Origin: Phaeacidiphilus oryzae TH49
GTDB lineage: Bacteria > Actinomycetota > Actinomycetes > Streptomycetales > Streptomycetaceae
Assembly (NCBI RefSeq): GCF_000744815.1
Contig: NZ_JQMQ01000005.1
Coordinates: forward strand, 504,055 to 568,054
Length of the DNA stretch: 64,000 nt
Direction of reading: 5' to 3'
Part shown: piece by piece, positions 1 through 64,000 of the stretch
How the letters are laid out: every line of letters starts with the position of its first letter
How positions within the stretch are numbered: position 1 is the first letter of the stretch
Position numbers and translations under genes: made by a program
Notes under the pieces: generated by a model
Told to the model about the DNA's origin: nothing
Database searches by the model: none
What the model saw: only the letters and a program-made list of their open reading frames with translations

Positions 1-72
1 CCGACGGTCGTCCTGCCCTGGCCGACGGCACGGACCGCCGAGCGGCTGCCCGCCGAGGAGCCCGCCGGATGA
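1..72 (+). CDS. 3' end of an upstream gene (partial)
   Basis: The first frame is open from the window edge and stops at TGA 70-72, giving 23 C-terminal residues ending in LPAEEPAG. Codons are G/C-rich at the third position, as in a real gene. The stop overlaps a possible ATG at 69 of the GntR reading frame (ATGA), so this gene is probably co-transcribed with the regulator and amidase that follow. Too little protein is present to name a family. Confidence 0.6.
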   Translation, partial: PTVVLPWPTARTAERLPAEEPAG

Positions 73-194
73 GCACCGCGCCGCGGCCGCCGGCCGCTCC
101 CCCCGCACGCCGGACCCGCTTCCGCCACCCCGGTAACCTCCCGCACACGCTCCCGCCACGCCTGCGAAACCGCCCGCCCGCAGCGTCGGAGGGC

Positions 195-989
195 ATGAGC
201 GGCACCGCTTCCCCCTCCCCCTCCCCCTCGTCCGGCAGACCCGCCTCCGCCGACGCCCGGCGGCTGCGCGACCTGCTGCGCTCGCACATCCTCCACGGCG
301 GCCACCCCGACGGCCGACTCCCCTCCGAGCCGGAGCTGATGCGCCGGCACAGCGCCAGCCGGACCGCCGTCCGCGAGGCGCTGGCCCTGCTCCGCGACGA
401 GGGCCTGGTCGAGCGGCTGCGCGGGGTCGGCACCCACGCGGTCTGCCACTCCGTCACCACCCGGCTGGCCGAGGCGCACGGCGTCGCCGCGCCCGACCCC
501 CGGCAGGCGCGGGCGCACGAGGTGCGGGTGCGGGTGCTCGACCGCTCCGCGCTGCCCGCCCCGGACGCGGTGGCCGAGCGGCTGGGCGTGCCGGTCGGCA
601 GCCCGTGCATCCGCTACGAGTACCTCTCGCTCCGGGACGGCCGGCCGGTCTTCGTCGCCACCAACTACGCCCTGGCCCCCGAGGGCGAGCGGCTGCTCGG
701 CGTCCCCTTCCGCACCGACTGGTACCGGCTGCTCGGGGACGCCGGGCTGACGGTGGGACAGTCCGAGTTCCTGATCGGCTCCGGGCTGGCCGATTCGACC
801 AACGCGCCGCTGCTGGGGCTCGAACCCGGCAGCCCCGTGATGCTGCTCGAACAGATCATCCGCGATCCGGAGGGACGGCCCTGGGACCTCGCCTTCGTGG
901 TGATCCGCTCCGACCGCTTCCTCTTCCTCTCCCAGGAGTTCGCCGAGTTCGCCCAGTCCGCCCCCTTGCCCACCCGGAGGAACCCATGA
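195..989 (+). CDS. GntR family (HutC/UTRA type) transcriptional regulator
   Basis: 264-residue regulator with an N-terminal winged helix (about residues 22-85, with the GntR signature LPSEPEL and the helix SRTAVREALALLRDEGLV) followed by a C-terminal UTRA ligand-binding domain (about 95-255). This architecture senses a small metabolite, and the target is probably the amidase gene that overlaps its stop by 4 nt. The start is uncertain. ATG 195 has GGAGGG only one nucleotide upstream, whereas an in-frame ATG at 69 has GAGGAG at good spacing and overlaps the preceding stop, but it would add 42 low-complexity Pro/Arg residues. Family length favours 195; RBS quality and coupling favour 69. The regulator class is clear; its ligand is unknown. 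Confidence 0.9.
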   Translation: MSGTASPSPSPSSGRPASADARRLRDLLRSHILHGGHPDGRLPSEPELMRRHSASRTAVREALALLRDEGLVERLRGVGTHAVCHSVTTRLAEAHGVAAPDPRQARAHEVRVRVLDRSALPAPDAVAERLGVPVGSPCIRYEYLSLRDGRPVFVATNYALAPEGERLLGVPFRTDWYRLLGDAGLTVGQSEFLIGSGLADSTNAPLLGLEPGSPVMLLEQIIRDPEGRPWDLAFVVIRSDRFLFLSQEFAEFAQSAPLPTRRNP

Positions 990-2440
990 CCGACACCCCC
1001 GCCGACGGCCTGCCGTCGACCGTCACGGCGGCCGCCGCGGCACTCCGCGCCGGCACCGTCACCAGCACCGCACTGGTCGAGCACGCGGTGCGCACCGCCG
1101 ACCGGCTGGACCCGCGGGTGGGCAGCTTCATCTCGCGCTACCGCGAGGAGTCGCTGGCCGCCGCCGCCCGGGCGGACGCCGACTTCGCGGCCGGCACCGA
1201 CCGCGGCCCTCTGCAGGGCATCCCCTTCGGCGTCAAGGACATCATCGCCAGCACGGACGGCCCGACCACCGCGCAGAGCCTGGTCCTCGACCCGGCCTGG
1301 GGGGAGGAGACCGGGGACGCGGTCGTCGTCTCCCGGCTCAGGGCGGCCGGCGCGATCGTCGTCGGCAAGGCCTCCACCATGGAGTTCGCCATCGGCTCGC
1401 CCGATCCGGAGAAGCCCTTCCCGATCCCGGCCAACCCCTGGGACCTGGAGCGCTGGGCGGGCGGATCGAGTTCGGGCACCGGCAGCGGGGTGGCGGCCGG
1501 GATGTTCCTGGCCGGACTCGGCACCGACACCGCGGGCAGCATCCGCATCCCGTCCGCGTACTGCGGGATCACCGGGCTGAAGCCCACCTTCGGCCGGGTG
1601 CCCAAGTCCGGTTGCGTACCGCTGGGTTACACCCTGGACAACATCGGCCCGATGGCCCGCAGCGCGGCGGACTGCGCCCTGCTGCTCGGGTTGATCGCCG
1701 GTCCGGACGCGAGCGACCACTACAGCGCGGACGTCCAGGTGGACGACTACAGCGGTGCGCTGGCGGACGGTGCCGGCGACCTCTCCGGCCTCACCATCGG
1801 CGTGGACGACCTGGTGGCGGCCTCCGACGGGCACGTCGACCCCGCGTTCCGCGCCCGCTTCGACGCGGCCCTCGGCGAACTGGCCGCCGCCGGGGCGCGG
1901 ATCGTCCCGCTCTCGCTGCCGCTGTACGCCGAACTCACCGCCGCCGACATGGTGGTGATGCTCAGTGAGGCGCTCGCCTACCACCAGGGCGACCTGTCGA
2001 GGCGCTGGGCGGACTACGGGGCCGGCACCCGGATGACGGTCGGCTCCGGCTTCGCCTTCACCGGCGCCGACTACGTGCAGGCGCAGCGGGTCCGGCGGGT
2101 CGGACAGCGGATGGTGGCCGGACTGCTGGAGGGGGTGGACGCGATCGTCACGCCGACCAGCACGCTGCCCGCCCCCAGGCTGGACGAGTTCGCCGACCGC
2201 GTGCCGCTGCTCTCCTTCGGCGGACTCCACACCCCGTACTGGAACTCGGTCGGCAATCCGACCCTGGCGGTGCCGATCGGCCCGGCCGCAGACGGACTGC
2301 CACTGTCGATGCAGATCTCCACCCGGCCGTTCGCGGAGGCGCTGGCGCTGCGCGTCGGCGACGCCTACCAGCGCCGGACCGCGCACCATCTGTCGGTCCC
2401 GCCGCTGGCCCTGGCGGAGCCCGTCGCCGCCGTCAACTGA
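986..2440 (+). CDS. AtzE-like amidase (amidase signature family)
   Basis: 484-residue amidase-signature enzyme that hydrolyses a C-N amide bond in the cytoplasm. The catalytic Lys is K84 in FGVKD, followed by the Ser/Gly-rich signature GGSSSGTGSGVAAG (159-172) and the nucleophilic Ser of TDTAGSIRIPS near residue 185, so the Lys-cisSer-Ser triad looks intact. ATG 986 overlaps the stop of the GntR gene (ATGA) and has CGGAGGAA just upstream, which indicates translational coupling. The next gene encodes an AtzG-like small protein. That pairing is known for 1-carboxybiuret hydrolase (AtzE-AtzG) and for HpxX/HpxY in oxamate metabolism, so a small ureide or amide substrate is a reasonable inference. 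A general aryl-acylamidase cannot be excluded. Confidence 0.93.
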   Translation: MTDTPADGLPSTVTAAAAALRAGTVTSTALVEHAVRTADRLDPRVGSFISRYREESLAAAARADADFAAGTDRGPLQGIPFGVKDIIASTDGPTTAQSLVLDPAWGEETGDAVVVSRLRAAGAIVVGKASTMEFAIGSPDPEKPFPIPANPWDLERWAGGSSSGTGSGVAAGMFLAGLGTDTAGSIRIPSAYCGITGLKPTFGRVPKSGCVPLGYTLDNIGPMARSAADCALLLGLIAGPDASDHYSADVQVDDYSGALADGAGDLSGLTIGVDDLVAASDGHVDPAFRARFDAALGELAAAGARIVPLSLPLYAELTAADMVVMLSEALAYHQGDLSRRWADYGAGTRMTVGSGFAFTGADYVQAQRVRRVGQRMVAGLLEGVDAIVTPTSTLPAPRLDEFADRVPLLSFGGLHTPYWNSVGNPTLAVPIGPAADGLPLSMQISTRPFAEALALRVGDAYQRRTAHHLSVPPLALAEPVAAVN

Positions 2441-2469
2441 CCGTCCCCGCCCACCGATTGGAGCCCGTC

Positions 2470-2676
2470 ATGCTCGACGCCGACGCCACCGGTCAGACCG
2501 CCGACCGCGCCACCGCCGAGGCCCTGCTCGCCGCGAGCGGCCTCTCCCCCGCCCCCGCAGAGACCGACGCCCTCGCCGCCGCCTACCCGGCGCTGCGCGC
2601 GATGGCCGCCGTACTGCACGCCGTCCCGGAGGCCCGCTACGAGGCCCCGGCGGTCAACTGGACGCCGGCGCTCTGA
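2470..2676 (+). CDS. AtzG-like small subunit (DUF4089 type)
   Basis: 68-residue acidic helical protein (for example LAASGLSPAPAETDALAAAY and LRAMAAVLHA). Size, helical pattern and position directly after an amidase fit AtzG/HpxX-type proteins, which form a complex with AtzE/HpxY amidases and stabilise them. ATG 2470 is preferred because GGAG lies at 2460-2463 with a 6-nt spacer; a TTG at 2458 is possible. It lies 29 nt after the amidase stop, so the two should be made together. The family call rests on size, context and general resemblance, with no catalytic motif to test. Confidence 0.72.
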   Translation: MLDADATGQTADRATAEALLAASGLSPAPAETDALAAAYPALRAMAAVLHAVPEARYEAPAVNWTPAL

Positions 2677-2754
2677 GCCGGCCTGCCGCCGCCGTTCGCT
2701 CAGGACTCCGCCACCGGCGGTTCCTGGACGAACGGCGGCGACGTGCCGGCGGCG

Positions 2755-2777
2755 GCCGGGCCCCCGCGCGGCCCGGC
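2755..2777. terminator. Hairpin terminator between convergent genes
   Basis: GCCGGGCC pairs with GGCCCGGC in a perfect 8-bp stem round a 7-nt loop, between the end of the AtzG-like gene and the 3' end of the opposite-strand pseudogene. There is no U-tract, which is common for actinobacterial terminators. It could serve both strands. Confidence 0.5.
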
Positions 2778-2798
2778 GGACCGGCGGAGGGCCCCCGG

Positions 2799-3277
2799 TC
2801 AGGCGATCGGCTTGCCTTCGCTGGTGGGCCAGTTGGCCATCAGCTCGTTGGACGGGAGGGTCTTGTCCAGCAGCTTGCGGCTCTGCTCGGCGCCGCTGAC
2901 CGGGAGTCCGGCCGGGTCGAGGAGGCCGATCTGGACGAGGACCGAGGCCTGGTCCCAGTAGATGTGCTCGTTGTACAGCTTGTCGCCGCGCATGGTGACC
3001 ACGGCGACCAGCGGGACCTCCACGTAGCGGCCGGTGGGCGGGACCCCCGGGAGCATCCAGTCGATCTCCCGGTCGTGGGTGAAGCAGAAGAGCATCTCGT
3101 CCACGATCCGGTCGGTGCCGATCGTGCGGGAGAGCGGGACGGTGCGGGTGACTGGTCGTCGACGCCGAAGATCTCCTGGAGGAGGGCCAGTCCGGGCCCT
3201 GAGCCCTGCGCGGGTTCGGCCAGGTAGGCCGCGAAGGTCTCGCCGCCGTCCTTGCCGATGTCGATGTACCGACCCAT
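2799..3277 (-). pseudogene. Dienelactone hydrolase/NTF2 (SnoaL-like) fusion, internally deleted and frameshifted
   Basis: The minus strand starts well at ATG 3277 (purine-rich GAGGAAGGGAAG upstream) with a typical dienelactone hydrolase N-terminus: MGRYIDIGKDGG, then a segment ending in LLQEIFGVDD. After about 42 residues homology jumps, near position 3150, to the C-terminal part of an NTF2/ester-cyclase-like domain in another frame (DEMLFCFTHDREIDWMLPGV, ending MANWPTSEGKPIA, stop at 2799). The catalytic Cys-Asp-His core of the hydrolase and the first half of the NTF2 fold are missing. The simplest reading is a deletion of several hundred base pairs inside one fused gene, or across two adjacent genes, with loss of frame. 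A functional product is unlikely, although the last 101 residues remain open from ATG 3104. Confidence 0.82.
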
Positions 3278-3539
3278 GTCGCTGCGCTTCCCTTCCTCGG
3301 CGGCCCCGGAGTCACCGGATCCGGGCAGCCTGCCAGACCGGCGGCGGGCGGGGACAGCGGTGTCCGCGGGGCGGAACACCGCCGCGTTCACTTCTCGAAG
3401 CCGCGGCGGCGGTCTTCACGAAAGGTCCGTACAGACCCTGGTCCTGAGTGGACGCCGTCACTAGATTGACTGGCCGTCATCTGGCTTGCGCGATGAGGCT
3501 CCCCGCTCTGCGGGGGCCGATGTCCATTCAGGAGCCGTT

Positions 3540-6500
3540 TTGAGTCCTCTGACCATGCTGGGCCGCCTGCGGCGAGCACCGTGGACGGCTGCGGCCGCCG
3601 CCCTCTCGGCCTGCGCCCTCCTCACCCTCGGCGGGGCCCCGGCGCACGCGGCCGCCGCCCCCGACCCGGGCGCGGGCGGCGCCGCCACCGGCGGTCCCGG
3701 CGTCGCCTCCCGGTTCGACCTGGCCCGGAAGGACTGCCTGGGCACCGCCAGGAACACCGCCTCCAAGGTCTGGTACACGGTCGCGGACGGAGTGCTCTCC
3801 GACGTCTACGAGCCGACCATCGACAACACCGACGTGCAGACCCTGCAGTACGTCGTCACGGACGGGTCCGGCTTCACCGACCTGCAGAGCCGCGACATGA
3901 CGTACACCGCCCGGGCCGACGCCACCGGCATGGTCTGCACGGTGACCTCGACCGACGCCGCGCACGGCTTCCGGCTCACCACCACCTACCTCACCGACCC
4001 CGCCCGGGACACCGTGCTGATGCGCACCGCCCTCGGCCCCCTCCCCGGCTCGGCCCACCGGGCCGACCTCTCCCGGCTGCACGTCTACGCCCGCCTGGAC
4101 TCCCACGCCAACGGCAACGGGGGCGGCGGCAGCGCCAACGGCGGCGGCAACACCGGCGCCGTCGACCCGGCGACCGGGACCCCGGTGGTGTACTCCGCCA
4201 ACACCGCCAGCACGGCGGCCAACCGGGACTACGCGGTGCCCACCGCGATGGCCCTGGACGCCGATTCGGCCGGCGCGGCCTCGGTCGGCTACGCCGGAAC
4301 CGGCTCCGACGGCCTCACCGCGCTGGACGCCACCCACCGGCTGCCCGGCACCACCTCGGCGGCGGACGGCCACATCACCGCCACCGAGGAGGTGACCCCC
4401 CGTCACCTCGGCGCCGCCGGCGGCTCGTTCACCCTCGCCCTCGGCTTCGGCCGGAGCGGCGCGCAGGCCCTGAGCACCGCCTCGGCCTCGCTCGCCACGC
4501 CGTTCCCGGCCGCCCTCGGCCGCTACACCGCCGGCTGGCTCGGCTACGACGCCCGGCTGAAGCAGCCCGGCACCGGGCTCTCGGCCACCGACCGGCGCAC
4601 CTACCTCCTCGACGCCAACGTGCTGAAGGCCAGCGAGGACAAGACCTATCCGGGCGCCGTCGTCGCCTCGCTGGCCTCCCCGTGGGGCCAGGCCGTGGAC
4701 GCCGGGGCGGTCTCCGGCGGCAAGCCGGTCTACTTCGGCTCCTACCGCGAGGTCTTCTCCCGTGACCTGTACGAGGCGTTCACCGGCCTGATGGCGGACG
4801 GCGACACGGCCACCGCGCGGGCCGCGACCCGCTTCCTCCTCGAACGCCAGCAGCTGCCCAGCGGCGAACTGCCGCGCAACTCCCTGGTGAACGGGAAGAG
4901 CGCCCCGGACACCGGCGGCGACCAGCTGGACGAGACGGCCTACCCGATCCTGATGGCCTACCTCTCCGGCCTGGGCGGCGACTCCGCCCTGTGGTCCCAG
5001 CACCTCAAGTCGGCCGCGGACTTCCTCGTCTCGCACGGCCCCTCGTACGGGGTGGAGCGCTGGGAGGAGCAGTCCGGCTACTCGCCGTCCACCATCGCGG
5101 CCGAGATCGCCGGCCTGACCGCCGCCTCGGCGATCGCCGAACGGCACGGCGACCAGGCCGACGCTCAGCTCTACCAGGCCACCGCGGACGACTTCCAGCG
5201 CAACGTCAAGAAGTGGACGGTGACCACCGACGGGCCGGACAGCTCCCGGCCCTACTTCATCCGGCTGTCCAAGAACGGCGACCCGAACGCGGCCACCAGC
5301 TACGGCCTCGGCAACGGCGGCCCCACCCTGGACCAGCGGACCGTCCTGGACGGCGGCTTCCAGGAGCTCGTCCGGCTGGGCGAACTCCCGGCCGGCGACC
5401 CGGTGTTCGCCGACTCGCTGAAGGTCCTCGACCAGCATCTCTCGGTCGCCACCCCGACCGGCACCGGCTACTACCGGTACGGCGACTCGGCGAGCGCGGG
5501 CAGCGCGGACGGCTACGGCGACTGCTCGACCACCGACAGCCAGACCTCCTGCCGCACCCCGGGCGAGCCGTGGCCCACCACCGACACCGGGACCGGCCAC
5601 CTGTGGCCGGTGCTCTCCGGCGAACGCGCCCAGTCCGCACTGGACCTCGGCGACCCGGGCACGGCCAGGGCGATGCTCTCCTTCATGGAGCGCTCGGCCT
5701 CCGGCGTCGGCCTGGTGCCAGAACAGGTCTGGGAGGACCCGGACCTGGCCGCCTCGCCGTACGGCTCGGACCCGACCACCGCGTCGATCGGCTTCCAGGA
5801 CGGCCATCCGGCCGGCTCGGCCGCCCCGCTGACCTGGGCCCAGGCCCAGGAACTGCGGCTGATCGGCGAGTTGGGCACCGGACGGGCCGGCGACCGGCCG
5901 GACATCACCACCGCCCGGTACGTCACCCACAAGGCGCCCGACGCGGCCGCGCTCACCATCGACTCGCCGAGCGGCGGATCGACGGTCAGCCCCGGCTCGG
6001 ACGGGACCATCGCGGTCAGCGGCCGCACCGCCCCCGGCGCCGAGGTCGTGGTCGGCGCCGAGGACACGGACAACGGCAAGGCCGCGCCCACGGTGAGCAC
6101 CACCGCGGACGCGGGCGGGGCGTACGCGGTGCGGGTCGCGACGGGATTCGGCACCAACGTGATCACGGCCACCGCGAGCACCGCCTCGGGCGCCACCGGG
6201 TACGCGCAGACCGCGGTGGTCGCGGACGTCTCCGGCGGCACCACGGTGCTGGACACCGCCGACGCCACCGGCGACGACGACGGCCCGGGCACCTACCGGT
6301 ACCCGACCGCGTCCGACTTCACCGCAGGCTCCTTCGACCTGACCCGCTTCCAGGTGATCACCAGCGGCGGCACGGTGTACCTCCGCACCACCCTGCGGGC
6401 GCTGGCGCCGACCTTCGGCAACACCATGGGCGCGCAGATGCTCGACGTGTACGTCCACGACCCGGGCGCGGCGGCGGCCGACACCTCCACGGCGGCCGCG

Positions 6501-6947
6501 GACCCCTCGCGGAACTACACCATCGCGAGCGGGGACGCCTGGAGCCAGCGGCTGGAGGTGCAGGGCTTCGCCTCCCCGGTGTGGGTGAACGCCAAGGGCG
6601 ACCAGGTCGGCACGCCGACCGCGGTGGTCGCCTCCACGGTCAGCCGGACCATCACCATCGCCCTCCCGGAGTCCGCCTTCGGCACCCCCGGCCAGGGCTG
6701 GTCCTTCGCCGTCGCGCTGACCGGCCAGGACGGCAACTCGCCCTACCAGGTACGGCAGTTCACGCCGACGCCGGGTTCCTACACCTTCGGCGTCTGCGCG
6801 GCGGGCGACTCCGCGCCGCTGTGCGCGGTGGCGCCGGGGTCCGTGCCGAAGGTGATGGACACCCTCACCCCGCCGGGAGTGGACCAGTCCACCGAACTGA
6901 ACCCGCTGTCCGGACCGGTGAGCCTGCGGGGGGTGGCGGTGCCCTGA
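3540..6947 (+). CDS. Secreted glucodextranase-like GH15 glucan hydrolase
   Basis: About 1135 residues. A signal peptide (LRRAPWTAAAAALSACALL, then APAHA) shows export. An N-terminal beta domain (about 60-330) leads into a GH15 (alpha/alpha)6 barrel (about 350-790), with the proposed general acid in GGDQLDETAYPI and general base in LVPEQVWED. A Pro/Thr/Ser-rich bacterial Ig-like module (about 800-900) and a C-terminal glucodextranase domain-C/DOMON-like module (about 920-1090) follow. This is the architecture of Arthrobacter glucodextranase, which releases glucose from alpha-1,6 (and alpha-1,4) glucans outside the cell. TTG 3540 is chosen because CAGGAG lies 5 nt before it; ATG 3555 is the alternative. 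The 262-bp upstream region has TTGACT at 3466-3471 and TAGATT at 3462-3467 as possible promoter elements. No other glucan gene is adjacent. Confidence 0.9.
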   Translation: MSPLTMLGRLRRAPWTAAAAALSACALLTLGGAPAHAAAAPDPGAGGAATGGPGVASRFDLARKDCLGTARNTASKVWYTVADGVLSDVYEPTIDNTDVQTLQYVVTDGSGFTDLQSRDMTYTARADATGMVCTVTSTDAAHGFRLTTTYLTDPARDTVLMRTALGPLPGSAHRADLSRLHVYARLDSHANGNGGGGSANGGGNTGAVDPATGTPVVYSANTASTAANRDYAVPTAMALDADSAGAASVGYAGTGSDGLTALDATHRLPGTTSAADGHITATEEVTPRHLGAAGGSFTLALGFGRSGAQALSTASASLATPFPAALGRYTAGWLGYDARLKQPGTGLSATDRRTYLLDANVLKASEDKTYPGAVVASLASPWGQAVDAGAVSGGKPVYFGSYREVFSRDLYEAFTGLMADGDTATARAATRFLLERQQLPSGELPRNSLVNGKSAPDTGGDQLDETAYPILMAYLSGLGGDSALWSQHLKSAADFLVSHGPSYGVERWEEQSGYSPSTIAAEIAGLTAASAIAERHGDQADAQLYQATADDFQRNVKKWTVTTDGPDSSRPYFIRLSKNGDPNAATSYGLGNGGPTLDQRTVLDGGFQELVRLGELPAGDPVFADSLKVLDQHLSVATPTGTGYYRYGDSASAGSADGYGDCSTTDSQTSCRTPGEPWPTTDTGTGHLWPVLSGERAQSALDLGDPGTARAMLSFMERSASGVGLVPEQVWEDPDLAASPYGSDPTTASIGFQDGHPAGSAAPLTWAQAQELRLIGELGTGRAGDRPDITTARYVTHKAPDAAALTIDSPSGGSTVSPGSDGTIAVSGRTAPGAEVVVGAEDTDNGKAAPTVSTTADAGGAYAVRVATGFGTNVITATASTASGATGYAQTAVVADVSGGTTVLDTADATGDDDGPGTYRYPTASDFTAGSFDLTRFQVITSGGTVYLRTTLRALAPTFGNTMGAQMLDVYVHDPGAAAADTSTAAADPSRNYTIASGDAWSQRLEVQGFASPVWVNAKGDQVGTPTAVVASTVSRTITIALPESAFGTPGQGWSFAVALTGQDGNSPYQVRQFTPTPGSYTFGVCAAGDSAPLCAVAPGSVPKVMDTLTPPGVDQSTELNPLSGPVSLRGVAVP

Positions 6948-7131
6948 GACGGCCGCCGCGCGACGCCTGCGCCGCGCTCTCGGCGACGGCCACCGGGTGT
7001 CACCCCGGAGCCCGTCGCCGAGCGCGGCCGAGCGAAGCCGCCGACCGGGCGCGCCCGTCCCCCCGCACCCCTGCCTTGCGCCGCCTTCGGCGCTGCGCTG
7101 GGGCCGGCGGCCGGCGGCGACGGCCCGGTCG

Positions 7132-7451
7132 GCGCTGGGCGCCATGAGCGCTCGGCGCCATGAGCGCTCAGCCCGGTCGGCGCTCGGCGCCGTGGCCGCT
7201 CGGCGCCGTGGCCGCTCGGCGCCATGAGCGCTCGGCGCCGTGGGCGCTCGGCCCGGTCGGCGCTCGGCCCGGTCGGCGCTCGGCGCCAAGAGCGCTCGGC
7301 CCGGTCAGCGCTCAGCGCCGTGGCCGCTCGGCGCCATGGCCGCTCGGCGCCATGGCCGCTCGGCGCCATGGCCGCTCGGCGCCGTGGCCGCTCGGCGCCA
7401 TGAGCGCTCGGCGCCGTGGGCGCTCGGCGCCGTGGGCGCTCGGCGCCGTGG
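7132..7451. repeat. Twenty tandem copies of a 16-bp GC-rich unit
   Basis: Twenty consecutive 16-bp units match the consensus GCGCTCGGCGCCRTGR with few substitutions. Some units end in CCCGGTCG in place of GCCATGA. Each unit holds GGCGCC, and many junctions form AGCGCT, both perfect 6-bp palindromes. The block starts about 185 bp after the stop of the GH15 gene; that 185 bp holds no gene I can see. It ends 10 bp before the stop of the opposite-strand subtilase gene, so it fills the junction of two convergent genes. Because 16 is not a multiple of 3, every frame gives a 16-residue peptide repeat per 48 bp and several frames stay open by chance. No start signal or family supports translation. 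Confidence 0.95.
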
Positions 7452-7460
7452 GCGTTGCGG

Positions 7461-9374
7461 TCAGCCGCCCCGCACGGCCGATCGCGCGTCCGGGACGCCG
7501 GCGCCCGTGCGGCCCAGGTGGTCGCCCGGGACGGGGACGCAGCTGCCCAGCAGCTGGGCCACCACCTGGTCGACCCGCCACTCCGACCGCTGCGTCGGCG
7601 TGGGCGTCGCCATCGGCGGCTGGATCGGCGACTGCGGCTGCGGCTGCGCCTGCACCTGGGCGAGCGCCAGCGCCGCCAGCCCGGTGACATGCGCCGCCGC
7701 CAGCGCCGTGCCCTCGGCGACCGCGTACGAGCCGGTGACCGCCGTGGTGAGGATCCCCTCCCCCGGCGCGGCCAGGTCGACCCCGGGCCCGAAGGCCGTG
7801 AACCCCGGCGCGTACAGCCCCGGCCGGGCCATGGCGCCGGCTGCCTCATGGGCCTCGTGGAGCGTCCCCGGCGGGTATACCCCGGGCACCCCGACCGCCC
7901 CGACCGACAGCACGCCCGGCAGCCCCGCCGGCAGCGCGACCCCGGTGCCGGAGTCCCCCGCGGGCGCGATGCACAGCACCCCGGCCCGCCGGACGTCCTG
8001 CAGCTTCAGCGCGACCGCCGCGGACGGCTCCGGGTAGCTGAGGTCGATCTGCGCGATGTCCACGCCCTGCGCGACGCACCAGTCCAGTGCCTCGATCAGA
8101 TGGCTGAGCCGCCCGTGCGGGAAGAGCCCGCAGGAGTAGAGCTCCGCCTCGGCGGCGATGCCGGCGATCCCGGCCCTGTTGTCCGCCGCCGCGATCACCC
8201 CCGCACACCAGGTCGCCCGCCCGGTCGGGTCGACGTCCGGGATCCGGTCGGAGTCGGCGACGAAGTCCCGGCCGCCGTGCACGGCGTTCTTGAGGTCCGG
8301 GTGGGCCGGGTTGATCCCGGAGTCCAGCAGGGCGATCCGCACCCCGTGGCCGCGGAGGGTCGGCGGCAACTCGTGGAGCCTCAGCGCCTGCTGGCCCCAG
8401 CCGAGGATCGAGCGGTCCGGGAAGCCGGTGAAGGTCTCGGCCAGCGGCCGCAGTTCGACCATCGCCTCCTCCTCGCCGCCCTGCGCCGGCTGCGGCCGCC
8501 GCACCAGCGCGGACCAGTAGTCGGCGATCGGGCGGACGGCCAGGGCCAGCACCGTCTCCGGGGTGTCGCCGTAGAGCTGGAGGACGGCCCGGCCGCCGGA
8601 GTCGGTGACCGCGTGGGCGGGCCCGGTCCGGCCGACCGCCCAGACGTGGGCGCCGCCGACCGGGGCGCCCTCGGTGCCGCGCACCCGGACCCTCATCGGG
8701 ACGGGCTCGTCCAGCACCGGGGCCAGCGCCGGGTCGGCCACCGGTAGCGCGGCCGTGATCGGGCTCGCCGCGGTGTAGACCAGCGGCTGGTCCGGTTCGA
8801 CCAGCAGCTGCGGGTCGCCGGCCAGAGCCCGGGCCCGGTCGGCCGGCATCTCGACCACGATCACCGGCGGGCAGGCCCGCGGCTGCAGTCCGGGCGGCTG
8901 GAGTCCATGCGGCTGGAGTCCAGAGGGCGTCAGGCCGCCCGCCGTGGCGGCCCCTCGGCCCTGGCCGGCGTCGATCTGCCGGACCACCCGCACCTGGCTG
9001 TCCTCGTCCAGCGCCTTCAGAAGTGCGGCGGCGTCCACCAGGGGCACCGCCGGCCGGCCCGGCGGGGACGGCGGGAACGGACTGGGCAGCACCAGGTACC
9101 GGCCCCACTCCGCTCCCTCCTGCCCCCGCTGCCCGCCGGGGGCCCGCTGCGCGGCCGCGCCGCTCTGGCCGGGCCGGCCACTCTGGCCACCCGCGCCGCT
9201 CTGCCCGCTCTGGCCGGGCTGGCCACTCTGCCCGCTCTGGCCGGGCTCCGGGCCCGGCGCGCCGGTCGACGCCTGCTCCGCGGCCTCGCGCCCGGCCGCC
9301 GCCTTCCTGCTCGTCCTGGGAGGGACCTTGCCGCCGCGCTCACCAGGCGGGACCGTCCCACCGGTCTCACTCAT
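7461..9374 (-). CDS. Subtilase (S8) pseudoprotease
   Basis: 637 residues without a signal peptide. A Gly/Gln/Ser-rich tail (45-80, repeats of GQSG and GQPG) precedes a domain of unknown fold, a carboxypeptidase-regulatory-like beta sandwich (about 225-310) and a subtilisin domain (about 340-580). The Asp of the triad is kept (D351 in IALLDSGINPAHPD). The catalytic His motif GHGTHxAG has become GRATWCAG (W389), the Ser motif GTSMAAP has become GTALAAA (A557), and the oxyanion Asn is Asp in PAGDSG (D474). Peptide hydrolysis is therefore very unlikely, and a binding or scaffolding role is inferred. ATG 9374 is preferred over GTG 9383. A Gln-rich protein gene ends 101 bp upstream on the same strand and shares the GQSG/GQPG low-complexity motif, so the two probably act together. 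Confidence 0.9.
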   Translation of the reverse strand: MSETGGTVPPGERGGKVPPRTSRKAAAGREAAEQASTGAPGPEPGQSGQSGQPGQSGQSGAGGQSGRPGQSGAAAQRAPGGQRGQEGAEWGRYLVLPSPFPPSPPGRPAVPLVDAAALLKALDEDSQVRVVRQIDAGQGRGAATAGGLTPSGLQPHGLQPPGLQPRACPPVIVVEMPADRARALAGDPQLLVEPDQPLVYTAASPITAALPVADPALAPVLDEPVPMRVRVRGTEGAPVGGAHVWAVGRTGPAHAVTDSGGRAVLQLYGDTPETVLALAVRPIADYWSALVRRPQPAQGGEEEAMVELRPLAETFTGFPDRSILGWGQQALRLHELPPTLRGHGVRIALLDSGINPAHPDLKNAVHGGRDFVADSDRIPDVDPTGRATWCAGVIAAADNRAGIAGIAAEAELYSCGLFPHGRLSHLIEALDWCVAQGVDIAQIDLSYPEPSAAVALKLQDVRRAGVLCIAPAGDSGTGVALPAGLPGVLSVGAVGVPGVYPPGTLHEAHEAAGAMARPGLYAPGFTAFGPGVDLAAPGEGILTTAVTGSYAVAEGTALAAAHVTGLAALALAQVQAQPQPQSPIQPPMATPTPTQRSEWRVDQVVAQLLGSCVPVPGDHLGRTGAGVPDARSAVRGG

Positions 9375-9475
9375 CGCTGCCACCCGCTCTCGCAGTCGTC
9401 ACGGATCACCGACGGGCCGGCCGACGTGGTGGCGCCGACCGGCCCTCGCTCATCTCCTGCGGTTCCCGGCGCCGG

Positions 9476-10249
9476 TCAGACACCGATCCCGATCTGCTGG
9501 CCGAACGGCTGCCCCTGCTGCTGCCCGAACGGGCCGCTCTGGCCAGGCTGGCCGATCTGGCCGAGCTGGCCGCTCTGACCGATCTGGCCGGCCAGGTGGG
9601 ACTGCGCGACGTACTGGGCGATCTGCTGGGCGTGCCGGCCGACGGAGACCAGCGTCGCGTGCAGCACCGGCGCGGTCCGCCGAGCGGACTCCACCAGTAC
9701 GTTGCCCCACGCGTACTGCGGGAGCTGGCCCTGCTGCTGAATCGCCATCAGTGCCTGCGGGTCCATCCGCAGCTGCTCGGTCACCGCCGACAGCGCCGCT
9801 TCGGCGGTGCGCAGCGACACGTCGGTGACCACCTGCGGCAGCAGCTGGCCGAGCTGGTGCTGGATCTGGTGGCTGATCTGCTGCTGGATCTGCTGCACGA
9901 TCTGCTGTGCCTGGCTCGCCTGGTGCGCGCTGTACGGCTGCTGCTGCATGCCGAACGGCTGCATCTGCTGCTGCCCGTAAGGCTGCTGCCCGAAGGACTG
10001 CGGCCCGAACGGCTGGTGCCCGTACGGCTGCTGCTGGCCGAACGGCTGCTGCTGCCCGAACTGCTGGCCGAACGGCTGCTGCCCGACCCCCTGCTGGTGG
10101 ATCAGATGCTGCGACTGCGGCTGCTGGCCGTACTGCTGCTGGCCGAAGGGCTGCTGCTGCGGCTGCTGGCCGAACTGCTGCGGCCCGAACGGCTGCTGGC
10201 CGAACGACTGCTGCTGACCGTACTGCTGCTGGGGGGTGTAGACCGACAT
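9476..10249 (-). CDS. Gln/Phe-Gly-rich prion-like protein
   Basis: 257 residues in three parts. Residues 1-105 are extremely Gln-rich with about ten FG dipeptides (repeats such as QQPFGQQ and QQQPYGHQ). Residues about 110-215 form a helical region (VSLRTAEAALSAVTEQLRMD and SARRTAPVLHATLVSVGRHA) that looks like the folded core. The C-terminal 40 residues are again low complexity (GQIGQSGQLGQIGQPGQSG). The start is firm: ATG 10249 is preceded by AGGAGGAGCTCG. There is no signal peptide or membrane helix. The composition resembles prion-like or FG-nucleoporin-like phase-separating segments. The gene is upstream of the dead subtilase, and its C-terminal repeat resembles that protein's N-terminal tail. 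I cannot assign a named family. Confidence 0.85.
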   Translation of the reverse strand: MSVYTPQQQYGQQQSFGQQPFGPQQFGQQPQQQPFGQQQYGQQPQSQHLIHQQGVGQQPFGQQFGQQQPFGQQQPYGHQPFGPQSFGQQPYGQQQMQPFGMQQQPYSAHQASQAQQIVQQIQQQISHQIQHQLGQLLPQVVTDVSLRTAEAALSAVTEQLRMDPQALMAIQQQGQLPQYAWGNVLVESARRTAPVLHATLVSVGRHAQQIAQYVAQSHLAGQIGQSGQLGQIGQPGQSGPFGQQQGQPFGQQIGIGV

Positions 10250-10685
10250 CGAGCTCCTCCTCGCGTCCCGGGGACGAATCGGCAGGCCCGGATTGGGTCC
10301 GTCGCCAGACACCTAAGCACCAACCGCGGATGCCGCCTACACCGTGGAACGCCCGCCCACTGGGGGAATCTTTGACCGATGGCGAGCACGCTCCGCCGCT
10401 GCCGCCCGCCCCTCCGGCGACAGTGCCGGGCCCCCTGTGGCGGCCGTGGTGGGCGTTGCCCGTCCGGCAGCGTTGTCGGGCGGCCGGGAACTGCGCGGGT
10501 CACTCCGCGCGACCGGCGCCGCCCCGGCCGGCCCGCCGTTCGCCCCGATGCCGACGGGGCGTCACCGGCCCGGTCGCCGCGCTCGGATTCCCTTCACCCG
10601 CCGGGCCCAAATCTCCACGCGGCACCCGAAAGCGGATCCGCCGTACGCCGGTTCCGCTTGCCGTCGCCGACGGGGGTCCGGCCGG
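10250..10685. other. Intergenic region, 436 bp, no gene seen
   Basis: This stretch lies between the GNAT gene and the Gln-rich protein gene, both on the minus strand. It should hold the promoter of the Gln-rich/subtilase pair, but I see no convincing -35/-10 pair. Open frames crossing it lack a start signal and a recognisable product. Confidence 0.5.
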
Positions 10686-11210
10686 TCAGCCGCCGACGGC
10701 CGTCTGCCAGCGGCGTTCTCCGTCGTGGAAGCGGTCCGTCGGCCGGAGACCGACCGCGGCGGCCACGGCGGCGGAGGCCGCGTGCTCGGGGTCGATGTGC
10801 GCGACCAGCTCGGCGACGCCCTCGTCGGCGAGCCGGCCGGCCAGCGCGCGGGCGGCCTCGGTGGCGTAGCCCCGGCCCTGCCAGGCCGTGCCGATCACCC
10901 AGGCCAGCTCGGCGGTGCGCGGGCCGCGCCCGCTCGCCCCGCTGACGGTGGCCTGGACCGTGCCGGCCAGCCGGCCCTCCGCGCGGACCCGGACGACCCA
11001 GTTCCACCAGACGACGTCCGGGTCCGGAGATCCGGCGGTCAGCCGCCGGTAGCGGGCCAGCAACTCCTCGGGGGTGTCCGGCCGGCCGCCGGTGAACTGG
11101 TGGAGCGCCTGGTCGGAGAGGACCTCCGCCATCTCCGGGGCGTGCCCGACCGCCAGCGGCAGCAGGTCGAGCCGGGGGGTGGCCATCGGCCGGGACCGGA
11201 GCTGCGTCAT
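10686..11210 (-). CDS. GNAT family N-acetyltransferase
   Basis: 174-residue acetyltransferase. It begins MTQLRSRPMATPRLDLLPL, the usual RimJ/RimL-like first strand (an area normally reading ETPRLxLRP). The acetyl-CoA loop is clear: ELAWVIGTAWQGRGYATEAA (101-120), with motif A Q/RxxGxG/A as QGRGYA, then a C-terminal strand in which VAHIDPEHAASAAVAAAVGL replaces the usual NxxSxxVxEKLGF. It should transfer an acetyl group from acetyl-CoA to an amine of a small molecule or protein N-terminus. The gene diverges from the TetR gene with about 120 bp between, so the regulator could act on both. The substrate cannot be told from sequence. Confidence 0.9.
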   Translation of the reverse strand: MTQLRSRPMATPRLDLLPLAVGHAPEMAEVLSDQALHQFTGGRPDTPEELLARYRRLTAGSPDPDVVWWNWVVRVRAEGRLAGTVQATVSGASGRGPRTAELAWVIGTAWQGRGYATEAARALAGRLADEGVAELVAHIDPEHAASAAVAAAVGLRPTDRFHDGERRWQTAVGG

Positions 11211-11321
11211 CGCGCCGACGATACGCCCCCGGCCCCGACCCGGCCCCGCCCCCGGCCCCGCCCCCGGCGTCGGCGTCGGAGTCCGGGCGTCGAGCCAGGT
11301 CGGCCGGGCCCTCCGGGCGTA

Positions 11322-11327
11322 TAGGCT
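11322..11327 (+). promoter_or_regulatory. -10 box of a leaderless promoter for the TetR gene
   Basis: TAGGCT sits 6 nt before the GTG start at 11334 within the sequence GTATAGGCTCGTCGC, with no ribosome binding site between. This is the typical arrangement for actinobacterial leaderless transcripts. Confidence 0.55.
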
Positions 11328-11333
11328 CGTCGC

Positions 11334-12053
11334 GTGGCGAGGACGGCGAGCACCGCGGGCACGACGGGCACGGCAGGTACGGCGGGCACGCCAGGTACCG
11401 CGGGCACGCCAGGTACCGCGGGCACGCCAGGTACCGCGAGCGCGGATCAGCAGACGGTACGGCGCGGCCCCGGCCGCCCTCGGGAGCAGCGGGTCGACCG
11501 GGTGGTGCTGGCCGCCGTCCTCGAACTGGTCACCGAGCAGGGCATGGACGCCGTGACGATGGACGCCGTCGCGGCCCGCGCGGGCGTCAGCAAGCCCACC
11601 ATCTACCGCCGCTGGCCCACCAAGCAGGACCTGATCGTGGCCGCGGCGGAGACCCGGGTCGGCCCGCTGGACATCCCGGACGCCGGCGACTTCCGGTCCG
11701 AGCTGAGGGCGCTGCTGGAGTCCCGGCTGCGGGTCTACCGCGCGGCGGGGACCGACCGCCTCCTCGCCGAGCTGATCGGCACTGCCGGTCGCGGCGGCCC
11801 CGAGCGCTCGGCCTATGCCGGCTACGCCCAGCGGGTCACCGAGCAGACCCGGCTGATCCTGGAGCGCGGGATCCGCCGCGGCGACGTCCGGGAGGACGTG
11901 GACGTGGCGACGGCGGCCACCATGGTGGCCGCCCCGATGGTGTTCCGCCTGGTAGGCGAGCGGCTGCCGCTGAACCAGCGCTTCGTGGACGAGCTGCTGG
12001 AACTCCTGACCCACGCGTTCGGCGCGGGCGGCACGGCAGCCGCGGCGGACTGA
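11334..12053 (+). CDS. TetR/AcrR family transcriptional regulator
   Basis: 239 residues. After a Thr/Gly/Ala/Pro-rich tail of about 38 residues, a TetR helix-turn-helix is clear (MDAVTMDAVAARAGVSKPTI, YRRWPTKQDL), followed by a C-terminal ligand domain of the TetR_C_11 type. The tail contains three perfect 18-bp tandem units (GCGGGCACGCCAGGTACC, about 11383-11440) coding for repeated AGTPGT. GTG 11334 is probably read from a leaderless mRNA; a start nearer the helix-turn-helix cannot be excluded. The downstream dioxygenase gene starts 96 bp later with its own promoter-like sequence and a palindrome, so it is a likely target. Confidence 0.9.
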   Translation: MARTASTAGTTGTAGTAGTPGTAGTPGTAGTPGTASADQQTVRRGPGRPREQRVDRVVLAAVLELVTEQGMDAVTMDAVAARAGVSKPTIYRRWPTKQDLIVAAAETRVGPLDIPDAGDFRSELRALLESRLRVYRAAGTDRLLAELIGTAGRGGPERSAYAGYAQRVTEQTRLILERGIRRGDVREDVDVATAATMVAAPMVFRLVGERLPLNQRFVDELLELLTHAFGAGGTAAAAD

Positions 12054-12078
12054 CGCCGAATCTCCCCTTGCCCCGCCC

Positions 12079-12107
12079 TTGCGGCAGCCCGGGCTGATAT
12101 CGATACT
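12079..12107 (+). promoter_or_regulatory. Candidate promoter with overlapping palindrome before the dioxygenase gene
   Basis: TTGCGG at 12079-12084 and GATACT at 12102-12107 are separated by 17 bp and form a plausible sigma-70-type promoter. The perfect 8-bp palindrome TATCGATA at 12098-12105 overlaps the -10 box in an otherwise GC-rich stretch. It could be part of an operator for the adjacent TetR regulator. The assignment is by eye. Confidence 0.4.
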
Positions 12108-12149
12108 TCCAGTAACGAAACAAAGCCGCCCCTCACCGCGGAGGACGCC

Positions 12150-13079
12150 ATGACCACCGTTCCGGCACCGGCGACACCGGCCCCCGTGCTCGACAAGCCG
12201 CTGATGCGCTACGGACGGCGCACCCTGGAGCGCAACGCCCCCGGCCGCGAGCCCGTCGAGTACCAGCTGCTCACCGTCCACCCGATGACCCCGCACCTCG
12301 GCGCCGAACTCGGCGGCGTCGACCTCTCCCAACCGATCGGCGCCGAGCTCGCCGACGAGATCCGCGCGGCACTGCTGGAGTGGAAGGTGGTCTTCTTCCG
12401 CGACCAGCACTCCTTCGCCCCCGAGCACCAGCGGGCACTGGCCGCCCTGTGGGGCGAACCGGAGGAGAACCCCTTCTTCCCCAAGGGCCAGGGAGTCGGC
12501 GTCTCGCGCCTCGCCAAGGACGCGACGGCGGTCGGCAATGAGAACATCTGGCACAGCGACCACTCCTTCATGGCCAACCCGGCACTGGGCTCGGTGCTGC
12601 GCGCCGTGGAGGTCCCGCCGGCCGGCGGCGACACCATGTGGGCCGACATGGGCGCCGCCTACGACAACCTGCCGGACGAACTGAAGCAGCGGATCGAGGG
12701 GCTCCGCGCCGAGCACGACTGGGTGCCCAGCTGGGGTTCGATGATGACGGAGGAGCAGATCGCGAAGCTGCGCGAACGGCTGCCCGCCGTCCAGCACCCG
12801 GTGGTGGTCCGCCACCCGGTCACCGGCCGCCGCCTTCTCTACGTCAACGAGCCGTTCACCACCCGGATCGTCGGCCTCTCCGCGGAGGAGAGCCGCGAGC
12901 TGCTGGACGAGCTGGTGCTGCAGGCCCGCATCCCCGAGTACCAGGTGCGGTTCCGCTGGCGGGCCGACTCGGTGGCGATCTGGGACAACATCGCCGTCCA
13001 GCACTACGCGATCAGCGACTACTACCCGGCCCGCCGGGTGATGGAGCGGATCGCCATCGCGGGCGTCCCGCTGTCCTGA
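12150..13079 (+). CDS. TauD/TfdA family Fe(II)/2-oxoglutarate dioxygenase
   Basis: 309-residue non-haem iron oxygenase. The 2-His-1-carboxylate triad is visible: H135 and D137 in ENIWHSDHSF and the distal H285 in NIAVQHYAISDYYPARR, with the following Arg (R295 or R296) as the 2-oxoglutarate carboxylate ligand. These enzymes couple decarboxylation of 2-oxoglutarate to hydroxylation, often releasing sulfite from taurine or alkylsulfonates, or cleaving aryloxyalkanoates; the substrate here is unknown. Length is normal for the family. GCGGAGGACGCC before ATG 12150 is a good binding site. An acyl-CoA ligase remnant follows directly, so the gene may once have belonged to a longer catabolic operon. 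Confidence 0.92.
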   Translation: MTTVPAPATPAPVLDKPLMRYGRRTLERNAPGREPVEYQLLTVHPMTPHLGAELGGVDLSQPIGAELADEIRAALLEWKVVFFRDQHSFAPEHQRALAALWGEPEENPFFPKGQGVGVSRLAKDATAVGNENIWHSDHSFMANPALGSVLRAVEVPPAGGDTMWADMGAAYDNLPDELKQRIEGLRAEHDWVPSWGSMMTEEQIAKLRERLPAVQHPVVVRHPVTGRRLLYVNEPFTTRIVGLSAEESRELLDELVLQARIPEYQVRFRWRADSVAIWDNIAVQHYAISDYYPARRVMERIAIAGVPLS

Positions 13080-13084
13080 GCCGT

Positions 13085-13195
13085 GCAGCGCCGCAGGTCC
13101 GCGCCCGGATCGCCGCCTGCAAGTACCCGCGCGAGCTCCGGCTCGCCGACGCCCTGCCCAAGGGCGCCACCGGCAAGACCCTCATGCGTGAGATC
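13085..13195 (+). pseudogene. Remnant: C-terminal tail of an AMP-forming acyl-CoA ligase
   Basis: The frame starting just after the dioxygenase stop reads QVRARIAACKYPREL, then RLADALPKGATGKTLMREI. This is the highly conserved C-terminal end of ANL-superfamily acyl-CoA synthetases (KYPR...D.LPK...TGK..REI), including the catalytic Lys of the TGK motif. Nothing upstream encodes the rest of the enzyme, because the preceding bases belong to the intact dioxygenase in another frame. The fragment has no start codon with a ribosome binding site. I read it as the leftover of a deleted gene. Confidence 0.8.
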
Positions 13196-13360
13196 GCGGG
13201 CGACGAAGCCGCCGGGACCGGCGGGCGCCATGGACTCCCCCTCCGGCACGCCGGCTCCCCCACCGCCCCCTGCGGCACTCCCCGAGCAGACGTCAAGCAC
13301 CGTAACAGCGGCCACTGACAACCGGGAGGCAGCCGAACGGCCGCCGCGGGGCCCTCGGCC

Positions 13361-13825
13361 TCAGCCCTCGCCGACCGGGAGGTCTCCGCGGTTCCAGGAG
13401 CCCAGCACCATCAGGGTCCGGGTGCCGATCACCATCCCGGAGCCGCGCAGCCGGTCGACCACCCGCTGGAGGTGGTCGAGGTCCCTGACCCGCATGTGGA
13501 CGAGAGCGTCCAGGTCCCCGGCGATGGTGAACACCGCCTGCACCTCCGGGAGTTGGCCGGTGATCCGGTGGATGTCCCGGATGCTGGTGCTGCCCGCGCA
13601 GCGGACCTCGGTGAAGGCCTCCACGCCCCAGCCGAGCTTGGCGTGGTCCACCTCCACGGTGAAGCCGGTGATCACGCCGTTCGCCCGCAGCCGGTCCACC
13701 CGCCGCTTCACCGCGGCCACCGAGAGGCCGACCTCAGGGGCCATCTCGGAGTAGGTGCGCCGGCCGTCCGCCTTGAGCAGGCGCAGCAGTCGGCGGTCCG
13801 TCGCGTCCAGCTCGTCCGCCGCCAC
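13361..13825 (-). CDS. Lrp/AsnC family transcriptional regulator
   Basis: About 154 residues: an N-terminal winged helix (LDATDRRLLRLLKADGRRTY and SEMAPEVGLSVAAVKRRVDR) and a C-terminal RAM/AsnC effector domain (STSIRDIHRITGQLPEVQAV, then FTIAGDLDALVHMRVRDLDH). GTG 13825 is preferred because GGAGGGGGAG lies just upstream and it gives normal family length; TTG 13861 would add 12 residues. It diverges from the indolepyruvate oxidoreductase gene across 224 bp. Lrp-type proteins often sense amino acids and control the divergent gene, so aromatic or branched amino-acid control of that enzyme is a natural inference. Confidence 0.92.
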   Translation of the reverse strand: MAADELDATDRRLLRLLKADGRRTYSEMAPEVGLSVAAVKRRVDRLRANGVITGFTVEVDHAKLGWGVEAFTEVRCAGSTSIRDIHRITGQLPEVQAVFTIAGDLDALVHMRVRDLDHLQRVVDRLRGSGMVIGTRTLMVLGSWNRGDLPVGEG

Positions 13826-14049
13826 CGGCTCCCCCTCCGCAGACCATGCGACCTCACGCAATCAAAGCGAGCGATGCGGCCGCTGTCCATCGGTTCTTTG
13901 CGTCTTTCCGTTGACCGGCGGCGGACTCCTTGCGTGCGTCCCCGCCGATTGGTGTGCTGAGGATCATCGGGATCCCGCGCCCGGCCCGCGAACGACCACG
14001 CCCCCCGGCCGACCCCGCCCCACGACCGTCCACGCCCGTGGAGGAACTG

Positions 14050-17000
14050 ATGCCCGCCCACACCGGCTCCCCTTCGCTCGACGACCGCTACACCGCCTCG
14101 GCCGGCCGCGCCGTCCTCACCGGGGTGCAGGCGCTGGTCCGGCTCACCCTGGAGCAGCGGCGGCTGGACCGGGCGCGCGGCCTGGACACCCGCGGCTTCG
14201 TCACCGGCTACCAGGGCTCCCCGCTGGCCGGGGTGGACCGGGAGATGGCCCGGGCGGCGCGCTTCCTGGACGAGGACGGGGTGGTCTTCCAGGCCGGCCT
14301 GAACGAGGAGCTGGCCGCGACGGCGGTCGGCGGCACCCAGCTCCTCCCCCGTCTCCCCGGCCGCCGCCACGAGGGCGTCACCGGCTACTGGTACGGCAAG
14401 AACCCGGGCCTGGACCGGGCCGCCGACGCCATCCGGCACGCCAACACGGCCGGCACCGCCCCCCTCGGCGGCGCGGTGGCCTGGATCGGCGACGACCCGG
14501 AGTGCAAGTCCTCCACCCTGCCCAGCTCCTGCGAGCAGCTGTGCCGCAGCCTCAACCTCCCGCTCTTCGCCCCCGGTTCGGTCCGCGAGGTGATCGAGTA
14601 CGGGCTGCACGCGGTCGCCCTCTCCCGGGCCTCCGGCCTGTGGACCGGGATGAAGATCGTCGCCGACGTGGCGGACGCCTCCGCCACCGTCGACCTGGCC
14701 GGCCTCGCCCGCGGCGTCCCCGAACCGGACCGCTCCGCCGCCGGGCGGTCCCATCTGCTGGTCGGCGCCTCGGCGCTGGACGCCGAGGAGGACCTTCTGG
14801 TCCGCCGGACGGCGATCGCCCGCGGCTACGCCCGAGAGCACGGCCTGAACCGGATCACCGCCTCGGCCCGCCGCCCCACCCTCGGTGTGATCGCCTCCGG
14901 CACCTCCTTCGCGGTGGTCCTCCGCGCCCTCCAGGACCTGGGCGTCGGCGAGGCCGAGATCGAGGGCCTCGGCCTCCGGCTGATCTCCCTCGGCCTGCCC
15001 CACCCCCTGGACCCGGACCACCTGGCCGAGTTGACGGAGGGCGTGGACCGGCTGCTGGTGGTCGAGGACAAGACGGCCTTCCTGGAGTCGTCCGTCAAGG
15101 AGGCCCTGTACGGCCGCGCCGGGGCACCCACCGTCCTCGGCCGCCGGGACGCCGAGGGCCGCCCGCTGCTGCCGGTCCGCGGCACCCTCGGGGGCGAGGA
15201 CGTGGCCAGGGCCCTGGCCGGACTCCTCGGCGCCGACCGGCTGCCGGCCCGGGCGGCGGCGGTGCTGGAGCGCCCGCGCCGGTCCGGCGGCGGCCCGCGG
15301 CTGCTGCCGGTGGTCGCCGCCCGCACCCCGTACTTCTGCTCCGGCTGCCCGCACAACACCTCCACCCGCACCGATCCGGACACCCTGGTCGGCGTCGGGA
15401 TCGGCTGCCACGCCATGGTCACCATGGACACCACCGGCAACCGCGGGAACCAGATCGGCCTCACCCAGATGGGCGGCGAGGGCGCCCAGTGGTTCGGTCT
15501 GGCCCCCTTCACCGACGACCGCCGTTTCGTGCAGAACCTGGGCGACGGCACCTTCCACCACTCCGGCTCGCTGGCCGTCCGCGCGGCCGTCGCCGCCGGG
15601 GTGACCATGACCTTCAAGCTGCTGTACAACGACGCGGTGGCGATGACCGGCGGCCAGACGATCGAGGGCCGGCTGGACGTCCCCGCCCTCACCCGGCTGC
15701 TGGCCCTGGAGGGGGTGCGCCGGGTGGTGGTCACCACGCCGGAGCCGGAGAAGTACCGCGGCATCCGCCTGGACCCCCGCGCCTCGGTCCGCCACCGGGA
15801 CGGACTCAACGCCGCCGAGCGCGAGTTGGCCCAGGTCGAGGGCGTCACCGTGCTGATCCACGACGACCGCTGCGCGGCCGAGGAGCGGCGGCTGCGCAAG
15901 CGCGGCCGGCTGCCCGCGCCCCGGGCGAAGGTGGTGGTCAACGAGCGGGTCTGCGAGGGCTGCGGGGACTGCGGCGACCAGTCCTCCTGCCTCTCCGTGC
16001 AGCCGGTGGAGACCGAGTTCGGCCGCAAGACCCGCATCCACCAGCCGTCCTGCAACTCGGACCTGAGCTGCCTGAAGGGCGACTGCCCGTCCTTCCTGCT
16101 GGTCGAGCCGGGCCGGGCGGCGGGGGCGGCGGCGAAGCCCGGCTCCGCCACCGCCCGGGCCGACGGCTTCCCCGAACCGCCGGTCGAGCTCCGCGAGCCC
16201 GAGTACGGGGCCGCGGGCGGCGCCGCCGGCCGCGAGGTGCTGGTGCGGATGCCCGGCATCGGCGGCACCGGCGTGGTGACGGTCTCCCAGATCCTGCAGA
16301 CCGCCGCCCACCTGGACGGACTGCACGCGGCCGGACTTGACCAGACCGGACTCGCCCAGAAGGGCGGCCCGGTGGTCAGCGACGTCCGGATCGGCAAGGA
16401 CCCGATCACCGGCGCGGTCCGCGCCTCCGGCGCCACCGTCGACCTACTGATCGGCTTCGATCTCCTCGGCGCCGCCGCCGAGGCCAACCTCGCGGTCTGC
16501 CACCCGGAGCGGACGGTCGCCGTGGTGAACACCGCCCTGGTGCCCACCGCCGCCATGGTCACCGGCCGGACCGCCGTCCCCGGTGGACCGGGGGACGCGC
16601 TGGCCCGGATCGCGGACGCCACCCGCGCCGACGCCCTCACCCCGATCGACGCCCAGGCCCTGGCCGAGGAGCTCTTCGGCGACCATATGCCGGCCAACCT
16701 GCTGCTGCTCGGTGCCGCCTACCAGCGCGGCCGGCTGCCGGTGAGCGCCGAGGCGATCGAGCGCGCGGTCCGCCTCAACGGCGCTTCGGTGGAGGCCAAT
16801 CTGACCGCCTTCCGCTGGGGCCGGGCGGCCGTGCTGGACCCGGAGGCGGTGGCCGCCGCCCGCCGCGCGGACACCCGCGAGGAGGCGGCCGGCGGGCCGA
16901 CCGACTCCCTGGAGGAGGCCGTCGCCCTCCGCACCGCCGATCTGACGGAGTATCAGGACGCCCGCTACGCCGAGCGCTACGCCCAGGCCGTCGGCCGGGT

Positions 17001-17583
17001 CGAGGCGCTGGCCACGGAGCGGGCCGGGGCCGAACCCGGGCGGCGGATCGCCCTCGCCTTCGCCCGCTCCCTCCACCGGCTGATGGCCTACAAGGACGAG
17101 TACGAGGTCGCCAGACTCCACCTCGACCAGGCCGAACAGGCCCGGCTCCGCGGCGAGTTCGGACCGGACGCCCGGGTGTCGGTGCTCCTCCACCCGCCGG
17201 TGCTGCGCGCCCTGGGGATGAAGCGGAAGATCCGGCTGCGCCGCACCGCCGTCCCGGCCTTCCGCGCCCTGCGGGCCGCCCGCGGCCTCCGCGGCACCCC
17301 GCTCGACCCCTTCGGCCGTACCGGACTCCGCCGTAGCGAACGCGAGTTGGCCGCCGAGTACCAGCGGCAGCTGCGCACCGCTCTGGGCCGGCTCACCCCA
17401 GAGACCGCCGAGGCGGTGCTGCGGATCGCCGAACTGCCGCAGCAGATCCGCGGCTACGAGCAGCTCAAGGAGACCCGGATCGCCGAGTACCGCGAGCGCA
17501 CCCGGGCCGCGTTGGCGGAGCTGGCGGAGCCGGCGGAGCCGTCCGAGACGGCCGCCCCCGCCGAGCCGGCTCAGTCCTTGTAG
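14050..17583 (+). CDS. Indolepyruvate ferredoxin oxidoreductase, fused alpha-beta-gamma type
   Basis: 1177 residues. The enzyme oxidatively decarboxylates aryl-pyruvates (from Trp, Phe, Tyr) to acyl-CoA and reduces ferredoxin. An N-terminal pyrimidine-binding region (GYQGSPLAGVD) is followed by a thiamine-diphosphate domain (GVGIGCHAMVTMDTTGNRGN, then NLGDGTFHHSG and YNDAVAMTGGQ). Cys clusters VCEGCGDCGDQSSCLS and CNSDLSCLKGDC should bind [4Fe-4S] clusters. A C-terminal gamma-type domain follows (RMPGIGGTGVVTVSQILQTA), then the helical DUF6537-like end. ATG 14050 is chosen for GTGGAGGAACTG upstream and the conserved first strand; an upstream start at 13930 would add non-conserved residues. 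Its 3' end overlaps the convergent aldolase gene by 13 bp. The adjacent Lrp gene is the probable regulator. Confidence 0.93.
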   Translation: MPAHTGSPSLDDRYTASAGRAVLTGVQALVRLTLEQRRLDRARGLDTRGFVTGYQGSPLAGVDREMARAARFLDEDGVVFQAGLNEELAATAVGGTQLLPRLPGRRHEGVTGYWYGKNPGLDRAADAIRHANTAGTAPLGGAVAWIGDDPECKSSTLPSSCEQLCRSLNLPLFAPGSVREVIEYGLHAVALSRASGLWTGMKIVADVADASATVDLAGLARGVPEPDRSAAGRSHLLVGASALDAEEDLLVRRTAIARGYAREHGLNRITASARRPTLGVIASGTSFAVVLRALQDLGVGEAEIEGLGLRLISLGLPHPLDPDHLAELTEGVDRLLVVEDKTAFLESSVKEALYGRAGAPTVLGRRDAEGRPLLPVRGTLGGEDVARALAGLLGADRLPARAAAVLERPRRSGGGPRLLPVVAARTPYFCSGCPHNTSTRTDPDTLVGVGIGCHAMVTMDTTGNRGNQIGLTQMGGEGAQWFGLAPFTDDRRFVQNLGDGTFHHSGSLAVRAAVAAGVTMTFKLLYNDAVAMTGGQTIEGRLDVPALTRLLALEGVRRVVVTTPEPEKYRGIRLDPRASVRHRDGLNAAERELAQVEGVTVLIHDDRCAAEERRLRKRGRLPAPRAKVVVNERVCEGCGDCGDQSSCLSVQPVETEFGRKTRIHQPSCNSDLSCLKGDCPSFLLVEPGRAAGAAAKPGSATARADGFPEPPVELREPEYGAAGGAAGREVLVRMPGIGGTGVVTVSQILQTAAHLDGLHAAGLDQTGLAQKGGPVVSDVRIGKDPITGAVRASGATVDLLIGFDLLGAAAEANLAVCHPERTVAVVNTALVPTAAMVTGRTAVPGGPGDALARIADATRADALTPIDAQALAEELFGDHMPANLLLLGAAYQRGRLPVSAEAIERAVRLNGASVEANLTAFRWGRAAVLDPEAVAAARRADTREEAAGGPTDSLEEAVALRTADLTEYQDARYAERYAQAVGRVEALATERAGAEPGRRIALAFARSLHRLMAYKDEYEVARLHLDQAEQARLRGEFGPDARVSVLLHPPVLRALGMKRKIRLRRTAVPAFRALRAARGLRGTPLDPFGRTGLRRSERELAAEYQRQLRTALGRLTPETAEAVLRIAELPQQIRGYEQLKETRIAEYRERTRAALAELAEPAEPSETAAPAEPAQSL

Positions 17584-18362
17584 TCCGGCGCCACCCGCTC
17601 GACCAGTCGCAGGAGGGCGCCCCAGGCCAGGTCGTAGCCGATGTCGTCCTGGAGGTCGGCGTCGGCCCGGCCGTCCCCGGTGAGCTGCCGGGCGGTGTAC
17701 TCGCAGACCTCCGGCGAGGGCACCGCCAGGGGGACGCCCCCGGCCTGCGCGGTCACCTGGATCTCACAGGCCTTCTCCAGGTAGTACATCCGCAGGAAGG
17801 CGCGGCCCGCCGTCTCCCCCGTGGTCAGCAGGCCGTGGTTGCGCAGGATCAGGGCGTGCCGTTCGCCCAGGTCCCGGACCAGCCGCCGCTGCTCGTCCAG
17901 GTTGAGGGCGAGGCCCTCGTAGTCGTGGTAGCCGACCCGGTCGTAGAACTCCATCGACATCTGGTTGAGCGGCAGCAGCCCGTCCCGCTGGGCGGCCACC
18001 GCGCAGCCGGCCCTGGTGTGGGTGTGGAGGACGCAGTGGGCGTCCGGGCGGGCCCGGTGGATCGCGCTGTGGATGACGAACCCGGCCGGGTTGACCGGAT
18101 GCGGGGTCGGCTCGACCGGATTGCCGTCCAGGTCGATCTTGACCAGGCTGGAGGCGGTGATCTCCTCGAAGAACAGCCCGTAGGGGTTGATCAGGAAGTG
18201 GTTCTCCGGGCCGGACAGCCGCTGCGAGATATGGGTGAAGATCAGGTCGGTCATCCGGAAGTGCGCCACCAGCCGGTACACCGCGGCGAGTTCGCGACGC
18301 AGCCGCGACTCCTCGGCGGCGTCGGCCGCCGCCGGCCCGCCCTGGGCGAGGACTTCGGTCAT
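17571..18362 (-). CDS. Class II aldolase/adducin family protein
   Basis: 263 residues of the zinc-dependent aldolase/epimerase fold. The metal ligands are visible as HTHTRAG (about 118-124) and the later RNHGLLTTGE motif, and FTHISQRLSGPENHFLINPY matches the phosphate/substrate-binding N-terminal part. Members include fuculose- and ribulose-phosphate enzymes, 3-oxo-acid decarboxylases and many uncharacterised proteins, so the substrate is open. ATG 18362 has AAGGAG upstream. The last codons overlap the convergent indolepyruvate oxidoreductase gene by 13 bp, leaving no room for a terminator. An upstream in-frame extension to 18578 is not conserved and was not used. Confidence 0.9.
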   Translation of the reverse strand: MTEVLAQGGPAAADAAEESRLRRELAAVYRLVAHFRMTDLIFTHISQRLSGPENHFLINPYGLFFEEITASSLVKIDLDGNPVEPTPHPVNPAGFVIHSAIHRARPDAHCVLHTHTRAGCAVAAQRDGLLPLNQMSMEFYDRVGYHDYEGLALNLDEQRRLVRDLGERHALILRNHGLLTTGETAGRAFLRMYYLEKACEIQVTAQAGGVPLAVPSPEVCEYTARQLTGDGRADADLQDDIGYDLAWGALLRLVERVAPDYKD

Positions 18363-18497
18363 GACGTGACTCCTTCGAAGAGGACGACGGATCCGGGCGG
18401 CCCACCTCCGGCGCCCCTCGGCAGTCTCCCCACGGGCGCCGCCCTCCAGTCCCGCGAGTCTCGGCGGCAGGCCGTCGGCGGCGAGCCGACCCGAGTC

Positions 18498-18530
18498 GGG
18501 GGACGGACCTCGGGGGACGGACCTCGGGGG
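18498..18530. repeat. Short 14-bp tandem repeat
   Basis: GGGGGACGGACCTC occurs twice in tandem (18498-18511, 18512-18525), followed by a partial third copy. It lies upstream of the class II aldolase gene and just after the 3' end of the CPCC protein gene. Confidence 0.7.
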
Positions 18531-18547
18531 CGGACGACAAGGGGCCG

Positions 18548-18976
18548 TCATATCTCCCGGATCCGCTGCCTCCACCACGCGGCGGCATGCCAGGAACTCG
18601 CGGACGCGGCCCAGGGGTTGGGCAGGGTACGACGAAGGAACTCCTCATCGAGTCGGGCGACGATCCCGCGCAGTTCGCCCCGCGCCCTCGGCGGCAGTCG
18701 GCGGAGGGCGCCCTCAAGGATGTCCCGGGCTTCCGTCGGGTCGCAGCAGGGGCAGTCATTCCACGGCAGGAAGAGGTACCGGCCGGGCTTTCGGAGGAAG
18801 TCCGCGTATCGGCGCAGAGCCTCGGCGACCGCCCCAGGCCCCGGATACCGGGCTTCGACCTGGTCGATGGCCGCCTGCGTCCGGCGCGTGACGCCCGGAA
18901 CCCGGCGGACGGAACGGGACGTGCTGCGGGCCGGCCACTCTCGAGCGCGGACGGCGCCGGGCGGCCTACGCGCCAT
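18548..18976 (-). CDS. Uncharacterised protein with a CPCC motif
   Basis: 142 residues, rich in Arg. Residues 1-30 are basic and Pro-rich. A helical region follows, with WNDCPCCDPTEARDILEG (about 72-90), where three Cys in CPCC suggest metal binding or redox chemistry, then LRRLPPRARGELRGIVARLD and LDEEFLRRTLPNPWA. There is no signal peptide. ATG 18976 has GAAAGG upstream. Codon use resembles the neighbouring genes and the motif-rich middle argues for a real protein. I believe similar proteins occur in other Streptomyces, but I can name no family or function. Confidence 0.65.
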   Translation of the reverse strand: MARRPPGAVRAREWPARSTSRSVRRVPGVTRRTQAAIDQVEARYPGPGAVAEALRRYADFLRKPGRYLFLPWNDCPCCDPTEARDILEGALRRLPPRARGELRGIVARLDEEFLRRTLPNPWAASASSWHAAAWWRQRIREI

Positions 18977-19133
18977 CGGCCTTTCGGGTACGCGTCATGG
19001 CGCCCATCATGCCAGGACCCGCTACCGCGGTCAGCGGGGTTTCGGGCCTCACGTCCGCGTGCGCTCCTCGCTGCCCGCGCGGCCGGTCGCCGGGCCGTGA
19101 TCGGCGCGTGGAGCCGCTCCCCGGTGACCCGTC

Positions 19134-19631
19134 CTACCGATGCCTGAGCACCCAGGCGCAGCGCCGTGCGTACAGCCGCTGGAAGACCGGGACGAGCGGG
19201 CCGGCGGCGCGGGTGTACCAGGCTGCCGGGCGGCTGAACGCGGTGAGGGTGAACCAGCAGGTGCCGTCGGGGTCCAGTTCGGCGACGAAGGACTCCTCAC
19301 CGCACTCCGGGTGGCCGGGGAGGGTGCCGTAGGCGAAGCCGACGCGGTTCGGCTCCCGCAGCGTCCAGACCACCTCGCAGGGGGCGGTGACGCCGAACCG
19401 GCCGCGGCCGAGGAGGATCTCCAGGCGGACGCCGGGGGCCGCCCGGTCCGCGGTGGCGCGGACGCCGACGCCGACGGCCCGGTGCATCCGCCAGTCCAGT
19501 ATCCGCTCCCCGACCTCCTCGAACCGCTCCCGGCCGCGGCCCACCGGGGAGCGATGGGCCAGCCACCGGTAGCCGCCGGGAAGCTCGCCCCGGGTGGCCC
19601 CCACCTCCGGATAGGTCAGTCCGCCCGCCAT
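19134..19631 (-). CDS. DUF1990 family protein
   Basis: 165 residues matching the DUF1990 pattern: LTYPEVGATRGELPGGYRWL at the N-terminus, then an area reading ERILDWRMHRAVGVGV, a strand VTAPCEVVWTLREPNRVGFA, YGTLPGHPECGEESFVAELD, and a C-terminal LYARRCAWVLRHR. These proteins resemble the START/SRPBCC fold and probably bind a hydrophobic ligand; no reaction is known to me. There are no membrane segments. The gene lies 54 bp downstream of the APC permease gene on the same strand and is probably co-transcribed with it. Confidence 0.88.
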   Translation of the reverse strand: MAGGLTYPEVGATRGELPGGYRWLAHRSPVGRGRERFEEVGERILDWRMHRAVGVGVRATADRAAPGVRLEILLGRGRFGVTAPCEVVWTLREPNRVGFAYGTLPGHPECGEESFVAELDPDGTCWFTLTAFSRPAAWYTRAAGPLVPVFQRLYARRCAWVLRHR

Positions 19632-19685
19632 CGCCGTCCTCCGCCCCCGCGGTCACTGCCGCTGTCGCTGCCGCCGCCGTCGGCG

Positions 19686-21332
19686 CTATTGTCCGCCCGC
19701 CGGAGCCGCGGCCGACGCCCGGCCTCCCCGGTCGGCGGCCGCCTCGGCGCGGAGCGCCGCCGTCCGGTCCGGGTCGGCCCGCATGTGCGCCACGCCGCTG
19801 CGGACGCCCCACACGTAGAAGGCCAGGGAGACCGCCGCCACCAGCACGCTGTCCCAGGGCGCGGGGATCAGGCGGTGGCCGCCGAAGGTGCCGAGCAGCG
19901 ACAGCGCGTACATCGCCGCGAGGTACGCCGGCAGCCAGATCCCGGCCCTGAGGTCCACCGTGCGGTCCCGGCGCCGGAGGTAGCCGAGGGCGAAGACGAC
20001 CAGTCCGACCACCACGATCGGGATCGTCTTCAACAGCGTCGTCCACCCCGCCCAGAAGATGACCAGTGAGGAGATGGCGAACGCCGCCGGGGCGATCCAG
20101 CCCATCCCGGTGAGCCGGGCGTCCCGTCCGGCGATCTCCAGCCGGCGGAAGGCCGTCACGGAGACCGACCCGATGGCGAAGGTGAAGACCGCCAGCGTGC
20201 CGGTCACCCCGATGATGGCGTGCCAACTCGGCAGCGGCAGCAGGAAGGCGAGCCCGACCACGAAGTTCACCGCGAGCGCCCGGGCCGGCACGCCCCACCG
20301 GGAGTGCACCCGCACCGTCCACTGGGGGAAGAAGCCGTTCTTGGCCAGGCCGAAGGTGTTCCGCGCGTTGGAGGCGGTGTACACGATCGCAGAACCGGAC
20401 GGCGAGACCATCGAGTCGGCGATCAGAATCCAGTACAGCCAGGTCATGTTGAGCATCATGGCCAGGTCGGCGAACGGCGAGTCGAGGTTGACCCCGTGCC
20501 AGCCGTGGCCGAGGAGACGCCCCGGCACCGCGCCCAGGAACGCGGTCTGCAGGGCCAGGTAGAGCACGATGCACACGACGATGGTGGTGATCAGCGCCCG
20601 CGGCACGGTCCGCCGCGGATCCCGGGCCTCACCGGACAGCTCGATCACGTTGCGGAACCCGGTGTAGGCGAAGACCATCCCGGCGGTGGCGATCGTGGAC
20701 AGCGCCGCGGACCAGCCGTAGGGGGCCGGGCCGCCGTGCGCGGAGCCGAAGTTGCCGCCCTGGAACCCGCTGACGATCAGCGCCACCACGGTGAGGGTGG
20801 GCACGAACACCTTGATCGCGGTGATGAGGTTGTTGGTGCGGGCGAAGAGCGCCACCCCGAAGTAGTTGACCACCACGAAGACCAGCATCAGCCCGATCGC
20901 GGCGAGCACGCCGAGACCGGTCAGCTGGGTGCCGCTGTAGAGACCCGGCAGATAGGCGCTGGCGTACTGGAGGACCCCCGCGGCCTCGGTGGGCGGGTTG
21001 CCCACGTACGCCACCCACATCGACCAGCCGACCACCGCGGCGGCCAACCGCCCGTTGGAGTACAGCGGGTAGCGCACCAGCCCGCCCGACTCCGGCTTCA
21101 CCATGCCGAGTTCCGCGAAGACCAGGGCGACCAGCAGCATCACCAGGCCGCCGATCACCCAGGCGAGCAGCGCCGCCGGGCCGGCCGCCTGCGCCGCGTA
21201 CATCGAGGCCAGCAGCCAGCCGGAGCCGATCACGCTGCCCACGCCGGTGGCCAGCAGCGACCAGAAACCCAGCCGCCTGCGCAGCAGTTCGTCCTGTCTC
21301 GTGGGCACTGCGGAGTCGGTGTCCGTGGCCAT
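19686..21332 (-). CDS. APC superfamily amino acid/polyamine permease
   Basis: 548 residues with about 12 hydrophobic helices. The first helix carries the APC signature GVGSVIGSGWLLASMYAA (substrate and Na+/H+ site), followed by a second helix and the loop ELGMVKPESGGLVRYPLY; the Pro-Glu-Ser-Gly-Gly element is typical of YjeH/AspT-like permeases. It should import an amino acid or amine across the cytoplasmic membrane. ATG 21332 is chosen because GGGGGAGG lies 8 nt upstream; ATG 21371 has no such site. No catabolic gene beside it identifies the substrate. The DUF1990 gene is downstream in the same direction. Confidence 0.9.
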   Translation of the reverse strand: MATDTDSAVPTRQDELLRRRLGFWSLLATGVGSVIGSGWLLASMYAAQAAGPAALLAWVIGGLVMLLVALVFAELGMVKPESGGLVRYPLYSNGRLAAAVVGWSMWVAYVGNPPTEAAGVLQYASAYLPGLYSGTQLTGLGVLAAIGLMLVFVVVNYFGVALFARTNNLITAIKVFVPTLTVVALIVSGFQGGNFGSAHGGPAPYGWSAALSTIATAGMVFAYTGFRNVIELSGEARDPRRTVPRALITTIVVCIVLYLALQTAFLGAVPGRLLGHGWHGVNLDSPFADLAMMLNMTWLYWILIADSMVSPSGSAIVYTASNARNTFGLAKNGFFPQWTVRVHSRWGVPARALAVNFVVGLAFLLPLPSWHAIIGVTGTLAVFTFAIGSVSVTAFRRLEIAGRDARLTGMGWIAPAAFAISSLVIFWAGWTTLLKTIPIVVVGLVVFALGYLRRRDRTVDLRAGIWLPAYLAAMYALSLLGTFGGHRLIPAPWDSVLVAAVSLAFYVWGVRSGVAHMRADPDRTAALRAEAAADRGGRASAAAPAGGQ

Positions 21333-21411
21333 CCGCGTGGCCTCCCCCTCTGATCGCCGGGCCTTCGTCATCTCCCGACTACCCAGGGGCGGTGAGGTCA
21401 GTCCGGGTCGG

Positions 21412-21681
21412 CTACCGCCTGCCGTCGGCCCGGCGGCCGCGCCGCATGAAGCCGTAGGCCAGCAGCATCCCGACGGCCGCCATGATCAGCAGCAGCAGCC
21501 ACAGCGGGCAGCTCAACGAGGCGGTGAAGAAGTCGATGCTGACCCGCTCGCGGTTCTGCGCGATGAACACGATGGCCAGGATGGCGATCACCGCGGCGAT
21601 GATCTGCTTGGCGCCGGGGCGCGGCCTGGACGACCTGTGGGCCGAGCCGCCGCCCGAAGTCGCCTGGGGTGAGGCTGACAT
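21412..21681 (-). CDS. LapA-domain small membrane protein
   Basis: 89 residues. A Ser/Gly/Arg-rich cytosolic start is followed by two transmembrane helices (QIIAAVIAILAIVFIAQN and PLWLLLLIMAAVGMLLAYGF) linked by the element RERVSIDFFTASLSCPLW, which matches the LapA (DUF1049) pattern of N..V...F. A basic C-terminal tail RRGRRADGRR follows. In Gram-negatives LapA acts in lipopolysaccharide assembly control; actinobacterial copies have no known role. It lies 40 bp downstream of another small membrane protein gene, also on the minus strand. Confidence 0.85.
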   Translation of the reverse strand: MSASPQATSGGGSAHRSSRPRPGAKQIIAAVIAILAIVFIAQNRERVSIDFFTASLSCPLWLLLLIMAAVGMLLAYGFMRRGRRADGRR

Positions 21682-21721
21682 GGTGCACCGTCCTCTGCTG
21701 TCCGAACCGACCGCCGACCGC

Positions 21722-22000
21722 TCAGGACGACCGGCGGCGCGCCCCCGCCCCCCAGGACGACACGTCGACCAGGAGGCCGAGGAGGACGAACACCCAGCCC
21801 CAGCCGGTGACGCCGAAGAGCGGCGAGTAGGCCAGCGCGTACATCAGGGTGGTGAGCGGCAGGAACACCAGCCCGGCCAGCGGGATGAGCAGGGAGTCGT
21901 GGAACGCCAGGTGCACCCGCGTGGTGAAGAGCCAGGTGAGGAGCAGCGCGAGCCGTGGGAACGATCCCGCCAGCAGCAGGAGCACACACCCGCAGCCCAT
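21722..22000 (-). CDS. Small membrane protein, unknown function
   Basis: 92 residues that are nearly all membrane: helices about 3-26 (CVLLLLAGSFPRLALLLTWL), 36-60 (LLIPLAGLVFLPLTTLMYAL) and 63-82 (PLFGVTGWGWVFVLLGLLVD), with a short basic tail. ATG 22000 has GGAGGG at good spacing; upstream in-frame extension to 22192 lacks hydrophobic or conserved sequence. The N-terminal Cys pair (MGCGC) is notable. The gene is preceded by an unusually AT-rich, repeat-containing promoter region. I do not recognise the family beyond its presence in a run of small membrane protein genes. Confidence 0.75.
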   Translation of the reverse strand: MGCGCVLLLLAGSFPRLALLLTWLFTTRVHLAFHDSLLIPLAGLVFLPLTTLMYALAYSPLFGVTGWGWVFVLLGLLVDVSSWGAGARRRSS

Positions 22001-22051
22001 TCCGCCCTCCAGTCCCCGCCGCGGCGATCGCCGCTGCGCGTGATCACCACA

Positions 22052-22080
22052 ATATCCGACAAAAGGACTGATAGCGGACA
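22052..22080 (-). promoter_or_regulatory. AT-rich upstream element with direct repeats
   Basis: Read on the minus strand, TGTCCGCTAT (22080-22071) and TGTCGGATAT (22061-22052) are similar 10-mers spaced 19 bp apart, in one of the most AT-rich spots of the window. They lie upstream of the small membrane protein gene starting at 22000. A perfect 14-bp palindrome GCGGCGATCGCCGC lies at 22021-22034, nearer that start. It may be a promoter with an activator or repressor site; I cannot assign the factor. Confidence 0.35.
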
Positions 22081-22089
22081 TTGATGACG

Positions 22090-22566
22090 TCACGCGTCCG
22101 GCTCGGCAAAGACGCGGGAGCAGAGAGCCCAGATGAGGAAGACCCCGATGCCGATGTTGATCACCGCCCAGAACGGCTGGTACGGCAGCCACATGAACTG
22201 GGCCGGCACCATCAGCGCGGTGATCACCACACCGAGCACCCGGCCCCAGGCCTGCCCCAGCAGGACGCCGACGCCGGCCGCGACCAGCAGCACACCGATG
22301 GCCAGATGGATCCAGCCCCAGGCGATCAGGTCGAACCGGAAGACGTACCGGCCGACGTTCGCGTAGACGTCGTCCTGGGCGATCCCGGCGATGCCCTGCA
22401 GCACGCCGAGGATGCCGTAGATCAGCATCAGCACGCCGCCGAAGAACCGCCCGCCGGAGAGGAGGCCCTCTCCCGCACCGGGGTCGGGATCCGGATCGGA
22501 CCAGGACGAGGACGACGAGGACGAGGACGAGGACGACGACGGGGACGGGGACGAGGGATCGGTCAT
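22090..22566 (-). CDS. DUF7144-like four-helix membrane protein
   Basis: 158 residues. A Ser-rich tail (13 consecutive Ser, then WSDPDPDPG) precedes four membrane helices at about 42-63 (GGVLMLIYGILGVLQGIAGI), 80-104 (IHLAIGVLLVAAGVGVLLGQ), 108-128 and 131-150 (VINIGIGVFLIWAL). The pattern, with DLIAWGWIHLAIG and MWLPYQPFWAVINI, is that of the actinobacterial DUF7144 membrane proteins, whose role is unknown. The Ser tract comes from alternating TCC/TCG codons, so slippage and length variation are likely. It may share stress-related control with the small membrane genes downstream; this is inferred only from clustering. Confidence 0.8.
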   Translation of the reverse strand: MTDPSSPSPSSSSSSSSSSSSWSDPDPDPGAGEGLLSGGRFFGGVLMLIYGILGVLQGIAGIAQDDVYANVGRYVFRFDLIAWGWIHLAIGVLLVAAGVGVLLGQAWGRVLGVVITALMVPAQFMWLPYQPFWAVINIGIGVFLIWALCSRVFAEPDA

Positions 22567-22702
22567 GAGCGCTCCCGTGGAAGGCCGCCCACCCGGGCGC
22601 CCCGCGCCCGACGGCGTGGCTGGTTCATCCCTCCACCATCCGTGCGCCCTCGTCCGGACCGCCGCATGGACCGGCCTTCCGGGTGAACACCCCTCAGAGG
22701 GC

Positions 22703-24046
22703 TCAGCCCGCCGAGTGGTTCGGCCCCCGCGCGTCCTCCCCGACGGGCCGCGTCAGCAGCTGGCCGACGCCGAAGGCCACCACCGCGGCGACCACGATCA
22801 GCGGCATCTGGTTGTGCGCGTCCGGTCCGAGGAGCAGCACGGAGAGCACCGTGCTGGAGAACGGCAGCCCGGTGAGCACCGCCGCGGCCGCGGTCATCCC
22901 CACCGCGAGCGCCGGGGTGACGCCGAGTCCGGGCAGCCCCGCGCAGGCCACCCCTACCGCGGCGCCGACCAGCACCGCCGGGAAGATCGGCCCGCCGCGC
23001 AGGGCGCCCAGGCTGATCCCCCAGGCCAGTCCCTTGCACAGGACCAGCGCCACCAGCGCCGCCAGCGACCAGGCATGCGGGTCCGCCGCCAGCTCGACCA
23101 GGGTCTCCTCGCCGGACAGCGCCGCCTGCCCCGGCGGACGACCGGTGAGCAGCCCGAACACGGCCAGGCAGGCGCCGACCGCGAGGGCGCAGGCGAGGGT
23201 GCGCGGGGCGGTCCGCCGCCCGGTCCAGTCATGGGTGCGGAGGCCCAGACTCCTGGCCCCCGTGACCACCGCCGCCACCAGCGCGGCGATCAGCACTCCC
23301 CAGAGGAAGTCCCCGGCGTCCGGGGTGGTGTCCGGCGGGACGTGCGGCAGCGAGAGCGCCCCGATGCTCAGCCCCGTCCAGTGCCCGAAGCCGGTGAAGA
23401 CCAGTGCCCCGGTCGCGCTGGCCAGCAGGGCCGGCAGCAGCAGCGCGGTCAGCCGCCCGCCGGCCAGCCCGGCCGACTCCACCACCAGCACCGCGGCCAC
23501 CAGCGGGCCGCCGAGGATGGTGGAGATGGCCGCCGTCGACCCGGCGCCGGCCAGGATCGCGCCGGCCCGCGGATCGCCGCCCTGCCCGGTGAGCGCCCGC
23601 ATCCGGCCCAGGGCCAGCAGCGCCAGGCCGCTGCCCAGTCCCATCAGGGGGCTCTCCGGGCCGAGGCAGACGCCCAGCGGCAGGGTCGTCAGCGCCGCGA
23701 GCACCACGCCCGGGAGTTCGCGCGGCCCGATCGGCTCGCCCCCGCCGAGCCCGAAGACCGGGGCGTGCCCGCCGCCGCCCGGCATCCGCGTGACGATCGG
23801 CACCAGGATCAGTCCGGCCAGCGCCAGCGCGGGCAGCGGCCACCACCACGGCGCCTGGTGGAATCCGACCGCGAGCGGCAGCTGCTGCCAGACCTGCCGG
23901 GACAGCCAGTTCTGCAGTCCGACGAAGAAGAAGCAGGCCAGCGCGATGGGCACGCCGAGCACCCCGCTGAGGAGCAGCAGCCTCAGATAGCCAGGGCTGA
24001 GCAGCACACCGCGCAGCTCGATCTCCGGTCCGGCCCCGGCCGCCAC
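22703..24046 (-). CDS. ClC-type chloride channel/transporter
   Basis: 447 residues with about 10-12 hydrophobic helices. The ClC selectivity-filter elements are recognisable as LGPESPLMGLGSGLALL (equivalent of GREGP, with the gating Glu retained) and GGPIFPAVLVGAAVGVACAG (GGxFxP). It should conduct or exchange Cl-/H+ across the cytoplasmic membrane. No CBS domains follow, as in many bacterial members. GTG 24046 is chosen because GGGAGGAGCGG stands just upstream and the longer frame to 24205 has no conserved residues. Neighbours give no clue about physiological role. Confidence 0.9.
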   Translation of the reverse strand: MAAGAGPEIELRGVLLSPGYLRLLLLSGVLGVPIALACFFFVGLQNWLSRQVWQQLPLAVGFHQAPWWWPLPALALAGLILVPIVTRMPGGGGHAPVFGLGGGEPIGPRELPGVVLAALTTLPLGVCLGPESPLMGLGSGLALLALGRMRALTGQGGDPRAGAILAGAGSTAAISTILGGPLVAAVLVVESAGLAGGRLTALLLPALLASATGALVFTGFGHWTGLSIGALSLPHVPPDTTPDAGDFLWGVLIAALVAAVVTGARSLGLRTHDWTGRRTAPRTLACALAVGACLAVFGLLTGRPPGQAALSGEETLVELAADPHAWSLAALVALVLCKGLAWGISLGALRGGPIFPAVLVGAAVGVACAGLPGLGVTPALAVGMTAAAAVLTGLPFSSTVLSVLLLGPDAHNQMPLIVVAAVVAFGVGQLLTRPVGEDARGPNHSAG

Positions 24047-24232
24047 GGACCGCTCCTCCCTGCCTCCCCCGCGCGCAGCACACGCGTGCGGACGCGCCTC
24101 CGGGCGCCGCGGACGCGGTGTCCCTGGACGCAAGCCTGCCGCCGAAGCCACCAGCGCCCCCGCATCCACGCGGCACCACCGGGCACACCCATCCGAACGG
24201 CCCAAGGGCGACCGCCCCAGGCCCGCGGGGCG

Positions 24233-25129
24233 TCACGCGCGGGTGGCGGGCTCCGGCGCGCCGAAGCGGGCCAGGCAGTGCCAGACCTTCTTCAGGTCCT
24301 GCGGGTCGTATCGGCCGCTGCGGACGGCGTCGCCGATGATCCGCGGATCGAGCAGCCCGTCCACCGCGATCGCGGCGCCGAGCTCGACGAACCGCGGGCC
24401 GCGGAACCCCGGACGGCGGCGCAGCTCGGCCACCGTGAGCCGGTAGCCCGGGTGCCACTCCACCGGGCAGGGCAGCCGCCGGGCGGCCTCCTCCACCTCG
24501 GTGCCCCGGTAGGCGGGGTCCAGCACCAGGGCCTCCACGTCGCGGTCGATCCGGACCGGGCCGTGGACGTGCGCCTCGACGTACGAGTCGATCGGGTCCC
24601 GCAGCCCGGCGGCCGCGTCGGCCTCGGCCGCCTCGATCAGAGCGCAGCGCTCGGCGGTGCCGAAGTCGGTCGGCTCGTCGACGCTGTCCGGGTAGCAGAA
24701 GGTGGTCCGGCCGAGGGTCCCGGCGCTCAGCCTCAGGCAGGAGGAGCCGAACCTCGGTGCGGCGCCCGCGACTCGGCGGCGGAAGTCCAGCGCCCCGTAG
24801 ACCGGGCGCTGCTCGGCGGAAGCGCTGTCGTACGCGCCGGCGAACATCCGGCTCTCCCAGCGCCAGCGGTCTCCTCCGGGGTGGGCGGTGAGGCCGCCGT
24901 TGCTGGTCCCGGTGCTGAACTGGGAGCGGTAGCGGCCGTCCTCGGCCAGTGCGGCCAGGATCGGCCGGCCGTCGGGGCCGGCGCGGTCCGGGTGGAAGTT
25001 CAGGGTCACCCGCAGCGCCGGGTCCAGCGGCCCGCCGCGCGCCCGGCGGGCGACCGCGAGGAGGGCCCGCCGGTGGGCCTCCGCCGGACGGTCCCTGCCG
25101 TCTGCCGCCGCCGCTGCCGTCGCTGTCAT
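24233..25129 (-). CDS. DUF3626 family protein
   Basis: 298 residues. The recognisable stretches are LRVTLNFHPDRAGPDGRPIL near the N-terminus, YRSQFSTGTSNGGLTAHPGG, MFAGAYDSASAEQRPVYGAL, YVEAHVHGPVRIDRDVEALV and LPCPVEWHPGYRLTVAELRR. They follow the DUF3626 pattern, in which conserved His and Asp residues (NFHPD, VHG, WHPG) suggest a metal-dependent or ADP-ribosyl-type active site; no activity is established to my knowledge. The region before ATG 25129 has only a weak GAG, so the start is less certain, with 25165 as the alternative. The gene stands alone between the ClC and HAD genes. Confidence 0.83.
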   Translation of the reverse strand: MTATAAAAADGRDRPAEAHRRALLAVARRARGGPLDPALRVTLNFHPDRAGPDGRPILAALAEDGRYRSQFSTGTSNGGLTAHPGGDRWRWESRMFAGAYDSASAEQRPVYGALDFRRRVAGAAPRFGSSCLRLSAGTLGRTTFCYPDSVDEPTDFGTAERCALIEAAEADAAAGLRDPIDSYVEAHVHGPVRIDRDVEALVLDPAYRGTEVEEAARRLPCPVEWHPGYRLTVAELRRRPGFRGPRFVELGAAIAVDGLLDPRIIGDAVRSGRYDPQDLKKVWHCLARFGAPEPATRA

Positions 25130-25219
25130 CTCAGCAGTGTCGCCCACCGAGCGGGCCTGCCGCACGGGCTTTCCGTACCGGCCCGCCCCACGGGCCCGCC
25201 GCCCGGAGCCCGGGCCGGA

Positions 25220-25936
25220 TCAGCCCTGCTGACCGGTCGGGGCCCCGCCGGGCAGGCCGAGCAGCCGGCGGAGTTCCCGGCCAGTCCGGCCGGCTTCGCG
25301 GTGGAGGACGCCGGCGATGCCGATCCGCTCCGCGCCGACCAGGTTCTGCGGCAGGTCGTCGACCATCACGGTCGCCTCCGGCCGAACGCCCAGCCGCTCG
25401 CAGGCGATCCGGTACGCCCGCCGGGACGGCTTGCGGGCGCCGATCTTCCCCGAGACGGCCACCGCGTCGAAGAGCGAGGGCAGGTCGTAGCCCCGGTAGC
25501 CGTCGTCGCCGAGCGAGTTGGAGAGCAGCCCGACCGGCACGCCGGCCGACCGCACCTCCTGGACCAGCTCCAGCATCGCCGGGTCCGGCCGCAGCCCGGC
25601 GAGGATCCGCTCCAGCAGACCGTCCGCCTCGGCCGCGGGTCCCGCGGCGCCGTGGGCGCGCAGCCGCTCGGCGAAGCCGGTCTCGAACTCCCGCTGGGAG
25701 AGCCGGCCCTCCTCGTGGCCGGCCAGCAGCCGGCGGCTCGGCTCGTCCTCGGCCAGCAGTCGCAGCGGCAGCCGGGGATCGGCGTCCGGGCCGAGGGTCG
25801 CCCCGAACGCCCCGAAGGCCTCGCCGATGCTGCTGGTCAGCACCCCGCCGAAGTCGAAGAGGACGGCGCCGCGCGGAGCGGCGCCCGCGGCGTCGCCTCC
25901 GGCCGTGGGCGTCCGAGGGGCCGTCCCGGGGCTCAC
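25220..25936 (-). CDS. HAD-IA family hydrolase
   Basis: 238 residues. Motif I is VLFDFGGVLTSSI: the nucleophilic Asp is present but the second Asp is Gly, as in the soluble-epoxide-hydrolase-N/ACAD10-like branch. Motif II is LLSNS, motif III the Lys in GARKPSRRAY, and motif IV VMVDDLPQN. It is probably a phosphatase on a small organic phosphate or acyl substrate. GTG 25936 overlaps the stop of the SDR gene (GTGA), so the two are translationally coupled. An Ala/Gly/Pro-rich stretch precedes motif I. A TetR operator-like palindrome upstream of the SDR gene would control both genes. Confidence 0.88.
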   Translation of the reverse strand: MSPGTAPRTPTAGGDAAGAAPRGAVLFDFGGVLTSSIGEAFGAFGATLGPDADPRLPLRLLAEDEPSRRLLAGHEEGRLSQREFETGFAERLRAHGAAGPAAEADGLLERILAGLRPDPAMLELVQEVRSAGVPVGLLSNSLGDDGYRGYDLPSLFDAVAVSGKIGARKPSRRAYRIACERLGVRPEATVMVDDLPQNLVGAERIGIAGVLHREAGRTGRELRRLLGLPGGAPTGQQG

Positions 25937-26748
25937 TGGAGCGAGTCCTGGTAGCGGCGCATTCCGCGCAGCCACCGCTCGTAGTCGGTGGCCTTGCGCC
26001 GGAAGAACTCGCCGACCTCCGGGTGCGGCAGGATCAGGAACGGCTCCTCGCCGCCGACCGCCTCGGCCACCCGTTCGGCGACCTCCTCCGGCTCCAGCAC
26101 CGCACCCGCCTCGGTGACCGCCCTGTTGCCGGTCCGGCGGTCCTTGTCGTCCGAGGCCGCACCGGAGTTGAGCATCTCGGTGTTGACGCCCATCGGGCAC
26201 AGGCAGCTCACCCGGATCCCGCGGTTGCCGTAGGTGACGGAGAGCCATTCCGCGAAGCCCACCGCCCCGTGCTTGGAGACCGCGTACGGCGCCGAGCCGA
26301 TCTGGGTGAGGAGTCCGGCGGCGGAGGCGGTGGCCACGAAGTAGCCCCGGCCGCGCTCCAGCCAGCCCGGCACCAGCAGCCGCGCGGCCCGGACATGGCC
26401 CAGTACGTTGACCTCCAGCGCCTGCCGCCACTGCTCGTCGGTGGCGTCGAGTCCCGGGCCGCCGCCGACCCCGGCGTTGGCGAAGAAGACGTCCACCGGG
26501 CCGAAGGCCGACTCGGCGGAGTCGATCAGGGCCCGCAGATGCTTCTCCGAGGCGGCGTCACCCGCCAGTCCCAGCAGGCGGTCCGCCCGCCCCTCGGCGG
26601 AGAGCCGCTCGACGACCGCGTCCAGCCGCTCCGCGTTCAGGTCGGTCAGCACCACCCGGGCGCCGCCCGCCAGCAGCCGCTCCGCGAGGGCCGCGCCGAT
26701 ACCGCCCGCGGCCCCCGTCACCACCGCCGTACTGCCGCTGATCTGCAT
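25933..26748 (-). CDS. Short-chain dehydrogenase/reductase (SDR)
   Basis: 271 residues with a classical NAD(P)-binding Rossmann fold: TGAAGGIG cofactor loop near the N-terminus, FANAGVGG (NAG motif), Ser of ATASAAGLL, and the catalytic YAVSK. The C-terminal part (FFRRKATDYERWLRGMRRYQ) extends slightly beyond a minimal SDR. It oxidises or reduces an alcohol/carbonyl pair; the substrate is unknown. ATG 26748 is chosen because AAGGGAG lies 8 nt upstream, while GTG 26757 would overlap that site. It is first in a two-gene operon with the HAD gene and diverges from a TetR regulator. Confidence 0.92.
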   Translation of the reverse strand: MQISGSTAVVTGAAGGIGAALAERLLAGGARVVLTDLNAERLDAVVERLSAEGRADRLLGLAGDAASEKHLRALIDSAESAFGPVDVFFANAGVGGGPGLDATDEQWRQALEVNVLGHVRAARLLVPGWLERGRGYFVATASAAGLLTQIGSAPYAVSKHGAVGFAEWLSVTYGNRGIRVSCLCPMGVNTEMLNSGAASDDKDRRTGNRAVTEAGAVLEPEEVAERVAEAVGGEEPFLILPHPEVGEFFRRKATDYERWLRGMRRYQDSLQ

Positions 26749-26791
26749 CCCATCCACTCCCTTGTGACCGGACCCGGCCGTGGACGCTACG

Positions 26792-26811
26792 TGAACCCGG
26801 TCTCAAGTTCA
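26792..26811. promoter_or_regulatory. TetR-type operator candidate, 20-bp inverted repeat
   Basis: TGAACCCGGTCTCAAGTTCA is an imperfect inverted repeat: the outer TGAAC/GTTCA arms are perfect and the inner positions keep purine/pyrimidine symmetry. It lies between the divergent SDR (start 26748) and TetR (start 26869) genes, where an autoregulator would act on both promoters. Confidence 0.6.
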
Positions 26812-26868
26812 ATGGCGTACGCTTCGGGACCCGCCCCTCCCGACCACCCGCCGATGGGAGCGCCAGCC

Positions 26869-27594
26869 GTGGCCGATCCGGACTCCGACACCCACTCCGA
26901 CGCCGACACCGGCACCGCCCGCCGGGTCAACCCGCGCAGCGCGCGCGGGATGCGGACCCGGGCCGCCCTCGTCCGGGCCGCCCGCGAGGTCTTCGAGCGG
27001 GACGGCTACCTGGACGCCCGAATCGCCGACATCACCACGACCGCGGGTGTGGCGGCCGGCTCCTTCTACACCTACTTCGTCAACAAGGAGGAGATCTTCA
27101 CCGCGGTCGTCGCCCAGGTCCAGGAGGAGATGCTGCATCCGAACCTGCGGCAGCGCACCGGGATCACCGACCCGCGCGAGCTGATCAGCGCGGCCAACCG
27201 CGAGTACCTGCGGGCCTATCGGAAGAACGCCCGGCTGATGGCGGTCTTCGAGCAGGTCGCCCAGATCGACGAGGACTTCCGCGCGCTGCGGGTGAAGCGC
27301 GGCGACGCCTTCGCGCAGCGCAACGCGCGGATGATCCGCGAGCTGCAGCGCGCCGGGCTGGCGGACGCCGCCCTCGATCCGCTGGTCACCGCGCACGCGC
27401 TGTCCTCGATGGTGAGCCGGATGGCCTACCTGGTCTACGTGTCGGGGCAGCGCATCCCGTTCGAGCGGCTGGCCGGCACCCTGGACCGGCTGTGGGAGAA
27501 CGGCCTCCGGCTGCGGCCGCCGGACACCGGCCCGGAGGAAGCCGGCCCGGACGAAGCCGGCCCGGAGGATGCCGGTCCGGCGGGCGGCCGCTGA
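26869..27594 (+). CDS. TetR/AcrR family transcriptional regulator
   Basis: About 241 residues. After an Asp/Thr-rich tail, the helix-turn-helix reads MRTRAALVRAAREVFERDGY, IADITTTAGVAAGSFYTYFV, and NKEEIFTAVV. The C-terminal ligand domain ends in an acidic Glu/Asp/Gly/Pro repeat (GPEEAGPDEAGPEDAGP) encoded by 15-bp tandem repeats. GTG 26869 has GGGAG 9 nt upstream; ATG 26812 and ATG 26854 are alternatives, but 26812 lies at the palindrome edge. Such regulators usually repress the divergent gene, here the SDR-HAD operon. Its stop lies 6 bp from the convergent VOC gene stop. Confidence 0.9.
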   Translation: MADPDSDTHSDADTGTARRVNPRSARGMRTRAALVRAAREVFERDGYLDARIADITTTAGVAAGSFYTYFVNKEEIFTAVVAQVQEEMLHPNLRQRTGITDPRELISAANREYLRAYRKNARLMAVFEQVAQIDEDFRALRVKRGDAFAQRNARMIRELQRAGLADAALDPLVTAHALSSMVSRMAYLVYVSGQRIPFERLAGTLDRLWENGLRLRPPDTGPEEAGPDEAGPEDAGPAGGR

Positions 27595-27600
27595 TCGGGC

Positions 27601-28032
27601 TCAGGTCGCGAAGACCTGGGCGTCGTCCGCGAAGGCCTTGAACTCCAGCGCGTTGCCCGCCGGGTCGTGGAGGAACATCGTCCACTGCTCCCCCGGCTGC
27701 CCCTCGAACCGCAGATACGGCTCGATCACGAACTCGGTCCCGGCCTCCCGCAGCCGCCCCGCCAGCCGGTGGAACTCCGGCACCGGGAGCAGCAGCCCGA
27801 AGTGCGGCACCGGCACGTCGTGCCCGTCCACCCCGTTGCTGATCCGCGGGATCGGCTCCTTCGACAGGTGGGTGACGAACTGGTGGCCGTGGAGGTTCCA
27901 GTCCACCCAGGTGTCCGAGCTGCGCCCCTCGGCGAGGCCGAGCACCCCGCCGTAGAAGCGGCGCGCCCGGTCGAGGTCGTCCACCGGCATGGCGAGATGG
28001 AAGCGCGGTATCGGCATCGGGGTCTCAGACAT
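27601..28032 (-). CDS. VOC (glyoxalase/dioxygenase fold) family protein
   Basis: 143 residues of the vicinal oxygen chelate fold with two beta-alpha-beta-beta-beta modules: [40 protein letters not shown], and [20 protein letters not shown], then [15 protein letters not shown]. Metal ligands would be the His of FHLAMPV, the His of PVPHFG and the Glu of ALEFK. Related proteins are often annotated glyoxalase/bleomycin resistance, but the reaction is unknown. It follows the NTF2-like gene by 14 bp and probably shares its transcript; the two folds often occur together in small detoxification sets. Confidence 0.9.
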
Positions 28033-28046
28033 GGCGGCATGCTACG

Positions 28047-28502
28047 TCACGAAGATCCGCTCGCCGGGGCGGGCGCGGAGTACATGTAGGACTTCTCCTC
28101 GACCCGCTCCCGGATCCGCCAGGCCCCGTCCACCCGGACGAACCGGTCGAGGTACCAGAGCCCGCAGAACAGCACCCCGCCCCCGGCCGTGCCGTCCGCG
28201 CCGGGCAGCACGAGCGGGTTGTGGCACATGGTCCGCCCGGTCGCGGTGTCGCCGTCCACCGTCAGGGCGCTGTTGGCGATGAGGTGCTGGAAGGCGGGGA
28301 TCCCGCCCATCGCGGCGGCCAGGAAGACCTTGGTCTCGGCGAGCCCGCCGCGGGGCCCGCCCATCGCGGTGTAGTCGATCACCGCGTCCGGTGTGAAGAC
28401 CTCGTCCAGCAGATCCCACTGGCGGGTGTCCACGGCGTGGCTGTAACGGACCATCAGATCCTGGATCTCCAGCCGGTCCGAGACTTCCTGCAACGACAGC
28501 AT
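28047..28502 (-). CDS. NTF2/SnoaL-like family protein
   Basis: 151 residues of the cone-shaped NTF2-like fold. The N-terminal helix LQEVSDRLEIQDLMVRYSHA, followed by DTRQWDLLDEVFTPDAVIDY, is the classic signature, then IPAFQHLIANSALTVDGDTA and WYLDRFVRVDGAWRIRERVE. Members include scytalone dehydratase-like enzymes, polyketide cyclases and ring-hydroxylating dioxygenase small subunits; the activity here is unknown. It lies directly upstream of the VOC gene and diverges from the MFS exporter gene over 168 bp. Confidence 0.88.
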   Translation of the reverse strand: MLSLQEVSDRLEIQDLMVRYSHAVDTRQWDLLDEVFTPDAVIDYTAMGGPRGGLAETKVFLAAAMGGIPAFQHLIANSALTVDGDTATGRTMCHNPLVLPGADGTAGGGVLFCGLWYLDRFVRVDGAWRIRERVEEKSYMYSAPAPASGSS

Positions 28503-28670
28503 GGCAGCGGAAGCTACGCCGGTGGGCGCGAGTCCGGAAGGGCTTCGCGGACAGGCCGTTCGGGTGGCGGCGTGCCGGGCGGTGGCGCAGGCTGTCCTGG
28601 TGGTGGTGACCAGCGGACGCAGGGCGAGGCGAAGGCACGGATTCCCGCCGTCGGAAGGGCCGGGGACACG

Positions 28671-30146
28671 ATGAGTTCAGCGCAGCAGCCCGCGGGGCGG
28701 CCGAAGCGCTCGGCGGAGGAGTCGAGGCGCTGGCGGGCGCTCGGGGTGTGTCTGACGGCGGCGTTCATGACGCTGCTGGACACCTCGATCGTCAACGTCG
28801 CGCTGCCGTCCATCGAGCGCGGGCTGCACGCCTCGCAGGCGGACCTCTCCTGGGTGCTGTCCGGCTACGCGCTGACCTTCGGCCTCGCCCTGGTGCCGGC
28901 CGGCCGGCTGGGCGACCTGCGCGGACGGCGGAACTCCTTCCTGATCGGCATGGCGCTCTTCACCGTCTTCTCCATGGGCTGCGGACTGGCCCCCGGCTCC
29001 GCCTGGCTGGTGGTCTTCCGGCTGGCCCAGGGCGCCGCAGCCGGACTGGTCTCGCCGCAGGTCTCCGGGCTGATCCAGCAGATGTTCAGCGGGGCGGAGC
29101 GGGCCCGGGCGTTCGGGATGATGGGCAGCATCATCGGGATCTCCACCGCGATCGGCCCGCTGGTCGGCGGACTGCTGATCCAGGCCTTCGGCGAGGCGGA
29201 CGGCTGGCGGTGGGTCTTCTTCGTCAACCTGCCGATCGGCCTCGGCTGCCTGGCCGCCGCCTGGCGGCTGCTGCCGCGCCGGGATCCGCAGGCCGGCCGG
29301 CGCCAGAGCTTCGACCCGGTCGGCGTCCTGCTGCTCGGACTCGGCGTGGTCACGGTGATGCTGCCGCTGGTCCAGGAGCAGCAGTGGCACGGGGCCGCCA
29401 AGTGGCTGCTGCTGCCGGCCGGCGCGCTGCTGCTGGGCGGCTTCTGGTGGTGGGAGGGCCGGCAGGACCGGGTGGGGCGCAGCCCGCTGTTCCAGCTGAG
29501 CCTCTTCCGGATGCGGTCCTACGCGCTGGGCGCGCTGCTGGCCATGGTGTACTTCGCCGGTTTCACCCCGCTCTTCTTCGTCTACACCCTCTTTCTGCAG
29601 ACCGGGCTGGGCTACTCGGCCTTCCAGGCCGGCCTGGCCTCGCTGCCGTTCGCCCTCGGCTCCGCCGTCTCCGCCCGGCTGGGCGGCCGGCTGGTGGTGC
29701 GGTACGGGCGGAAGGTGGTGGTGCTGGGGCTCGGCTGGGTGGCGGTGGGCCTGGCCGGGACGGTGCTCGCCGTCCACCTCACCCCCGGGCAGTCGGCCGC
29801 CTGGGCCGCGGCCGTACCGCTGCTCGCGGCCGGGTTCGGTTCCGGGCTGAGCATCGCCCCGAACACCACCCTGACCCTGGCCGCCGTCCCGGTGCGGCTG
29901 GCCGGGGCGGCCGGCGGGATGCTGCAGACCGCGCAGCGGATCGGGTCGGCCGCGGGCATCGCCCTGGTCGGGGCGGTCTACTTCGCCCATCTGGCGAGCA
30001 GTCACAGCTGGCCCGGGGCGCTGCAGTTGGGCCTCCTCACCGCCCTCGGGCTGGTCCTCCTGGCGATCGTCGCCGCCGTCGCCGACCTCGGCACGGACCG
30101 CGGCGACCAGCCGGTCGGCGGCAACCGCTCCGAGGCGGGCGGCTGA
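28671..30146 (+). CDS. MFS transporter, DHA2 (EmrB/QacA, 14-helix) type
   Basis: 491 residues with about 14 predicted helices. Motif A is LVPAGRLGDLRGRRNSFLIG, motif C is GPLVGGLLIQAFG, and the first helix contains LLDTSIVNVALPSI (the D1 motif of DHA2 exporters). It is a proton-driven drug or metabolite exporter in the cytoplasmic membrane. ATG 28671 is preceded by GGAAGGGCCGGGG. No resistance or biosynthetic gene adjoins to name a substrate. The 3' end meets a convergent methyltransferase gene across a direct-repeat region. Confidence 0.92.
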   Translation: MSSAQQPAGRPKRSAEESRRWRALGVCLTAAFMTLLDTSIVNVALPSIERGLHASQADLSWVLSGYALTFGLALVPAGRLGDLRGRRNSFLIGMALFTVFSMGCGLAPGSAWLVVFRLAQGAAAGLVSPQVSGLIQQMFSGAERARAFGMMGSIIGISTAIGPLVGGLLIQAFGEADGWRWVFFVNLPIGLGCLAAAWRLLPRRDPQAGRRQSFDPVGVLLLGLGVVTVMLPLVQEQQWHGAAKWLLLPAGALLLGGFWWWEGRQDRVGRSPLFQLSLFRMRSYALGALLAMVYFAGFTPLFFVYTLFLQTGLGYSAFQAGLASLPFALGSAVSARLGGRLVVRYGRKVVVLGLGWVAVGLAGTVLAVHLTPGQSAAWAAAVPLLAAGFGSGLSIAPNTTLTLAAVPVRLAGAAGGMLQTAQRIGSAAGIALVGAVYFAHLASSHSWPGALQLGLLTALGLVLLAIVAAVADLGTDRGDQPVGGNRSEAGG

Positions 30147-30177
30147 GCGACGGGCCCGGCGGCCGACTCCGCCGGGC

Positions 30178-30241
30178 GGCTCCCCGCTCAGGCCCGCCGG
30201 GCGGCTCCGCCGACGGCTCCCCGCTCAGGCCCGCCGGGCGG
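30178..30241. repeat. 27-bp direct repeat covering a gene 3' end
   Basis: The 27 bp beginning GGCTCCCCGCTCAGGCCCGC (30178-30204) recur perfectly at 30215-30241, offset by 37 bp. The second copy contains the last codons and stop of the methyltransferase gene, so the 3' end of that gene has been duplicated into the convergent junction. Confidence 0.9.
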
Positions 30242-31100
30242 CCCAGAGCGAGCGCTCGGTGCGTACCACCAGGTCGTCCCGGTGGGCGATGCTCTGCGGT
30301 CCGCCGGCGCCCAGCAGCCGGTCGAGGGCGGCGAGGTCCTCGGCGGAGAGCGCCTCGGCGGCGGCGCCGCGCAGCCGCCGCAGGCTGGCGAGGGCGTAGC
30401 GGCCGATCGTCGCGGCGCGCCCGCTGCCGGCGGCCTCGATGTTCACGGTGACCGTGCGCTCGGCCTCCAGCGCGAACCCCGCGGCGGTCAGCATCGGCCC
30501 CCAGTCGGCGCCGCGGTGCGGCACGTGCTCGGCGTGGAAGCGGTCGGCGGCGGCGTGGCAGCGCTCCTCCAGCCCGGGCCGGTCGGCGGGGGCGTCCTCG
30601 GGCAGGAAGCGGGGCAGGCCCGCCAGCTCGACGACGGCGAAGAGGCCGCCGGGGGCCACGAGGTCGTGGACGCCGCGCAGGGCGCGGGGCGGGTCGGCCA
30701 TGTGGTGCATCGAGGCGGAGGCCCAGACCAGCTCCGGCGAGCCGAGGTCGGGCCAGGCCGGCTCGTCCAGGTCGGCCCGCACCGTGCGCACCCGGTCGGC
30801 CAGTCCGCGGGCGCGGGCCTTCTCGCGCAGCCGCTCAAGGTGCTCGGAGGAGGTGTCGACGGCGGTGACGTGGGCTCCGGGGAAGCGGTCGAGGAGGGCG
30901 AAGGTGCCCGCTCCGGTGCCGCACCCCAGGTCCACGATCCGCCGGGGCTCGGCGGTGAGCGGAAGCCAGGCGGTGATGTCGGCGATCTGCTCGGCGAGCA
31001 CCTCCGCGTCCAGGTCGAGCAGCTCCGCCAGGGCGGCGTCCCCGTCGGGGTCGTGGGGGGCGGGAGTGTGATGGTGCTGGGGCTGGTGCGCTTGGGTCAT
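30225..31100 (-). CDS. Class I SAM-dependent methyltransferase
   Basis: 291 residues. After a His/Pro-rich start, SAM motif I is RIVDLGCGTGAGTFALL (about 54-70), motif II the acidic VTAVDTSSEHLERL, motif III RTVRADLDEPAWPDLG, followed by LVWASASMHHMADPP and the post-motif LVAPGGLFAVVELAG. It methylates an unknown small molecule in the cytosol. ATG 31100 has no ribosome binding site but lies 6 nt from a good -10 box, so translation is probably leaderless. A palindrome just upstream of the -35 box and the neighbouring XRE-cupin gene suggest direct repression by that regulator. Confidence 0.92.
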   Translation of the reverse strand: MTQAHQPQHHHTPAPHDPDGDAALAELLDLDAEVLAEQIADITAWLPLTAEPRRIVDLGCGTGAGTFALLDRFPGAHVTAVDTSSEHLERLREKARARGLADRVRTVRADLDEPAWPDLGSPELVWASASMHHMADPPRALRGVHDLVAPGGLFAVVELAGLPRFLPEDAPADRPGLEERCHAAADRFHAEHVPHRGADWGPMLTAAGFALEAERTVTVNIEAAGSGRAATIGRYALASLRRLRGAAAEALSAEDLAALDRLLGAGGPQSIAHRDDLVVRTERSLWAARRA

Positions 31101-31106
31101 GGGCCC

Positions 31107-31135
31107 ACGGTAGGCAGCCAGTGCCCCTGGGGCAA
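31107..31135 (-). promoter_or_regulatory. Leaderless promoter of the methyltransferase gene
   Basis: On the minus strand TTGCCC (31135-31130) and TACCGT (31112-31107) are separated by 17 bp, and the ATG at 31100 follows 6 nt later. The absence of a ribosome binding site fits a leaderless mRNA. Confidence 0.6.
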
Positions 31136-31140
31136 AGCCT

Positions 31141-31157
31141 CTTGCTTAATACGCAAG
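31141..31157. promoter_or_regulatory. Operator candidate for the XRE-cupin regulator
   Basis: CTTGCTTAATACGCAAG has perfect 5-bp arms (CTTGC/GCAAG) around a 7-bp AT-rich centre, and flanking GCCT/AGGC extends the symmetry. It sits immediately upstream of the -35 box of the methyltransferase promoter and between that gene and the XRE-cupin gene. Confidence 0.6.
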
Positions 31158-31219
31158 AAGGCAGCTCCGCACGCTGCCGTTCGCGCAAATTCGGGAGCGA
31201 ACCGCCCGCCCCCGGACGC

Positions 31220-31801
31220 TCAGTCGCCCTTCCCCGCGTCCCGCTGGTGCCCCCGGCGGGCGTCGCGGTCGAAGATGCCGAGGACCTCGCAGGGGCCGCT
31301 CTCGACACCGATCGCGTGCGGCATCATCGTGGGGAACTCGGCGGCCTGGTTGGTGTCCAGCCGGATGCGCTTGTGGCCGAGCATGAGGATCGCGACGCCG
31401 GAGAGCACCACCAGCCATTCGCGGCCGGGGTGGGCGCGCATCCGGGCGGGGTCGTCGGGCGGCGGCTCGGTCAGCCGCTGGCGCAGCACGCTGACGCCCG
31501 GCTCGCCCTTGACCGGCCAGCGCAGCCGGCCGCGCGCGGCGTCCACCGTCGGGCTGGTCACCACGTCGTCGGCGGCGGTCTCGACGAGCTGGTCCAGGGA
31601 GGTGTCCAGGGCGCGGGCCAGGGTGACCAGCTGGTCCAGGGCGAGGCGGCGCTGACCGTTCTCGATCCGGCTCAGTGAGGACTGGCTCAGCCCGGCCCGC
31701 GAGGCGAGCTCCTCCAGCGACCACCCCTGCGCCACCCGCAGCGCCCGAAGCCTCTTCCGTACCAGGCCGTCCAGCCCCTCGTCCTCATCGCCTTGCGTCA
31801 T
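31220..31801 (-). CDS. XRE family regulator with C-terminal cupin domain
   Basis: 193 residues. An HTH_3 domain (LVRKRLRALRVAQGWSLEEL, SRAGLSQSSLSRIENGQRRL) is followed by a small beta-barrel cupin sensor (about 105-180; MRAHPGREWLVVLSGVAILM and AAEFPTMMPHAIGVESGPCE). Proteins of this design bind a small ligand in the cupin and regulate a neighbouring gene. The stop is 119 bp from the methyltransferase start, with a CTTGC/GCAAG palindrome between. ATG 31801 has no ribosome binding site, but TAGCCT (31814-31809 on the minus strand) stands 7 nt before it, so this gene also looks leaderless. Confidence 0.92.
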   Translation of the reverse strand: MTQGDEDEGLDGLVRKRLRALRVAQGWSLEELASRAGLSQSSLSRIENGQRRLALDQLVTLARALDTSLDQLVETAADDVVTSPTVDAARGRLRWPVKGEPGVSVLRQRLTEPPPDDPARMRAHPGREWLVVLSGVAILMLGHKRIRLDTNQAAEFPTMMPHAIGVESGPCEVLGIFDRDARRGHQRDAGKGD

Positions 31802-31859
31802 GGGCAACAGGCTATGCGAGCCCTGCAAAGCCGGCATCCGGCGCCGCGCTGACGGCGCG

Positions 31860-32720
31860 TCAGCCCCGGGCGCCGACGGGACCGGACTCCGTGACGGCCG
31901 CCAGCAGTTCGGCGTCCCGGCTGCCCGGCTCGGCCGTGTACAGCATGATGCGGAGGTCGGGGCCCGAGACGGCGAGGATGTCGCAGTCCAGGGTGATCGG
32001 GCCGGCCTCCGGGTGGTCGATGGTCTTGCGCGCGGCCTCGTGCCTGCCGACCGCGCCGGAGTCCCACAGGTCCGCGAAACGCCCGCTGCGGGAGTGGAGT
32101 TCGGCGATCAGCTCGCCCAGCCCGCGGTCCGCGGGGTAGCGCTCGGCGGCGGTGCGGAGGTCGGCGACCATCGCCCGCTCGAACGCGTCCCGCTCCTCCG
32201 GGGACTGGCGGGCCCGGCTGCCGGGACCGGCGAAGTGCCGCCAGACGCCGTTGCGCTCCAGGCCGCGCCACTCCGCGGGGTCGCCCATCAGGGCCGCGTA
32301 CGGGCGGTTGACCAGCAGCAGCGTCCAGCTCGCGTCGTAGACCGCGACCGGGGTGCCGGACAGCCGGTCGAGGAGGCGGTGGACGCCCGGTGTGATCCGC
32401 TGCGGGAGGCTGCCGGCGCTCGGCGGGGCGAGGCCGGCCAGCCGGTGGAGGTGAGCGCGCTCCTCGTCGTCCAGGCGCAGCGCCCTGGCCAGCGCCTCGA
32501 CGATCTGGGCCGAGGGGTGGCCGGCGCGACCCTGCTCCAGTCGGACCACATAGTCGGCGGAGATCCCGGCGAGCCCGGCGAGCTCCTCCCGCCGCAGCCC
32601 GGGGGCGCGCCGGCGGCCGCCCGCCGGCAGCCCGGCGTCCTGCGGGCGGACGCGGTCGCGCCAGCGGCGCAGCGCCAGGCCGAACTCGCTCCGCGCGCCG
32701 CCGTCCCCGGGACTCGTCAT
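31860..32720 (-). CDS. MmyB-like helix-turn-helix regulator
   Basis: 286 residues. The N-terminal HTH_31 region reads FGLALRRWRDRVRPQDAGLP, RRAPGLRREELAGLAGISAD and YVVRLEQGRAGHPSAQIVEA. The C-terminal MmyB-like ligand-binding domain has the usual PVAVYDASWTLLLVNRPYAAL and DPEERDAFERAMVADLR-type segments. In Streptomyces these regulators are commonly paired with a divergent SDR gene, exactly as here (SDR start 32823, 102 bp away). They are thought to bind fatty-acid-like ligands and control the SDR. ATG 32720 is the obvious start; there is no strong ribosome binding site. Confidence 0.92.
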   Translation of the reverse strand: MTSPGDGGARSEFGLALRRWRDRVRPQDAGLPAGGRRRAPGLRREELAGLAGISADYVVRLEQGRAGHPSAQIVEALARALRLDDEERAHLHRLAGLAPPSAGSLPQRITPGVHRLLDRLSGTPVAVYDASWTLLLVNRPYAALMGDPAEWRGLERNGVWRHFAGPGSRARQSPEERDAFERAMVADLRTAAERYPADRGLGELIAELHSRSGRFADLWDSGAVGRHEAARKTIDHPEAGPITLDCDILAVSGPDLRIMLYTAEPGSRDAELLAAVTESGPVGARG

Positions 32721-32822
32721 GGTGATCAGTCTGCCTCGCCCGGCCCGCGCCGTGCCTGGTATCCGCGTTCCCAGGAAAAGCGGCCACTGGCTGCCACCGG
32801 CCGCCGACCGCAGGCTTGAGGC

Positions 32823-33572
32823 ATGACCGAGACACAGAACGCAGAGCAGGAGGCGTCGGCCGTGAGCACGATTCTGGTGACCGGAGGCAACAAGGGGATC
32901 GGCTTCGCCACCGCCCGCCGGCTGGTGGACGCCGGGCACCGGGTCTACATCGGCAGCCGGGACCCGGAGCGCGGACGGGCCGCGGCGCAGGAGCTCGGCG
33001 CCCGCGCGGTCCAGCTCGACGTCACCGACGACGCCTCGGTGAACGCCGCCGCCAAGGCGATCGGGGAGGCCGAGGGCAGGCTCGACGTCCTGGTGAACAA
33101 CGCCGGGATCGAGGCCCGGAAGCCCGGGGGCGGCATCGTCGGCGCCGCCGAGACCACCGCCGACCACATGCGGGAGATGTTCGAGACCAACGTCTTCGGC
33201 ACGGTCCGGGTCACCCACGCCTTCCTGCCGCTGCTGCAGCGGTCCGAGGCGCCGGTGATCGTCAACGTCAGCAGCGGTCTGGCCTCGCTCACCGCGCTCT
33301 CCGACCCGGAGCACCCGGCGGCCTTCTACCCCGGCGTGGCCTACCCGGCGTCCAAGGCCGCGGTGAACATGGTCACCGTGCAGTTCGCCAAGGCCTTCCC
33401 GAAGCTGCGGATCAACGCGGTCGAGCCGGGCTTCACCAAGACCGCGCTGAACAACCACACCGGCACGCAGACCCCCGAGGAGGCCGCCGAGGTGATCGTG
33501 CGGATGGCCGAGGTCGGCCCGGACGGGCCCACCGGCGGCTACTTCGACGTCAACGGCCCCCTGAAGTGGTGA
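32823..33572 (+). CDS. SDR oxidoreductase divergent from the MmyB-like regulator
   Basis: 249 residues. TGGNKGIGFATARRL is the cofactor loop, VNNAGIEARKPGGG the NAG motif, VNVSSGLASLT holds the catalytic Ser and YPASKAAVNM the Tyr and Lys. The C-terminal GGYFDVNGPLKW end is typical of the group. It is an NAD(P)-dependent carbonyl/alcohol enzyme of unknown substrate. ATG 32823 is preceded by CAGGCTTGAGGC, a weak -10-like box at leaderless distance. Its expression is probably set by the divergent MmyB-like protein. Confidence 0.92.
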   Translation: MTETQNAEQEASAVSTILVTGGNKGIGFATARRLVDAGHRVYIGSRDPERGRAAAQELGARAVQLDVTDDASVNAAAKAIGEAEGRLDVLVNNAGIEARKPGGGIVGAAETTADHMREMFETNVFGTVRVTHAFLPLLQRSEAPVIVNVSSGLASLTALSDPEHPAAFYPGVAYPASKAAVNMVTVQFAKAFPKLRINAVEPGFTKTALNNHTGTQTPEEAAEVIVRMAEVGPDGPTGGYFDVNGPLKW

Positions 33573-33715
33573 CGGCGGCGGGAACCGGCACCGCCCGCGG
33601 AACCCGCCTTCCACAGGCTGGATGAGGGGCTGGACGGGGCCCGCCCGGCCGCGCAGAATCCCGGCGTGGCGCGCCCCGCGCCGCGATCCCCCATCCCCCG
33701 AGGGGAGATGACCCC

Positions 33716-34276
33716 GTGTCGGATTCCACCGCGGCCGCGGCGGCGACCGCCGCCGACCTGCCGAGCCGGCTCCACCACAACGCGTACCTCACCGAGGACC
33801 AGGAGGCCACCCGCGCCTTCTACGAGGACCTGATAGGCCTGCCGCTGATCGCGACCTGGAAGGAGCAGGACGAGCTCTTCGGGGCGGTGCGCACCTACTG
33901 CCACACCTTCTTCGGCCTCGGCGACGGCAGCGCGCTGGCGTTCTTCCAGTTCGCCGACCCGGCGGACCAGGAGCGCTTCGGCCCGGCGCTCACCCCGTCC
34001 CCCTTCCGGCACATCGCGCTGAAGGTGAGCGACCAGGTGCAGGAGGCCATCGCGCAGCGGCTGGAGAAGGCCGGCTGGAAGCCCGAGGAGACCTACGTCC
34101 TGGAGCACGGCTACTGCCGCTCCCTCTACACCGCGGACCCCAACGGCCTGCTGCTGGAGTTCACCGCCGACGCCCCCGGCATCGAGAGGACCGACGCCCA
34201 GCGCCGGGCCACCGCCCACGAGGAGCTCCGCGCCTGGCTGGCGGGCGACCACAGCAGCAACAACCACTACCGCTGA
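33716..34276 (+). CDS. VOC family protein
   Basis: 186 residues with a vicinal oxygen chelate domain: [60 protein letters not shown] and [20 protein letters not shown]. Candidate metal ligands are the first His of LHHNAY, the His of FRHIAL and the Glu of LLLEF, the arrangement found in extradiol-dioxygenase/glyoxalase relatives. It has a longer C-terminal helix ([15 protein letters not shown]) than usual. GTG 33716 has GAGGGGAG upstream. The neighbouring genes do not establish a pathway. Confidence 0.88.
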
Positions 34277-34434
34277 ACAGCGCGGCCCGCCGGGAGCGCC
34301 CCCGGGGCGAAGTCCTGCCGGTGGGCCCGGCCGGCGGGGGCTCTTCCCCCGGCGGGGGCGGAGGCCTCAGGATGGCGCTGAAGCCGGGCGGGCCCGTCCG
34401 GACGGCAGCGGACGTCAACGGGAGGGCGGTCCCC

Positions 34435-36066
34435 GTGGGGGAAGGCACGCAGCTGGAGACGGAGCTCTCGTACACGAGCGGGGTGGCGGGGGTTCCGCTG
34501 CTGGGGGACACCATCGGGCGCAATCTGGCGCGGACGGTCGCCCGCTTCCCGGACCGGGAGGCGCTGGTGGACCTGCCGAGCGGGCGGCGGTGGACCTACC
34601 GGGAGTTCGCCCGGGACGTGGCCGTGGTCGCCCGGGGCCTGCTGGCCCGGGGCGTCGCCCGCGGCGACCGGGTCGGGATCTGGGCGGTGAACTGCCCGGA
34701 ATGGGTGCTGGCGCAGTACGCGACGGCGCGGATCGGCGCGATCCTGGTGAACGTCAACCCGGCCTACCGCACCCATGAACTCGCCTACGCGCTGAGGCAG
34801 TCCGGGGTCTCCCTGCTGATCGCCTCGACCGTCCACAAGTCCAGCGACTACCGGGTGATGGCCCGTCAGGTGCGGCCGGAGTGCCCGGAGCTGCTGGACG
34901 TCGTGCACATCGGCGAGGACTCCTGGAACGCGCTGCTGGAGGCCGGCGCCGAGGTCACCGAGGAGGAGCTGCTCGCCGCGGAGGAGGAGCTCGGCTGCGA
35001 CGACCCGATCAACATCCAGTACACCTCGGGCACCACCGGATTCCCGAAGGGCGCCACCCTCTCCCACCACAACATCCTCAACAACGGCTTCTTCGTCGGC
35101 GAGTTGCTGGCCTACACGGACCAGGACCGGATCTGCGCACCGGTGCCTTTCTACCACTGCTTCGGCATGGTGATGGTCAACCTCGCCGCCACCTCCCACG
35201 GGTCCTGCATCGTCATCCCCGCGCCCTCCTTCGAGCCGGAGGCCACCCTGCGGGCGGTGGAGGAGGAGCGCTGCACCTCGCTCTACGGAGTGCCGACGAT
35301 GTTCATCGCCGAACTCGGCCTGCCCGGCTTCGGCAAGTTCGACCTCGGCACCCTCCGCACCGGGATCATGGCCGGCTCGCCCTGCCCAGCCGAGGTGATG
35401 CGGCGGGTGATGGCGGAGATGCACATGGCCGAGGTGGCGATCTGCTACGGGATGACGGAGACCTCGCCGGTCTCCACCCAGACCCGCCGCGGCGACGACA
35501 TCGAGCGGCGCACCGGCACGGTCGGCCGGGTGCTGCCGCACCTGGAGGTGAAGCTGGTCGACACGGCGAGCGGCGCCACCGTCCCGCGCGGCGAGCCGGG
35601 CGAACTCTGCACCCGGGGCTACTCGGTGATGCTCGGCTACTGGAACGATCCCGAGCGGACGGCCGAGGTGGTGGACGCGGCCCGCTGGATGCACACCGGC
35701 GACCTCGCGGTGATGCGCGACGACGGCTACATCGAGATCACCGGCCGGATCAAGGACATGGTGATCCGCGGCGGCGAGAACATCTACCCGCGCGAGATCG
35801 AGGAGTTCCTCTACACCCATCCCAAGATCGCCGACGTCCAGGTGGTCGGGATTCCGGATCCCCACTACGGGGAGGAGATCCTGGCCTGCGTGATCCCGCG
35901 CGATCCGGCCGACCCGCCCTCCCTGGAGGAGCTGGCCGCGTTCTGCCGGGGCCGGCTGGCGCACTTCAAGATCCCGCGGCGGCTGGAGATCGTCGGCGAC
36001 TTCCCGATGACGGTCAGCGGGAAGGTCCGGAAGGTCGAGCTGCGGGAGCGCTACGGGGAGGGGTGA
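34435..36066 (+). CDS. AMP-forming acyl-CoA synthetase (FadD-like)
   Basis: 543 residues of the ANL superfamily. The P-loop is [15 protein letters not shown], the A5 motif [10 protein letters not shown], the A7/A8 region [20 protein letters not shown] with [20 protein letters not shown], and the C-terminal catalytic Lys lies in [15 protein letters not shown]. It activates a fatty or other carboxylic acid with ATP and joins it to CoA. GTG 34435 is chosen because GGGAGGG is 8 nt upstream and the family usually begins close to [22 protein letters not shown] 34372 or 34321 would add unconserved residues. A partner beta-oxidation gene is not adjacent. Confidence 0.92.
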
Positions 36067-36110
36067 CGCCGTCCCCGGCCGGGCCTGGCCGTCCCTGCAC
36101 AGAAACCCTT

Positions 36111-36126
36111 GTTAGGCTTGCCTAAC
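36111..36126. promoter_or_regulatory. Iron box (DmdR/IdeR-type operator)
   Basis: GTTAGGCTTGCCTAAC has perfect 7-bp arms (GTTAGGC/GCCTAAC) about a 2-bp centre and matches the core of the actinobacterial iron-box consensus TTAGGTTAGGCTAACCTAA. It lies 30 bp before the start of the siderophore-interacting protein gene, as expected for repression by iron-loaded DmdR. Confidence 0.85.
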
Positions 36127-36156
36127 CAAATGGCCGACGAAGGGGCAGGGGCAGCC

Positions 36157-36978
36157 ATGGCGAAGGAGCCTGAGCCGGTGCGACAGGGCGGCGGGCGCGG
36201 CGGCGGGCGCGGGCGCCCCCGACTGCGCCTCGAGGTGCTGCGCACCTCGCTGATCACCCCGCACATGGTGCGGATCGTCCTCGGCCGCGGGGACATCGCG
36301 GCCTTCACCGACAACGGACACGCGGACCACTACGTCAAGCTGGCCTTCCCGCAGCCGGAGGCCGAAGGCGGCGGCGAGGTGGTCCGCACCTACACCGTCC
36401 GCCGGTACGACGCCGAGGCCGGCGAGCTCACCATCGACTTCGTCCACCACGGCGCCGAGGGAACGGCCGGGCCGTGGGCGGCCGCCGCCCGGCCCGGGGA
36501 CGAGCTGCTGCTCTCCGGTCCCGGCGGGAAGTACTCCCCGCTCCCCCGCCCGGAGGCCGACTGGCATCTGCTGGCGGGCGACGAGAGCGCGCTGCCGGCC
36601 ATCGGCTCCGCGCTGGAGCGGATGGCCCCGGGGACCAGGGCGGTCGCGCTGGTCGAGGTGGCCGGACCGGAGGAGGAGCAGAAGCTCGACTCCCCGGCCG
36701 ACCTCGATCTGGTCTACCTCCACCGGAGTCACGGCCAGGCACCGGGCGAGGCGCTGGAGGCGGCGGTGCGCGCACTCGACTTCCCGGCGGGCCGGGTGCA
36801 GGCCTTCGTCCACGGCGAGGCGACCGCCGTGATGAAGGGGCTGCGCCCGCACCTCCTCAAGGACCGCGGCCTCGACCGCGGACTCCTCTCCATCTCCGGC
36901 TACTGGCGGAGGGGGGACACCGAGGAGTCCTTCCGCCGCTGGAAGCAGCAGGAGGCGGCGGCCGAATCGGCGGACTGA
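36157..36978 (+). CDS. Siderophore-interacting protein (FAD-dependent ferric reductase)
   Basis: 273 residues of the SIP family. The FAD-binding beta-barrel is at about 22-125 (ITPHMVRIVLGRGDIAAF, RTYTVRRYDAEAGELTIDFV, then HGAEGTAGPWAAAARPGDEL) and the NAD(P)H domain at 130-260 (LAGDESALPAIGSALERM, then VHGEATAVMKGLRPHLL and SISGYWRRGDTEE). The product reduces Fe(III)-siderophore in the cytoplasm to free the iron. ATG 36157 is favoured for the purine-rich AAGGGGCAGGGGCAG upstream; ATG 36130 lies against the iron box without a binding site. No siderophore synthesis or uptake gene is adjacent, so it probably serves siderophores handled elsewhere. Confidence 0.93.
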   Translation: MAKEPEPVRQGGGRGGGRGRPRLRLEVLRTSLITPHMVRIVLGRGDIAAFTDNGHADHYVKLAFPQPEAEGGGEVVRTYTVRRYDAEAGELTIDFVHHGAEGTAGPWAAAARPGDELLLSGPGGKYSPLPRPEADWHLLAGDESALPAIGSALERMAPGTRAVALVEVAGPEEEQKLDSPADLDLVYLHRSHGQAPGEALEAAVRALDFPAGRVQAFVHGEATAVMKGLRPHLLKDRGLDRGLLSISGYWRRGDTEESFRRWKQQEAAAESAD

Positions 36979-37002
36979 CGCCGCCGCGGCCGCGCCGGGC
37001 GG

Positions 37003-37077
37003 TCACGGCAGGCGCGGCCACGGCGGGCGCGGTTACGGCGGGCGCGGTTACGGCAGGCGCGGTTACGGCAGGCAGCC
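37003..37077. repeat. Five tandem 15-bp units including a stop codon
   Basis: Five units near TTACGGCAGGCGCGG lie end to end (37003, 37018, 37033, 37048, 37063). The last unit carries the TAA stop (TTA on this strand, 37063-37065) of the NUDIX-like gene. Because the unit is a multiple of three, the two adjacent copies keep further TAA stops in the same frame. Confidence 0.9.
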
Positions 37078-37617
37078 CACGTGGGCCAGCGCCTGGCGCA
37101 GCAGGACGCCCTGCCCGCCCGGCATCTCGCTCTGCACGGAGCCGGAGGCGGCCTCCTGCGGGGTGAGCCACACCAGGTCGAGGGCGTCCTGCCGGGGCCG
37201 GCAGTCCCCCGTCACCGGCACCACATAGGCCAGCGACACGGCGTGCTGCCGCGGGTCGTGGAAGGGGGTGACGCCCGGCGTGGGGAAGTACTCCGCGATC
37301 GTGAACGGCTGCAGGGAGGGCGGCACCTTGGGGAGGGCCACCGGACCGAGGTCCTTCTCCAGGTGCCGCAGCAGCGCGTCCCGCACCCGCTCGTGGTAGA
37401 GGACCCGCCCGGAGACCAGGGTGCGGCTGACGGTGCCGTCCGGCCCGATCCGCAGCAGCAGCCCGACGGCGGTGACCTCTCCGCTGTCGTCGACCCGGAC
37501 CGGGACGGCGTCCACGTAGAGAATGGGCATCTGCGCGCGGGCGATCTCCAGATCGCCGGCGCTCAGCCAGCCGGGAGAGGTCCCGGTGGCGTCGGTGGTG
37601 TCAGCCATGTCAGCCAT
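37063..37617 (-). CDS. NUDIX-like protein (DUF4916 type)
   Basis: 184 residues. The sequence MPILYVDAVPVRVDDSGEVT followed by AVGLLLRIGPDGTVSRTLVSGRVL-type strands and VSLAYVVPVTGDCRPRQDAL, then DLVWLTPQEA, follows the DUF4916/NUDIX-hydrolase-family pattern. The canonical NUDIX box (GX5EX7REUXEEXGU) is not intact: VSGRVLYHERVRDALLRHLE replaces it with fewer acidic residues, so nucleotide hydrolysis is uncertain. ATG 37617 lacks a strong binding site, and 37608 is equally possible. The stop codon lies in a 15-bp tandem repeat facing the convergent SIP gene. Confidence 0.83.
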   Translation of the reverse strand: MADMADTTDATGTSPGWLSAGDLEIARAQMPILYVDAVPVRVDDSGEVTAVGLLLRIGPDGTVSRTLVSGRVLYHERVRDALLRHLEKDLGPVALPKVPPSLQPFTIAEYFPTPGVTPFHDPRQHAVSLAYVVPVTGDCRPRQDALDLVWLTPQEAASGSVQSEMPGGQGVLLRQALAHVGCLP

Positions 37618-37732
37618 TCGCTGATCGTACGTTGATCGGCGGCCCCGGCGCTCAGCGCGCTGAAATCGGCCGTTTCCCGGAGTTCAGCGCTGCCGGGGGG
37701 ATGCGCCGCCCACGCCGGGGCAGGAAGGCGGT

Positions 37733-38008
37733 ATGGCCATGCACATCGTGTACCTGCTGATCGTCGGCTTCCTGGCCGGCGCGCTCGCCCGGTTCCTGCT
37801 TCCGGGCAAGGACCCGTTCAGCCTCTTCGGCACCCTGATCGTCGGTGTCGCCGGCTCGCTGGTCGGCGGCTTCATCAGCGACGAGATCTTCTACCACCAC
37901 TGGACCCACACCTTCCACACCAGTGGGTTCATCGGATCCGTCGTCGGCTCGCTGATCATCCTGATCATCGCGCGGATCGCGCGCAGCGGGAGCCGCGGCC
38001 GCGCATGA
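37733..38008 (+). CDS. GlsB/YeaQ/YmgE-type small membrane protein
   Basis: 91 residues with three hydrophobic helices: HIVYLLIVGFLAGALARFLL, LFGTLIVGVAGSLVGGFISD and FIGSVVGSLIILIIARIARS. The Gly-rich pattern, GxLARxLxPG at the end of helix 1 and GxxGSxxGG in helix 2, is that of the transglycosylase-associated/GlsB stress family. Its exact role is unknown; relatives respond to envelope or general stress. GGAAGG precedes ATG 37733; ATG 37739 is possible. It diverges from the NUDIX-like gene and ends before a strong bidirectional terminator. Confidence 0.9.
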   Translation: MAMHIVYLLIVGFLAGALARFLLPGKDPFSLFGTLIVGVAGSLVGGFISDEIFYHHWTHTFHTSGFIGSVVGSLIILIIARIARSGSRGRA

Positions 38009-38109
38009 CGCGGCCTCAGCCCCGCCCGTGCTCCCGGGGATCGGGCGAATCCCGGAGCGCCGCGGAGCGCGAGGGAACCGATTCGCCCGCTGCTCCCTCC
38101 AATCCACGA

Positions 38110-38144
38110 GACCCCCGGCCGGAAGGGGAAGCCGGCCGGGGGTC
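38110..38144. terminator. Strong bidirectional terminator
   Basis: GACCCCCGGCCGG (38110-38122) pairs perfectly with CCGGCCGGGGGTC (38132-38144), a 13-bp stem with a 9-nt loop, between the GlsB-like gene and the convergent quinone-reductase gene. It is the clearest terminator of the window. Confidence 0.85.
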
Positions 38145-38178
38145 CTGAGCCGACGGCCCCCCGGCGACCGGCCGCGGT

Positions 38179-39099
38179 TCAGGGCGTGACCACCAGTTTT
38201 CCGCGGGTGTGCGAGGAGCGGCTGGCGTCGAAGGCCTCGCCGACCCGCTCCAGCGGGAAGGTCTCCGCCACCTCCACGGTCAGCGCCCCGCGCTCGGCCA
38301 GGTCGGCGAGTTCGGCCAGCTTGGCGCCGTCCGGCCGGACCCACACCCAGGCGCCGCCGTGCTCCTCCACCGACGGATCCGCGACCGAGACGTGCCGCCC
38401 GCCCTTGGCCAGCACCGCCAGCGTGGTCTCCAGCTGACCGCCGGCGAAGTCGGCCACCGCGGTCACCCCGTCCGGGATCATCTCCCGTACCCGGTCCGCC
38501 AACCCGTCGCCGTAGACGACCGGTTCGGCGCCGAGGCCCTGCACGTACTCGAGGTTGCGCTCGGAGCAGGTGCCGATGATCCGGACCCCGCGCTCCCGGG
38601 CGATCTGCACGGCGAAGCCGCCCACCCCGCCCGAGGCGCCGTGGATCAGCAGCACGTCCCGCTCGCCGACCGCCAGCCGGTCCAGGCAGCGCAGCGCGGT
38701 CATCCCGGCCAGTGGCAGCCCACCCGCTTGCGTCCAGTCCAGCGCGGCCGGCTTGCGCGCGCAGTGGACGGCGGCGACCGCGACCAGTTCGGCGAAGGTG
38801 CCGTCGCGCACCACGTCCTTGCGGGCGTAGGCCATCACCTCGTCGCCGACGGAGAACTCGGGGGTGTCCGGACCGGCCCCGACCACCTCGCCGGCCACGT
38901 CCCAGCCGGGGATGACCGGGAAGACGCCGAGCAGCATCCCGTCCAGGCCGCCCGCCATCACCTTCCAGTCGACCGGGTTGACCCCGGCCGCCCGCACCCG
39001 GACCAGGACCTGCCCGGGGCCGACCCGGGGATCGGGGAGGTCTCCGCAACTCAGCCGGGAGTTGTCGGGCGCGTAGGCGTCATAGCTGACTGCACGCAT
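38179..39099 (-). CDS. NADP-dependent quinone oxidoreductase-like MDR protein
   Basis: 306 residues of the medium-chain dehydrogenase/reductase superfamily without zinc ligands. GroES-like domain: VRVRAAGVNPVDWKVMAGGL, FPVIPGWDVAGEVVGAGPDT and FSVGDEVMAY. Rossmann domain: VLLIHGASGGVGGFAVQIAR. The Cys/His zinc site of true alcohol dehydrogenases is absent, as in QOR/zeta-crystallin types, so it should reduce quinones or enones with NADPH. ATG 39099 follows an upstream region with a TAGCCT box (about 39157). No operon partner is evident. Confidence 0.93.
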   Translation of the reverse strand: MRAVSYDAYAPDNSRLSCGDLPDPRVGPGQVLVRVRAAGVNPVDWKVMAGGLDGMLLGVFPVIPGWDVAGEVVGAGPDTPEFSVGDEVMAYARKDVVRDGTFAELVAVAAVHCARKPAALDWTQAGGLPLAGMTALRCLDRLAVGERDVLLIHGASGGVGGFAVQIARERGVRIIGTCSERNLEYVQGLGAEPVVYGDGLADRVREMIPDGVTAVADFAGGQLETTLAVLAKGGRHVSVADPSVEEHGGAWVWVRPDGAKLAELADLAERGALTVEVAETFPLERVGEAFDASRSSHTRGKLVVTP

Positions 39100-39342
39100 C
39101 GTCAGAAGCCTTTCCGGAAGCGGAGGGAACGGTTCTCACCCGCCTCCGCCCAGGCTAGGGCAGTCGCCGCCGCCCGGCCGGGCGTGGCGCGCGGCGGCGG
39201 CCTCCCGGGTGGCCGCGGCCCCGGCGGCCCCGAACGATCATCGGCTTCCTATCATGGCGTCAACCGATGACCCGCCCCCATGAGTTGGCGGGCCGCTGGG
39301 CCATCTGGACAACCTGGACACCTGAGGACGGAGGCCGCCCGA

Positions 39343-39906
39343 ATGGCCGGTCGTGATCTTGGAATGCTGGTACTGCGGGTCGGGGTCGGAGGTGTGCTCA
39401 CCGCCCACGGCACGCAGAAGCTCCTCGGCTGGTTCGGCGGGCCGGGTCTGGAGGGCGCCGCCCAGGGCTTCCACGCCATGGGCTTCCGGCCGGGCCGGAC
39501 CAATGCGATAGCCGCCGGCCTCGGCGAGGCGGGCGCGGGCGCGCTGCTGGTGGCCGGGCTCGGCACCGGGGCCGCCGGCGCGGCGGCGGCCGGCACGATG
39601 GCGGTCGCCGCCACGGTCCACGCCGACAAGGGCTTCTTCGCCCAGCAGGGCGGCTACGAGTACCCGGCGGTGCTGGGCGCCTGCGCGGCCGGGCTGGCGC
39701 TGGCCGGCCCGGGCCGGTTCTCCCTGGACCGGGCGATCGGCCACCGGCTGGACCGCCCCTGGCAGCGCCGCCTCGCGCTGGTCGCGGCGGGTGCCGCGGC
39801 GTACTCCGTGGTCTCGCGGCGCAGGCGCGCGCTGGCCGCGGCGGCCGCCGCGGCGCCCGAGCCCGTGCAGGAGGAGGTCCCGGAGGCGGAGTCCACCGAG
39901 GCCTGA
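39343..39906 (+). CDS. DoxX family membrane protein
   Basis: 187 residues. Four hydrophobic helices fit the DoxX fold: LGMLVLRVGVGGVLTAHGTQ, RTNAIAAGLGEAGAGALLVA, AAGTMAVAATVHADKGFFAQ and a fourth near YPAVLGACAAGLALAGPGRF. The signatures HGTQKLLGWFGGPG and GYEYPAVL are typical. The C-terminal tail is Ala/Glu-rich. Function is unclear; relatives are thiosulfate:quinone oxidoreductase subunits or act in redox membrane complexes. ATG 39343 is chosen because GGAGG lies 8 nt before it. Confidence 0.9.
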   Translation: MAGRDLGMLVLRVGVGGVLTAHGTQKLLGWFGGPGLEGAAQGFHAMGFRPGRTNAIAAGLGEAGAGALLVAGLGTGAAGAAAAGTMAVAATVHADKGFFAQQGGYEYPAVLGACAAGLALAGPGRFSLDRAIGHRLDRPWQRRLALVAAGAAAYSVVSRRRRALAAAAAAAPEPVQEEVPEAESTEA

Positions 39907-39994
39907 GGCTCCGCCGCGCGCGTCCGCCGCGGTCGTCGGCGCCGGCTGGCACGATGGGGGTTCGGGAGCACCCGCGGCAGCGAGGGAGGGTTCC

Positions 39995-41329
39995 ATGCCG
40001 GACACCCCGCAGGACGTCCACGGCGGCGCGACGACCGCCCGGTCCGTCAACCGGCTCGGCGCCGCCTGGGCCGGGCGGCTGGACACCCCGCCGGGCGGCC
40101 AGGACGGCACGGTCTTCGCCCCGGTCGGCGTCTGGCCGCTGCTCGGCCTGCTGGCCGTCGGCGCCGAGCCGCAGGTCGCCGCCGAGCTCGAGGAGGCCGT
40201 CGGCCTGCCGGCCGGGCGTGCGGCCTCGGCGGCCCGCGTGCTGATCGAGGCGCTGGAGAAGCGGGACGGCATGTCCGCCGCCCTCGGCCTGTGGACCGCT
40301 GGCTCGGTGGGCCTCGACGCCGACTGGCTCTCCGCCCTCCCCGCCGGCACCCACGGCGAGCTCACCGGCGACAGCGCGGCCGACAAGGCCCGGCTGGACG
40401 GCTGGGCGCGGGACCGGACGGACGGTCAGATCCCGGCCATGCCGGTCCGGCTGGACCCCACCACCCTGCTGGTGCTCGCCTCCGCGTTCACCGCGCGGGA
40501 CGACTGGGCGCAGCGCTTCACCGAGCGCCCGCTGCGCCCCGGGAGCGGCCCGTGGTCCGGCCGCGAGCGCCCCGGACTCCACCGGGACTCGGCCCTGGAC
40601 GACGACTCGGTGGGCGTGCTGGTCCCCGACTCCACCGACCTCGACACCGGCACCGACGCGGGCGCGGGCACCGGCACGAGCGCGGGCGCGGGCGCGCCCG
40701 TCACCGAGGTCCGGATCGCCGGCGAGCGCACCCTCGACGTCCATCTGCTGCTCGGAGCCGAGGACGCCGCCCCGGCCCAGGTGCTGCGCACCGGGATCGC
40801 CGCGCTGGAGACCGCCGGAGGCCGAGCGGCCGGCGTCCGCCGGATCGGGGCCGAGGATCTGACGGAGGAGACCGCCGGCCCGGGGATGACCGTCGGCACG
40901 ACCACCACCACCGACCGCCTGGCCCGCCCCCGCCTCGATCTGAGCACGGTCCCCTTCGAGGTCTCGGCCACCCACGACCTCCTCCGGCTCGCGGAGGTCT
41001 TCGGCCTGGCCACCGCCGCCGATTCGGGGCGGAACCGGTTCCCCGGGGTGAGCACCGACACCCCGCTCGCCGTCCAGTCCGCCGGCCAGTCGGCGACCGC
41101 CGAGTTCAGCGCCACCGGTTTCCGCACCGCGGCGGTGACCGCGATCGGGATGATGCGGGCCGCCGCGGTGCTGCAGACCCCGCCGGAGCAGCGGGTACGG
41201 CAGGTGGCGGTGCGGTTCGAGCGGCCGTTCGGCTTCCTCGCGCTGCTGCGCCCGGAGCGCGGGGAGGGGGCGGAGGAGGGCCCGCCGCTGCTGCTCTCCG
41301 CGGGGTGGGTCGGCAGCCCCTCGGACTGA
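39995..41329 (+). CDS. Serpin-like protein
   Basis: 444 residues. The N-terminal VNRLGAAWAGRLDTPPGGQD then TVFAPVGVWPLLGLLAVGAEPQ recalls the serpin helix A/B region (the NxFxSPxS pattern). The C-terminal TAVTAIGMMRAAAVLQT and VRFERPFGFLALL, followed by LLLSAGWVGSPSD, match the reactive-loop-to-strand s4B/s5B region. A Gly/Ala/Thr-rich insert lies near 210-235. No secretion signal is seen, so it would act in the cytosol if a protease inhibitor. Serpins are sporadic in actinobacteria, and divergence of the reactive loop makes inhibitory function uncertain. GAGGGAGGG precedes ATG 39995. Confidence 0.8.
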   Translation: MPDTPQDVHGGATTARSVNRLGAAWAGRLDTPPGGQDGTVFAPVGVWPLLGLLAVGAEPQVAAELEEAVGLPAGRAASAARVLIEALEKRDGMSAALGLWTAGSVGLDADWLSALPAGTHGELTGDSAADKARLDGWARDRTDGQIPAMPVRLDPTTLLVLASAFTARDDWAQRFTERPLRPGSGPWSGRERPGLHRDSALDDDSVGVLVPDSTDLDTGTDAGAGTGTSAGAGAPVTEVRIAGERTLDVHLLLGAEDAAPAQVLRTGIAALETAGGRAAGVRRIGAEDLTEETAGPGMTVGTTTTTDRLARPRLDLSTVPFEVSATHDLLRLAEVFGLATAADSGRNRFPGVSTDTPLAVQSAGQSATAEFSATGFRTAAVTAIGMMRAAAVLQTPPEQRVRQVAVRFERPFGFLALLRPERGEGAEEGPPLLLSAGWVGSPSD

Positions 41330-41374
41330 CCGGCCGGCTTGCGGGGCCGCGGCCGGTGGCCAAGATTCGAGGGC

Positions 41375-41638
41375 ATGGACAAGAACCAGGGCCCGGGCCC
41401 CGGCGAGCCGCAGGACGCCCACGGCTCCCACGACTCCGGCGAGGCGGGCGAGCGCGGCCGGCGCCGCTCCGAGTACATCCGCCGCCTGCTGCGCGAGCTC
41501 GACGGCTACGAGGACACCGCCGGCGGCGAGATCCGCGCCGAACTCCACGAGCTGGACCGGCTGCGGCAGACCGGCGAGATCACCCAGGAGGAGTGGGAGC
41601 GGCACCGGGCGGAGATCATCCGGCAGAGCGAGGACTGA
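41375..41638 (+). CDS. Small SHOCT-like protein
   Basis: 87 residues. A flexible Gly/Pro/Asp/His-rich start is followed by the basic helix RRRSEYIRRLLRELDGYE and a C-terminal LHELDRLRQTGEITQEEWER, which resembles the SHOCT (short C-terminal) motif L..L...G.IT..E(F/W)E. SHOCT modules tether proteins to partners; a role here cannot be deduced. GAGGG lies immediately before ATG 41375. The gene sits between the serpin and ATPase genes on the same strand. Confidence 0.7.
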   Translation: MDKNQGPGPGEPQDAHGSHDSGEAGERGRRRSEYIRRLLRELDGYEDTAGGEIRAELHELDRLRQTGEITQEEWERHRAEIIRQSED

Positions 41639-41655
41639 TCCGCCGGCGGAGGGCG

Positions 41656-41661
41656 TAGGGT
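41656..41661 (+). promoter_or_regulatory. -10 box, leaderless start of the TmrB-like gene
   Basis: TAGGGT is followed by 7 nt and then ATG 41669 without any ribosome binding site, as in other leaderless genes of this window. Confidence 0.5.
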
Positions 41662-41668
41662 CGGCCGG

Positions 41669-42304
41669 ATGCTGGTGTGGATCAACGGCCCCTTCGGCGG
41701 CGGCAAGACGCAGACCGCGTACGAGCTCCACCGGCGGCTGCCCGGCAGCGTCGTCTGCGATCCGGAGCACGTCGGCTTCGGCCTCCACCGGATGACGCCG
41801 CGGGAGCTCCGCCGCGACTTCCAGGACCTGCCGGCCTGGCGGCAGGGCGTCCGCCAGGTGCTGGAGCGGGTCCTCACCGCGCAGCCGGAGCGGACCGTCC
41901 TCGCCCCGATGACCCTGGTGCGGGCGGAGTACTTCGACGAGATCGTCGGCGCCCTGCGCGCGGAGGGCCACCAGGTGCGGCACTTCGCGCTGCTGGCCGA
42001 GCGGGAGACGGTGCTGAAGCGGCTGCGCGAACGCGGCCTCGGGCACCTGGTGCGGATCGCCGGCGGAAGGGACGCGCCGCTGCGGCGGGAGAGCTTCGCG
42101 GTGGCCCGGCTGGACGACTGCCTGGAGCGGCTGCGGGACGAGCGCTTCGCCGAGCACATCCGCACCGACCGGCTGAGCGTCGCCCAGGTCGCCGAGAAGA
42201 TCGCCGCCTCCGCCGGACTGCCGATCTCCCCGGACCGGGACGGGCCGGTCCGCGGCCCCCTCCGGCGCGCCTGGACCGGCCTGCGCCACATCCGCCTCGA
42301 CTGA
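41669..42304 (+). CDS. TmrB-like P-loop ATPase/kinase
   Basis: 211 residues. A Walker A motif stands at the very start (INGPFGGGKTQTAYEL, residues 5-20), followed by DPEHVGFGLHRMTP, VLAPMTLVRAEYFDEIVGAL and RHFALLAERETVLKRLRERG. This is the layout of TmrB/zeta-type kinases, related to tunicamycin-resistance protein TmrB, which is thought to bind the antibiotic with nucleotide. It could phosphorylate a small molecule; resistance function is only a family-level possibility. The gene is leaderless-like and is followed 33 bp later by the phosphatase gene, which has its own promoter. Confidence 0.85.
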   Translation: MLVWINGPFGGGKTQTAYELHRRLPGSVVCDPEHVGFGLHRMTPRELRRDFQDLPAWRQGVRQVLERVLTAQPERTVLAPMTLVRAEYFDEIVGALRAEGHQVRHFALLAERETVLKRLRERGLGHLVRIAGGRDAPLRRESFAVARLDDCLERLRDERFAEHIRTDRLSVAQVAEKIAASAGLPISPDRDGPVRGPLRRAWTGLRHIRLD

Positions 42305-42330
42305 CCCGGCCGCCCGTCCCCGGTTAGCCT
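42301..42330 (+). promoter_or_regulatory. Leaderless promoter of the phosphatase gene
   Basis: CTGACC (42301-42306) and TAGCCT (42325-42330) are 18 bp apart, and GTG 42338 follows after 7 nt with no ribosome binding site. The -35 box overlaps the stop codon of the ATPase gene. Confidence 0.6.
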
Positions 42331-42337
42331 GGCCTTC

Positions 42338-42838
42338 GTGCACATCACCTTCGTCTGCAGCGGGAACATCTGCCGCTCGCCCTCCGCCGAACTGGTCCTC
42401 CGCGAGCGCCTGGCCGAGGCCGGGCTCGCCGACGGGGTGGAGGTGAGCAGCGCCGGGATCGGCCCCTGGCACGTCGGGGACCCGATCGACCCGCGCGCCG
42501 CCGAGGTCCTGGCCGGCCACGGCTACCCCACCGGCCACATCGCCGAGCAGGTCGGGCCCCGCCACCTCAAGGCGGACCTGCTGCTGGCGATGGACGCCGG
42601 CCACGAGACGGCGCTCCGCCGGCTGCTCCACCGCGAGTACGGCAGCGGCGCGGAGGGCGATCCGGCCGCCCGGGTCCGCCTGCTGCGCTCCTTCGACCCG
42701 CGCGCGGTGGCCGCCGGAGAGCTGGACGTGCCCGACCCCTACTACGGCGGGGACGAGGGCTTCCAGGAGATGCTGGAGATGATCGAGGCGGCGATGCCCG
42801 GCCTGCTGGACTGGGTGCGCGAGCAGCCGGAGGGGTGA
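42338..42838 (+). CDS. Low-molecular-weight protein-tyrosine phosphatase
   Basis: 166 residues. The active-site loop CSGNICRS (C7-x5-R13) stands at the N-terminus, directly after the first strand, and the general acid Asp lies in DVPDPYYGGDEGFQEM, as in PtpA-type enzymes. It dephosphorylates tyrosine-phosphorylated proteins or a small phosphoester in the cytosol. Length is normal. The GTG start is leaderless-like. The fructosamine kinase gene overlaps or closely follows its end, so the two are co-transcribed; in Streptomyces this gene order is common. Confidence 0.95.
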   Translation: MHITFVCSGNICRSPSAELVLRERLAEAGLADGVEVSSAGIGPWHVGDPIDPRAAEVLAGHGYPTGHIAEQVGPRHLKADLLLAMDAGHETALRRLLHREYGSGAEGDPAARVRLLRSFDPRAVAAGELDVPDPYYGGDEGFQEMLEMIEAAMPGLLDWVREQPEG

Positions 42839-42843
42839 GCGCC

Positions 42844-43737
42844 ATGCCAGAGGACCGGACCAGAGCGGCCGCGGCGGCCGCGGAGCGGCTGACCGGAAGG
42901 GCCGTGTCGGACCCCCGGCCGATGCCGGGCGGGGACGGCGGCTCGGCCCTCACCCGGGTCCGGCTGGCGGACGGCGGGGCCGCGGTGGTGAAGCGCGGGC
43001 AGGCGCCCCGGGCGGTGCCCGCCGAGGCGGCCGGGCTGCGCTGGCTGGCCGAGGCCGGCGCCCCGACCCCCGCCGTCCTGGGCGCGGACGAGGAGTGGCT
43101 GGTCATCGAGGCGGTGCCGGAAGGCTCCGCCGGTCCGGCCGAGGCCGAGGAGCTGGGCCGCCGGCTGGCCCGGACCCATGCGGCCGGCGCCCCGGCCTTC
43201 GGCTCGCCGCCGCCCGGCGGCCCGGCGGACGCCTGGATCGGCCGGGCGCCGATGCGCAACCGCGAGGGCCGGGACTGGCCCGCCTGGTACGCAGAGCACC
43301 GCCTCCTCCCCTATCTCAGGACGGCCGTGGACCGGGGCTCGATCGAGCCGGGGGCCGAGGCGGGCGCGATCGAGGAGGTCTGCTCCCGCCTCCCCCGGCT
43401 GGCCGGTCCGCCCGAGCCGCCGGCCCGGCTGCACGGCGACCTGTGGAGCGGCAACGTCCTGTGGGCCGGCGCGGCCTCCGGCGACGCCCGGCTGATCGAT
43501 CCGGCGGCGCACGGCGGGCACCGCGAGACCGACCTCGCCATGCTGCGCCTCTTCGGCTGCCCGCAGCTGGACCGGATCCTGACGGCCTATCAGGAGGAGA
43601 CGCCACTGGCCGACGGATGGGCGGAGCGGGTGCCGCTGCACCAGCTCTTCCCGCTCCTGGTGCACGCGGCCCTCTTCGGCGGGGGTTACGGCGGCCAGGC
43701 GGTCGCGGCCGCGCGGACGGCGCTCGCGCGGGGCTGA
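42844..43737 (+). CDS. Fructosamine/ketosamine-3-kinase family protein
   Basis: 297 residues of the APH/choline-kinase-like fold. GGDGGSALTRVRLADGGAAV followed by VVKRG holds the ATP-binding Lys, VPAEAAGLRWLAEAG is the family's E-containing helix, and LHGDLWSGNVLWAG is the catalytic loop, with the later Asp in RLIDPAAHGGHRETDLAM. Fructosamine kinases phosphorylate sugars attached to lysines and so repair glycated proteins. ATG 42844 has GGAGGGG at 9 nt; GTG 42835 overlaps the phosphatase stop and is an alternative. The 3' end shows a 15-bp tandem duplication. Confidence 0.92.
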   Translation: MPEDRTRAAAAAAERLTGRAVSDPRPMPGGDGGSALTRVRLADGGAAVVKRGQAPRAVPAEAAGLRWLAEAGAPTPAVLGADEEWLVIEAVPEGSAGPAEAEELGRRLARTHAAGAPAFGSPPPGGPADAWIGRAPMRNREGRDWPAWYAEHRLLPYLRTAVDRGSIEPGAEAGAIEEVCSRLPRLAGPPEPPARLHGDLWSGNVLWAGAASGDARLIDPAAHGGHRETDLAMLRLFGCPQLDRILTAYQEETPLADGWAERVPLHQLFPLLVHAALFGGGYGGQAVAAARTALARG

Positions 43738-43760
43738 GGCCGACGGGGCTGAGGCCGACG
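43731..43760. repeat. 15-bp tandem repeat at the kinase gene 3' end
   Basis: GGGCTGAGGCCGACG is present twice in tandem with a partial third copy. The first copy contains the TGA stop of the fructosamine kinase gene (43735-43737); the second keeps an in-frame TGA. Confidence 0.8.
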
Positions 43761-43822
43761 GGGCTGAGCCCGCCAGGGCCCCGTGCGCGGAACTGCTCGC
43801 TGACACGCCGTCACACGCAGTC

Positions 43823-43852
43823 TTGCGCACGGCCGTTCACAGCTTCTACCGT
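43823..43852 (+). promoter_or_regulatory. Candidate promoter of the GH31 gene
   Basis: TTGCGC (43823-43828) and TACCGT (43847-43852) are separated by 18 bp and lie 61 bp before the ATG at 43914, which has its own ribosome binding site (GGGAAGGA). Confidence 0.45.
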
Positions 43853-43913
43853 TCTCCCCAGCGTCTCCGGTACCGCATCCGCACCGTTCGAGACCCCAGG
43901 GAAGGACCGCCGC

Positions 43914-46064
43914 ATGCGCCGCGTCCCTCGTACCCTCCACACCCTCCGCATCCGACGCAGACTCTCCGCGGCCGGGCTGCTGCTCCTCGCCGCGGCCGTA
44001 CTGCCGGGCGTCACCCCCGGCCCGGCGGCGGCCGCGGCCGGGCCGGCAGCGGCCGCCGCAGCCTCCGCGCCCTCCGCGCCCTCCGCGACCTTCCGGGACG
44101 CCGGGTCCTCCCTGGACCTCACCGTCGCGGCGGCCTCCGGCGCCCCCGGTTACACCCTCCGGATCGACCGGTCGCCGTTCCGGATCACCACCCTGCGCGG
44201 CGGCGACGCCGGGCCGACCGTCATGGCCACCACCGCCGGCCAGGCCGGCTCCTCCGGCCCGGCGGACTTCCTCACCGCCTCCGGCTGGGCCACCGCCACC
44301 GCCGTGCGGCAGGCGCGCTGGGCCGACGGCGTGTTGGACCTGACCCTCGCCACCACCGCCGCCGGCGACACCGTCGACTACCGGATCACCCCGGCCGCCG
44401 ACCGCTACCGCACCACCTGGTCGATCGCCGGGCCGGCGCCCGCGACCCAGGTCGCCGCCCACTACACCACCGCCTCCGCCGGCCACTGGTACGGGCAGGG
44501 CGAGACGCCGAACAGCTACCAGCCCTGGCCGCTGGACACCGGCAGCGTCCGGGACACCTCGATGGCCCCGGCCGAGTACCTGATGACCGAGCCGTTCTGG
44601 TTCACCCAGCGCGGCAGCGGGCTGTGGGTCGACACCCACGACGTCATGGACGTCTCGATGAACTCGCTCACCCCCGGCGTCTTCGGCTACGCCCTCACCG
44701 GCAGCTCCGCGATGGACGCCACCGTCTTCGTCGAGCGCACCGCCCGCGACGTCTACCAGGACTACCTGGGCATCACCGGCCCGCCCGCCCAGGTCCGGGC
44801 CACCAAGCAGGAGTTCGCCCAGCCGCTGTGGAACACCTGGGCGCAGTTCTACACCTCGGTCACCGAGGACGGCGTCCTCTCCTACGCCCAGGGCCTCCAC
44901 GACGCCGGCGTCCCGGCCCAGGCGATCCAGGTGGACGACGGCTGGATGACCCACTACGGGGACTTCGCCTTCAACAGCAAGTTCCCCAGCCCGAAGACCC
45001 TCTCCGACCGGATCCACGCGCTGGGCGACAAGTTCGGCCTGTGGGTGACCCTGTGGATCAACAACGACGCGGACGACTACGCCTACGCCGCCCAGCACGG
45101 CTATCTGCTGCGGTCCAAGTCCGACCCGTCCAAGCCCTGCTCGGTGAGCTGGTGGAACGGCACCGCCGGGATCGTCGACCTGGCCAACCCGGCCGCCCGG
45201 GCCTGGTACACCGGGCAGTTGACGAACCTTCAGCAGACCTACGGCGTCGACGGGTTCAAGTTCGACACCCGGTTCTTCGACGAGTCCTGCGCCGCCTACC
45301 CCGGCTACTCCGCGCTGGACTACCTCACCCTGGGCGCACAGCTCACCTCGCAGTTCGACCAGCAGGGCGCGGGGGTGCGGATCCACTGGACCGGCTCGCA
45401 GAAGTACGGCTTCGTCACCCGCCAGGTGGACAAGGGCACCGGCTGGCCGTACCTCCGCTCGGCGGTCGCGCAGAACCTGGCGATCTCCACCGTCGGCTAC
45501 CCGTTCATCGAGACCGACATGATCGGCGGCTCGCTCGGCCAGCCGCCCGCCACCAAGGACGTCCTGGTCCGCTGGGCGCAGGCGGCCTCGGCGATGCCGC
45601 TGATGTACTCCTCCACCTCGCCGCTTGGGGTCAGCAACCCGTACGGGAGCCAGTCCTACGACCGCCAGACGGTGGCGCTGTACACGGCGGCGGTCAAGCT
45701 CCACGAGCGGCTGGCGCCGTATGTGCAGAAGCAGGTGGCGCGGGCGGAGAGGAGCGGTGAGCCGATCATGAAGCCGCTCTTCTTCGACTTCCCGGGCGAC
45801 CAGGCCGGCTACACCGTCAGCGACGAGTGGCTGCTCGGCGACGACCTGCTGGCCGCCCCGGTCCTCGCGGACTCGGCCACCCGCGCCGTCCACCTCCCGC
45901 CGGGCCGCTGGTACGACACGGTCCACCACCGGGTGCTGACCGGACCGGCCGACCTCCCGTCCTTCTCCGCCGATCTGGACCAGACCCCGCTCTTCGTCCG
46001 GCTCGGCACCCCGGACACCGGCGCGCTGATCTCCGCGCTCGCCCCCGCCGCCACCCGGCCCTGA
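43914..46064 (+). CDS. Secreted GH31 glycosidase
   Basis: 716 residues. The N-terminus has an Arg-rich n-region and hydrophobic core (RIRRRLSAAGLLLLAAAVLP) ending in AAAAAG; the RRRLSAAG element could be read by Tat. The GH31 catalytic barrel is clear: VPAQAIQVDDGWMTHYGDFA, WVTLWINNDADDYAYAAQHG, and the nucleophile Asp in VDGFKFDTRFFDESC. The C-terminal beta domain (LLGDDLLAAPVLADSATRAV, then HLPPGRWYDT) is typical. Substrates in this family include alpha-glucosides, xylosides and sulfoquinovosides; the Trp/Asp pattern does not decide. It acts outside the cell. A strong terminator follows. Confidence 0.92.
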   Translation: MRRVPRTLHTLRIRRRLSAAGLLLLAAAVLPGVTPGPAAAAAGPAAAAAASAPSAPSATFRDAGSSLDLTVAAASGAPGYTLRIDRSPFRITTLRGGDAGPTVMATTAGQAGSSGPADFLTASGWATATAVRQARWADGVLDLTLATTAAGDTVDYRITPAADRYRTTWSIAGPAPATQVAAHYTTASAGHWYGQGETPNSYQPWPLDTGSVRDTSMAPAEYLMTEPFWFTQRGSGLWVDTHDVMDVSMNSLTPGVFGYALTGSSAMDATVFVERTARDVYQDYLGITGPPAQVRATKQEFAQPLWNTWAQFYTSVTEDGVLSYAQGLHDAGVPAQAIQVDDGWMTHYGDFAFNSKFPSPKTLSDRIHALGDKFGLWVTLWINNDADDYAYAAQHGYLLRSKSDPSKPCSVSWWNGTAGIVDLANPAARAWYTGQLTNLQQTYGVDGFKFDTRFFDESCAAYPGYSALDYLTLGAQLTSQFDQQGAGVRIHWTGSQKYGFVTRQVDKGTGWPYLRSAVAQNLAISTVGYPFIETDMIGGSLGQPPATKDVLVRWAQAASAMPLMYSSTSPLGVSNPYGSQSYDRQTVALYTAAVKLHERLAPYVQKQVARAERSGEPIMKPLFFDFPGDQAGYTVSDEWLLGDDLLAAPVLADSATRAVHLPPGRWYDTVHHRVLTGPADLPSFSADLDQTPLFVRLGTPDTGALISALAPAATRP

Positions 46065-46099
46065 GCGCCGGGGGCGGAGGGAAGCGGAGGGAAGCACCG

Positions 46100-46128
46100 C
46101 CCGCCGCCCGGCCGTGCCGGGCGGCGGG
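46100..46128. terminator. Bidirectional terminator between GH31 and MFS genes
   Basis: CCCGCCGCCCGG (46100-46111) pairs perfectly with CCGGGCGGCGGG (46117-46128), a 12-bp stem with a 5-nt loop, ending one base before the stop codon of the convergent MFS gene. Confidence 0.85.
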
Positions 46129-46129
46129 T

Positions 46130-47554
46130 TCAGTCCGGCAGGGTCTCGCCGCGGGTCTCCGGGGCCAGGCGGACCAGCAGGATGCCGACCGCGAAGACGA
46201 CCGCGGTGAGGGTGAGCGGCAGGGTGAGCGAACCGGTGGCGTGGATGCCGTAGCCGATCAGGAAGGTGCCGGCCGCCGCCACCCAGCGGGAGAAGGTGGT
46301 GGTGAAGGCGAAGGCGGTGGCCCGCATCCGGGTCGGGTACTGCTCGGGCAGCCACAGCGTGAAGACCGCGAAGCTGGCGCCGCCGAGCCCGAGCAGCGGC
46401 AGGAAGCAGAAGGTGACCGCGATCGAGTGCATCGGGTACGCGATCCCGTAGGCGCCCACGGTACCGACGATCATCAGGCCGAACATGCAGGCCAGCGCGG
46501 ATCGGCGGCCCCAGCGCTGGGCGAGCCGGGGCACCGCGAAGCAGCCGAGGACGGTGAAGGCGGCCACCGTCATCGAGGAGAGGCCGGCCAGCCGGACGAT
46601 GTCGCCCTTGGTCCAACCGCCCTGGGTGGCCAGGTTGCTGACGGCGGTGGGGACGTAGGTCGAGCCGGCCCACAGGCCGATCACGCAGACCACCAGCAGC
46701 ACCAGGTTGCCGAGGGTGCGGGAGCGGTAGCCGGGTGAGAAGACCTCCTTGGCCGGCTCCCAGAACGAGCGCCTGCGGGCCTCCGCGCTCTTCTCCTCCC
46801 ACTTGTCCGGCTCCGGCATGGTCCGGCGGAGGAAGAAGACCGCGATCGCCGGGATCGCCCCGACCGCGAACATCCCGCGCCAGCCCAGCGAGGTGCCGAA
46901 GAGGAGGTAGATCGCGGAGACCACGATCACGCCGAGGTAGGCGGCGGAGTGCATCAGCCCGGAGAACCGCTCGCGGGAGCGCTCCGGCAGCGCCTCGGCG
47001 AGCAGCGTCCCGGCCATCGCCCACTCGCCGCCGACGCCGACCGCCGCCAGGAAGCGGAAGGCGTTCCACTCCCACAGGTCGGTGGAGATCCCGGCGAGGG
47101 CGGTGAAGACGCCGTACATCAGGATGGAGGCCATCATCGCGGGCCTGCGGCCGAACCGGTCCGCGACCGGCCCCCAGAGGAAGGAGAAGCCCCAGCCGAG
47201 GAGGAAGACCGCGGCGCTGATCTGGCCGTACCAGCCGACCGCGGCGGGGGTGTCGGCGATTCCGGAGCGCGGCAGCAGCACGGCCATGGTCGGGGCGAGC
47301 ACCAGGCCGAAGATCGTCCAGTTGAAGCCGTCCATCGCCCAGCCGCTGAACGAGCCCCAGAACGCCCGGGACTGATCCCGGGTCAGCCGGGGGCGCTGCC
47401 CGTCGGCCGGATCGGGACCGCTGCCGTCGGCGTCGGCGTTGGCGGCAGCGGTGGCAGCGGCGGCGGTGGCGGTCGCAGAGGCCGGGGCCGAGACCGGGCC
47501 GGTGCCGGCCCCGGCGCCGCGGCCTGTGTCTCCGGCTGGTTCGTCGATGGTCAT
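46130..47554 (-). CDS. MFS transporter (metabolite:H+ symporter-like)
   Basis: 474 residues. A long Ala/Thr-rich cytosolic N-tail (1-55) precedes 12 predicted helices. Motif A is SFLWGPVADRFGRRPAMMAS, with a second copy FAVPRLAQRWGRRSALACMF in the C-half. FRFLAAVGVGGEWAMAGTLL carries the R..GxGxxGE signature of MHS/sugar-type importers, and WLPEQYPTRMRATAFAFTTT is also typical. It probably imports an organic acid or sugar. ATG 47554 has AAGGGG upstream; an in-frame ATG at 47602 would lengthen the tail. The neighbouring GH31 gene is convergent and need not be functionally linked. Confidence 0.9.
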   Translation of the reverse strand: MTIDEPAGDTGRGAGAGTGPVSAPASATATAAAATAAANADADGSGPDPADGQRPRLTRDQSRAFWGSFSGWAMDGFNWTIFGLVLAPTMAVLLPRSGIADTPAAVGWYGQISAAVFLLGWGFSFLWGPVADRFGRRPAMMASILMYGVFTALAGISTDLWEWNAFRFLAAVGVGGEWAMAGTLLAEALPERSRERFSGLMHSAAYLGVIVVSAIYLLFGTSLGWRGMFAVGAIPAIAVFFLRRTMPEPDKWEEKSAEARRRSFWEPAKEVFSPGYRSRTLGNLVLLVVCVIGLWAGSTYVPTAVSNLATQGGWTKGDIVRLAGLSSMTVAAFTVLGCFAVPRLAQRWGRRSALACMFGLMIVGTVGAYGIAYPMHSIAVTFCFLPLLGLGGASFAVFTLWLPEQYPTRMRATAFAFTTTFSRWVAAAGTFLIGYGIHATGSLTLPLTLTAVVFAVGILLVRLAPETRGETLPD

Positions 47555-47761
47555 CGGGCGGCCCCTTCGTCGCGGTCGTCTCGATTCGGCGAGATCGTTC
47601 AACGGAATTCAGCGAACAGGTCCAGTGGCTGGACCACTGGGCCGTCAGAGTGCCAGAGATCACGGAGGGCCTGTCAAGGGGTAGGCCGGGCCGCCCCCGG
47701 ACTTCACACCTTCACCACCGGCAGGGGAACGGTTCGCCCGCACCCCGCCCGCCGCGCACGG

Positions 47762-47767
47762 TACCGT
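47762..47767 (+). promoter_or_regulatory. -10 box of a leaderless promoter for the trypsin-FHA gene
   Basis: TACCGT is followed by 7 nt and ATG 47775 with no ribosome binding site. It marks the 5' end of the five-gene trypsin/stator/kinase cluster. Confidence 0.55.
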
Positions 47768-47774
47768 GCGGGCC

Positions 47775-48824
47775 ATGAGCGAGGTTGATCGCCGCTGCCA
47801 GGCGCGCATCCTCGGGCCCGACGGCCGGCGGGTGGTCGGCGGAGGACTGCTGTACCGCCCCGACGCGGTGGTGACCTGCGCGCACGTGGTGGGCCCCGAG
47901 CCGGTGCCGGTGCTGGTGGACTTCCCCTTCCTGCCGGAGGTACCGCCGGTCACCGCCGAGGTGTCCTCCTGGCATCCGCTCACCCCGGAGGGGCGCGGCG
48001 ACGTCGCCGTCCTCTCGCTGTCCGCCACCCCGCCCGGCGCGGCACCGCCCCCGCTCGGCGATCCGGACGCCGGCGCGGGTTCCGGCGCCGGCGCCGGCTA
48101 CCGGGTGTACGGCTTTCCGGCCGGATACCCGGACGGCCTCTGGGCCCGCGGCACCGTCAGCGGGCGGACCGCCGGCGGCCTCCTCCAACTGGACGGGCGG
48201 ACCGGCCAGGGCGCCCGGCTCGCCCGGGGCTTCAGCGGCTCCCCGGTGTGGGACGAGGAGCAGGAGGCGGTGATCGGCATCGTCGCCGCCGTGGAGCGGG
48301 ATCCGGCCACCGCGCTCGGCTTCGCCCTCCCGGTCGGCACCCCGCCGGGTGCCTGGCCAGCGCCCGCCCGGGCCCCGCTGCCCGCGACCCGGTTGACCGT
48401 GCGGGCGCCGGACGGCACGGTGATCCGCGTCGTGCCGCTCAGCCACCAGCCGGACGGGACGGGCGAGTTGTGGGTCGGCCGGGAGACCCCGGCCGGGGCC
48501 CGGCCGCCGATCGCCGTGCCGGACCGGGAGCGGGTGGTGAGCCGCTTCCACTGCCTGCTGGTCTGCGTACGCGGCCGCTGGCATGTCGAGCCGGCCCCGG
48601 ACACCGTCGGCACCTTCCTCCGCCGCTCCGGGCAGCGCGGCGGGCCGGACCGGATCGACGGGCGAACGCAGCTGTGGCACGGGGACGCGGTGTGGCTGCG
48701 CGCCGACCGCTCGCCGGCCGGCACCGGGCGGCACCGGTACTGGTCCCTGGAGTTCGCCGACGACCAATCGACCTGGCGGCCGGCGCCCCGGGACGCCGGT
48801 TCGGGAGCGGAGAGCCGGAGTTGA
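47775..48824 (+). CDS. Trypsin-like serine protease with C-terminal FHA domain
   Basis: 349 residues, cytosolic (no signal peptide). Chymotrypsin-fold protease at 1-200 with an intact triad: H37 in VVTCAHVVG, D76 in GRGDVAVLSL and S154 in GFSGSPVWD. After a linker, residues about 215-335 form an FHA-like phosphothreonine-binding domain (GELWVGRETPAG, VVSRFHCLLVCVRGRWHVEP, then LWHGDAVWLR). The FHA domain would dock onto protein phosphorylated by the kinase encoded three genes downstream, giving phospho-dependent proteolysis. It is the first gene of a five-gene co-directional set that also includes a Trypco1 protein, a family named for co-occurrence with trypsin-like proteases. Function is inferred from domains and context. 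Confidence 0.88.
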   Translation: MSEVDRRCQARILGPDGRRVVGGGLLYRPDAVVTCAHVVGPEPVPVLVDFPFLPEVPPVTAEVSSWHPLTPEGRGDVAVLSLSATPPGAAPPPLGDPDAGAGSGAGAGYRVYGFPAGYPDGLWARGTVSGRTAGGLLQLDGRTGQGARLARGFSGSPVWDEEQEAVIGIVAAVERDPATALGFALPVGTPPGAWPAPARAPLPATRLTVRAPDGTVIRVVPLSHQPDGTGELWVGRETPAGARPPIAVPDRERVVSRFHCLLVCVRGRWHVEPAPDTVGTFLRRSGQRGGPDRIDGRTQLWHGDAVWLRADRSPAGTGRHRYWSLEFADDQSTWRPAPRDAGSGAESRS

Positions 48825-48869
48825 GGCCCCGTCCGATCCGCCGCCCGTGCAACCGCGGAACTCGGCAGG

Positions 48870-48895
48870 CCCGTCCTCCCCCGTGAGAGGACGGG
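48870..48895. promoter_or_regulatory. Hairpin between protease and channel genes
   Basis: CCCGTCCTC (48870-48878) pairs with GAGGACGGG (48887-48895), a 9-bp stem with an 8-nt loop, in the 166-bp gap after the trypsin-FHA gene. It may be a partial terminator or processing site that sets the ratio of protease to downstream proteins. Confidence 0.5.
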
Positions 48896-48930
48896 GCCGA
48901 TCCGGTTCACCGCCGGCCCGTATGACCCGT

Positions 48931-48950
48931 CCGGTCGCAGACCCGACCGG
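48931..48950. promoter_or_regulatory. Inverted repeat upstream of the channel gene
   Basis: CCGGTCG (48931-48937) and CGACCGG (48944-48950) are perfect 7-bp arms round CAGACC, 40 bp before ATG 48991. It could be an operator for an internal promoter or a second RNA hairpin. Confidence 0.45.
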
Positions 48951-48990
48951 TGACAACCGCAGACTCGGAAGAGACGGGGGACGTCTACTC

Positions 48991-50121
48991 ATGAGCAGCC
49001 GCGCCGAACCGCGCTACCGGTCCCAACTCCTCGCCACCGGCCTGGCCGCCGCGGCCGCGGCCGGCCTGCTGGTCGCCACGGGCGCCGTCGACCCGCTCCC
49101 GGCCATCGGCCGGCTCGTGGAGCAGAGCACCGCCTCCGCGGTGCTGGCCGCGGTCATCCTCGGCGACGCCCTGTGGGTGCTGCTGCTGATCGCCCTGCGG
49201 CTGCGCGGCACCGCCCGGCAGCGGACCCCGGCCCCGCTCTTCAGAAGCGGCGACGGCCTGGACCTGGCGGCGGCCTGCTCGGCCCTGACGGCCGCCCGCG
49301 CCGAGACCCCGTACGCCCCCGTCCGGGCGCTGGTCTGGGCGATGCCCGCGCTCGGCTTCATCGGCACGGCCAGCGAGATGTCCCGGGCGATCGGCGGGCT
49401 CGGGCAGGCGATCGGCGGCACCGGTGGCTACGACGCCCTCACCCGGGTGCTGGTCGGGCGGGTGATCCCGCCGCTCGCCGGGGCCTTCGGGGTCACCCTG
49501 TTCGCCCTCGGCTGCAGCGTGGTCTGCCATGTGCTGCTGCAGTTCGCCCACACCCACGAGCAGCGGGTGCTGCTGCGCCGGGACGAGGCCGTGCTCGCGG
49601 ACCTCCGCAGGTCCGCCGGGCGGACCGATCCGGCCCGTGAACTCCGCTCCGCCGCACAGGAGTTGCGTACCGCCGCGCATGAGCAGAGCCGGGCCGCGCG
49701 GATCTCCCCGTCCGCTCTCACCGGCACCTCGGAGGCGCTGTCCTCGGTGGACGCCGGGGCCAGGATCGCCGCCAGCTCGCTCGGCGAGCTCAAGCGGCAG
49801 CTGGACGCCGTCAACCGCCGCACCGGACAGGGCCGCGACGGGCTGCGGTCCGGCCCGACCGGGCCGAACCCCGGCGGCGCGACCGGCTTCGGGGCTGAGG
49901 ACCGGAGCGGGCAGGAGGTCCGGACCCTGCTGCTGACCATCAGCGGGCAGCTGGCGCAGCTGGAGAAGGCGCTCGACCGCTCGTACCTGATCCGCGAGGA
50001 GAAGGCCCGCTCGCGCTGGCTCCCCTGGCGGCGGCAGCCGCTGCGGGTGGAGCCGCTGCCGGGCACCCCGGCCGCCCGCCGCCCGGCGTCGGGCCGCCCC
50101 TACCAGCGGGCGGGGCGCTGA
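48991..50121 (+). CDS. MotA/TolQ/ExbB-like proton channel subunit
   Basis: 376 residues. Hydrophobic helices at about 14-32, 48-70, 112-140 and 160-186. The third and fourth match the MotA/TolQ/ExbB core: WAMPALGFIGTASEMSRAIG corresponds to the conserved LGLLGTVxGM element, and VIPPLAGAFGVTLFALGCSV to the second channel helix. The cytosolic C-terminal region (190-376) contains Ala/Arg/Leu-rich helices likely to coil (QLDAVNRRTGQGRD, LLTISGQLAQLEKALD) and a basic Pro-rich end. With the overlapping next gene (TGATG) it probably forms a proton- or Na+-driven stator in the inner membrane. Such stators power flagella, Tol/Ton and Zorya defence. Confidence 0.87.
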   Translation: MSSRAEPRYRSQLLATGLAAAAAAGLLVATGAVDPLPAIGRLVEQSTASAVLAAVILGDALWVLLLIALRLRGTARQRTPAPLFRSGDGLDLAAACSALTAARAETPYAPVRALVWAMPALGFIGTASEMSRAIGGLGQAIGGTGGYDALTRVLVGRVIPPLAGAFGVTLFALGCSVVCHVLLQFAHTHEQRVLLRRDEAVLADLRRSAGRTDPARELRSAAQELRTAAHEQSRAARISPSALTGTSEALSSVDAGARIAASSLGELKRQLDAVNRRTGQGRDGLRSGPTGPNPGGATGFGAEDRSGQEVRTLLLTISGQLAQLEKALDRSYLIREEKARSRWLPWRRQPLRVEPLPGTPAARRPASGRPYQRAGR

Positions 50122-50738
50122 TGCAGAGCTTCGGACGGTCGTCACCCTGGAGCGGGGCGCGCGCAGAGGGCGAGAGCGTCCCGCTGGAGCTCCGGTTCAT
50201 CGACCTGCTGATGATCGTCATCGCGGCACTGCTGCTGGTCGCCGTGCTGCTCAGCGTGGTCAGCGCGCATCTGCCGGCGCACAGCGGCAGCGGGGCGGTC
50301 GCCCGGCCCCCGCTGCGGGTGGCCACGGCTCAGCTGCCGGACGCCACCGCCGGACGGTCGTACACCCTGACCCTCGCGGCCACCGGCGGGGACGGCACCG
50401 ACCGCTGGACCGCCGCCGGGCCACTGCCGGCCGGGCTGCGGCTGGACGGCTCGGGGGTGCTCTCCGGAACGCCCTCGGCGGCCGGCGGCACCTCGTTCCG
50501 GGTCACCGTCGCCGACGGCACCGGCGCCTCCTCGACCCGGACGCTCGCCCTGCGGGTGGCCGCCGCCCCGGCGGCGGCTACCGGGCCGCGCGCGGCGCCG
50601 GCCCACCACGGCACCGGGATCAGCTGGTGGGTGGCACTGCTACTGTCCCTGCTGGCACTGCGCGGTCTGTATGGGGTGTACCGATGGATCAAGTGGATGC
50701 GGCTGCCGCCGGGTACGTACACGGTGACCAAGCGCTAG
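50121..50738 (+). CDS. ExbD/MotB-like partner with Ig-like domain
   Basis: 205 residues. The N-terminal helix LELRFIDLLMIVIAALLLVA carries an Asp (D28) at its start, as in ExbD/TolR/MotB, where the equivalent Asp binds the driving proton. Residues 60-150 form an extracytoplasmic putative Ig domain (LPDATAGRSYTLTLAATGGD, PLPAGLRLDGSGVLSGTPSA, the He_PIG pattern). A second membrane helix at about 168-188 (WWVALLLSLLALRGLYGVYR) and a short basic tail follow. The second helix and Ig domain are not found in classical ExbD or MotB. ATG 50121 shares its A with the stop of the channel gene, so the subunits are coupled in translation. The stator role is an inference. Confidence 0.75.
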   Translation: MQSFGRSSPWSGARAEGESVPLELRFIDLLMIVIAALLLVAVLLSVVSAHLPAHSGSGAVARPPLRVATAQLPDATAGRSYTLTLAATGGDGTDRWTAAGPLPAGLRLDGSGVLSGTPSAAGGTSFRVTVADGTGASSTRTLALRVAAAPAAATGPRAAPAHHGTGISWWVALLLSLLALRGLYGVYRWIKWMRLPPGTYTVTKR

Positions 50739-50781
50739 CGGTCGGACGCCGGGGGCGGCGGGGGCCGGAAGGGGGACGCGG

Positions 50782-52518
50782 ATGGGCTTCGCCACGGGGC
50801 AGCGGCTGTCCACCGGGCACCGGGTCGAGGAGGTGCGCCTGGGCGGCCTCTCCGAGGTGGCCGTGGTGCGCGACCAGAACGACGACTGGCAGGCGGTGAA
50901 ACGGGTCCGCGACGACATGGACGCGCGGACCGGGGGCCGGGCCGGCGCGGTCTTCCTCGCCGAGTGCCGGACCGCCGCCGCCCGGCTGCGCGAGGTCCCG
51001 TTCACCGCCCGGCCGCTGCTCGTCCTGGAGCAGTTGGACGGGCTGGGCCCGGTGATGTTCATGGAGTACGTGGCCGGCCCCTCGCTGGCCGGCCTGCTGC
51101 GGGACGGGCCGCTGGCGCTCTCCGAGGCGACCCGGCTGTGCGGGGAGGCCGCCCGCGCCCTCGCCGGGGCGCACGCCCGCGGGATCCGGCACCGCGACCT
51201 CAAGCCCAGCAACCTGCTGGTCGACTCGGACGGCGGCGCCCGGCTGATCGACTGGGGGCTGAGCGAGCTCCACGAGCTCTCCGAGCTCACCGTGCGGGTC
51301 GACTACCTCTCCCCGCAGCGCGCCGCGGACCCGGCGCTGGACGATCCGCGGGACGACGTCCACATGCTCGGCATGCTGCTCCACCAGTGCCTGACCGGGC
51401 GGATCCCGGACGGCCTGCCGGGCGCGGGCCTCGGCGGCGGCTCCGGTGGTGGCCCCGGCGGTGAGGGCGACCCGTTCCTGGTGCGGCTGCGGCTGGACCG
51501 CCCGGAGGTCACCGACACGGCGGCGGAACTCCTCACCGCGATGCTCTCGCCGGACCCCGAACCGCGCCCCACCGCCCAGGAGGTGGCCGACCGGCTGCTC
51601 GCTCCCGAGCACACCGCGGAGGCCCGGCTCCGCGACACCTACCGCCCGTACTGCCCGGGATGCGGGCGGGTCGGCGCCGAGCAGCCGGCCGATCCGCACT
51701 GCCCGCTCTGCGGAAAGGGGCTGATCCGCCGGCGCGACCGGCCCGCCCGGGAGGGCACCGTGCGGATCGCCGCCGGCCCCTTCACCCGCGGGCTCAGCCC
51801 GGCGCAGGCCCGGGAGGCACTGGTCAACGCCCAGTACCCGCCGGACGAGGCGAACGTCCGGGCGCTCTCCCCCAAGGGCCGGTACCAGGCATACTCGCTC
51901 GCCTTCGACATGGACGAGACACCGGTGACCTACGCCGCGTACGCGAGGTTCGCGGAGGCGGTGAACTACCCGCTGCCGGAGGACTTCGCGCGGCTCGCCG
52001 AGCAACGGCCGGACCATCCGGTGACCGGGGTGACCTGGCGGGACGCGCTGTGCTACGCCCTGTGGGCGGGCAAGCGGCTGCCGACCGCGGCCGAGTGGGA
52101 GCGCGCCGCCAGGGGGCCGGACGACGCCCGGATGTACCCGTGGGGCTCCGACTGGGACCCCGGCCGCTGCACCCACTACCCCTCCCCCGGCACCACCCCG
52201 GTCCGCGCCCACCCCGGGGGCCGGTCGCCGGAGGGGGTGTGGGACATGGCCGGCAACGTCCACGAGTGGCTGGCCGCGGGCAACCGGCCGGACACCCGCG
52301 GCCTGCGCGGCGGGAGTTGGAGCGCACGGGTCGAGCTCGAGGGGGTGGTCACCATGCAGAGCGAGGGTCCGCTCTCGCTGGCCGACGGGTACATCGGCTT
52401 CCGCTGCGCGGCCGACGCCCGCTACGACCTCGTGCCGCTGGCCGACGAGTCGGCGAGCGCGGAGACCGCGTCCGCTGCGGAGACCGATGAGAGGGGAGCC
52501 CGGCGATGGCCGATCTGA
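50782..52518 (+). CDS. Ser/Thr protein kinase-zinc ribbon-FGE-like fusion
   Basis: 578 residues. Kinase domain at 1-275 with K40 (AVK), catalytic D139 in RHRDLKPSNLL and D157 in LIDWGLS (DWG for DFG), so it should be active. A zinc ribbon follows at 291-311 (CPGC and CPLCGKG). Residues 325-550 form a formylglycine-generating-enzyme/sulfatase-modifying domain: DETPVTYAAYARFAEAVNYP, VTGVTWRDALCYALWAGKRL, GVWDMAGNVHEWLA, LRGGSWSA and GFRCA. The Cys pair used by true FGE is not in RGGSWSARVELEG, so this domain probably binds protein or ligand and does not oxidise Cys. It is 43 bp after the stator genes. It may phosphorylate stator or protease partners; the protease FHA domain would read the mark. 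Confidence 0.9.
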   Translation: MGFATGQRLSTGHRVEEVRLGGLSEVAVVRDQNDDWQAVKRVRDDMDARTGGRAGAVFLAECRTAAARLREVPFTARPLLVLEQLDGLGPVMFMEYVAGPSLAGLLRDGPLALSEATRLCGEAARALAGAHARGIRHRDLKPSNLLVDSDGGARLIDWGLSELHELSELTVRVDYLSPQRAADPALDDPRDDVHMLGMLLHQCLTGRIPDGLPGAGLGGGSGGGPGGEGDPFLVRLRLDRPEVTDTAAELLTAMLSPDPEPRPTAQEVADRLLAPEHTAEARLRDTYRPYCPGCGRVGAEQPADPHCPLCGKGLIRRRDRPAREGTVRIAAGPFTRGLSPAQAREALVNAQYPPDEANVRALSPKGRYQAYSLAFDMDETPVTYAAYARFAEAVNYPLPEDFARLAEQRPDHPVTGVTWRDALCYALWAGKRLPTAAEWERAARGPDDARMYPWGSDWDPGRCTHYPSPGTTPVRAHPGGRSPEGVWDMAGNVHEWLAAGNRPDTRGLRGGSWSARVELEGVVTMQSEGPLSLADGYIGFRCAADARYDLVPLADESASAETASAAETDERGARRWPI

Positions 52519-52874
52519 TGCGCTTCGCACTGGCGGACGGCGGGACCGTCCTGGTCGAGGCACGGGAGGACGAGGCCGGCATGGTCCCGGCCGGCCGGGC
52601 CGAGCAGGTGGTGTCCGCCGGGGCCGCCTCCTTCGGCAAGGCGCTGTCCAGCGTGCGGGACGCCGCAGGGGAGGCGCTGGCCCGCTTCCGCGAGCTGCCG
52701 CACGCCCCCGACGAGGTCCGCATCGAGTTCGGGGTGCGGCTCAACGCCGATGCGGGGGCGGTGATCGCCCGCACCGGCGTCGAGGGCCATCTCAAGGTGA
52801 GCGTGGTGTGGCGGAGCGGCCGGGCGGACGGCGGGGACGGCGGGGACGGCGGCGGTCCGGAGGACGGGGACTGA
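52506..52874 (+). CDS. Trypco1 (trypsin-co-occurring, CU044_2847-like) protein
   Basis: 122 residues. A small beta-rich domain (LMRFALADGGTVLVEAREDE, FGKALSSVRDAAGEALARFR, PDEVRIEFGVRLNADAGAVI) follows the pattern of the actinobacterial CU044_2847/Trypco1 family, ending in a Gly/Asp-rich tail. The name reflects co-occurrence with trypsin-like proteases in predicted conflict systems, and here a trypsin-FHA gene lies in the same cluster. The start overlaps the kinase gene by 13 bp, with GAGAGGGGAG before ATG 52506. It could be a substrate, inhibitor or adaptor of the protease; this is inference. Confidence 0.85.
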   Translation: MADLMRFALADGGTVLVEAREDEAGMVPAGRAEQVVSAGAASFGKALSSVRDAAGEALARFRELPHAPDEVRIEFGVRLNADAGAVIARTGVEGHLKVSVVWRSGRADGGDGGDGGGPEDGD

Positions 52875-52994
52875 CACCGGCCCCGGCCCCGGACCCGGCC
52901 ACTGCCGGGCCGCCGTGGGGCCCCTCCTGGGCCGCCGTCGGGACGGCCCGCCGTACGCCCGTGCGCCTGTACGCCCCTGCGCCCGTACCCCCCG

Positions 52995-54149
52995 TCAGCT
53001 CGGCCCGGAGGCGCCCCGGGCCGAGGCCCGCTTCGCTCGCAGCCGGTCCGCGGTGATCGCCACCGCCAGGACGCAGCCGAGGACGATGTTGGTGTAGTCG
53101 GCGTTGATCTGAAGGGTCGTCAGGCCGTTGTTGATCAGCTCCAGCAGGATCGCGCCGGCCACGATGCCGAGGATCCGGCCCTGGCCGCCGACCAGGCTCA
53201 CCCCGCCGATCACCGCCGCCGCGATCGCGGACAGCTCCCAGCCCACGCCGACGCCGCTCGCCGAGCCGACGCCCATCCGGCCCAGCACCATGATCGCGGC
53301 GAAGCCGGACAGCAGCGAACTGGTCACGTACATCGACACCACCCGGCGGTCGCCGCGGATGCCGGCCAGCCGGGCCGCCTCCGGATTGCCGCCCACCGCG
53401 TACACCTGCCGGCCCGCGTACGTCCGCTCCAGGAAGAACCAGGCGGCGACGGCGACGATGGCGAAGAGCACCAGCGGCACCGGGATCTGCGCCAGATAGG
53501 TCTGGCCCACGTTGCTGAAGAAGCCCGAGATGCCGGTGATCGAGGTGCCCTGGGTGATCGCCAGGGTGACGCCCTGGGCCACCGTGTAGGTCACCAGGGT
53601 CACCACGAACGGGGCCATCTTCAGCCGGGTCACGGCCATTCCGTGCACCCAGCCGATCGCCCCGCAGATCGCCAGCGTCAGCAGCACCGCCACCCCGGCG
53701 GGCAGCCCGGCCCGGACGTTGAACCAGGACATCAGGATCACCGCGGTGCCCAGCAGCGCGCCGACCGACAGGTCGATCCCGCCGGTGAGGATCACCAGCG
53801 ACTCGCCGATCGCGATCAGCCCGTACTGCGCCAGGTCCGCGCCCATCCCCTGGAGGTTGACCGCCCCGGCGAAGGAGGACTTGGCCAGCGTCAGCGCGAG
53901 GAAGACCACCACGCAGGCGGCCACCACGCCGATCTCCGGCGTCTCCACGATCCGCCGCCAGCGGCCCGGCCGGCCGGCCGAGTCCTCGGCGACCCGGGCC
54001 GGGGCGCCGGCCGGCGACCCGGCCCCGGTGTCCGCCATGCCGGCTGACGCCCCGTCAGCCGCGGCCTCCGCCGTGGCCGTGGCCTGGGGCGTGGCCGTGG
54101 CCTGGGGCGTGCCGGGGTGTTCCTCGGCACCCCTGCCCTGAGCGCTCAT
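52995..54149 (-). CDS. Sugar ABC transporter permease (CUT2/RbsC type)
   Basis: 384 residues. An Ala/Thr/Gly-rich tail with a repeated ATPQATATA element precedes about 8-10 helices. GESLVILTGGIDLSVGALLG, VGGNPEAARLAGIRGDRRVV and VIGGVSLVGGQGRILGIVAG are classic signatures of RbsC/XylH/AraH permeases. It forms the channel for a monosaccharide. ATG 54149 overlaps the stop of the ATPase gene (ATGA), giving fixed stoichiometry. The order is binding protein, ATPase, permease on the minus strand. Confidence 0.94.
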   Translation of the reverse strand: MSAQGRGAEEHPGTPQATATPQATATAEAAADGASAGMADTGAGSPAGAPARVAEDSAGRPGRWRRIVETPEIGVVAACVVVFLALTLAKSSFAGAVNLQGMGADLAQYGLIAIGESLVILTGGIDLSVGALLGTAVILMSWFNVRAGLPAGVAVLLTLAICGAIGWVHGMAVTRLKMAPFVVTLVTYTVAQGVTLAITQGTSITGISGFFSNVGQTYLAQIPVPLVLFAIVAVAAWFFLERTYAGRQVYAVGGNPEAARLAGIRGDRRVVSMYVTSSLLSGFAAIMVLGRMGVGSASGVGVGWELSAIAAAVIGGVSLVGGQGRILGIVAGAILLELINNGLTTLQINADYTNIVLGCVLAVAITADRLRAKRASARGASGPS

Positions 54150-55825
54150 CCGCCGTTCCTCCCGCTCTTCGCGTACCCGGGCTCGGGCGCGCGCCCGGAC
54201 CCGTTCCCGTTGCCGTCCCCGTGTCCGTCCTGCTCGGCGCGGACCGCGCTGCCCGCCGCCGCGGTCATGATCAGCTCCTTGCTGAACCGCTCCCGCGGGA
54301 TGTCGGCGACCACCCGGCCGCCCGCCATCACCACGATCCGGTGGCAGATCCACAGCAGCTCCTCCAGCTCGGAGGAGGCCGCCAGCACCGCGAGGCCGTC
54401 CTTCGCCGCCTCGTCGATCAGGCGGTAGATCTCCGCCTTGGCGCCGACGTCCACCCCCCGGGTGGGCTCGTCGAGGAGCAGCAGCCTCGGTCGCGCGGCC
54501 AGCCAGCGGCCGAAGACGACCTTCTGCTGGTTGCCCCCGGACAGTCCGCTGATCGGCTGCTCCGCCGAGTGGAGGCGGACGCCGAGGTCGCCGACGATCC
54601 GGCGGGCGTGCGCCCGGTCGGCCCGCGGGGTCAGGACCCCTCGCGGCGAGATCCGGCGCAGGGTGGCCAGGGTGGCGTTCCAGCGCACCGGATGGTCCGG
54701 CAGCAGCGACTGCAGCTTGCGGTCCTCGGGCACCAGACCGACCCCCGCCGCCACCGCCTCCGCCGGATGCCCCGGCGTGAACTCCCGCCCGGCCAGCCGG
54801 ATCCGGCCGCCCGTGCGGGGCTGCGCCCCGAAGACGGTGTGCAGCAGCCGGCTGCGTCCCGAGCCCATCAGTCCGGCCACCCCGACGATCTCGCCGGCCC
54901 GCACGTCCAGGTCGACCGGGCCGAGGCCGTCCGCGGTCAGCCCGCGCACCTGGAGGACGGCGCCGTCGGTCCCGTCCTCCGCCACCGAGGGCGGCGGGCT
55001 GATGTCCACCGCCGCCAGTTCGCTGCCGACCATCTCCCGGATCAGCCGCTCCTCGGTCGCCTCCTCCGGCGTCAGGTCGGCCACCAGACGGCCGCTGCGC
55101 AGCACCAGCACCCGGTCGGAGATCGCCTGCACCTCGTCCAGCCGGTGCCCGATGAAGAGCACCGCCCCGCCGTCGGCGGCGTGCCGCCGGGCGAGCGCGA
55201 GCACCCGCTCGGCCTCCACCGGCCCCAGCGAGGAGGTCGGCTCGTCCAGGATCAGCACCAGCGGCGAGCGCCCCCAGGCCTTGGCGATCTCCACCATCTG
55301 CCGCAGCGGCACGGAGAGCCGCTCCACCGGCCGGTCCACGTCGACCCCGGTCACCCCGACGTCCCCGAGCAGCCGCCTGGCCTCCCGGCGGGTGCCGGCC
55401 CGGTCGAAGAGCCAGCGGCGGAGACCGCCGGTCCGGGCTTCCGCACCGTCCTCCCGCTGCTCGGCCGCCTCCCGCTGCGGGCGCCGGCCCAGCAGCAGGT
55501 TCTCCGCCACGCTCATCCGGCCGACGAGCGGGAACTCCTGGGCGACCAGGGCGACCCCCAACTGCTGGGCGTGGTCCGGCCGTCCGGCGTGGAGCCGCCG
55601 CCCGGAGACGGTGATCTCGCCGGTGGTGGGGGTCACGGTGCCGGACAGCACACCCATCAGGGTGGACTTCCCGGCCCCGTTCTCCCCGACCACGCCGACG
55701 ATCTGACCGTGCCTCAGCTCCAGCTCGGGCAGGTCGAGCACCTTGACCGGGCCGTAGCTCTTGCTGATCCCGCGCAGCGAGACGGCGACCGCGCCGTCGT
55801 TCCTCGGACCGTTCTCGTCGGCCAC
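54146..55825 (-). CDS. Sugar ABC transporter double ATPase (RbsA/AraG type)
   Basis: 559 residues with two ABC domains. N-half: Walker A GENGAGKST, the altered signature LSVPLRQMVEIAKA usual in this family, and Walker B VLILDEPTSSLG. C-half: degenerate Walker A GLMGSGRSRLL, full signature LSGGNQQKVVFGRW and Walker B LLLLDEPTRGVDVG. The unequal halves are characteristic of CUT2 ATPases. A Gly/Asn/Asp-rich tail ends the protein. GTG 55825 lies 7 bp after the binding-protein stop, and its 3' end overlaps the permease start. It energises uptake of the sugar bound by the lipoprotein. Confidence 0.95.
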   Translation of the reverse strand: MADENGPRNDGAVAVSLRGISKSYGPVKVLDLPELELRHGQIVGVVGENGAGKSTLMGVLSGTVTPTTGEITVSGRRLHAGRPDHAQQLGVALVAQEFPLVGRMSVAENLLLGRRPQREAAEQREDGAEARTGGLRRWLFDRAGTRREARRLLGDVGVTGVDVDRPVERLSVPLRQMVEIAKAWGRSPLVLILDEPTSSLGPVEAERVLALARRHAADGGAVLFIGHRLDEVQAISDRVLVLRSGRLVADLTPEEATEERLIREMVGSELAAVDISPPPSVAEDGTDGAVLQVRGLTADGLGPVDLDVRAGEIVGVAGLMGSGRSRLLHTVFGAQPRTGGRIRLAGREFTPGHPAEAVAAGVGLVPEDRKLQSLLPDHPVRWNATLATLRRISPRGVLTPRADRAHARRIVGDLGVRLHSAEQPISGLSGGNQQKVVFGRWLAARPRLLLLDEPTRGVDVGAKAEIYRLIDEAAKDGLAVLAASSELEELLWICHRIVVMAGGRVVADIPRERFSKELIMTAAAGSAVRAEQDGHGDGNGNGSGRAPEPGYAKSGRNGG

Positions 55826-55832
55826 CGGTGGG

Positions 55833-57056
55833 TCACCCGATCCCGAGCGCGGACTGCTTGGACTGGTACTGCGCCAGGTTGTCCCCGGTCACCACGCCGA
55901 CACCGGAGCTCAGCGTCGAGCCGTCGGACTCCAGGTACGGCTTCACCAGGTCCAGGGTGGCCTGCTTGCCCAGCACCTTGAGCGCGGCCAGCAGGCACGC
56001 CCCGGTGTAGCCCTGCTGGTAGGGCTCCTGGACGACGGTCGCCTGGATCACGCCGGACTTGATGAACTGCAGGGTCTGGCTGTCGGTGTCGTCCGAGATC
56101 ACCTTGATCGCGCCGGTCTTGCCGGCCGACTGCACGGCGGTCGCCGCCGCCGGGCCGTCGTACGAGTACACCCCGTACAGGCCGTTCACACTGGCGTCGG
56201 TCTGGATCGCGGTCTCCGCGTTCGACAGTGCCTTGGACGAGTCCATGTTGTCGCTGAGCTTGTTGACGACCTTGACCTGCGAGCCCTTCAGAGCGTCCTG
56301 GAAGCCCTGGATCCGCTGCACGGCGTTGGAGGTGGTCAGCGAGCCGACCAGGACCACCACCTGGCCCTTGCCGCCGAGCGCGGCCTTCATCGCCTCGCCG
56401 GCCTTGTAGCCGGCCTGGTAGTTGGGCGTGCCCAGGTACAGCGCGGCGCCGTCCTGCGGCGGCAGCGGGGAGTCGATGGCGAGCACCGGGACGCCGGCCG
56501 CGTTGGCGGAGGAGATCGGCGCCTTGATCGCGGTCGGGTCGATGGCGGAGACCTCGAAGGCGCTGACGCCCTGGCCGCGGATGGTCTGGATGAGGGAGAG
56601 CTGCTGGTCGAGGCGGCCGTTGGCGGGGGCGAGGTACTGGCCCTTCACCCCGAGGTCCTTCAGGCCCTTGTTGAAGCCGACCTTGCCCGCGTTCCAGTAG
56701 TCGACGGCGACATTGACCACCATGTCGAGGTTCAGCTTGGACAGGTCCTTGCCCTTGAGTGCGTTCTTCAGCGCAGCGTCGACCTTGGCGAGGTTCGCGT
56801 CGTTGAAGGCGATGTCGCCCTTGATGGCGGACGCCGCAGACGAGGAACTGCCGGCGGTGGCACCCGCGTTGACGGCGGCGCCGGCCCCCTGCTTGCTGCA
56901 GGACGCGGCGCTCAGCGCGACGGCGACAGCGGCGGCCACAAGCGCGACACGGCGAGTGCGGCGGTGCCGCGATGTGGGGGCGGAGGCGGAGAAGGTGGCA
57001 GAGGTGGACGAGGACGGTCCGGGGCGGCGGCCGTGGGAGCCGGTCGGGGAAGGCAT
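55833..57056 (-). CDS. Sugar ABC transporter substrate-binding lipoprotein
   Basis: 407 residues. Basic n-region, hydrophobic core VALVAAAVAVALSAASC with a lipobox whose Cys is C53, then a Ser/Ala linker. The mature part is a type I periplasmic-binding fold: TIRGQGVSAFEVSAIDPTAI, GVPVLAIDSPLPPQDGAALY, YLGTPNYQAGYKAGEAMKAA, VVLVGSLTTSNAVQRIQGFQ and QEPYQQGYTGACLLAALKVL, as in CUT2 (ribose/xylose/arabinose) binding proteins. The protein is lipid-anchored outside the membrane. GAGAGG precedes ATG 57056. A LacI-type operator lies 57 bp upstream. The araBDA genes a few kb away make L-arabinose the leading candidate ligand. Confidence 0.93.
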   Translation of the reverse strand: MPSPTGSHGRRPGPSSSTSATFSASAPTSRHRRTRRVALVAAAVAVALSAASCSKQGAGAAVNAGATAGSSSSAASAIKGDIAFNDANLAKVDAALKNALKGKDLSKLNLDMVVNVAVDYWNAGKVGFNKGLKDLGVKGQYLAPANGRLDQQLSLIQTIRGQGVSAFEVSAIDPTAIKAPISSANAAGVPVLAIDSPLPPQDGAALYLGTPNYQAGYKAGEAMKAALGGKGQVVVLVGSLTTSNAVQRIQGFQDALKGSQVKVVNKLSDNMDSSKALSNAETAIQTDASVNGLYGVYSYDGPAAATAVQSAGKTGAIKVISDDTDSQTLQFIKSGVIQATVVQEPYQQGYTGACLLAALKVLGKQATLDLVKPYLESDGSTLSSGVGVVTGDNLAQYQSKQSALGIG

Positions 57057-57112
57057 CGTTGCGATCCTCTCGGAGGAGAAGCGTCCGAGTCGGCGGGACC
57101 GCCGAACTCTCT

Positions 57113-57126
57113 TGTTATCGCTAACA
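57113..57126. promoter_or_regulatory. LacI-family operator before the ABC transporter operon
   Basis: TGTTATCGCTAACA has perfect TGTTA/TAACA arms and matches the LacI-family consensus TGTTAGCGCTAACA with one change. It lies 57 bp upstream of the binding-protein start, where a repressor would block transcription. Confidence 0.75.
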
Positions 57127-57370
57127 GTTCGCGCGCCGCGAGGCCGGTGCGCAAAGGCCGCACGGCATCGCGCCACCGCGCGCCGGACGCGTGGGGCGTG
57201 CGGTGCGCCTGTGGTGCACTGGCAGTTCTGGGGTGGTGCAGGAGTGGTACTCGGTGCCGCTGGTGGTGGTACTCACTTGCTGCGGAGGTGCCGCGTGGCG
57301 GCAGGGCGAGGATGCGCACCGGCCACCGCACGGGGACGCCGGCGTTTCGCCAGCGTTTCCGATGGTGAAT

Positions 57371-57384
57371 TGTTAGCGCTCACA
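57371..57384. promoter_or_regulatory. Second LacI-family operator
   Basis: TGTTAGCGCTCACA is a near-palindromic LacI-type site, 258 bp from the first one. It may allow looping, or serve a second transporter promoter. Confidence 0.7.
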
Positions 57385-57680
57385 TTGCAGTGGGTCAAGA
57401 CATCGGACAGGTCACTTTTCGGCATCGCCGCTCTCCGACCCGGCATCACCGCAGGCCACCAACTCCCGCACGCCGGCAGCCGCCTGACGCGGAGCTCGCC
57501 GGGGGCGGCGGCGCGGGGGCGGCGGGCCGACGGCGCGGGGGCGCCGGGGCGGCGGCGCGGGGGCGCCGGGCCGGCGGGCCGGAGCCGTCACCCGGCGCAT
57601 GGAATCCTCGTCCCTGGCTCAGCGGGATCGCGCCCGTAGGGCGCGCAGAGGCGCCCGCCCGCTGCCGGAAAGGTGCTGCC
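57385..57680. other. Intergenic region with a G-rich block
   Basis: This stretch before the HAD gene holds no gene. From 57501 to 57582 the plus strand is a run of G-tracts (about eight of three to five G) with the imperfect repeat GGCGGCGCGGGGGCGCCGGG, able in principle to form G-quadruplexes or strong hairpins. The region between the two LacI operators (57127-57370) has the repeated element TGGTACTC but no gene. Confidence 0.5.
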
Positions 57681-58436
57681 ATGCCGCGCATCCGAGGCGT
57701 CCTCTTCGATCTGGACGACACCCTCCACGACTACACCGCCTCGGACCGGGCCGGGCTGATCGAGCACCTCCGCGTGGAGGGCCTCCTCGAACGCTTCGCC
57801 GATCCCGCCGAGGCGTACGCCCTCTGGCGCCGCATCATGGACGAGGAGTACGCCCGCTTCCTCGCCGGCGAGCTCACCTTCACCGCCCAGCGGGCCACCC
57901 GGACCAGGCGCTTCCTCGCCCGGGCCGACCCCGCCCGCCGGGAGGTCCCGGAGGCGGACGCCCTCGACTGGTTCGCCCGCTACGCCGCCCTCCGCGACGC
58001 CGCCTGGCGCGCCTTCCCCGACGCCGAGCCCGCCCTCCGCGCCCTCACCGCCGGCCACCGCCTGGGCGTGGTCTCCAACTCCTCCACCGCCCACCAGCTC
58101 GGCAACCTGCGGGCCACCGGCCTGCTGCGGTACTTCGCGGACGGAACGGTGGTCTGCTCGGCCGAACACGGCGCGGCCAAGCCCGCCGAGAGCATCTTCC
58201 ACGCCGGCTGCGCCGCCCTCGGCCTGCCCCCGCACCAGGTGGCCTACGTCGGCGACCGCTACGACCTCGACGCCGTGGGCGCCCGCGACGCCGGCCTCCA
58301 CGCGTACTGGCTCGACCGATCGGGCGCCGGCCCGGACGGGGGCGCCGACGCGGCTGCGGGGAACGCCGCCATCCAGGTGATCCGCAGCCTCGCCGAACTT
58401 CCGACCGCCCTCAGGGCTCTCGGCGACGCCGGCTAG
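57681..58436 (+). CDS. HAD-IA family hydrolase/phosphatase
   Basis: 251 residues. Motif I VLFDLDDTLHDY has both catalytic Asp residues, motif II is VVSNSS, motif III the Lys in HGAAKPAESIFHAG and motif IV VGDRYDLDAVGARDAG. The helical cap (about 20-95) fits subfamily IA, such as phosphoglycolate- or sugar-phosphate phosphatases; the substrate is unknown. GGAAAGG lies before ATG 57681. The stop is 18 bp from the convergent phosphotransferase gene. It could be co-regulated with the sugar operon from the intergenic operators, but this is weak. Confidence 0.9.
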   Translation: MPRIRGVLFDLDDTLHDYTASDRAGLIEHLRVEGLLERFADPAEAYALWRRIMDEEYARFLAGELTFTAQRATRTRRFLARADPARREVPEADALDWFARYAALRDAAWRAFPDAEPALRALTAGHRLGVVSNSSTAHQLGNLRATGLLRYFADGTVVCSAEHGAAKPAESIFHAGCAALGLPPHQVAYVGDRYDLDAVGARDAGLHAYWLDRSGAGPDGGADAAAGNAAIQVIRSLAELPTALRALGDAG

Positions 58437-58454
58437 ACCACGGCTGGACGACGG

Positions 58455-59462
58455 CTAGCCGGCGGCTCCGGCGGCTCCGGCGGCCAGCCCGACCAGGAAC
58501 CGGGTGTGGGCGTCCTCCCGTCGCGCGCGGACCCGCGGCAGCGCGTTGAACACGGCGAGCGCCCGGCACCAACCGAGCACCCGCTCCGGGGAGAGCCCGG
58601 GAACCAGCTCGGCAAGCGCCCCGATCGCCCGTTCAAGACCCGCGAGGTCCTCCGCCCCCTCCAGCACCCAGTCCACCGCGTCGAAATCGGGGTCCCCCCA
58701 GCACGGCCGGGGATCGATGGCCACCGGCCGGCCGCCGGGGCCGGTCAGCACGTTGCCGGGGTGGAGGTCTCCGTGGACCAGCGCCACCGGTCCGGCCGAC
58801 CCGCCGCCGGCCAGTTCGCCCGCCACCGCCCGCGCCCGGTCGAGCACCCGCGCGCCGGCCCGCCCGAACGCCTCCGCCGTCCCGTCCGCGGCCATCCTCC
58901 GCTCGGCCAGCCCGAAGAGGAACTCCACCCGGTCGGCCAGCGGCCGCAGCGACGAGCGCGCCTCCGTCCCCGGCGCCGTACCCGTCTCCGGCACCGGCGC
59001 CGGCACCGGCGAGCAGCTCCTCAACTCACGCAGCAGGCTGCCCACTTCCGCCGGATCCCAGCCCGCCTCCCGCAGCGGGGCTCCGGGCTGCACGCCGTCC
59101 AGCAGCAGCGCCCCGGCCTCCGCGTCCTCCGCCAGCAGGCCGACCACGGACGGCGTTCCCGCCCAGCGGCGCAGCGCCTCGGCCTCCTCCCGGGCGACCG
59201 CCGGGTCCGGGGTGAGCTTCAACCACGCCACCCCGCCGCCATCGGCTCTCCGGCAGCGGAACACCCGCGAGGTGCCCCCGCCGCCCGCCGCCACCACGTC
59301 GAGCTCCCAGCGTTCCGCGAACTCCCGCACCAGAGCGGGCAGTGCCTCGCACCAGACCGACACCGCCGCCCCGAACCGGACCGCGAACCGCTCCCGGACC
59401 GCCGGCTCCACCACCGCGAGGAGCCCGGCGTCCGGGCCCCGGCCCGGCTCCAGGCCCGTCAC
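58455..59462 (-). CDS. Aminoglycoside/hydroxyurea phosphotransferase-like kinase
   Basis: 335 residues. LLAVVEPAVRERFAVRFG, WCEALPALVREFAERWELDV, then GGTSRVFRCRRADGGGVAWL resemble the APH(6)/hydroxyurea-resistance family. ATP-site Lys in AWLKLTPDP, catalytic loop LVHGDLHPGNVLTG and metal Asp in AIDPRPCWGDPDFDAVDWVL are all present, so it should be an active small-molecule kinase. Chromosomal copies in actinomycetes often lack a proven resistance role. GTG 59462 is the only reasonable start close to the conserved region; the upstream extension to 59639 is Arg/Gly-rich and unconserved. Confidence 0.88.
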   Translation of the reverse strand: MTGLEPGRGPDAGLLAVVEPAVRERFAVRFGAAVSVWCEALPALVREFAERWELDVVAAGGGGTSRVFRCRRADGGGVAWLKLTPDPAVAREEAEALRRWAGTPSVVGLLAEDAEAGALLLDGVQPGAPLREAGWDPAEVGSLLRELRSCSPVPAPVPETGTAPGTEARSSLRPLADRVEFLFGLAERRMAADGTAEAFGRAGARVLDRARAVAGELAGGGSAGPVALVHGDLHPGNVLTGPGGRPVAIDPRPCWGDPDFDAVDWVLEGAEDLAGLERAIGALAELVPGLSPERVLGWCRALAVFNALPRVRARREDAHTRFLVGLAAGAAGAAG

Positions 59463-59717
59463 GACCGCACCGCCCGGCCGAGTCGCCCCACGGCGCCGCA
59501 CTCGACCCGCTCGCGCGCCTCGCGCATGGAGACCGACATGCGGAGACTCTAGCCGCGCTGTTCGCCCGGGCCGCCCCCCACCACCCCGCTTGGACCTCAC
59601 GCAGCGGACAACTCCGGCCCCTGCCCGGCTACTTGGCACGGGTCCGGGCCGCCCCGCCCAGCCGCCCGCCTGACCGGCGGGGCATGGGCGCGGGGGTCCC
59701 GGACCCGGCCGGCCGGG

Positions 59718-60245
59718 TCAGCGTTTCAGCGTGAAGGTGAAGTCGCCGGAGAGCTTGCCGGTCAGGCGGACAGCCGCGACGAGCACCCCTTTCTCGTTCA
59801 GTCGCCCGGCCTCGGCCCGGGAGAGGCCGAAGCCCTCGGCTATCAGGCGCATCGGCCGGACCGGGATCCGGGCCGCGAAGCGCACCGAGACGTCGACCAC
59901 CTCGCCGTCCAGGTGGTCGGCGCCGCCGGTGTCGAGGCGCCAGGCGCCGCCCCAGTCGAGGGCGATCCGGTTGCGGCGCAGGACCGCGGGGTCCGACAGC
60001 AGCTCGGCCGCCAGGCCGGGGTCGTTGCCGTGGAGACGGTCCAGCAGTTCGGGACGGACGGAGCGGACGCAGGCCCGCTCGAAGACGGTCAGCTTGGCCG
60101 TCTCCCCGCAGTACGCGCAGAGGACGAGGAGCCAGGCGTCGAGGCGCTTGTGGTGGGCGTTCACGCGGAACCGCCCGTCCGCCCGGAAGCGGTCGAAGTC
60201 GCAGACGTGGCAGCGGCGGAGGACGGTCGGAAGGCAGGTGGGCAT
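59718..60245 (-). CDS. DUF1062 family protein
   Basis: 175 residues. The N-terminus holds CxxC pairs likely to bind zinc: RRCHVCDFDRFRADGRFRVN and LCAYCGETAKLTVFERACVR. The latter part, RNRIALDWGGAWRLDTGG, then ARIPVRPMRLIAEGFGLSRA and AGRLNEKGVLVAAV, follows the DUF1062 pattern; the end resembles an S4-like or rhodanese-free RNA-binding helix pair. The function is unknown to me. ATG 60245 has GGGTGG upstream; GTG 60266 would add 7 residues. Confidence 0.85.
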   Translation of the reverse strand: MPTCLPTVLRRCHVCDFDRFRADGRFRVNAHHKRLDAWLLVLCAYCGETAKLTVFERACVRSVRPELLDRLHGNDPGLAAELLSDPAVLRRNRIALDWGGAWRLDTGGADHLDGEVVDVSVRFAARIPVRPMRLIAEGFGLSRAEAGRLNEKGVLVAAVRLTGKLSGDFTFTLKR

Positions 60246-60701
60246 GACCACCCAGCGATTGAGCACAGGTGTACACCGGTTTCAGTGAGAAGTCCGCAGC
60301 AGGAAGCAGCGCGCGGCGCGGATGGCGCGGCGCGCGACGAATCAGCTCTCGGGAGGTCTCACAGGGTGTACAAGGGCGTGTCCTCGACTGGGCGGCATGG
60401 CAGGCGCCCGTCGGCGCACGCCGATCGGGCTCGGCAGCACGGTAGCGACGCACCGCGCTACCGCGCCACGGCCTTTCGAACCGGAAGGCCGGAAGCCCGG
60501 AAGGCCGGAAGGCCGGAAGGCCGGAAGGCCGGAAGGCCGGAAGGCCGATGGGCCGGGCGCCCGGTGTCGGGGAATGGCGCGCCCCGCGGGCGGCCCCAGG
60601 GCCGGTCCGGCGCGCTCAGAAGGACCGCCGGCCCGGCCCGGGGCAGCGACGCAGGGGCCGCCTCGGGCCGGGCAGGCCGGCAGCGGAGGACTGACTGGGC
60701 G
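60246..60701. other. Intergenic region, 456 bp, with an 8-bp repeat array
   Basis: The region lies between the araA 3' end and the DUF1062 gene, both on the minus strand. It should contain the DUF1062 promoter. Apart from the CCGGAAGG array I see no gene; open frames across it are repeat-driven. Confidence 0.5.
60481..60544. repeat. Eight tandem copies of CCGGAAGG
   Basis: Eight consecutive 8-bp units CCGGAAGG with one substitution (CCGGAAGC in unit 2), followed by a degenerate CCGATGGG. The array lies about 160 bp downstream of the araA stop. Confidence 0.95.
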
Positions 60702-62213
60702 TCAGAAGCCCTGCGCCAGGCGGTGGTACGCCTGGTTCCAGCGGAGCTCCTTGGTGAACTGGCGGGTGCTGGAGGCGCCGTCGATCAGCGCCAGCTCGGT
60801 GCCGGTCATCTCGGCGAAGTCGGCCAGCTCCTCGGCGGTGATCTGCGAGGAGAGGACGGTGTGGTGCGGGCCCCCGGCGGTCAGCCAGCACTCGGTCGAG
60901 GTGCGGAGCGAGGGCCGCGGCTTCCAGACCGCCCGGGCCACCGGCAGCGCCGGCAGCGGTTCCAGCGGCTCGACGACGTCGATCTCGTTGGCCACCAGCC
61001 GGAAGCGCTCGCCCATGTCGGCCATCCCGACCACGACCGCCTCGCCCGGCTGGGCGTCGAAGACCAGGCGGACCGGGTCCTCCCGGCCGCCGATGGACAG
61101 CGGGTGGATCTCGCAGCTCGGCGTCCCCACCGCGATGCTGGGGCAGACCTCCAGCATGTGGGCGCCGAGGATCAACTCCTGCCCGGGCTCCAGGTTGTAG
61201 GTGTAGTCCTCCATGAAGGAGGTGCCGCCGGGCCGGCCCGCGCCCATCACCTTCAGGCCGCGCAGCAGCACCGAGGTCTTCCAGTCGCCCTCGCCGCCGA
61301 AGCCGTAGCCGTCGGCCATCAGCCGCTGGACGGCGATGCCGGGCAGCTGCCGGAGCCCGCCCAGGTCCTCGAAGTTGGTGGTGAAGGCGCGGAAGCCGCC
61401 CTCGTCCAGGAAGGCGCGCAGGCCGGCCTCGATCCGGGCGGCGTAGCGCAGCGAGTCGTGCCGCTCCCCGCCGGTGCGCAGCTCGGGGGCGACCGCGTAG
61501 GCCTCCTCGTACTCCTTGACGATCGCGTCCACGGCCGCGTCGCTCACCGCGTCCACGACCTCCACCAGGTCGTTGACGCCGTAGGTGTTGACGGAGGTGC
61601 CGAACTTCAGCTCGGCCTCGACCTTGTCGCCCTCGGTGACGGCGACGTCCCGCATGTTGTCGCCGAACCGGGCCAGCCGCAGCGAGCGCAGCTCGGCGCG
61701 GCCGAGGGCGGCCCTGGCCCAGCGGTCGATCCGCAGCCGGACGGCCGGGTCGGTGACATGGCCCGCCACGGTGGTCCGCGGGACGCCCAGCCGGGCCTGG
61801 ATGTAGCCGAACTCCCGGTCGCCGTGGGCGGCCTGGTTGAGGTTCATGAAGTCCATGTCGAGGGTGGACCACGGAACCCGGACGTGCGACTGGGTGTGGA
61901 GGTGGAGCAGCGGCTTGTGGAGGGCGTCCAGGCCGGAGATCCACATCTTGGCCGGGGAGAAGGTGTGCATCCAGGCGATGACGCCGACCACCGAGTCGTC
62001 CCGATCGGCCTCCAGCATCGTCCGGCGGATGGCGGCGGCGTCGGTGAGCACCTCCTTCCACTCCAGCCGGACCGGCAGCCCGCCGTCGGCGGCGAGCCGC
62101 TCGGCGATCTCCCGGGACTGGTCGGCGACCTGACGGAGCGTCTCCTCGCCGTACAGGTGCTGGCTCCCGGTGAGGAACCAGACCTGCCGCTGCTGCGCTG
62201 CCGCGCTGCCCAT
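60702..62213 (-). CDS. araA: L-arabinose isomerase
   Basis: 503 residues, the usual length. The N-terminal [20 protein letters not shown] is diagnostic, followed by [80 protein letters not shown] and HMLEVCPSI, which supply the metal-binding Glu and His residues. It converts L-arabinose to L-ribulose with Mn2+. ATG 62213 shares its A with the araD stop (TGATG) and has GAGGGAG upstream. It is the last gene of the overlapping araB-araD-araA set; an 8-bp repeat array lies downstream. Confidence 0.98.
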
Positions 62214-63004
62214 CACTTGGCTCCCTCGGAGTTCTCGTTCGCCTTGTCGTTCTGGCTCTGGCCGTAGACGTTCTGGTACCGGTCGTACAGCGCGTCGATG
62301 TCGTCCTGGGGCAGCCGGACGACCGGGCCCAGCTGGCGGGCCAGGTGGACGGTCCGGGCCACGTCCTCGGTCATCACCGCCGCCTTGACTGCGGCCTTGG
62401 CGTCCTTGCCGATGGTGAAGACGCCGTGCTGCCGCATCAGCACCGCCGGGGAGCGGCGGCCCTCCAGGGTGGCGACGATGCCGCGGCCGATCTCGTCGCC
62501 GCCGATCCGGGCGAACGGGCCGACCGGTATGTCGTCGCCGAACTCGTCGCCCATCGCGGTGATCGCGCAGGGCACGTCCTCGCCGACGGCCGCCCAGGCG
62601 GTGGCGTACGGCGAGTGGGTGTGGACCACCCCGCCGACGTCCGCGCGGTGGCGGTAGACGTAGGCGTGGGCGGCGGTGTCGCTGGACGGGGAGTAGGCGT
62701 TGCCGAAGCCGTCCAGCGGGGTGCCGTGGAGGTCGGTGACGATCATCGACTCGGGGGTCAGGTCGTCGTAGGAGACCCCGCTGGGCTTGATCACCATGAG
62801 GTCGGCGCCGGGCAGCCGGCCGCTGATGTTCCCGCTGGTCCAGGTGACCAGGCCCCAGCGGAGGAGTTCACTGTGCAGCGCGCAGACCCGCTCGCGCAGC
62901 CCGGCCACCTCCTCCTGCTGTGCGGGGGTCAGCTGGTCGGCGTGGGTGATCCGGGCAGGCCCGGCAGCGCCGGACGCACTGGTCGCGCTGGTTGCGGCGG
63001 TCAC
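62213..63004 (-). CDS. araD: L-ribulose-5-phosphate 4-epimerase
   Basis: 263 residues of the class II aldolase/epimerase fold. Substrate- and zinc-binding motifs are [40 protein letters not shown], the metal site [20 protein letters not shown], and [20 protein letters not shown]; the C-terminal YQNVYGQ is typical of AraD. It converts L-ribulose-5-phosphate to D-xylulose-5-phosphate, feeding the pentose phosphate pathway. GTG 63004 overlaps the araB stop (GTGA), with CGGAGG upstream. The first 20 residues and last 15 are low complexity. Confidence 0.96.
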
Positions 63005-64000
63005 TTGGCGGCCTCCGTGGGAGTGGCGGTGCTGGTGATGGCGTTGGCGGTGGTGGCGTTGGCGGTGGCGTGGGTGGCGCCGGCCGCGCCGCGGGCCCGC
63101 GCCCGCAGGTCGCGCAGCCGGTGCATGGCGTCCGAGGCGCCGCGGCCGAAGTGGTCGTGGAGCTCCCGGTACTCCCGGTAGAGCGCGTCGTAGGCGTCCG
63201 CGCGCTCCGGGTCGGGGGTGTAGACGTCGCGCTGGACGGAGCCCATCGCGGCCGAGGCGGCGCGGATGTCCGGGTAGACGCCGGCGGCGACGGCGGCGTG
63301 GATCGCCGAGCCGAGCGCCGGGCCCTGCTCGGAGTCGGCGACGTCGATCGGCCGGCGCAGCACATCCGAGTAGACCTGCATCAGGAAACGGTTCTTGGGC
63401 AGCCCGCCGGACACCACGAAGCGGGTGACCGGGACCCCGGCGGCCTCGAAGGCCTCGATGATGGTGCGGGTGCCGAAGGCGGTGGACTCCAGCAGGGCGC
63501 GGTAGATCTCCTCCGGGCGGGTGTCCAGGGTGAGGCCGAGGATCAGCCCGGAGAGGTGGTGGTCGACCAGCACCGAGCGGTTGCCCGAGTGCCAGTCCAG
63601 GGCGACCAGCCCGTGGGCGCCGACCGGCTGCCCGGCGGCCTTCTCGGTGAGCAGCTCGTGCGGGGAGATCCCGCGTTCGCGCGCCTCGGCGGCGTACGAC
63701 TCGGGCAGGGCGGTGCGGACGGCCCAGGCGAAGATGTCGCCGACGCCGCTCTGGCCGGCCTCGTAACCGTAGAGGCCGGGCACCACACCGTCCTCGACCA
63801 CCCCGCACATCCCGGGGACCTCGGCGAGGACGTCGGAGTTCATGATGTGGCAGGTGCTGGTGCCCATGATGGCCAGCATCTGGCCGGGCTCGAGGGCCCG
63901 GGCGGCGGCGTTGGTGACATGGGCGTCCACGTTGCCGACCGAGACCGGGGTGCCCTCGGGGAGTCCGGTCAGCTCCGCGGCCCGGGCGGAGATCCCGCCG
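63001..64000 (-). CDS. araB: L-ribulokinase, C-terminal part (gene continues past the window)
   Basis: About 332 C-terminal residues of a FGGY-type kinase. PEGTPVSVGNVDAHVTNAAA and MLAIMGTSTCHIMNSDVLAE, then GLYGYEAGQSGVGDIFAW, HGLVALDWHSGNRSVLVDHH and VTRFVVSGGLPKNRFLMQVY, ending in SEQGPALGSAIHAAV, are diagnostic of AraB. It phosphorylates L-ribulose with ATP. The end carries an Ala/Thr/Asn-rich tail ([20 protein letters not shown]). Its stop overlaps the araD start. Promoter and N-terminus lie beyond position 64000. Confidence 0.96.
   Translation of the reverse strand, partial: GGISARAAELTGLPEGTPVSVGNVDAHVTNAAARALEPGQMLAIMGTSTCHIMNSDVLAEVPGMCGVVEDGVVPGLYGYEAGQSGVGDIFAWAVRTALPESYAAEARERGISPHELLTEKAAGQPVGAHGLVALDWHSGNRSVLVDHHLSGLILGLTLDTRPEEIYRALLESTAFGTRTIIEAFEAAGVPVTRFVVSGGLPKNRFLMQVYSDVLRRPIDVADSEQGPALGSAIHAAVAAGVYPDIRAASAAMGSVQRDVYTPDPERADAYDALYREYRELHDHFGRGASDAMHRLRDLRARARGAAGATHATANATTANAITSTATPTEAAK

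Follow-up and report, generated by a model that had tools for sequence, protein, structure and literature searches.

The genes considered here lie at positions 47775-52874 of the window, by which we mean the whole stretch of 64,000 nucleotides of Phaeacidiphilus oryzae TH49 DNA that was analysed, and they form a set of five co-directional ORFs, all on the + strand (Table 1). Genes 1 and 2 are separated by 166 bp, genes 2 and 3 overlap by one base (TGATG), genes 3 and 4 are 43 bp apart and genes 4 and 5 overlap by 13 bases; the layout described in a first-pass annotation, made from the sequence alone, was confirmed for coordinates, 43-bp gap and overlaps alike. The next genes outside the set code for an MFS transporter and a sugar-type ABC transporter.

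Table 1. Coordinates and assigned products of the five genes in the window
Gene	Position	Strand	Length (aa)	Product
gene 1	47775..48824	+	349	cytosolic trypsin-like protease with FHA phosphothreonine-binding domain
gene 2	48991..50121	+	376	predicted stator subunit, ExbB/TolQ/ZorA fold (structural model)
gene 3	50121..50738	+	205	stator partner, Asp-helix and He_PIG Ig-like ectodomain
gene 4	50782..52518	+	578	cytosolic Ser/Thr kinase with zinc ribbon and FGE/SUMF-fold domain
gene 5	52506..52874	+	122	Trypco1 (trypsin-co-occurring domain 1)

The product of gene 1 joins a trypsin domain (residues 23-169; Pfam PF13365 Trypsin_2, 4.2e-13) to an FHA domain (residues 234-306; Pfam PF00498, 5.6e-5). 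The protease triad, H37/D76/S154, is intact and aligns with that of four Streptomyces homologues; the FHA motif residues GR235 and SRFH256 are present and the motif is conserved among homologues. Gene 5 was identified as Trypco1 (Pfam PF19493, 1.8e-26; NCBIfam CU044_2847, 1.7e-19). Gene 4 matches Pkinase (Pfam PF00069, 1.5e-20) and FGE-sulfatase (Pfam PF03781, 1.8e-31). In 11 aligned copies of this protein, K40, H137-R138-D139 (HRD) and D157-W-G (DWG) of the kinase domain are invariant, as are the zinc ribbon cysteines C291, C294, C307 and C310; judged by its Lys, HRD and DFG-type motifs, the protein is predicted to be an active Ser/Thr kinase. Both catalytic cysteines of the FGE domain, on the other hand, are missing from all 11 copies, and the nearest solved relative of this part is SUMF2 (1y4j, 2.4e-21). 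A catalytic FGE of the SUMF1 type was therefore rejected; the domain is predicted to have no catalytic activity and is probably a binding module. The first-pass annotation had proposed a cytosolic trypsin-FHA protein with an intact triad, which the Pfam matches and the triad residues bear out, and a kinase-zinc ribbon-FGE fusion, for which the fusion and the kinase D139 stand and the loss of the FGE cysteines is a correction.

Gene 2 itself matched no family of Pfam, NCBIfam or PADLOC. An AF2 model and structure comparison were used because stator profiles, run against the PDB in HMM searches, matched mostly coiled coils by chance and, weakly, TolQ (0.087). The model, with a pLDDT of about 95 in the TM core, has an additional TM helix at its N terminus and a cytosolic tail that is short and helical. 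Compared with the PDB by VIA, its top 23 matches are all ExbB, TolQ or ZorA, with Z-scores of 10.2-11.7 (ExbB 11.7, TolQ 11.4, ZorA 10.2-10.6; for the ZorA structure 8vvn, Z 10.5 and rmsd 3.2 over 160); the corresponding Foldseek E-values are weak (best 0.07). Distant stator homologues match Pfam MotA_ExbB (PF01618) at 5.5e-7 and 1.4e-5, and T126 and T169 are invariant across 38 homologues. By the fold of its model, gene 2 can thus be placed in the MotA/TolQ/ExbB/ZorA stator superfamily, as had been proposed, an assignment that rests on the VIA Z-scores, the Pfam matches of the homologues and the motifs. The gene 3 product, previously described as a partner with an Asp-helix and an Ig domain, indeed carries the He_PIG Ig-like ectodomain (Pfam PF05345, 7.9e-14), in one copy here and in two in other loci, and Asp28 in its N-terminal TM helix; the Asp is invariant in 11/11 partners, within the motif ELRF[IV]D. 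A C-terminal TM helix is also predicted for the partner, and is marginal in the window.

With the stator as sole query, ten loci with this core were recovered; an eleventh came from an HMM search and, with the window, the total is 12. These loci, from Streptomycetaceae, Pseudonocardiaceae, Streptosporangiaceae and Thermomonosporaceae, share a conserved operon for an FHA protein, the stator, the Ig partner and the kinase-FGE protein. Stator and kinase are roughly 29-52% identical over their full length to those of the 11 other loci, and the gene order is the same. The set withstood the refuting check proposed beforehand, with the channel protein as query: stator and partner homologues lie beside kinase-FGE and FHA genes in all 11. 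By sequence and fold, the core comprises the stator pair and the kinase-zinc ribbon-FGE protein, and a gene for an FHA protein accompanies it at every locus. At L017, gene 1 and the partner gene have frameshifts, as does the partner gene of L013; these could be assembly errors or decay.

The first gene codes for a C-terminal FHA domain in 12/12 loci, and its N-terminal effector varies: trypsin in five, a SARP-type DNA-binding/BTAD region in three and a class III nucleotidyl cyclase in four, so that SARP-FHA or cyclase-FHA proteins fill the gene 1 slot in seven other loci. Proteins of the SARP subtype (L014, L015 and L018) show the EmbR-like domain order wHTH-BTAD-FHA, as far as Pfam matches tell (PF00486, sub-threshold; PF03704, 1e-17 to 1e-20; PF00498), and carry an extra degenerate P-loop-like domain; EmbR is among the best structural matches for the FHA domain. 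For the cyclase, a PDB sequence search gave no match and the assignment was later settled by fold, with matches to Ma1120 (4e-5) and CyaC (Z 11.7); both metal Asp residues and the N-R pair are invariant. In 6/7 non-trypsin loci, gene 1 and the stator gene share four bases (A/GTGA), and for this reason translation of the FHA protein is probably coupled to that of the stator there; in the trypsin loci, window included, the two genes are 113-251 bp apart.

Each effector has its companion: Trypco1 is found at 5/5 trypsin loci and at 0/7 others, an XRE-DUF5753 regulator at 3/3 SARP loci and a cNMP-binding CRP regulator at 4/4 cyclase loci, although in the stator and kinase trees effector type follows clades, so that these pairings rest on few independent swaps. 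Trypco1 therefore lies outside the core and is tied to the trypsin version. A trypsin-Trypco1 pair as the core of the system was rejected on account of L014, L015, L017-L020 and L104; the membership of trypsin and Trypco1 in the set, as first annotated, recurs in four other loci, but as one of three output modules. At cyclase locus L020, a gene for the Pycsar effector PycTM follows the kinase gene (PADLOC, 1.8e-30); tblastn did not find one in L017, L019 or L104, and PycTM (1/4 loci) was rejected as a constant partner of the cyclase subtype, whose constant companion is CRP. The SARP clade groups Pseudonocardiaceae with one Streptosporangiaceae member, which suggests transfer. When plasmids were queried with Trypco1, an Embleya locus with trypsin and without the stator was found.

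Stators of the 5:2 type underlie flagellar rotation, TonB/Tol energisation and Zorya, and to our knowledge no system couples one to a protein kinase. A description of the set was not found in the open literature, PADLOC, Pfam or NCBIfam; the suggestion that no described system has this combination is thus supported as far as these tools reach. Like Zorya, in which the ZorA/ZorB stator comes with ZorC/ZorD or ZorE, the set combines cytosolic effectors with a pair of membrane stator proteins, which by the model belong to the same superfamily and share its fold. However, the partner has an Ig-like ectodomain and a predicted second TM helix where that of Zorya has a peptidoglycan-binding domain, the stator tail is short, and a kinase/FHA relay is proposed. 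Genes 2 and 3 had no Zorya match in PADLOC at E<=1, and ZorC, ZorD and ZorE are not found among genes 1-5 or in the transporter genes that come next; membership as a Zorya variant was rejected and Zorya is kept as an analogy. In Mycobacterium tuberculosis, the FHA domain of EmbR mediates its recognition by the kinase PknH, and EmbR controls cell-wall genes (PMC4601284). The SARP subtype likewise links a Ser/Thr kinase to a wHTH-BTAD-FHA protein, but PknH is a receptor kinase, whereas the kinase here is soluble, FGE-bearing and encoded with a stator pair, and the FHA protein of the window is a protease. Trypsin with Trypco and cNMP cyclases are recurrent modules in predicted conflict systems (Kaur et al. 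2020, PMC7159879), a study in which stators are not mentioned. The genetic tie between a trypsin-like protease and Trypco1, with a cNMP cyclase as alternative module, recalls the VMAP/MoxR-vWA ternary conflict systems, and a Pfam search of the five genes found no MoxR AAA ATPase, vWA or VMAP. The class III cyclase gene of L020, with PycTM downstream, resembles Pycsar (pyrimidine cyclase with PycTM or PycTIR), from which the subtype differs in its CRP-type constant companion; PADLOC gave no cyclase match for the cyclase-FHA proteins of L019 and L020. Finally, the loss of the catalytic cysteine pair from an FGE fold is shared with SUMF2-type proteins, but here the domain is part of a protein that also has an active-looking kinase and a zinc ribbon.

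We give roughly even chances to the reading that the five genes encode a phospho-signalling system running from membrane to cytosol, in which the core is fixed and the outputs can be exchanged. A little more tentatively, the set may represent a prokaryotic system, for signalling or immunity, of a new class. Its ion-driven stator, of ExbB/ZorA fold, would control a Ser/Thr kinase, and FHA adaptors that read phosphothreonine would plug in interchangeable outputs, namely a protease together with Trypco1, a SARP transcription factor, or a cyclic nucleotide with CRP/PycTM. The stator pair would form a 5:2 ion-conducting complex, and the Ig ectodomain would respond to a surface change, whether caused by phage entry, by envelope damage or by a neighbour. 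This change would switch the kinase on jointly with a ligand or peptide that the inactive FGE domain binds. The kinase would then phosphorylate itself, the stator tail or the partner and so create phosphothreonine docking sites, through which the FHA domain may recruit and activate the output, by analogy with EmbR and PknH. In the window, the output would be the trypsin-like protease, with Trypco1 as adaptor, inhibitor or substrate; elsewhere it would be transcription, or else a cyclic nucleotide for which the CRP-type protein encoded next to it would serve as receptor. The kinase-to-FHA logic of the first-pass annotation is supported within the reach of the methods used.

The purpose is probably a response to threat or stress, and we consider defence and envelope-stress signalling about equally likely. 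A Zorya-like anti-phage system, in which the stator senses the envelope perturbation at phage injection, and kinase and FHA-protease, or cyclase and CRP/PycTM, lead to defence or suicide, is a real possibility that falls somewhat short of an even chance. ZorA is among the close structural matches to the stator model, the trypsin-Trypco and cyclase modules recur in predicted conflict systems, and PycTM is present at L020; at L104, the gene after the set codes for a kinase-SF1 helicase similar to that of PLuB (match below cut-off), and distant cyanobacterial stators adjoin type III CRISPR, viperin and SLATT genes. The distribution is sparse, with a strong match in 1/395 sampled class members, the genome of the window apart, which is a rough figure for prevalence. 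However, no Zorya model matched, the SARP and CRP outputs resemble ordinary regulation, and the flanks are metabolic or housekeeping at five loci, the window and four in Streptomyces. Defence or cell death, as first suggested, is plausible, but these flanks and the regulatory look of 7/12 outputs keep it from being established. The same transcription-linked outputs (SARP with XRE, cyclase with CRP) suit envelope-stress or developmental signalling with no defence role, in which the Ig ectodomain would monitor the cell wall and the relay alter proteolysis or transcription. This reading, possible but doubtful, also finds support in EmbR, the closest precedent, with its control of cell-wall genes, and in three related Streptomyces loci that have in common an agmatinase-side chromosomal neighbourhood and an ECF-like GGAAC-N18-CGTC element 5' of the stator gene. 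Neither the window nor L013 has the element, however, and the patchy distribution, the linkage to PycTM and Trypco1 and the transfer suggested by the SARP clade speak against it.

The direction of signalling could also be the reverse, with kinase-FGE as sensor and the stator pair as effector, a gated ion leak that kinase or protease would open to depolarise the cell. The predicted C-terminal TM helix of the partner, marginal as it is in the window, would hinder free rotation of the MotAB type and suit a gated channel, and the cytosolic kinase has a ligand-binding-type FGE domain of its own; yet swaps of protease, regulator and cyclase make little sense with a common stator as effector, and we regard this reading as improbable. 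Accidental adjacency of genes 1-5, acting separately, would fit the gap between genes 1 and 2 in the window. Against it, the same order recurs in the 11 other loci, which excludes chance adjacency, the order is kept across four families with four-base overlaps at most non-trypsin loci, and a kinase-FGE of this type occurred in 0/147 other sampled class members (E<=1e-60). No relative of the kinase-FGE protein was found on viral contigs. Independent action of the five genes carries almost no weight with us.

The conserved core with its swapped effectors suggests a signalling or defence system, so far undescribed, whose outputs are interchangeable. If the proposed phospho-signalling relay is true, it would be a second route, besides Zorya, by which a membrane motor or channel reports a surface event, and the three subtypes permit a direct test, the swapping of FHA outputs on one core. 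The set also suggests a possible use for modules that are poorly understood: Trypco1, inactive FGE domains on kinases, and the Ig-domain stator partners of monoderm bacteria.

All five open reading frames of the first-pass annotation were found on the + strand, with spacing as it had described. Pfam likewise bore out its domain assignments, matching trypsin and FHA domains (gene 1), Ig-like He_PIG (gene 3), kinase and FGE domains (gene 4) and Trypco1 (gene 5); the stator gene (gene 2) had no Pfam family match. Genes on the - strand flank the set, for an MFS transporter on one side and a sugar-type ABC transporter on the other. A perfect 14-bp palindrome just 5' of the ATG of gene 1 occurs once in exact form in the window (at two mismatches, 0.55 matches would be expected) and is a possible operator.

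Coordinates of the five genes and of other features, with the measured distance to the next gene
Feature	Location	Coordinates	Strand	Distance
Palindrome GCACGGTACCGTGC	window	47756-47769		
Gene 1, trypsin-FHA	window	47775-48824	+	166 bp
Gene 2, stator	window	48991-50121	+	1-base overlap
Gene 3, Ig partner	window	50121-50738	+	43 bp
Gene 4, kinase-zinc ribbon-FGE	window	50782-52518	+	13-base overlap
Gene 5, Trypco1	window	52506-52874	+	
Kinase-like/SF1 helicase fusion (1233 aa)	L104	11149-14850		
Plasmid three-gene set	L009	6539-9118		
Plasmid three-gene set	L010	6539-9139		

The fold predicted for gene 2 agrees with the MotA/TolQ/ExbB-like subunit proposed for it. An AlphaFold2 model built from 38 homologues (pLDDT about 95 in the membrane core) had ExbB, TolQ and ZorA chains as its top 23 matches among solved structures (Z 10.2-11.7); flagellar stators scored lower (Z <=7.9), and the margin over unrelated long-helix proteins, at Z 9.3 in the next row, was narrower. 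Among the plasmid proteins matched by tblastn, those of Anabaena and Microcystis are annotated as MotA/TolQ/ExbB and one of Nonomuraea has no annotation; two of them match PF01618. T126 and T169, unchanged across all homologues, correspond in our reading to polar residues of the ExbB and TolQ pores. All 11 partners keep the Asp of the Asp-helix proposed for gene 3, within ELRF[IV]D, as would be expected of the residue that binds the ion in MotB, ExbD or ZorB. A second, divergent stator, whose D-helix partner has several TM helices and lacks an Ig domain, is frequent among the sampled Nonomuraea genomes (L008, L023, L025, L026, L036 and other Nonomuraea loci); the L008 copy comes after a YbaB-family gene and one for a 367-aa protein.

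Genome contigs were scanned with a stator alignment of five sequences (A1). Of the 80 loci retrieved, each of the ten with the strongest matches (L012-L021) has the partner and a full-length kinase-FGE gene adjoining the stator, in the same order, an arrangement absent from the weaker matches; one further locus, L104, came from searching sampled genomes with an HMM. Such sets are rare: besides the window's genome, a strong match occurred in one of 395 sampled class members (the S. piniterrae locus L016, already among the ten) and in one of 151 sampled members of the Nonomuraea order; 147 other class members, examined at E<=1e-60, gave no kinase-FGE of this type.

The proposed association with trypsin and Trypco1 held only in part. 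Four loci, all Streptomyces (L012, L013, L016 and L021), share with the window a trypsin-FHA gene 1 and a final Trypco1 gene; the seven others have a different output, Trans_reg_C-BTAD-FHA (SARP type) in L014, L015 and L018, and a protein with an N-terminal class III nucleotidyl cyclase, assigned by fold and motif, in L017, L019, L020 and L104. The cyclase region has no Pfam match; both metal-binding Asp residues and the N..R pair are invariant, and the L020 protein, modelled with AlphaFold2, resembles Ma1120 (Foldseek 4e-5) and CyaC (Z 11.7, 160 residues) in fold. Between cyclase or BTAD and FHA, all seven have a domain without a Pfam family that we read from its motif, VGDPGGRRTTALRLL (eroded in L018 and L020), as probably a degenerate P-loop-like domain. 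Companions follow the output: Trypco1 with trypsin (5/5 loci, against 0/7 of the others), an upstream XRE-DUF5753 gene in 3/3 SARP loci and an upstream cNMP-binding CRP-type gene in 4/4 cyclase loci, each only there. In the stator tree and the kinase-FGE tree alike, the trypsin clade branches apart from the other loci and the SARP loci group together, so that independent swaps are few and the effector-companion pairing does not amount to 12 independent events. Acrocarpospora (Streptosporangiaceae) falls with Pseudonocardiaceae in the SARP clade, pointing to transfer.

In six of the seven non-trypsin loci gene 1 overlaps the stator gene by four bases (A/GTGA), making the FHA protein part of the set; in trypsin loci the two are 113-251 bp apart, so that expression of trypsin-FHA may be partly independent of the core. 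An ECF-sigma-like element, GGAAC-N18-CGTC, lies between these two genes in L012, L016 and L021, and is absent from the window and L013; the three being close relatives, its conservation is weak evidence.

All 11 aligned kinase-FGE copies keep K40, HRD, DWG and the four zinc-ribbon Cys, and all lack the catalytic Cys pair of FGE. The nearest solved relative of the FGE part is SUMF2 (2.4e-21), the human FGE paralogue without FGE activity, and on these grounds we treat it as a putative binding module. FGE-type C-lectin folds have been proposed as sensors in conflict systems (PMC10907252; PMC7159879).

No description of a stator with FGE, FHA, trypsin or defence was found in the open-access library searched, in agreement with the earlier remark that no described system with this combination is known; stators are not mentioned in the Trypco paper (PMC7159879) and PADLOC has no model for stator or partner. 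An earlier description may exist in subscription papers or preprints.

The most economical reading, to which we give about an even chance, is a relay in which a surface event would act on the stator and Ig partner and these, on the evidence of synteny, on the kinase, which would produce phosphothreonine and so recruit the output through FHA. The kinase-FHA step has precedent in PknH-EmbR, in which the FHA domain is needed for recognition and phosphorylation (PMC4601284); EmbR also ranks among the solved structures that best match the FHA domain of these loci. The reverse direction, with the stator as a gated leak, is retained because the partner's predicted C-terminal TM helix would impede free rotation.

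As to what such a relay would serve, we put defence slightly ahead, at less than even odds. Predicted conflict systems repeatedly include Trypco1/trypsin and cNMP cyclases (PMC7159879), the distribution is patchy, L020 ends with an additional PycTM gene, and distant stator relatives adjoin CRISPR-III, viperin and SLATT genes; however, metabolic or housekeeping genes flank the window and Streptomyces loci, and the outputs are regulatory in 7/12 loci. The fusion adjoining L104, a cyclase-type locus, also favours defence; it resembles the PLuB helicase (1.5e-23, below the cut-off) and the MAD6 kinase. The cyanobacterial plasmid sets, each encoding a MotA/TolQ/ExbB protein and, after it, two small ExbD-like proteins that differ from one another, adjoin type III-B CRISPR and viperin (L009) or SLATT, nucleotidyltransferase and DNA methylase genes (L010), and are possibly another stator-based defence set. 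Envelope or developmental signalling is rated only slightly less probable than defence; the stator-kinase-FHA relay would be compatible with either purpose.
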